The notes below the pieces were generated by a model. That model saw only the letters and a program-made list of their open reading frames with translations, was not told the DNA's origin and searched no databases. Made by a program: the position numbers and the translations under genes. Below, piece by piece: positions 1 through 14,311 of a stretch of DNA of 14,311 nt (position 1 is the first letter of the stretch; every line of letters starts with the position of its first letter). Origin of the DNA: Pelagophyceae sp. CCMP2097 (lineage: Eukaryota; Sar; Pelagophyceae); assembly GCA_026770575.1 (NCBI GenBank), contig MU658069.1, forward strand, positions 1-14,311. Reading direction: 5' to 3'.

Positions 1-127
1 CCGGCTGCACCGTCACGGCGTCGGAAGCGACCGTGACGACCGTGCCCGAGACACCGGTCGCGTCAAATCCCTCGACGCGATCGAACCGCTCCAGGGGCGC
101 GGCGCGCTGGCGCTTGTAGCGGGCCAT
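1..127 (-). CDS. 5' end of an unidentified protein (truncated by window edge)
   Basis: An open frame starts at ATG 127-125 on the minus strand and runs off the left edge of the window after 42 codons, with no stop. It begins MARYKRQRAAPLERFDRV, so the N-terminus is basic, and then becomes a Val/Thr-rich stretch (GTVVTVASDAVTV) that looks like beta strands. Composition and codon use resemble the real genes in the window, unlike the AT-richer repeat DNA that follows at 180 onward. I do not recognise the family, and no transit peptide is evident. It might be an internal exon with a chance Met, because the start is judged only from the reading frame. The adjacent DNA that would decide this lies outside the window. 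Confidence 0.45.
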   Translation of the reverse strand, partial: MARYKRQRAAPLERFDRVEGFDATGVSGTVVTVASDAVTVQP

Positions 128-181
128 CTTAGCCTCGCCGGGATGCCCAAACGGGCCGGCGCCGCCGCCGGATCAAACCTC

Positions 182-262
182 GATTCGAGCCGTTATCTCG
201 CTCACAGCTCTCCTTGTCTATTTAAGCAAGACTTGATTCCGCTCATACTCTGCAGTAAACAC
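182..262 (+). repeat. Dispersed repeat A, left copy (direct repeat of 13182-13264)
   Basis: This stretch shares the core CTCACAGCTCTCCTTGTCT and the ending CAGTAAACAC with 13182-13264 in the same orientation, at roughly 75-80% identity by eye. It is more AT-rich than the genes. The function is unknown; it is most simply part of a dispersed non-coding element family. Confidence 0.75.
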
Positions 263-267
263 GGAAG

Positions 268-329
268 ATTATGACACAATGAAAGTGCAAGCTTTCGTCA
301 TAATACGATAGGAGGAGGCTAAGCTCGTA
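268..329 (+). repeat. Dispersed repeat B, left copy (inverted relative to 14115-14184)
   Basis: The sequence from ATTATGACACAATGAAAGTG to AAGCTCGTA is found reverse-complemented at 14115-14184, with a small insertion in the right copy and only a few differences. Its first half is bounded by ATTATGAC (268-275) and GTCATAAT (297-304), an 8-bp inverted repeat. This looks like a small terminal-inverted-repeat or recombination-site structure. Confidence 0.8.
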
Positions 330-443
330 GTGATTTGGTATTCAAGTTCATGTTTCGGGTCTCGGGTCTCGGAGTTTGGGTCGATAGGAAATCGCCAGTC
401 GGATGTCCTGATAGGAAATCCACTGTGCATTGCAATGGGATTT

Positions 444-491
444 GGCTGTATCCTTCGGGTCCTCCGTGTGCCTCCGGCGCGCTCTTGTAAT
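444..491 (+). repeat. Dispersed repeat C, left copy (inverted relative to 14264-14311)
   Basis: The 48 bases from GGCTGTATCC to CTCTTGTAAT are an exact reverse complement of the last 48 bases of the window, which run off the right edge. In the left block the order is B then C. Read on the opposite strand, the right block gives C then B with a hairpin between them, so the copies are rearranged relative to each other. Confidence 0.9.
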
Positions 492-529
492 TATCGATAG
501 TGACTTTACGCGCGGCGGACCGAGTTCGT

Positions 530-663
530 AAACAAACTTCCTTAGTCAGGGACCGCGCCGCCACCAGCCCGCACCGTAGCGACCAAAAGTGGCCCCATAC
601 CTCGTTTGTAGACCGAGAAATTTATATCTGAGTGGAATCCGTTTCATGTTGACCCCCCCTTGT
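530..663 (+). repeat. Dispersed repeat D, left copy (inverted relative to 13538-13671)
   Basis: The 134 bases beginning AAACAAACTTCCTT and ending in a C-run followed by TTGT match the reverse complement of 13538-13671 at about 90% identity. The frames across it are not conserved as protein and no transposase motif is visible, so it is called non-coding repeat DNA. Confidence 0.9.
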
Positions 664-1541
664 GGGAATCCTAGAACTGCGAATTAGACAGACGGACGGA
701 AAGACGGACAGACAAAATTGCGCACGGTTGATCTTCAATAACGACCCCCGGAAAAGGGGCCTAGATTTTTTCAAATCCAAAGACCCCCGGAGGGGGTCTG
801 AAATAGAAATTTCAAACATAATAACTCCCCGTCAAAAAGCGCCAGAGTGCTTGGTCCCCATACTCGCACGAGGAGGTCGCGCGGCATCATTGTCGCGAGA
901 ACGGCCTCCGCAGGCAAGTCATCCGGGCATTTTTGCTCGGGTGCCTGACTTTGTCACCGCTTAGACGGGCATACCCTAATAAAACTAATAATAATGGAAT
1001 CACAGAGCGGCCCGTCCCGAAGGACCAGCTCGTGGGCCAGCCCCAACCCAGGGTGGATCTTAAGCAAGCAAGCTACAAAGTCATGTGAACAGCACAAACC
1101 TTGAGTTCGTCGACCTCAGAGAATACCATACAATTGTAGCGCACCGGAGTTAGACCCCCAGAGGGCGCTTCCGTACTTCTCCCATGCATCGTGCTTGCCG
1201 CTCGGGCGCCCAAACTCGGCGTCAGCAAAAGTGAAAGGGGAAGCCGAGGCAGACCGCCGTCTCCCAGCTTCCTGCCACACGGGCACCTATTGCCGCATGA
1301 GCAGCACAGACTCAAGGGCCGACGTATGATGAGGGTAAGACTGAAGGCCCGGATTAGAGCACCACCCAGGGTGGATCATAAGCAAGGCCTCTGCCGAGCC
1401 GAAATCGCCAAAATTGTGGACACACAGTGGAGGATCCCGCCGGTGGCCTGTGCCACCCGCCTCGCGGCATATAGACGGCGCGGCGGCATGCCGCTCGGTC
1501 GTTTGCAGTTTTTTTTTGTGACGGGGCCTGTGGGGCGAGCC
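664..1541. other. Non-coding, repeat-bearing intergenic region
   Basis: No gene is supported here. The stretch holds a run of ACGG/ACAG-type short repeats (about 688-714), a perfect small hairpin at 781-797 (7-bp arms GACCCCC/GGGGGTC around GGA), and a 22-bp direct repeat (1047-1068 and 1365-1386). The open frames in it (for example 662-964) overlap repeat DNA and lack any recognisable domain. It lies downstream of the L11 stop codon, so the L11 3' UTR should begin at about 1541 on the minus strand. Confidence 0.6.
1047..1068 (+). repeat. 22-bp direct repeat, first copy (second at 1365-1386)
   Basis: CCCAGGGTGGATC followed by T/ATAAGCAAG occurs at 1047-1068 and again at 1365-1386 with one mismatch. 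The surrounding bases differ, so this is a short dispersed duplication and not a tandem array. Confidence 0.7.
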
Positions 1542-2339
1542 TCACTTGCCCTTCTTCTTGCCGCTAGCCTTCTCCTTGGGCGCCTTGGCCACCATCTTCG
1601 GCTCCGCCGCCGTGATCGCGTCCTGTGCCTCGTCCTCCGCCGCGCCGGGGTCCACGGCCTGGACCTCGATGCCTAGGCGCGGCCCGATGCGCGCCGCGTC
1701 CCGTCGCGTCCCCGCCACCGCGCGGGGGTGTCGGCGCGGTGCCCTCGCGCAGCCGTGTCGTCGGACGCTGGGCAGCACCCATGGACGACGCGGACCCCGC
1801 GACGGAGCGGCAGAGCGCGTCGAACGCGATGTGCGACAAGTGCGCGTCGTTCTTCTTCGAGTTGACGACCTTGCGGATCTGCGACCACGTGATCTTGCCC
1901 ACGATCTGCGATCCGGGCTTCGTCGCCCCCTTTTCGATGCCGAGCTGCTGCAAAATGAGGTACGACGCGGGCGGCGACTTTGTGATAAAGGTAAAGGTTC
2001 GGTTATTGTACGCCGTCAGCACCACGGGGATGGGCGTCTCCGGCGGGAACGTCTTCTGCGTCGCCGCGTTGAACGCCTGCCGCGGAAAGGCGTGGGAAGC
2101 GCCGCGCCCGGGGAAGGCGGGGCGCTCCTTCGGCACGGCATGGCGCGAGTGGGGAGCCCGCACCTTGACGAACTCCATCATGTTCAGGCCGTGCGGGCCC
2201 AGGGCCTGGCCGATGGCGGGGCCCGGCTTGGCCACGCCCGCAGGGCACTTGAGCCGCACGACCGCCTACCAACACCCGCTGCCGGGGAATGATATAGAGA
2301 CCGGGCCAACACGGGCAGACGCACCTTGACGCCCGCCAT
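1542..2339 (-). CDS. MRPL11: Mitochondrial-type large-subunit ribosomal protein L11 (uL11m)
   Basis: Spliced model: complement(join(1542..1672,1779..2076,2164..2265,2325..2339)), 181 aa. L11 binds the GTPase-associated region of large-subunit rRNA and the stalk. Exon 1 encodes only MAGVK. Exon 2 carries the N-terminal L11 signature (AKPGPAIGQALGPHGLN, MMEFVK). Exon 3 carries IPVVLTAYNNRTFTFITKSPPAS, given here in two parts: IPVVLTAYNNR and TFTFITKSPPAS, then GIEKGA and VGKITWSQI. Exons 3 and 4 join to give GSASSMGIEV, matching the classical SARSMGI C-terminal motif. Introns of 59, 87 and 106 nt all begin GTGC and end AG, and every junction keeps frame. The 87-nt intron is a multiple of three with no stop, so retention would insert 29 residues. 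A lysine-rich tail (EKASGKKKGK) follows the domain. The spacing before SMGI resembles animal and fungal mitochondrial L11 more than cytosolic L12. No clear transit peptide is visible, which is common for mitochondrial L11. Confidence 0.93.
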
Positions 2340-2696
2340 CTCCACCCCTACGAAGCCGGCCCTCACCAACCACTGCTCCCGACGTGCCGTCTCTGCGACT
2401 TGGCTTAAAAATGGGGCGACAGGATTTGCTAGCGGCCTTGGTTTTGTCAAAGAAGTCAATCGAGGCGCGGCGCCGAAGCTCCGCGGAGACGAGCGAGCGC
2501 GCGCCTCGCGGTGAGGACCCGGCGGTCGCGACCCCCCGGATTGGTCGGCGGCGCTTGACGTATTTAAAAAGTGGTCGCGAGCGAGGTGCGGTGCGCCGCC
2601 GCTGGCCGCGCCTTTGCGTGGCCCTCCCTAGTGCCGTCTCGGGCGGCGAGCCTTCTTGGCCTCGGTGCGCGCCGCGGCGCCGCGGCCGCGCGGCGC
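2340..2696 (-). promoter_or_regulatory. Intergenic region with presumed L11 promoter
   Basis: These 357 bases separate the end of the megasynthase gene model from the L11 start codon. Read on the minus strand there is an AT-rich TTTTTAAATA near 2573-2562, followed by a CCAAT on that strand near 2540, then GC-rich DNA to the ATG. Arginine-rich plus-strand frames here are composition artefacts. Promoter function is inferred from position only. Confidence 0.35.
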
Positions 2697-5600
2697 TCAG
2701 CCGTGCGGCAGCAGGCCATGGATCGGCGTCTGCGCAGTCCAGAGCCCAAGCTCGACGCCGAGGCTCAGCGCGCCGACCTAGGGCAGAATACGGTGCGGCG
2801 GCGGTCTGCGGTGACCCGCCTTTGGCGTGCGTCGACGTTTCCCCGGCGTGCCGTTGGTGCCGCCCGCGGCTCCCCCGTATCGGTGCGCCCGGACGCGGGC
2901 GGATACGGCGGCCGCGAAGCCGAGCTCCGTCTTGGTCACGCTCCCCCAGAAGTCGTCGAGCGCGGCCGCGAAGAGCGCGCGCGCGAAGCGCGAGAGCCTG
3001 AAATCCCGTGGCGCGCGCGCGCCGGCGTGGGAAGGGCTCACATTTCGTGGCGGAAGAGGAGGTAGCAGACGATGTACGTGAGGAGGCATCCGAGCGCGAG
3101 CCAGAGGCGGAACGTCACCGCGCGAGGCTGCGGCAGCGACTTCTTCGGCGCCTCCTCCACGACCGCCGCCGACGGCGGGCCGAAGACGCCTAAGATATCC
3201 CCGCCTCTGGGCCACGCGCCGGGAGATGCGACGGATTTTTCGACCGAATACGCGCGCGCGGCGAGCGACGGCGCACCTCCGCGTTCAAAGTCGTACATTT
3301 GCTTCTTCGTCGCGTCGGTGACGAGCATGAGCCTGCGGTCGCGGGTCTTGGGCGCCGCCGGGGAGCGAAGGCCGCACCGCCAGGTGACGAGGAAACATCG
3401 CTCGCCGAGGGCGTTGACGAATTCGACTTCAATGTCGATGAGCGGCCTGCGGTCGCCGCGCGTTTCGCGACCACCGAAACGCGCGCCGGGCGCACCCCGC
3501 GATGGTGCCGACGCGGACGCGCATCTCGTACGCCTCGCCCTGGAGCAGCTCGCGCTACATTTGGCAGAGGGTCTTTGCCGTGGGACTCTTCGTCAGCCGC
3601 GTCGCGCGGACGCACGTCGAATTTTGCGTTGATGCGTGACGCGAAGAACATGACGCGGAAGTAGTGCTCGAGGTGCGCGAGGCCCGTCTGGTGGACGAGG
3701 TTGTAAAAGCCACGTTCCGAGTCCCGCACAATCTCGCGGACCTAAACGTGGCGTGCGACGGGGCGCGAGGGCGAGGGGACGCGCCGTAAAATGCCGATTA
3801 TAGTCGGTCTGCTCGAAGAGCACTTCCGTGCCGGGCACGCGGACGACGAGCTCAAGGTCGATGAAACGCGGCGGGCTGAGCAGGAAGTGGTGCAGGCCGT
3901 CTCTGTACTGCATGCGCGTGTATCGCACGAAGCCTGCGACGAGCCGTGCGGCGGCCTTTTTTTGAACCGAGAGACGCACCGCGCCTGATCATGTAGACGA
4001 GGGCCCGGAAGGCCTCCCGGTGCGCCGGCTTCCGCGGGCCGCCTAGTTTTCGCCGTCGGCGGGCGTTTGGCGGGCGGCGGCACGCACTCGTCTCGTGCTC
4101 CGCGCCGGAGAGGCGGCGGTCGATGACCGCCTGGAGCGCGGGGATGTCGACGTGGGCGAAACGGTGCGTCGACTTCTTGGCGCCGGCGCCCTTGAGCGCG
4201 GCGCCGTAGATGCGCGCCAGCGACTGAATGTCTTCGGCGCCGACAAAGTCCTTGGCGCGCAGCTCGACGCCGAGCGCCGAGTTGAGTTTGGCCAAGAGCT
4301 CGACGGCCCGCAAAGAGTGCAGGCCATTCTCATAGAGCGACAGGCCCGCGTCCACGGGCGCGCCCGTCACCTCGGCGCCGAACAGCGCGATCTGCCGCGC
4401 CAGCGCCGACACGTCCGACGACCCATCAACCGCCGGCGCGTCCGGCGAGGCCGCCGACGGACCCGCCGGCGCCGCGCCCGCCGCCGCCTCGCGCCGCGGC
4501 CGCCGGTCCGCGCCCGCCCTACGGTTCGCGTCGGCGCCCGGCGCCCTTGATGCGTCGCTCACCTCGCAAAGGCAAAGGCCGTCATCGTCGCAAAGGGCGC
4601 CTGCCGCGGCGCGCCGAAGAAGGTGCCGTCGTCGCAGGCGTCGACGGAGTACCAGGCCAGGTCGGCGACGATTTGCGTGTCGCGCCTGGTCGACACCTCG
4701 GCCGGGCGCGTGGCGCGCGGAAACGCACCTGCTCGTGACCTCTGCGACGACGAGGACTGAACCGCGCAGGTCCGGCTCGGAGAGCATGTGGAAGGCCCCG
4801 ACGCCCTGAGGCAGGAACGCCGTCCCGCGGCCCAAGCTCTCCAGAGCGCACAGGGCCTGCAGCGGCGAGTCGAGCGCCGCGGAAACGTTGGCCGCGCGGC
4901 AGAGGACGCGCAGGGCAAAGTCGCGCCGCCACGCCACGCGCTCCACGCATCGGAACGCATCCGCGTAGTCCAGCCCGACGGCCGCGCAGCGCCGGTAGTG
5001 CGCCACCGCCCCGTGGTCGTCGACGACGGAATCCGCATCCCACGCGCCCAAATCCAGCGCGTCCAGCGCGTCCGCGGGCTCTGCGGCGTCCGTGGGCTCC
5101 GCGGCGTCCGCGGGCGCGCAGCCGCGCTCGCCGCCGTCCTCCTCCGCCGCCGTGTGCACCACGCACCGCACGAAATCTTCGGACCCCGCGCGCAGCGTCA
5201 CCTTGGCCTTGGACGCCCAAGCCGCCTGTTCGGAGCCGTCATCATCAAACCCCCGGAGAAGGGGTCGCACCTCGGAGGCCGAGGCGGTGTACTCGACGGA
5301 CGAATCGCGCGCCTGCGAGAGTGGCGTCGGCGCGCGCGGTTCGAACGCGGGCATCCGAAGAGGCTCTCCGGGTGTTGCTAGAGTACCTGTCGTAGGAATT
5401 CGACATGGGTGAGGAAGACGTCGGGCGTTTCGGGCCTGACGTAGGCGCGGCGCACGAGGTCGAGCCATCCCGTGCCAGGCAGGAGCGGCGAACCGAGGAC
5501 GACGTGGCCGTCGAAGCCCGCGTTTGCCCAGGCTTTTGCGCCGGCGACGGTCTTCTGCGCCGAGAGCGCTCGCCACGTGTCCGCGACGTCGCAGCAGGCG

Positions 5601-7680
5601 GCGTAGGCGGCGGCGTTCCGCACGGACCGCGCGGATGCGCCGGCCTCGAGGCGCGGCTCGCCGCGGAGCGCGGCGCGGAGCAGAGCGCGGCACGGCTTGC
5701 CCGTGACCGTAAAAGGCAAGTCGCTGACGAAGAGCACGGCGCGCGTCTCCGCGTGCGCGCCGAGCTGAGTGCGCGCCGCAGACCGTAGCGCCGCGAGGAC
5801 GGCGCCGTGGCGCACCGCGGCCGAGGCGACGACAAAGGCCACGGGGACTTCGCCCTCGAGCGCCGCCGGGGCGCCGACGACGGCCAGGCGCACGATGCCC
5901 TCGCCGCCCGCGGCGTAGGCGCACTGCTCAAGCTCCTCGACGCCGACGCGCACGCCGGAAACGTTCAAGACCTCGTCGGACCGGCCGAAGAACGTAAACC
6001 CTCCGTCGCCGTGCCTCACCGCCGCGTCGCCCTGCACGAAGCCCAGGCGCACGCCGCCCGCGTCACCCTCGCCGCAGCCGCCCTCGTCTGGGAAGTAGGC
6101 CTCTTTGAACCGTTCGGCGTCGCCGCGCCAATTCGCCTTTTCGTAGCCGGCGACGTTTCCCCAGACGGTGCGGCAGAGGCCAGCGTAGGGCCTCGTGAGG
6201 ACGACGCCGCGCAGGTTTCCCTCGCCGGCTAAAAGGTCGGCGGCGACCCAGGGCACGGCGTAGAGCTTTGTGCCGCAGTCTTTGTAGAAATCACGCGTGT
6301 GGCGCCGCGTCAGGACCACCGACCCGTGCTCCGTCGACCAGTACGAGACGAAGAAGTTGGAGCACAGCGCCCCGCGCGCCCATTTAAGCACGTCGTCGGA
6401 GCACGGCTCGGCGCAGAACGTGCCCGTCCGCAGCGTGGCCGGCAGGTCCAGCGCCGCCAGCGCGGCGCGCCGCCCCGGGTCCACCATGGCGTGCCGCGCA
6501 AAGGCCGACGCCAGCTTGAGCACCGTCACGCCTCTTTCGCGCGCCACGCGCGCCCACCGCAGGCCGTCGTGGCCCACCTAAGGACCGCCCGCGTCGACCA
6601 AGGCCCGCGTCGACAAAGGCGCTGTCGAGGCTTTTGGGACGCGGCCGCGCGCCGGCGAGCCCTCCATGAGGACGGACTTGCAGCGCGCGAGCAGCGGCGC
6701 CATGAGCATGTACGACTGGCCTGTGATCCACGCAAACGTGGCCACGACCAAGAAGACGTCAGACTCCTTCGCTTGAAAAACGTAGCTGTTCGTGCGCGCG
6801 AGCTGCGCGGGAAGAGGCGTCTTTGAAGCGCGGCGCGGCGAAACGGGCGGCGCGGGGTTAACAAAAAGCGGCTCACGGTGGCGGTGTAGCCGCCATGCGT
6901 GTGCACGGCGCCCTTTGGCTTGCCCGTGGACCCACTCGTGTAGACGACGCAGAGCGGCCTCGAGTCGTCGACGGAAACGGGCGTCGCGTAGCGGAGCGGC
7001 CCAACCGACAGCCGGGCAGCGTCGCCGGCGCGGATCTGGTGCACGGCCACCCCTTCAGCGCCGACGCGCCTCAGCGCGGCGCGCGCGCGGCTCGCCGGCG
7101 CCGCGCCGGGCCCCGAGACCTCGCCGTCGGCGCTGACGACGCAGACCGTCGGCGCAAAGTCGGCTAAGCGGTGGTCGAGGGCGCCGTCGGTGGCGTCGAG
7201 CGAGGAGCACGTGTAGGGGAACGCGAGGCGCGCGCACGCCAGCGCATAGATTGCGTGCTCGAGGCCCACGCGCGCGTGGAAGAACGCGCGCGGGCCCGCA
7301 TGCGCCAGCGCCTGCGCGGCGGCGCAGACGGCGACGAGAAGCTCGGCGCGCGTGATGGACGTGACCTCGTCGTCGATCGCGGAGACGTGTTCGTAGGCCA
7401 CGGCCCCCGGGTGCGTCAGCGCGCCGACGTCGACGGCGGTGAACGTCGCGTTGGTCCGCGCGCCGACGAACCACTTCATGTGCGGCGCGGAAGACGCGTC
7501 CAGCAGCCGCGTCCACGGCCGCCACTCCGCGGGCTTGGGCGCGCACACCTCGAGGTGCTGCGCCGCGCCGGCGGCGGCGGCGCGGTAGCCCTTCCACTCC
7601 GCGCCGTCGAACTTGTACCACCCGCCGTCTTCATCGAGCCAGTGGATGGCCGCGCCGTAGGCTTCATCTTCCTTGGACAT
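2697..7680 (-). CDS. Adenylation-dehydratase-ACP-thioesterase multidomain protein with hydrophobic C-terminus
   Basis: Model exons, 5' to 3' on the minus strand: 7680-6877, 6802-6653, 6577-5387, 5312-5271, 5225-4729, 4685-4563, 4518-4088, 3984-3785, 3741-3616, 3554-3496, 3446-3277, 3189-3042, 2997-2895, 2777-2697. This gives 1374 aa, and all junctions keep phase. Domains: residues 1-650 are an acetyl-CoA-synthetase-type adenylation domain, with N-terminal MKWFVGARTN, P-loop YTSGSTGKPKG at 247, AWITGQSY, YWSTEHG at about 397, FGRSDEVLNVSG at 515 and catalytic Lys612 in VTGKP. Residues 670-930 are a PKS-type dehydratase, with His676 in GHVVLGSPLLPG, GLDYADAFR, and Asp848 in ALDSPLQAL. Residues 970-1045 are an acyl carrier protein, with Ser1004 in GLHSLRAVELL. 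Residues 1085-1250 are hotdog thioesterase-like (FEQTDYNRHFT, RVGTIAGPLIDIEVEF). Residues 1291-1310 are hydrophobic, and a second hydrophobic stretch lies near the end. KS, AT and KR domains are absent. Inferred role: activate an acid, load it on the carrier, dehydrate and release it. Uncertain points are the 6653 donor (GT alternative after 6641), the in-frame 45-nt intron 5226-5270, the 2895 donor, and whether the last two exons are used. Confidence 0.78.
3742..3784 (-). other. Probable GC-AG intron inside the thioesterase-like domain
   Basis: Exon TTT ACG is followed by GCGCGTCC, and the next exon begins after CACGTTTAG. Only a GC donor at 3784 keeps the frame that joins DYNRHFT to VREIVRDSERGF, a natural hotdog-fold continuation. 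The nearest GT donor (GTCCCC) leaves a reading frame that loses the domain. The intron is 43 nt long. Confidence 0.65.
6578..6652 (-). other. Possible GC-AG intron in the adenylation domain
   Basis: Splicing MEGSP (ending 6653) directly to VGHDGLRW (from 6577) reproduces the expected acetyl-CoA-synthetase spacing and uses the donor GCGCGC. A GT donor at 6640 (GTCCCA) is also in phase and would add four residues (ARGR). The intron itself is certain, because its end carries an in-frame stop, but the donor is ambiguous. Confidence 0.5.
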
Positions 7681-8112
7681 GCCTAATCGGCGGCGTATAC
7701 GCACGGCGCGCCGTTTCGGTGCCGAGGCGAAAACGTGCAACGCCGCGCGGGACCGGCGCTATACGCCGACGCAGGCTAGAGGGGCGGAGCGTGGTCCTAT
7801 AGAGAGACTGCTCTGTTTCGGGCCGCTCTTGTGAGGCTCGGATTCAGAGTCTGGGAGCGAGTTCCGAAGAACATCCAACTCGGCGCCGCGCCGAATGGCG
7901 GTGGGGTCGGCACTTCGGCTCTCGGTGTCCCGGGTTGCGGGCGCGAGACGCCGGCGTCGAAAGCACCTCGGACGGTTGGCCACTCCGGTGTGCACGCAAA
8001 ATCAAGACTTCGGCGAATCATCTTCGCCGCGTGCCGCAGCGCTGAGCCGCCTAGGTCTGCCCCGGGGCCTTGCTATACACGAGCGCGCTGTGACACGTAT
8101 ACGCCGGCTGGT
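7681..8112 (-). promoter_or_regulatory. Intergenic region upstream of the megasynthase gene
   Basis: These 432 bases lie between the SET gene stop and the megasynthase ATG on the same strand. No coding frame with family resemblance was seen. TATAC-type words recur near 7695, 7761, 8074 and 8100, but none sits in a convincing promoter context. It presumably holds the SET 3' UTR and the megasynthase promoter. Confidence 0.35.
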
Positions 8113-9703
8113 TTACTGTTCCGGGCGGGCGGTCGACTGCGCTTCCAGCCAACGGCGCGAATCGAAGAGCTCGGCGGACCGCATTGCCCGGGCCCGGAGG
8201 TCCGCCTCCGCCGTGGCCAGGTCGAGGCCGGGGCAGTCACGCAGGCACCGCTGGATGGTCGACCTAGGCAGGCGCCGCGAAACGCGCCCGTAGGCCGCGC
8301 TCGCGATGCCCGCGGCCGTCGCCACGTCTGGGCTGTACTCGTCGAGCGCGCCGAGCCTGCGGTGCGCATCATACACGCGCCGCAGTCCCCCGGCGCGAAG
8401 CACAGACCAGAGCAGCGCGCAGCGGAGCGCCTCGCCGTCGCGCGCGAGGATCGGCGGCAGCTCCGCGACGGCCAAGTCGTGAGCGTCCGGCGCCGCAGGG
8501 GTTGCCTCCGCCGCCACCTTGGAGGCCGCCGCGGGGGCGGCCGCCGGAGCCGGCGAAACGTCGGCGCCGATGTCGCTCATAAAGTCCGCCTGAAGAAGGG
8601 CGGCCTCGGTCGGACGCCGAAGCGCAGAGGCCCACGCACGACGCGCGCGACGAGGGAGTGGGCGCGCCGCTGGAGCGCCATGGGGTAGGGCGCCGCGGCG
8701 CGGCGTTGCGCGCGCGCGTCGTCGAGCAGCGCGCGCGTCTGCTTCTCGAGGCCCGCGCCGCCGCCCGCTGGCCCTGCGCGGCGGGCTTCGGCCTCGACGG
8801 CGTCGTAATTCTCCTCGACGCGGTCGAGGGCGGCTTCAAAGGCCTCGTCGGCGGCGTTGGAATCAAAAGCGGGCGCGCCGTCCCAGAAGCCGTGGTGCGC
8901 GACTAAATACTTTTCGCGTTTTGCGGCCGTGCAGTCGCGCGGGTAGACGTAGTGCAGCGTGACAGCGTCGCCTCTGGAAATGGCAGACGTCGCCCAGACT
9001 TCCGAGAGCTCGCCCACGAGGAGCTGCGTCGCCGGCGCATTTTCTGAATCGTTGAAGAGCGACTTGTGCAGGTAAAGACCAGACTCGAACGCGTTAAAGC
9101 GCCACGCCAGCGCCAGCCGCACGATGCCGTCGTACTCCCCGTCGATCGAATCCGCCGCGGGGTGCCTAGGCACGTCGATGAGCGCTCCGCAGCGCCCGTC
9201 GCAGCGCCCCGCGTCCGCCTTTGGGACGCCGGCGTGCATTGCAGGCGGTCGAGCGAGGCTTTGAGGTCGGGGTCGATCTACGTTTCTAAAGATGACGGGA
9301 GACGGGCTTTGGCGGGTGCGGCGGTCCCGCGCACCTCTGACATGCCTAAAAGCTGTTCCGCGGCGTCCTCGAGGACGTGCTCGCGGTCGACGTCGCACCG
9401 TTCAATCACGGCGCGCTCGACCATGAGCAGCTCGCCGGGTTCAACGTCGCGCGCGGCGACGTAGCCGCGGCCGCCGCCGACGTCGGCCAGGTCCTCGCGC
9501 AGCTCCATGGCGTCGGAGAGGTAAACGAGGTACTCTGCGTGAGCCGGAAAGTACTCTACCAGCGGCGTCCCGACCTGGCCCGGGCGCACGGGGGGCAGTG
9601 GCGTCAGATACGGGCCGCCGCGATGCGGCGGCGGCGGCCCGGTGGCCAGCGTGGATTCGTCGTCCGACGCGGCGTCCGAGTCGTCGCCGAACAAGTCGTC
9701 CAT
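8113..9703 (-). CDS. Divergent SET-domain protein (SMYD/SETD6-like arrangement)
   Basis: Model: complement(join(8113..8589,8640..9165,9228..9277,9335..9703)), 473 aa, with introns of 57, 62 and 50 nt, all GT-AG and in phase. SET proteins usually methylate lysines using S-adenosylmethionine. Residues 78-93 (GRGYVAARDVEPGELL) are the usual N-terminal SET strand. Residues 172-185 (HKSLFNDSENAPA) sit where NHSCxPN is expected but lack the His and Cys. Residues 205-214 (GDAVTLHYVY) match the GEExxxxY segment and are followed by REKYLVAHHGF. The N-terminus is acidic (DDLFGDDSDAASDDES). A predicted helical region and an Ala/Pro linker lead to a C-terminal domain (residues about 335-473) that I do not recognise. 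The ATG at 9703 was chosen because the longer frame upstream begins only with TTG. The degenerate NHSC motif raises doubt about catalysis. The substrate cannot be inferred. Confidence 0.75.
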
Positions 9704-9844
9704 CGCCCCGCGCGGCGGCGGCGGCGGCGGCGGCGACGCCTCGCGCGCGCGCTTCGTGCCGAAGCTCGGCAGGCGGTTCCGGATCGCCACCTCGAGCTTG
9801 GGCCTGCGGGGGCGCGTCCGAGGGACGGCGATACGACGCAAGGC
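9704..9844 (-). promoter_or_regulatory. Short intergenic spacer between NAT9-PAC4 and SET genes
   Basis: Only 141 bases separate the two same-strand genes. The minus-strand frame through it encodes a basic, proline-rich stretch (TKRAREASPPPPP) continuous with the SET protein, but it has no ATG, so it is taken as 5' leader. An upstream non-ATG start or a small leader exon cannot be excluded. Confidence 0.35.
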
Positions 9845-11165
9845 TCACGCGAAGAGGCCGTGCTCCTCGCCGAGGGACCACGAGACGACGACGAGGCGCT
9901 TGGACCGCTGCGAGAGCCTCTGCGCCATGGGCGCGCCGATGCCGGCCGCGTCGTCGACGATGGACGTCACGGCGACCATACCGTGCTCGAAGCTGCCGCG
10001 GGCAAGCGTCCCGGTTGCGGACGGCAAATCCTCGGCGCGTACACTTTCGAGCACAAGGTCAGGGTACGCACGCCGCGGGCGCGGCGATGCACATGGACTC
10101 CATCCTCGGGTCGTCGCCCTTGCCGACCCAGACCCAAGCGCACTTTTCGCCAAAGAGGAAGATGGCGCAGCTGAATTTCTCGTCCAGAAGCTGCTCCTCG
10201 AACCGGATGACGTCAAAGGCGGACCCCGAGTTGGGCGCCAGGAAGGTCGTCTCGCTCAGCGGCAGCGCGGCGTCCGCGACGCGGGCCGCCGAAAGCTCGA
10301 GCTCCGTCTCCTTGAACGCCTCGGAGTAATTGCACTTTGCAAATCCAAGGCATTCGAAGAGCTTCAGACTCGCGGCGTTGCCGTCGCCGATCTTGACGAA
10401 GAAGCTCTTTATTGTCATCTTCGCGCGCGCGTACGACATAACGAGGCGCACCGCCTCCGACCCGCAGCCTAAACCGGGCGATGGACACCCGCAGTCATGC
10501 TCCCGAGCCGCGCACCTCGGCCCCGGGCCGCGGCCTCGGCGATCATGACTTCGACCTCTCCGCGCGCGCCATCGTCGCGGTCGCGGAAGACGTTGACGTC
10601 GCCGACCATGGCACTCGCCGGGAACCTGCGAGTGCCACAGAGCGTCAAGGTTTAATCGGACGTCGCGACTTTCACGCATGTGTCGTTTGAGATGCGCCCC
10701 ACGACTGCCCGTGCGCTCGGGTCGGACGCTCCTCGACAGTCGCGCGGCAAGTTCATCGAGCGACGCCGCCTTGGACGCTTCCGCGTGCGTCGAAGCGCCG
10801 CAGCGGCACAGCGCCTTGTCGAGGACGATGAACGTCAGCTTGGCCTCGTCGTCGCGCCACGAGACGCAGTTCGCCGCCTACGACGCGCGATTCGCCTTTT
10901 GCGGCTCCGCGCGGCGCGTGCCCTTTCGGCGTCGGGCGCGGGTCTCGTACCTCTTGCTCCAGGGTCAGCTTGTCGCTCGCCGTGAGCCGGAGCATTTCCT
11001 CATCTTGCATCCATGCCTATCTCGGCGTCGGACGACCGGCGATCCTCGCCCGACCGCGCGCCGTATACGCCGGTTTCGCGCGTGGTAGCGCTCGACGTAG
11101 TGCTCGCGGTACGGCACGAGCACGACGTGTCGCCCGATCAGCGCCGTGTCCCAGTTCAACCGCAT
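9845..11165 (-). CDS. NAT9-like GNAT acetyltransferase fused to a PAC4-like proteasome assembly chaperone
   Basis: Model: complement(join(9845..9992,10072..10468,10516..10625,10777..10877,10951..11016,11082..11165)), 301 aa, all junctions in phase. Residues 1-181 follow the NAT9 (N-acetyltransferase 9) family from the first residue: MRLNWDTALIGRHVVLVPY, WMQDEEMLRLTASDKLTLEQE (split here by its length as WMQDEEMLRL then TASDKLTLEQE), LTFIVLD, MVGDVNVF, GEVEVMIAE, the acetyl-CoA-binding ARGRGCGSEAV at about 117-126, and KIGDGNAASLKLFECLGF. Residues about 203-301 resemble PSMG4/PAC4: FEEQLLDEKFSC, CAWVWVGKGD, and AQRLSQRSKRLVVVSW near the C-terminus. PAC4 pairs with PAC3 in alpha-ring assembly of the 20S proteasome. 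Both domains lie in one exon (10468-10072) with no stop and no Met between them. The first intron (11017-11081) has a GC donor; the 47-151-nt others are GT-AG. Gene symbols NAT9 and PSMG4 apply to the halves. Confidence 0.85.
11017..11081 (-). other. GC-AG intron in the NAT9 domain
   Basis: Exon 1 ends ERYH (TAC CAC) and is followed by GCGCGAAACC. Exon 2 begins AWMQDEEM after GAGATAG. NAT9 proteins have RYHEWM at this point, so phase 0 is required. The only GT nearby (GTATAC) is in the wrong phase. The intron is 65 nt. This is the best-supported non-canonical donor in the window. Confidence 0.8.
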
Positions 11166-11312
11166 CGCGGTCGATTGCGAGTATCGCCAGAAAATAATCT
11201 TCGGCGACGTGTTGGTTGGGACGCGCTGGCACGGTCCACTGCGGTCACCAAAGGACGGTGGAGGACGGACTGGGAAACCTCCACGAGTCGGAAGGCGGCC
11301 CGCGGCGCGGCC
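11166..11312. promoter_or_regulatory. Divergent promoter region between NAT9-PAC4 and the plus-strand gene
   Basis: The 147 bases lie between two oppositely directed ATG codons, so both promoters must fit here or overlap the neighbouring 5' ends. An AT-rich AAAATAATC is at 11190-11198, and TTGGTTGG (CCAACC on the minus strand) is near 11212. No TATA box is convincing. A shared bidirectional promoter is an inference from the spacing. Confidence 0.45.
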
Positions 11313-12297
11313 ATGCAGCAGGTTCTGCTTTGCGTGGCGCTGGCGCAGGCGGCGTGGGGCCTGGCGCCGGACTTTGGCTTGTTCTCGGTTCGCGCGACGG
11401 GGACTTGGAGCGGCGCGAAGACGCGGTGGAGCGGCGGCGCTGCGCTACAGGAAGAGATCGCCGACGCCGTGTCCATCTCTGGCGTCGAAGGGCTCGCGCC
11501 CTTCGCAGTCTCCTCTTCGGCGATGCCGTCGCAAGCAGCCGTCGAAGAGGTCATGCGCGCCTGCGGTGGCGCCGTCCAGGGCGTGTCCGAGGCGCGCGCA
11601 GACGCCGGCGCGGCCCTGTACCTCAACCGCGCCGACGACGGCTTCTGCTACTTTGACGACGGCAGCTGGGTCGCCGCAATGCCCGACGGATCGCTCGAGG
11701 CCTCGATTGCCCACGGCGAATCGAAGCGAAGGCGCTTTAGCGTCACGTGGGACGCAGACCGACAACTCGCCACCGTCGACTCGGCCCTCGAGGTCAACGG
11801 CGTCGATTCCGACGAAGCCATTTCCGGCCTCCTCCAGGGCGCCGCTTTGGACCTCGTCTTGGACGTGGAGACGTGGCAGGGCGGCGCGCGCGTTTCCACG
11901 CTCGTCGGCCGGCGGCCCGATGCGGCGGCGGCGTGGATTTTGCCGCGTGCGGCGTGGGCCGCCGACGAAACGCAGGTCCTCCCGGGGGGGGCGCCGCTGC
12001 TGCCGCTCTTCGACGCCGTCGACGCGTTTGCGGTGCTTCCCGCAATGGCCTTCGTCGCGACGCGCGGGCGGAGCGTCGAGCTCATCTCCCTGGTCAAGGG
12101 CGAGTGCAAGTCGCTCATGCGCACCTGCGACAAATCGGGGCTCGCCCGGATCGAACTCAAAGTGCGCCGCGCGCCGGCGCCGCCGAGACGGCGCCGATTC
12201 ACGCCGCCGACTATAGGCCATCACACCTCTCGACCCAAACGACGACGGCTCCTGGGACTGGGACGACGATGTCCACGAGGCCGACCACGGCCACTAA
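11313..12297 (+). CDS. Secreted or organelle-targeted protein, possibly DUF3598/lipocalin-like
   Basis: Model: join(11313..12161,12217..12297), 309 aa, with one 55-nt GT-AG intron in phase 0. The N-terminus MQQVLLCVALAQAAWG is a plausible signal peptide and may be the first part of a plastid-targeting leader if the host is a complex alga. The mature part has GTWSGAKTRW near its start, then FCYFDDGSWVAAMPDG and RRRFSVTWDADRQLATV. These resemble the strand pattern of cyanobacterial/algal DUF3598 proteins (start GxWxGxxTR, then FxDGS, then RRRxVxxYD). That family call is tentative. Without splicing the frame runs into a basic tail of shadow sequence. Splicing at AAA|GTGCGCC gives an acidic end (SWDWDDDVHEADHGH), more natural for this protein. 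The ATG at 11313 was chosen because the upstream in-frame sequence lies in the NAT9 gene on the other strand. Confidence 0.7.
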
Positions 12298-12517
12298 TCA
12301 AAACGTCGAGTGGCTCTGCTGCTCCTTGATTGCAGTCTCGGCTGCCTCTCACAGGTGTTTCACTTGAAATCAGTGCCGAAATCAAATCTCAAAAGCTGTC
12401 CTCTCGAATCATCGCCAAAGTCTCACTCGCAGCGACGTCCTTTTGCGCCCTTTCTGGGGTCCAGTGGCCTTAAGAAGTGTCCACCTCTTCGCGCCGCAGT
12501 CGCACACCATTTCTTTT

Positions 12518-12560
12518 CGATCCCCTCTCTCGTAAACTGGAGGACACCGGTCCGTCCGTG
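12518..12560 (+). repeat. Dispersed repeat E, first copy (inverted relative to 13487-13529)
   Basis: The 43 bases from CGATCCCCTCTCTCG to CCGGTCCGTCCGTG match the reverse complement of 13487-13529 with four mismatches. The two copies face each other across about 0.9 kb, and the right copy directly abuts repeat D. Confidence 0.85.
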
Positions 12561-12941
12561 ACAAAAAATTGACCTTGTGAGGCCTCATAATGGCCGGTTT
12601 CCGGCCAGCCAGACGGTTTGGGCTGGCGTGAGTCGCCTTAGGGGGGGTCCTGAGTGTCCCGTGAGCTGCTCTGGGCATGCGGCTCCTCTTAGAAGGCAGG
12701 GTCTTAACGAGGAGCCGACGGGGACTGAATCGAGTCCTCTCCTCGAGGACATCACTATCAGCTTAGGTCGTGTTTCAAAAATATCGCTAAACAACGTTTT
12801 CGGAACGGTTTTAGATTCCAAATTTTCGATGCAAGGATTTGCAAATTCAAGCCCGTTATCATTGAAGTTCAGACTCGCTAGTTTTCGCTAGTCCGCAGGC
12901 CGAAGGTAGCTTCGGGGACCTCGTTCGGCGGGCGGGGGGGC

Positions 12942-13020
12942 GGCTCCTTTGGACCCTAAGGGCTTCATCGCTTGGGGAGGCGAGGTCCATCCGATAGAAA
13001 CCTTAGGGTCCAACGGAGCC
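12942..13020 (+). repeat. Long-stem hairpin (20-bp arms)
   Basis: Arms 12942-12961 (GGCTCCTTTGGACCCTAAGG) and 13001-13020 are inverted repeats with one mismatch, separated by 39 bases. The structure could be a small MITE-like element or an RNA hairpin. It lies in non-coding DNA. Confidence 0.8.
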
Positions 13021-13181
13021 CGCGTCGTTCGCGCGGTGTGGTGCCTCAAAAATGGACATATGTTCTCAAAAAGGGGAAGTCTAAAAAAAACTGGCCGAAC
13101 CGCTGGCGCGCGGCGCGTTACGCGACGGCCCCGTGCGCGCCGAGTCGGATCACGACAAGTGGCGCGACGGCGAGATGCTTG

Positions 13182-13264
13182 CGACTCAAACCTTATCTTG
13201 CTCACAGCTCTCCTTGTCTCAATAAGAACGATTTGATTCAGACTCAAACTGTACAGTAAACACA
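13182..13264 (+). repeat. Dispersed repeat A, right copy
   Basis: This is the direct-orientation partner of 182-262. It shares CTCACAGCTCTCCTTGTCT and ends ACAGTAAACACA. It differs mainly in the middle (CAATAAGAACGATTTG here, TTAAGCAAGACTTG there). Confidence 0.75.
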
Positions 13265-13486
13265 CGCCGGATGTCATTTGACGGGCTTGCGGGGGCATGA
13301 AAAATCAAGTTTTAAGATGTGTTTTCGATAGCTATCTAAGCTGCTAGTGTTTACGGTGGCTACGAGCGTTCCGACGCGCACAGCGCGCTGGATTGAAACC
13401 ACGTCCTTCCCCGATCTAACCCAGCCAACGCCGAGCATCACAGGCCGCCGCAGCGCCTCGGACTGCTCCTTAGGGTCTTTAAACTG

Positions 13487-13529
13487 CACGGACGGACCGG
13501 TATCCTTCGGTTTGCGAGAGAGGGGATCG
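13487..13529 (-). repeat. Dispersed repeat E, second copy
   Basis: This is the inverted partner of 12518-12560, 39 of 43 bases identical. It starts CACGGACGGACCGG and ends GAGAGGGGATCG. Confidence 0.85.
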
Positions 13530-13537
13530 TTAACACT

Positions 13538-13671
13538 ACAAGGGGGGTCCAACATGAAACGGATTCCACTCAACTACAAATTTCTCGGGCTACAAACGAG
13601 GTATGGGGCCACTTATGGTCGCTGCGTCGCGGGCTGGTGGCGGCGCGGTCCCCGACGAAGGAAGTTTGTTT
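13538..13671 (-). repeat. Dispersed repeat D, right copy
   Basis: This is the inverted partner of 530-663, about 90% identical over 134 bases. The best-conserved part is GAGGTATGGGGCCACTTATG (GTGGCCCCATACCTC on the left copy). Confidence 0.9.
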
Positions 13672-13862
13672 ATGGGCTCGATCCGCCGACCGTGAAGCCG
13701 TTTTCAAGAATAAAACGGTGTAAAACTTGACACCATTTCCGCGTAATTGCGGATTTGCATGGGCGTTTTAAGTGAAATGGGGCCCATAACTTGCAAAATG
13801 GAGCCCATAGCCTAAATTTTGGGCCTTATCCCGAACCTCCATGGGCCACTAGGCCGGACTCT

Positions 13863-13937
13863 GGCGACGCCAGGGCCTACAGCCGACCCCAATGAAGTGG
13901 CAGGGAGGGCGACGCTAGGGCCTACAGCCGACCTCAA
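13863..13937 (+). repeat. Short tandem duplication, 45-bp period
   Basis: A 30-base unit (GGCGACGCCAGGGCCTACAG followed by CCGACCCCAA) at 13863-13892 recurs at 13908-13937 with two changes. A partial third start (GGCGACGCT) lies near 13948. It has no coding context. Confidence 0.75.
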
Positions 13938-14114
13938 ACCGGCTTTTGGCGACGCTGAAATCGAGATTGCGCGCGGGATACGCGAAAAACGGAAGAGGTC
14001 CGCCTCCAGCCCGATACCTTGGGACGAGCCGGACATGTCCAGCCACTCAAAGTCTTCTCAAACGTGCTGTGGAGGTTCGGAAATGAGCGGCTTTTTCATG
14101 TTGAACACCCCTTG

Positions 14115-14184
14115 TACGAGCTTAGCCTCCCCCTAGGGCCCTATCGTATTATGACAATAGCTTGCACTTTCATTGTGTCATAAT
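14115..14184 (-). repeat. Dispersed repeat B, right copy
   Basis: This is the inverted partner of 268-329. It keeps the ATTATGAC/GTCATAAT inverted pair around CAATAGCTTGCACTTTCATT and has a small CCCTAGGGCC-type insertion next to CTATCG. Confidence 0.8.
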
Positions 14185-14186
14185 TG

Positions 14187-14249
14187 AGGACCCGAAGGGT
14201 CCTTGCCGTTTATTCAACGTCAGTTTACGGCAAGGGCCCTTCGGGTCCT
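14187..14249 (+). repeat. Long-stem hairpin (23-bp arms)
   Basis: Arms 14187-14209 and 14227-14249 are inverted repeats with one mismatch and a 17-base loop. The outer part, AGGACCCGAAGG, also occurs in repeat C (GGACCCGAAGG), so the hairpin looks built from the same element family. No gene ends nearby in the window, so a terminator role has no support. Confidence 0.85.
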
Positions 14250-14263
14250 TTGATTGAAGGATT

Positions 14264-14311
14264 ATTACAAGAGCGCGCCGGAGGCACACGGAGGACCCGA
14301 AGGATACAGCC
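14264..14311 (-). repeat. Dispersed repeat C, right copy (cut by window edge)
   Basis: The exact reverse complement of 444-491 occupies the last 48 bases of the window. The match may continue beyond the edge. Confidence 0.9.

Follow-up and report, generated by a model that had tools for sequence, protein, structure and literature searches.

The window, a stretch of 14,311 nucleotides from the pelagophyte Pelagophyceae sp. CCMP2097 (contig MU658069.1), carries one gene whose 1374-aa product showed, by Pfam and hydropathy, the domain order adenylation (A), dehydratase (DH), acyl carrier protein (ACP), hotdog thioesterase-like domain (TE) and likely C-terminal membrane segments. The A domain is of the type that activates 3-hydroxypropionate in propionyl-CoA synthase (PCS). 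We propose, with a probability of roughly 0.4, that the protein is a single-chain enzyme, anchored in a membrane, which processes a C3 acid on its own ACP, and that its A, ACP, DH and TE domains would convert 3-hydroxypropionate to acrylate. Coordinates of all features are given in Table 1.

Table 1. Features of the gene in the window, with the residues concerned and the basis of each assignment.
Feature	Position	Strand	Basis or remark
Whole gene, 1374 aa, 15 exons	2697..7680	minus	exon joints checked against homologues P0001-P0008
Exons 1-8	7680-6877, 6802-6653, 6577-5387, 5312-4729, 4685-4563, 4518-4088, 4042-3980, 3933-3785	minus	
Exons 9-15	3741-3616, 3554-3496, 3446-3378, 3332-3277, 3189-3042, 2997-2907, 2777-2697	minus	
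PCS-type A domain, aa 80-616 (P-loop from 247; acyl-pocket W398; Lys612)	5684..7443	minus	Pfam, PDB match, trees, pocket
GC-AG intron within A domain	6578..6652	minus	yields EGSP-VGHDG, consistent with EGSPLG in 7/8 long homologues
PKS-type double-hotdog DH, aa ~665-955; His676 (5506-5504), Asp863 (4871-4869), Gln867	4506..5539	minus	Pfam PS-DH, residues, fold of homologue P0009
ACP, aa ~986-1065; Ser1019 (4316-4314)	4176..4415	minus	
GC-AG intron within TE	3742..3784	minus	yields QTDYNRHFTVREI, same in 12/12 homologues
Hotdog TE-like domain (4HBT_2), aa ~1150-1260; D1159, N1161, H1163, E1168, E1174	3302..3832	minus	Pfam 27.4 bits, cut-off 25.5
Likely C-terminal membrane segments, aa ~1292-1315 and weaker 1343-1361; tail ...LLPHG	2697..3121	minus	hydropathy

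Gene model and homologues

The preliminary description of this DNA had placed A, DH, ACP and TE in one chain on one strand. This order was confirmed and is kept in 12 homologues (P0001-P0012; 8 long and 4 partial, 36-45% identity, 2 from MMETSP transcriptomes), which also keep the tested active-site residues and the PHG ending. For intron 8, an alternative with GT-AG ends (82 nt) was rejected because it would delete TDYNRHFT, which is present in 12/12 homologues. An early gene model ending at 3038 and a division into two separate genes were both discarded, since the homologues extend as far as PHG, in keeping with a gene end at 2697. The need for GC donors at two introns could still indicate a wrong splice chain fusing two neighbouring genes, or a decaying pseudogene. 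However, 8 homologues of 1262-1430 aa, some of them lacking the beginning of the A domain, align from the A domain to the tail as one chain, P0006 and P0008 are 'type:complete' ORFs of MMETSP transcripts, and the active-site residues are invariant, all of which makes an artefact very improbable.

Pfam searches of the spliced protein gave 0 matches to a ketoacyl synthase (KS), as had been claimed, and AT and KR were also absent from the chain. No match was found at E 1 for enoyl-CoA hydratase (crotonase, ECH), enoyl reductase (ADH_zinc), a condensation domain or an alpha/beta-hydrolase TE. The claim that this architecture is without a known description held among the matches listed in the open-access literature searched, where we recognised none. 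Among the matches listed there we also recognised no paper on PCS-type domains of eukaryotes, and the same literature held nothing usable as a polyketide precedent for acryloyl-ACP formation.

Exon 3, searched against the alga's own genome, returned the window itself and two weak partial matches (28-34% identity), and nothing else. The same genome gave 60 light-harvesting-protein matches, and some of its ketoacyl-synthase matches may belong to fatty-acid synthesis. Viral contigs scanned with the patterns QTDYNRH and AHLEHY[FY] gave 22 pattern matches and 0 confirmed relatives. No NCBIfam name was obtained for P0001, P0007 or P0009, for which the best models were far below their cut-offs.

Kinship, acyl pocket and CoA site of the adenylation domain

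The best PDB match of the window protein was 6EQO (235 bits vs 156 for the best acetyl-CoA synthetase), as it was for P0002 (213 vs 152 bits) and P0007 (255 vs 203 bits). The PDB listing gives this entry the name acetyl-coenzyme A synthetase; we take it to be propionyl-CoA synthase. The family and PCS fell on the same side of a branch with support of 100/100 when the pocket columns were removed, and with an SH-aLRT of 100 in a second tree. The other side of this branch holds four acetoacetyl-CoA synthetases (identity confirmed), and the family's own branch is long (1.7-1.8). The motifs AIxW...W (N-terminal), WITGQSY, FCAEP and YW-TEHG are common to PCS and the algal family. The stretch after (R)T(V/I/L)(W/F)G was 16-18 residues in 9/9 family A domains and 16-24 residues in 12/16 PCS rows (4 PCS rows were not reliably readable); it was 4 residues in the four rows, among the 17 others, that were readable with the pattern, E. 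coli Acs and PrpE being two of these four.

The A domain had been described as of acetyl-CoA-synthetase type. This was correct at the superfamily level only, and 6EQO, the trees and the pocket showed the finer type to be propionyl-CoA synthase; kinship with acetyl-CoA synthetase or PrpE was ruled out by the tree and the pocket. The earlier suggestion that the domain can load a free acid was supported, and 3-hydroxypropionate is a known substrate of PCS-type A domains.

Prokaryote genomes were scanned with two PCS-type A-domain patterns ([AG]WITGQSY and TFCAEP[VC]S), that is, not with the whole architecture. The scan gave 407 pattern matches, of which 364 were confirmed, and the results rest on the best 80 of these 364. 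Fifteen of the best 80 reading frames reach a locus end and 65 are closed; 64/65 closed frames are 1749-1994 aa long, the length of PCS, and the remaining one (L043) is 1209 aa. PCS domains were present in all five of the best 80 frames that were checked with Pfam. The enoyl-CoA hydratase domain was found in 5/5 PCS ORFs tested, and ADH_zinc at E 1e-5 in 5/5, in L065 just below the Pfam cut-off.

At the pocket columns (E. coli Acs positions 310/311/386/414), the acyl pocket was I-T-C-W in 9/9 family A domains and in 72/72 PCS rows, a count that is partly circular because the PCS search patterns contain three of the four pocket residues; the pocket identity of 6EQO, P0013 and P0014 is unaffected by this circularity. 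The comparison rows showed V-T-V-W (Acs) and V-V-A-W (PrpE). The available part of one study (PMC10455477) reports that the Trp of the pocket sets the acyl range in Acs. Common descent may explain why the family and PCS have the same pocket, which does not necessarily determine the substrate.

The CoA-site motif FGGF 163-166 with Arg191 (Acs numbering) was found in 72/72 PCS rows, and also in Acs and PrpE, but in 0/9 family rows; it is present in PCS and lost in the algal family. Column 191 was a gap in 8/9 family rows, on account of which the loop is insecurely aligned, and Gln in one; in P0006 an Arg lies nearby. Arg584, which contacts the CoA 3'-phosphate, was retained in 6/9 family rows and is Asp in PrpE, itself a CoA ligase, and Arg526 was retained in 9/9. 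When the Arg191 equivalent of an Acs was changed to Ala, CoA was not saturating up to 25 mM, according to the available part of the same study (PMC10455477). A PCS-type A domain that has a C2-C3 pocket and has lost the usual CoA-site residues therefore points to 3-hydroxypropionate or acrylate, and we read the altered CoA site on such a domain as a PCS rebuilt on a carrier protein.

Dehydratase, carrier protein, putative thioesterase and likely membrane tail

The reported dehydratase with both catalytic residues was upheld, as His676 and Asp863 are present. The DH residues H, P, D and Q were found in 13/13 rows and the G of HxxxG in 12/13. PS-DH scored 23.6 bits on the whole protein (cut-off 23.7) and 27.3 bits, above the cut-off, when the DH piece was scanned alone, which bears out its placement with the PKS dehydratases. 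PS-DH was found at E 0.001 in just 3/12 homologues. When the own genome was searched with PS-DH, two other places were returned but not this gene, whose DH is intron-split. The predicted structure of homologue P0009 (model mean pLDDT 54) matches the double-hotdog DH fold. Type I PKS dehydratases (PF14765/PF21089; 5BP3, 5IL5, 5HST) have the same fold as the P0009 model and the same HxxxGxxxxP and DxxxQ motifs, and type I PKS likewise have a carrier protein with a phosphopantetheine Ser, but the algal chain differs from them in being without KS, AT and KR. From its sequence, the DH is a candidate for dehydrating 3-hydroxyacyl-ACP.

The same genome gave a weak phosphopantetheinyl-transferase match (24.6 bits, 25.6 with neighbours, cut-off 25). 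The hotdog TE domain is the best-conserved part of the family (57-68% identity); 4HBT_2 was found at E 0.001 in 9/12 homologues, and the five TE residues were present in 13/13 rows. The TE part of the P0009 model was mostly below 50 pLDDT, and the listed fold matches were DH-bearing chains and one ACP. The protein likely ends in membrane segments, which the preliminary description had not seen; the hydropathy threshold used was also exceeded inside soluble domains in 6/13 rows, including residues 562-580 of the window protein.

Proposed reaction, alternatives and significance

In the proposed reaction, the PCS-type A domain would form the adenylate of 3-hydroxypropionate, and the acyl group would be moved to the phosphopantetheine arm of the adjoining ACP and not to CoA. 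The PKS-type DH would then take out water, turning 3-hydroxypropionyl-ACP into acryloyl-ACP (or the reverse), and the hotdog TE next to the putative membrane segment would cleave the thioester and free the C3 product, presumably acrylate. The scheme would resemble PCS in its first two steps, except that ACP would replace CoA, a hotdog DH the crotonase-fold hydratase and a TE the reductase.

PCS carries out its C3 chemistry inside one CoA-based chain, and it shares with the algal protein activation followed by dehydration within one chain. It differs in having an enoyl-CoA hydratase and an enoyl reductase; the algal protein has neither, but carries DH, ACP, a hotdog TE and likely membrane segments. 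NRPS-like A-T-TE enzymes adenylate an acid and hold carrier and thioesterase in a single chain, a combination also found in the algal protein; in contrast to them, it has an acetate/propionate-type A domain, an extra DH, a hotdog TE rather than an alpha/beta-hydrolase TE, and the likely membrane segments. The type I PKS genes of the pelagophyte Chrysophaeum taylorii, in the part of that report available (PMC10366177), also place an A domain ahead of PKS-type domains but have a KS, which the protein here is without.

An unsaturated acid or thioester, the product named in the preliminary description, is possible, but acrylate hydration is equally possible because the chain has no reductase or KS to pull dehydration. 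Acrylate, e.g. from dimethylsulfoniopropionate (DMSP), would then be adenylated, acryloyl-ACP hydrated by the DH and 3-hydroxypropionate freed by the TE, so that the protein would be a carrier-tethered acrylate detoxifier. Dehydratases are reversible, and tethering would keep acryloyl away from CoA. DMSP was ~14 to 234 mM in the pelagophytes tested, in the available part of PMC11306096. A search of the own genome for an acrylate reductase (TIGR02823) gave four matches, 0 of them above the cut-off. The use of PCS-type A domains for 3-hydroxypropionate argues against the reverse direction, and an Asp/Glu-racemase-type (Alma-like) DMSP lyase was not found in the own genome (0 exon-wise matches to PF01177, the Pfam family to which Alma presumably belongs). 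We consider the reverse operation rather unlikely. The same layout could also serve a non-C3 acid, e.g. another short 3-hydroxy acid, branched or not, given the breadth of the DH family and a pocket in which residues beyond the four columns were compared by eye alone; W414 and the WITGQSYM, FCAEP and YW-TEHG stretches common to PCS make this unlikely.

If the protein were a loading machine, another protein, either a membrane acyltransferase or a KS acting in trans, would take over the ACP-bound acryloyl or 3-hydroxypropionyl, and editing or transfer rather than release would be the role of the hotdog domain. In favour of this, the own genome gave 10 exon-wise ketoacyl-synthase matches, spread over 7 contigs other than this one; several of them fall within open frames of 1773-4324 aa. 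Many PKSs of C. taylorii have an N-terminal A domain that is thought to load the starter, in the available part of PMC10366177. However, the high conservation of the hotdog domain fits a catalytic release step, though it is no proof of one, and we regard a loading role as distinctly unlikely.

Our preferred reading remains the conversion of 3-hydroxypropionate to acrylate on the protein's own ACP. More tentatively, eukaryotic algae may have moved the steps from 3-hydroxypropionate to acryloyl onto a carrier protein: a lineage would have acquired a PCS-type A domain, which lost its CoA site, and would have rebuilt the pathway around an ACP, a polyketide dehydratase and a membrane thioesterase, keeping the reactive acryloyl tethered; such an enzyme could set the fate of acrylate and 3-hydroxypropionate in DMSP-rich algae. 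Bacteria face a toxicity problem in dealing with acryloyl-thioesters, according to the available part of PMC4029986. If our reading is true, the carrier-bound algal route would be a second way to handle these thioesters, a polyketide dehydratase would be shown to act outside polyketide synthesis, and DMSP-producing algae would have a concrete enzyme for 3-hydroxypropionate/acrylate metabolism.

Gene model and domain content

The window covers positions 1-14311 of its contig, in a genome assembly of 66.2 Mb in 638 contigs. The preliminary description gave the protein a length of 1374 aa, and the 15-exon splice chain returned the same length. Its 14 introns are short (43-129 nt) and two of them have GC donors. 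The exon joints were not all chosen blind: introns 6578-6652 and 3333-3377 were set by homologue comparison and re-placed because the initial model carried residues absent from the homologues. For intron 3742-3784, a GC donor had been preferred before this homologue-guided correction, and 12 of 12 homologues are consistent with it. The window gene is real and conserved and is no artefact.

Features located in the window
Feature	Position	Strand	Details
Gene for window protein	7680 to 2697	-	single splice chain, 15 exons, 1374 aa, 0 internal stops
Ribosomal protein L11 gene	1564-2265	-	just downstream, same strand; Ribosomal_L11 73 bits, Ribosomal_L11_N 63 bits
SET-domain-like stretch RGYVAARDVEPGELLMVE	9278-9844	-	by eye
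GNAT acetyltransferase match, weak	10059-10877	-	22 bits vs cut-off 25.4
Inverted repeat copies at both window ends	268-663 and 13538-14311		complementarity 174 nt 86%, 52 nt 98%, 45 nt 96%

An N-acetyltransferase-like start was seen by eye upstream of the GNAT match. Pfam gave no match on the single frame of the SET-like stretch, where introns may interrupt the gene. The end repeats could belong to a mobile or subtelomeric element.

In the final protein model, Pfam placed AMP-binding first (149.7 bits), followed by AMP-binding_C (44.0 bits), PKS_DH_N (19.6 bits against a cut-off of 27), PS-DH, PP-binding (29.9 bits) and lastly 4HBT_2 (27.4 bits against a cut-off of 25.5). The adenylation (A), carrier (ACP) and thioesterase-like (TE) domains named in the preliminary description were recovered. 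The dehydratase (DH) reached 27.3 bits for PS-DH on the isolated piece and 23.6 bits on the full model (cut-off 23.7). No KS, AT, KR, crotonase or reductase domain was listed in the window protein at E up to 1, where HMMER filters discard most matches above about 0.1, in agreement with the chain having been described as KS-less.

Judged by hydropathy, the C-terminus probably contains one or two membrane segments: a C-terminal stretch exceeded the threshold in all 13 rows (window protein and homologues P0001-P0012), a threshold also exceeded by stretches within soluble domains in 6 of 13. Residues 1-30 of the window protein and four homologues were non-hydrophobic (mean -1.0 to 0.1) and the N-terminus aligned with that of propionyl-CoA synthase (PCS), so our guess is that the protein may lie on the cytosolic side. 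All 13 rows end in PHG, and the putative membrane tail preceding it showed just 14-23% identity to the window protein.

Kinship of the adenylation domain

The best PDB match of the window protein was 6EQO, with 235 bits against 156 for the runner-up, and the same entry ranked best for homologues P0002 (213 vs 152 bits) and P0007 (255 vs 203 bits). We take 6EQO, named acetyl-coenzyme A synthetase in the PDB listing, to be a PCS. Two PCS-type patterns scanned over prokaryote genomes gave 364 confirmed places, of which the best 80 were retained; the patterns favour PCS by construction, and other equally close A domains could escape them. These best 80 included Halieaceae, Chloroflexus and kin, Azospirillum, haloarchaea and others, and 64 of their 65 reading frames clear of locus ends measured 1749-1994 aa. 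All five reading frames tested carried synthetase, crotonase and reductase domains.

An A-domain tree was built from 42 rows: 9 of the family (window protein and homologues), 16 PCS, 15 TIGR02188 (those of 30 loci that passed filtering on length and motifs) and the two E. coli enzymes Acs and PrpE. Family and PCS grouped on the same side of one branch with an SH-aLRT of 100, although the family branch is long (1.7-1.8 changes per column) and letter make-up deviates in four family rows, the window protein included. Removal of three pocket stretches left this branch at 100/100. Across it stood four rows assigned by NCBIfam to acetoacetyl-CoA synthetases (one, L109, cut by its locus end), and rooting there makes family and PCS one clade.

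Acyl pocket and CoA site

Positions 310/311/386/414 (E. coli Acs numbering) read I-T-C-W in 9/9 family A domains and in 72/72 PCS rows, the latter count being partly circular since the locus-finding patterns include three of the four residues; 6EQO, P0013 and P0014 are independent. The 72 rows comprised 70 of the 80 loci (10 removed for length or absent motif) plus the PCS rows P0013 and P0014. The same positions read V-T-V-W in E. coli Acs and V-V-A-W in PrpE, and 310, 311 and 386 are presumably acyl-pocket residues.

FGGF at 163-166, which we take to be a CoA-site motif, and Arg191 were shared by 72/72 PCS rows and by Acs and PrpE but by 0/9 family rows, eight of which have an alignment gap at position 191. 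According to PMC10455477, Arg191 contacts both phosphate ends of CoA, its change to Ala in another Acs meant that CoA saturation was no longer reached, and Trp414 has a pocket role in Acs. Against loss of the CoA site count Arg526, retained in 9/9 family rows, Arg584, retained in 6/9 and missing from PrpE, and an Arg close to position 191 in one homologue, P0006. On the simplest reading of these residues, the adenylate would be transferred to the ACP of the same chain.

Known relatives and proposed reaction

Ten ketoacyl-synthase matches were found exon-wise in the alga's own genome (contigs C22, C111, C30, C328, C16, C19 and C140), six within open frames of 1773-4324 aa, so the alga seems PKS-rich; a phosphopantetheinyl transferase match was weak. 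For Chrysophaeum taylorii, PMC10366177 lists 13 PKS genes, most with an N-terminal A domain; as described there these bear KS, whereas the window protein does not. Algal type I PKSs are covered in PMC4661987. The individual domains are already known, but neither the combination in a KS-less A-DH-ACP-TE protein, nor a eukaryotic PCS-type domain, nor the exchange of CoA for a carrier was found described in the open-access literature searched.

In the proposed reaction, the A domain would adenylate a C3 acid, the acyl group would be loaded onto the ACP, the DH would take water off, or add water to, the bound C3 group, and the hotdog TE would free the product, with the predicted membrane segment anchoring the chain end. 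By analogy with PCS, the substrate is likely 3-hydroxypropionate. The main rival is acrylate, with the reaction running in the reverse sense: the pelagophytes tested held 14-234 mM DMSP (PMC11306096), and such levels would make acrylate chemistry relevant here if this alga is a pelagophyte, but a profile search of its genome found no Alma-like lyase domain. We regard a function of the window protein on a C3 acid, with 3-hydroxypropionate as the likely substrate, as a well-aimed hypothesis drawn from sequence.
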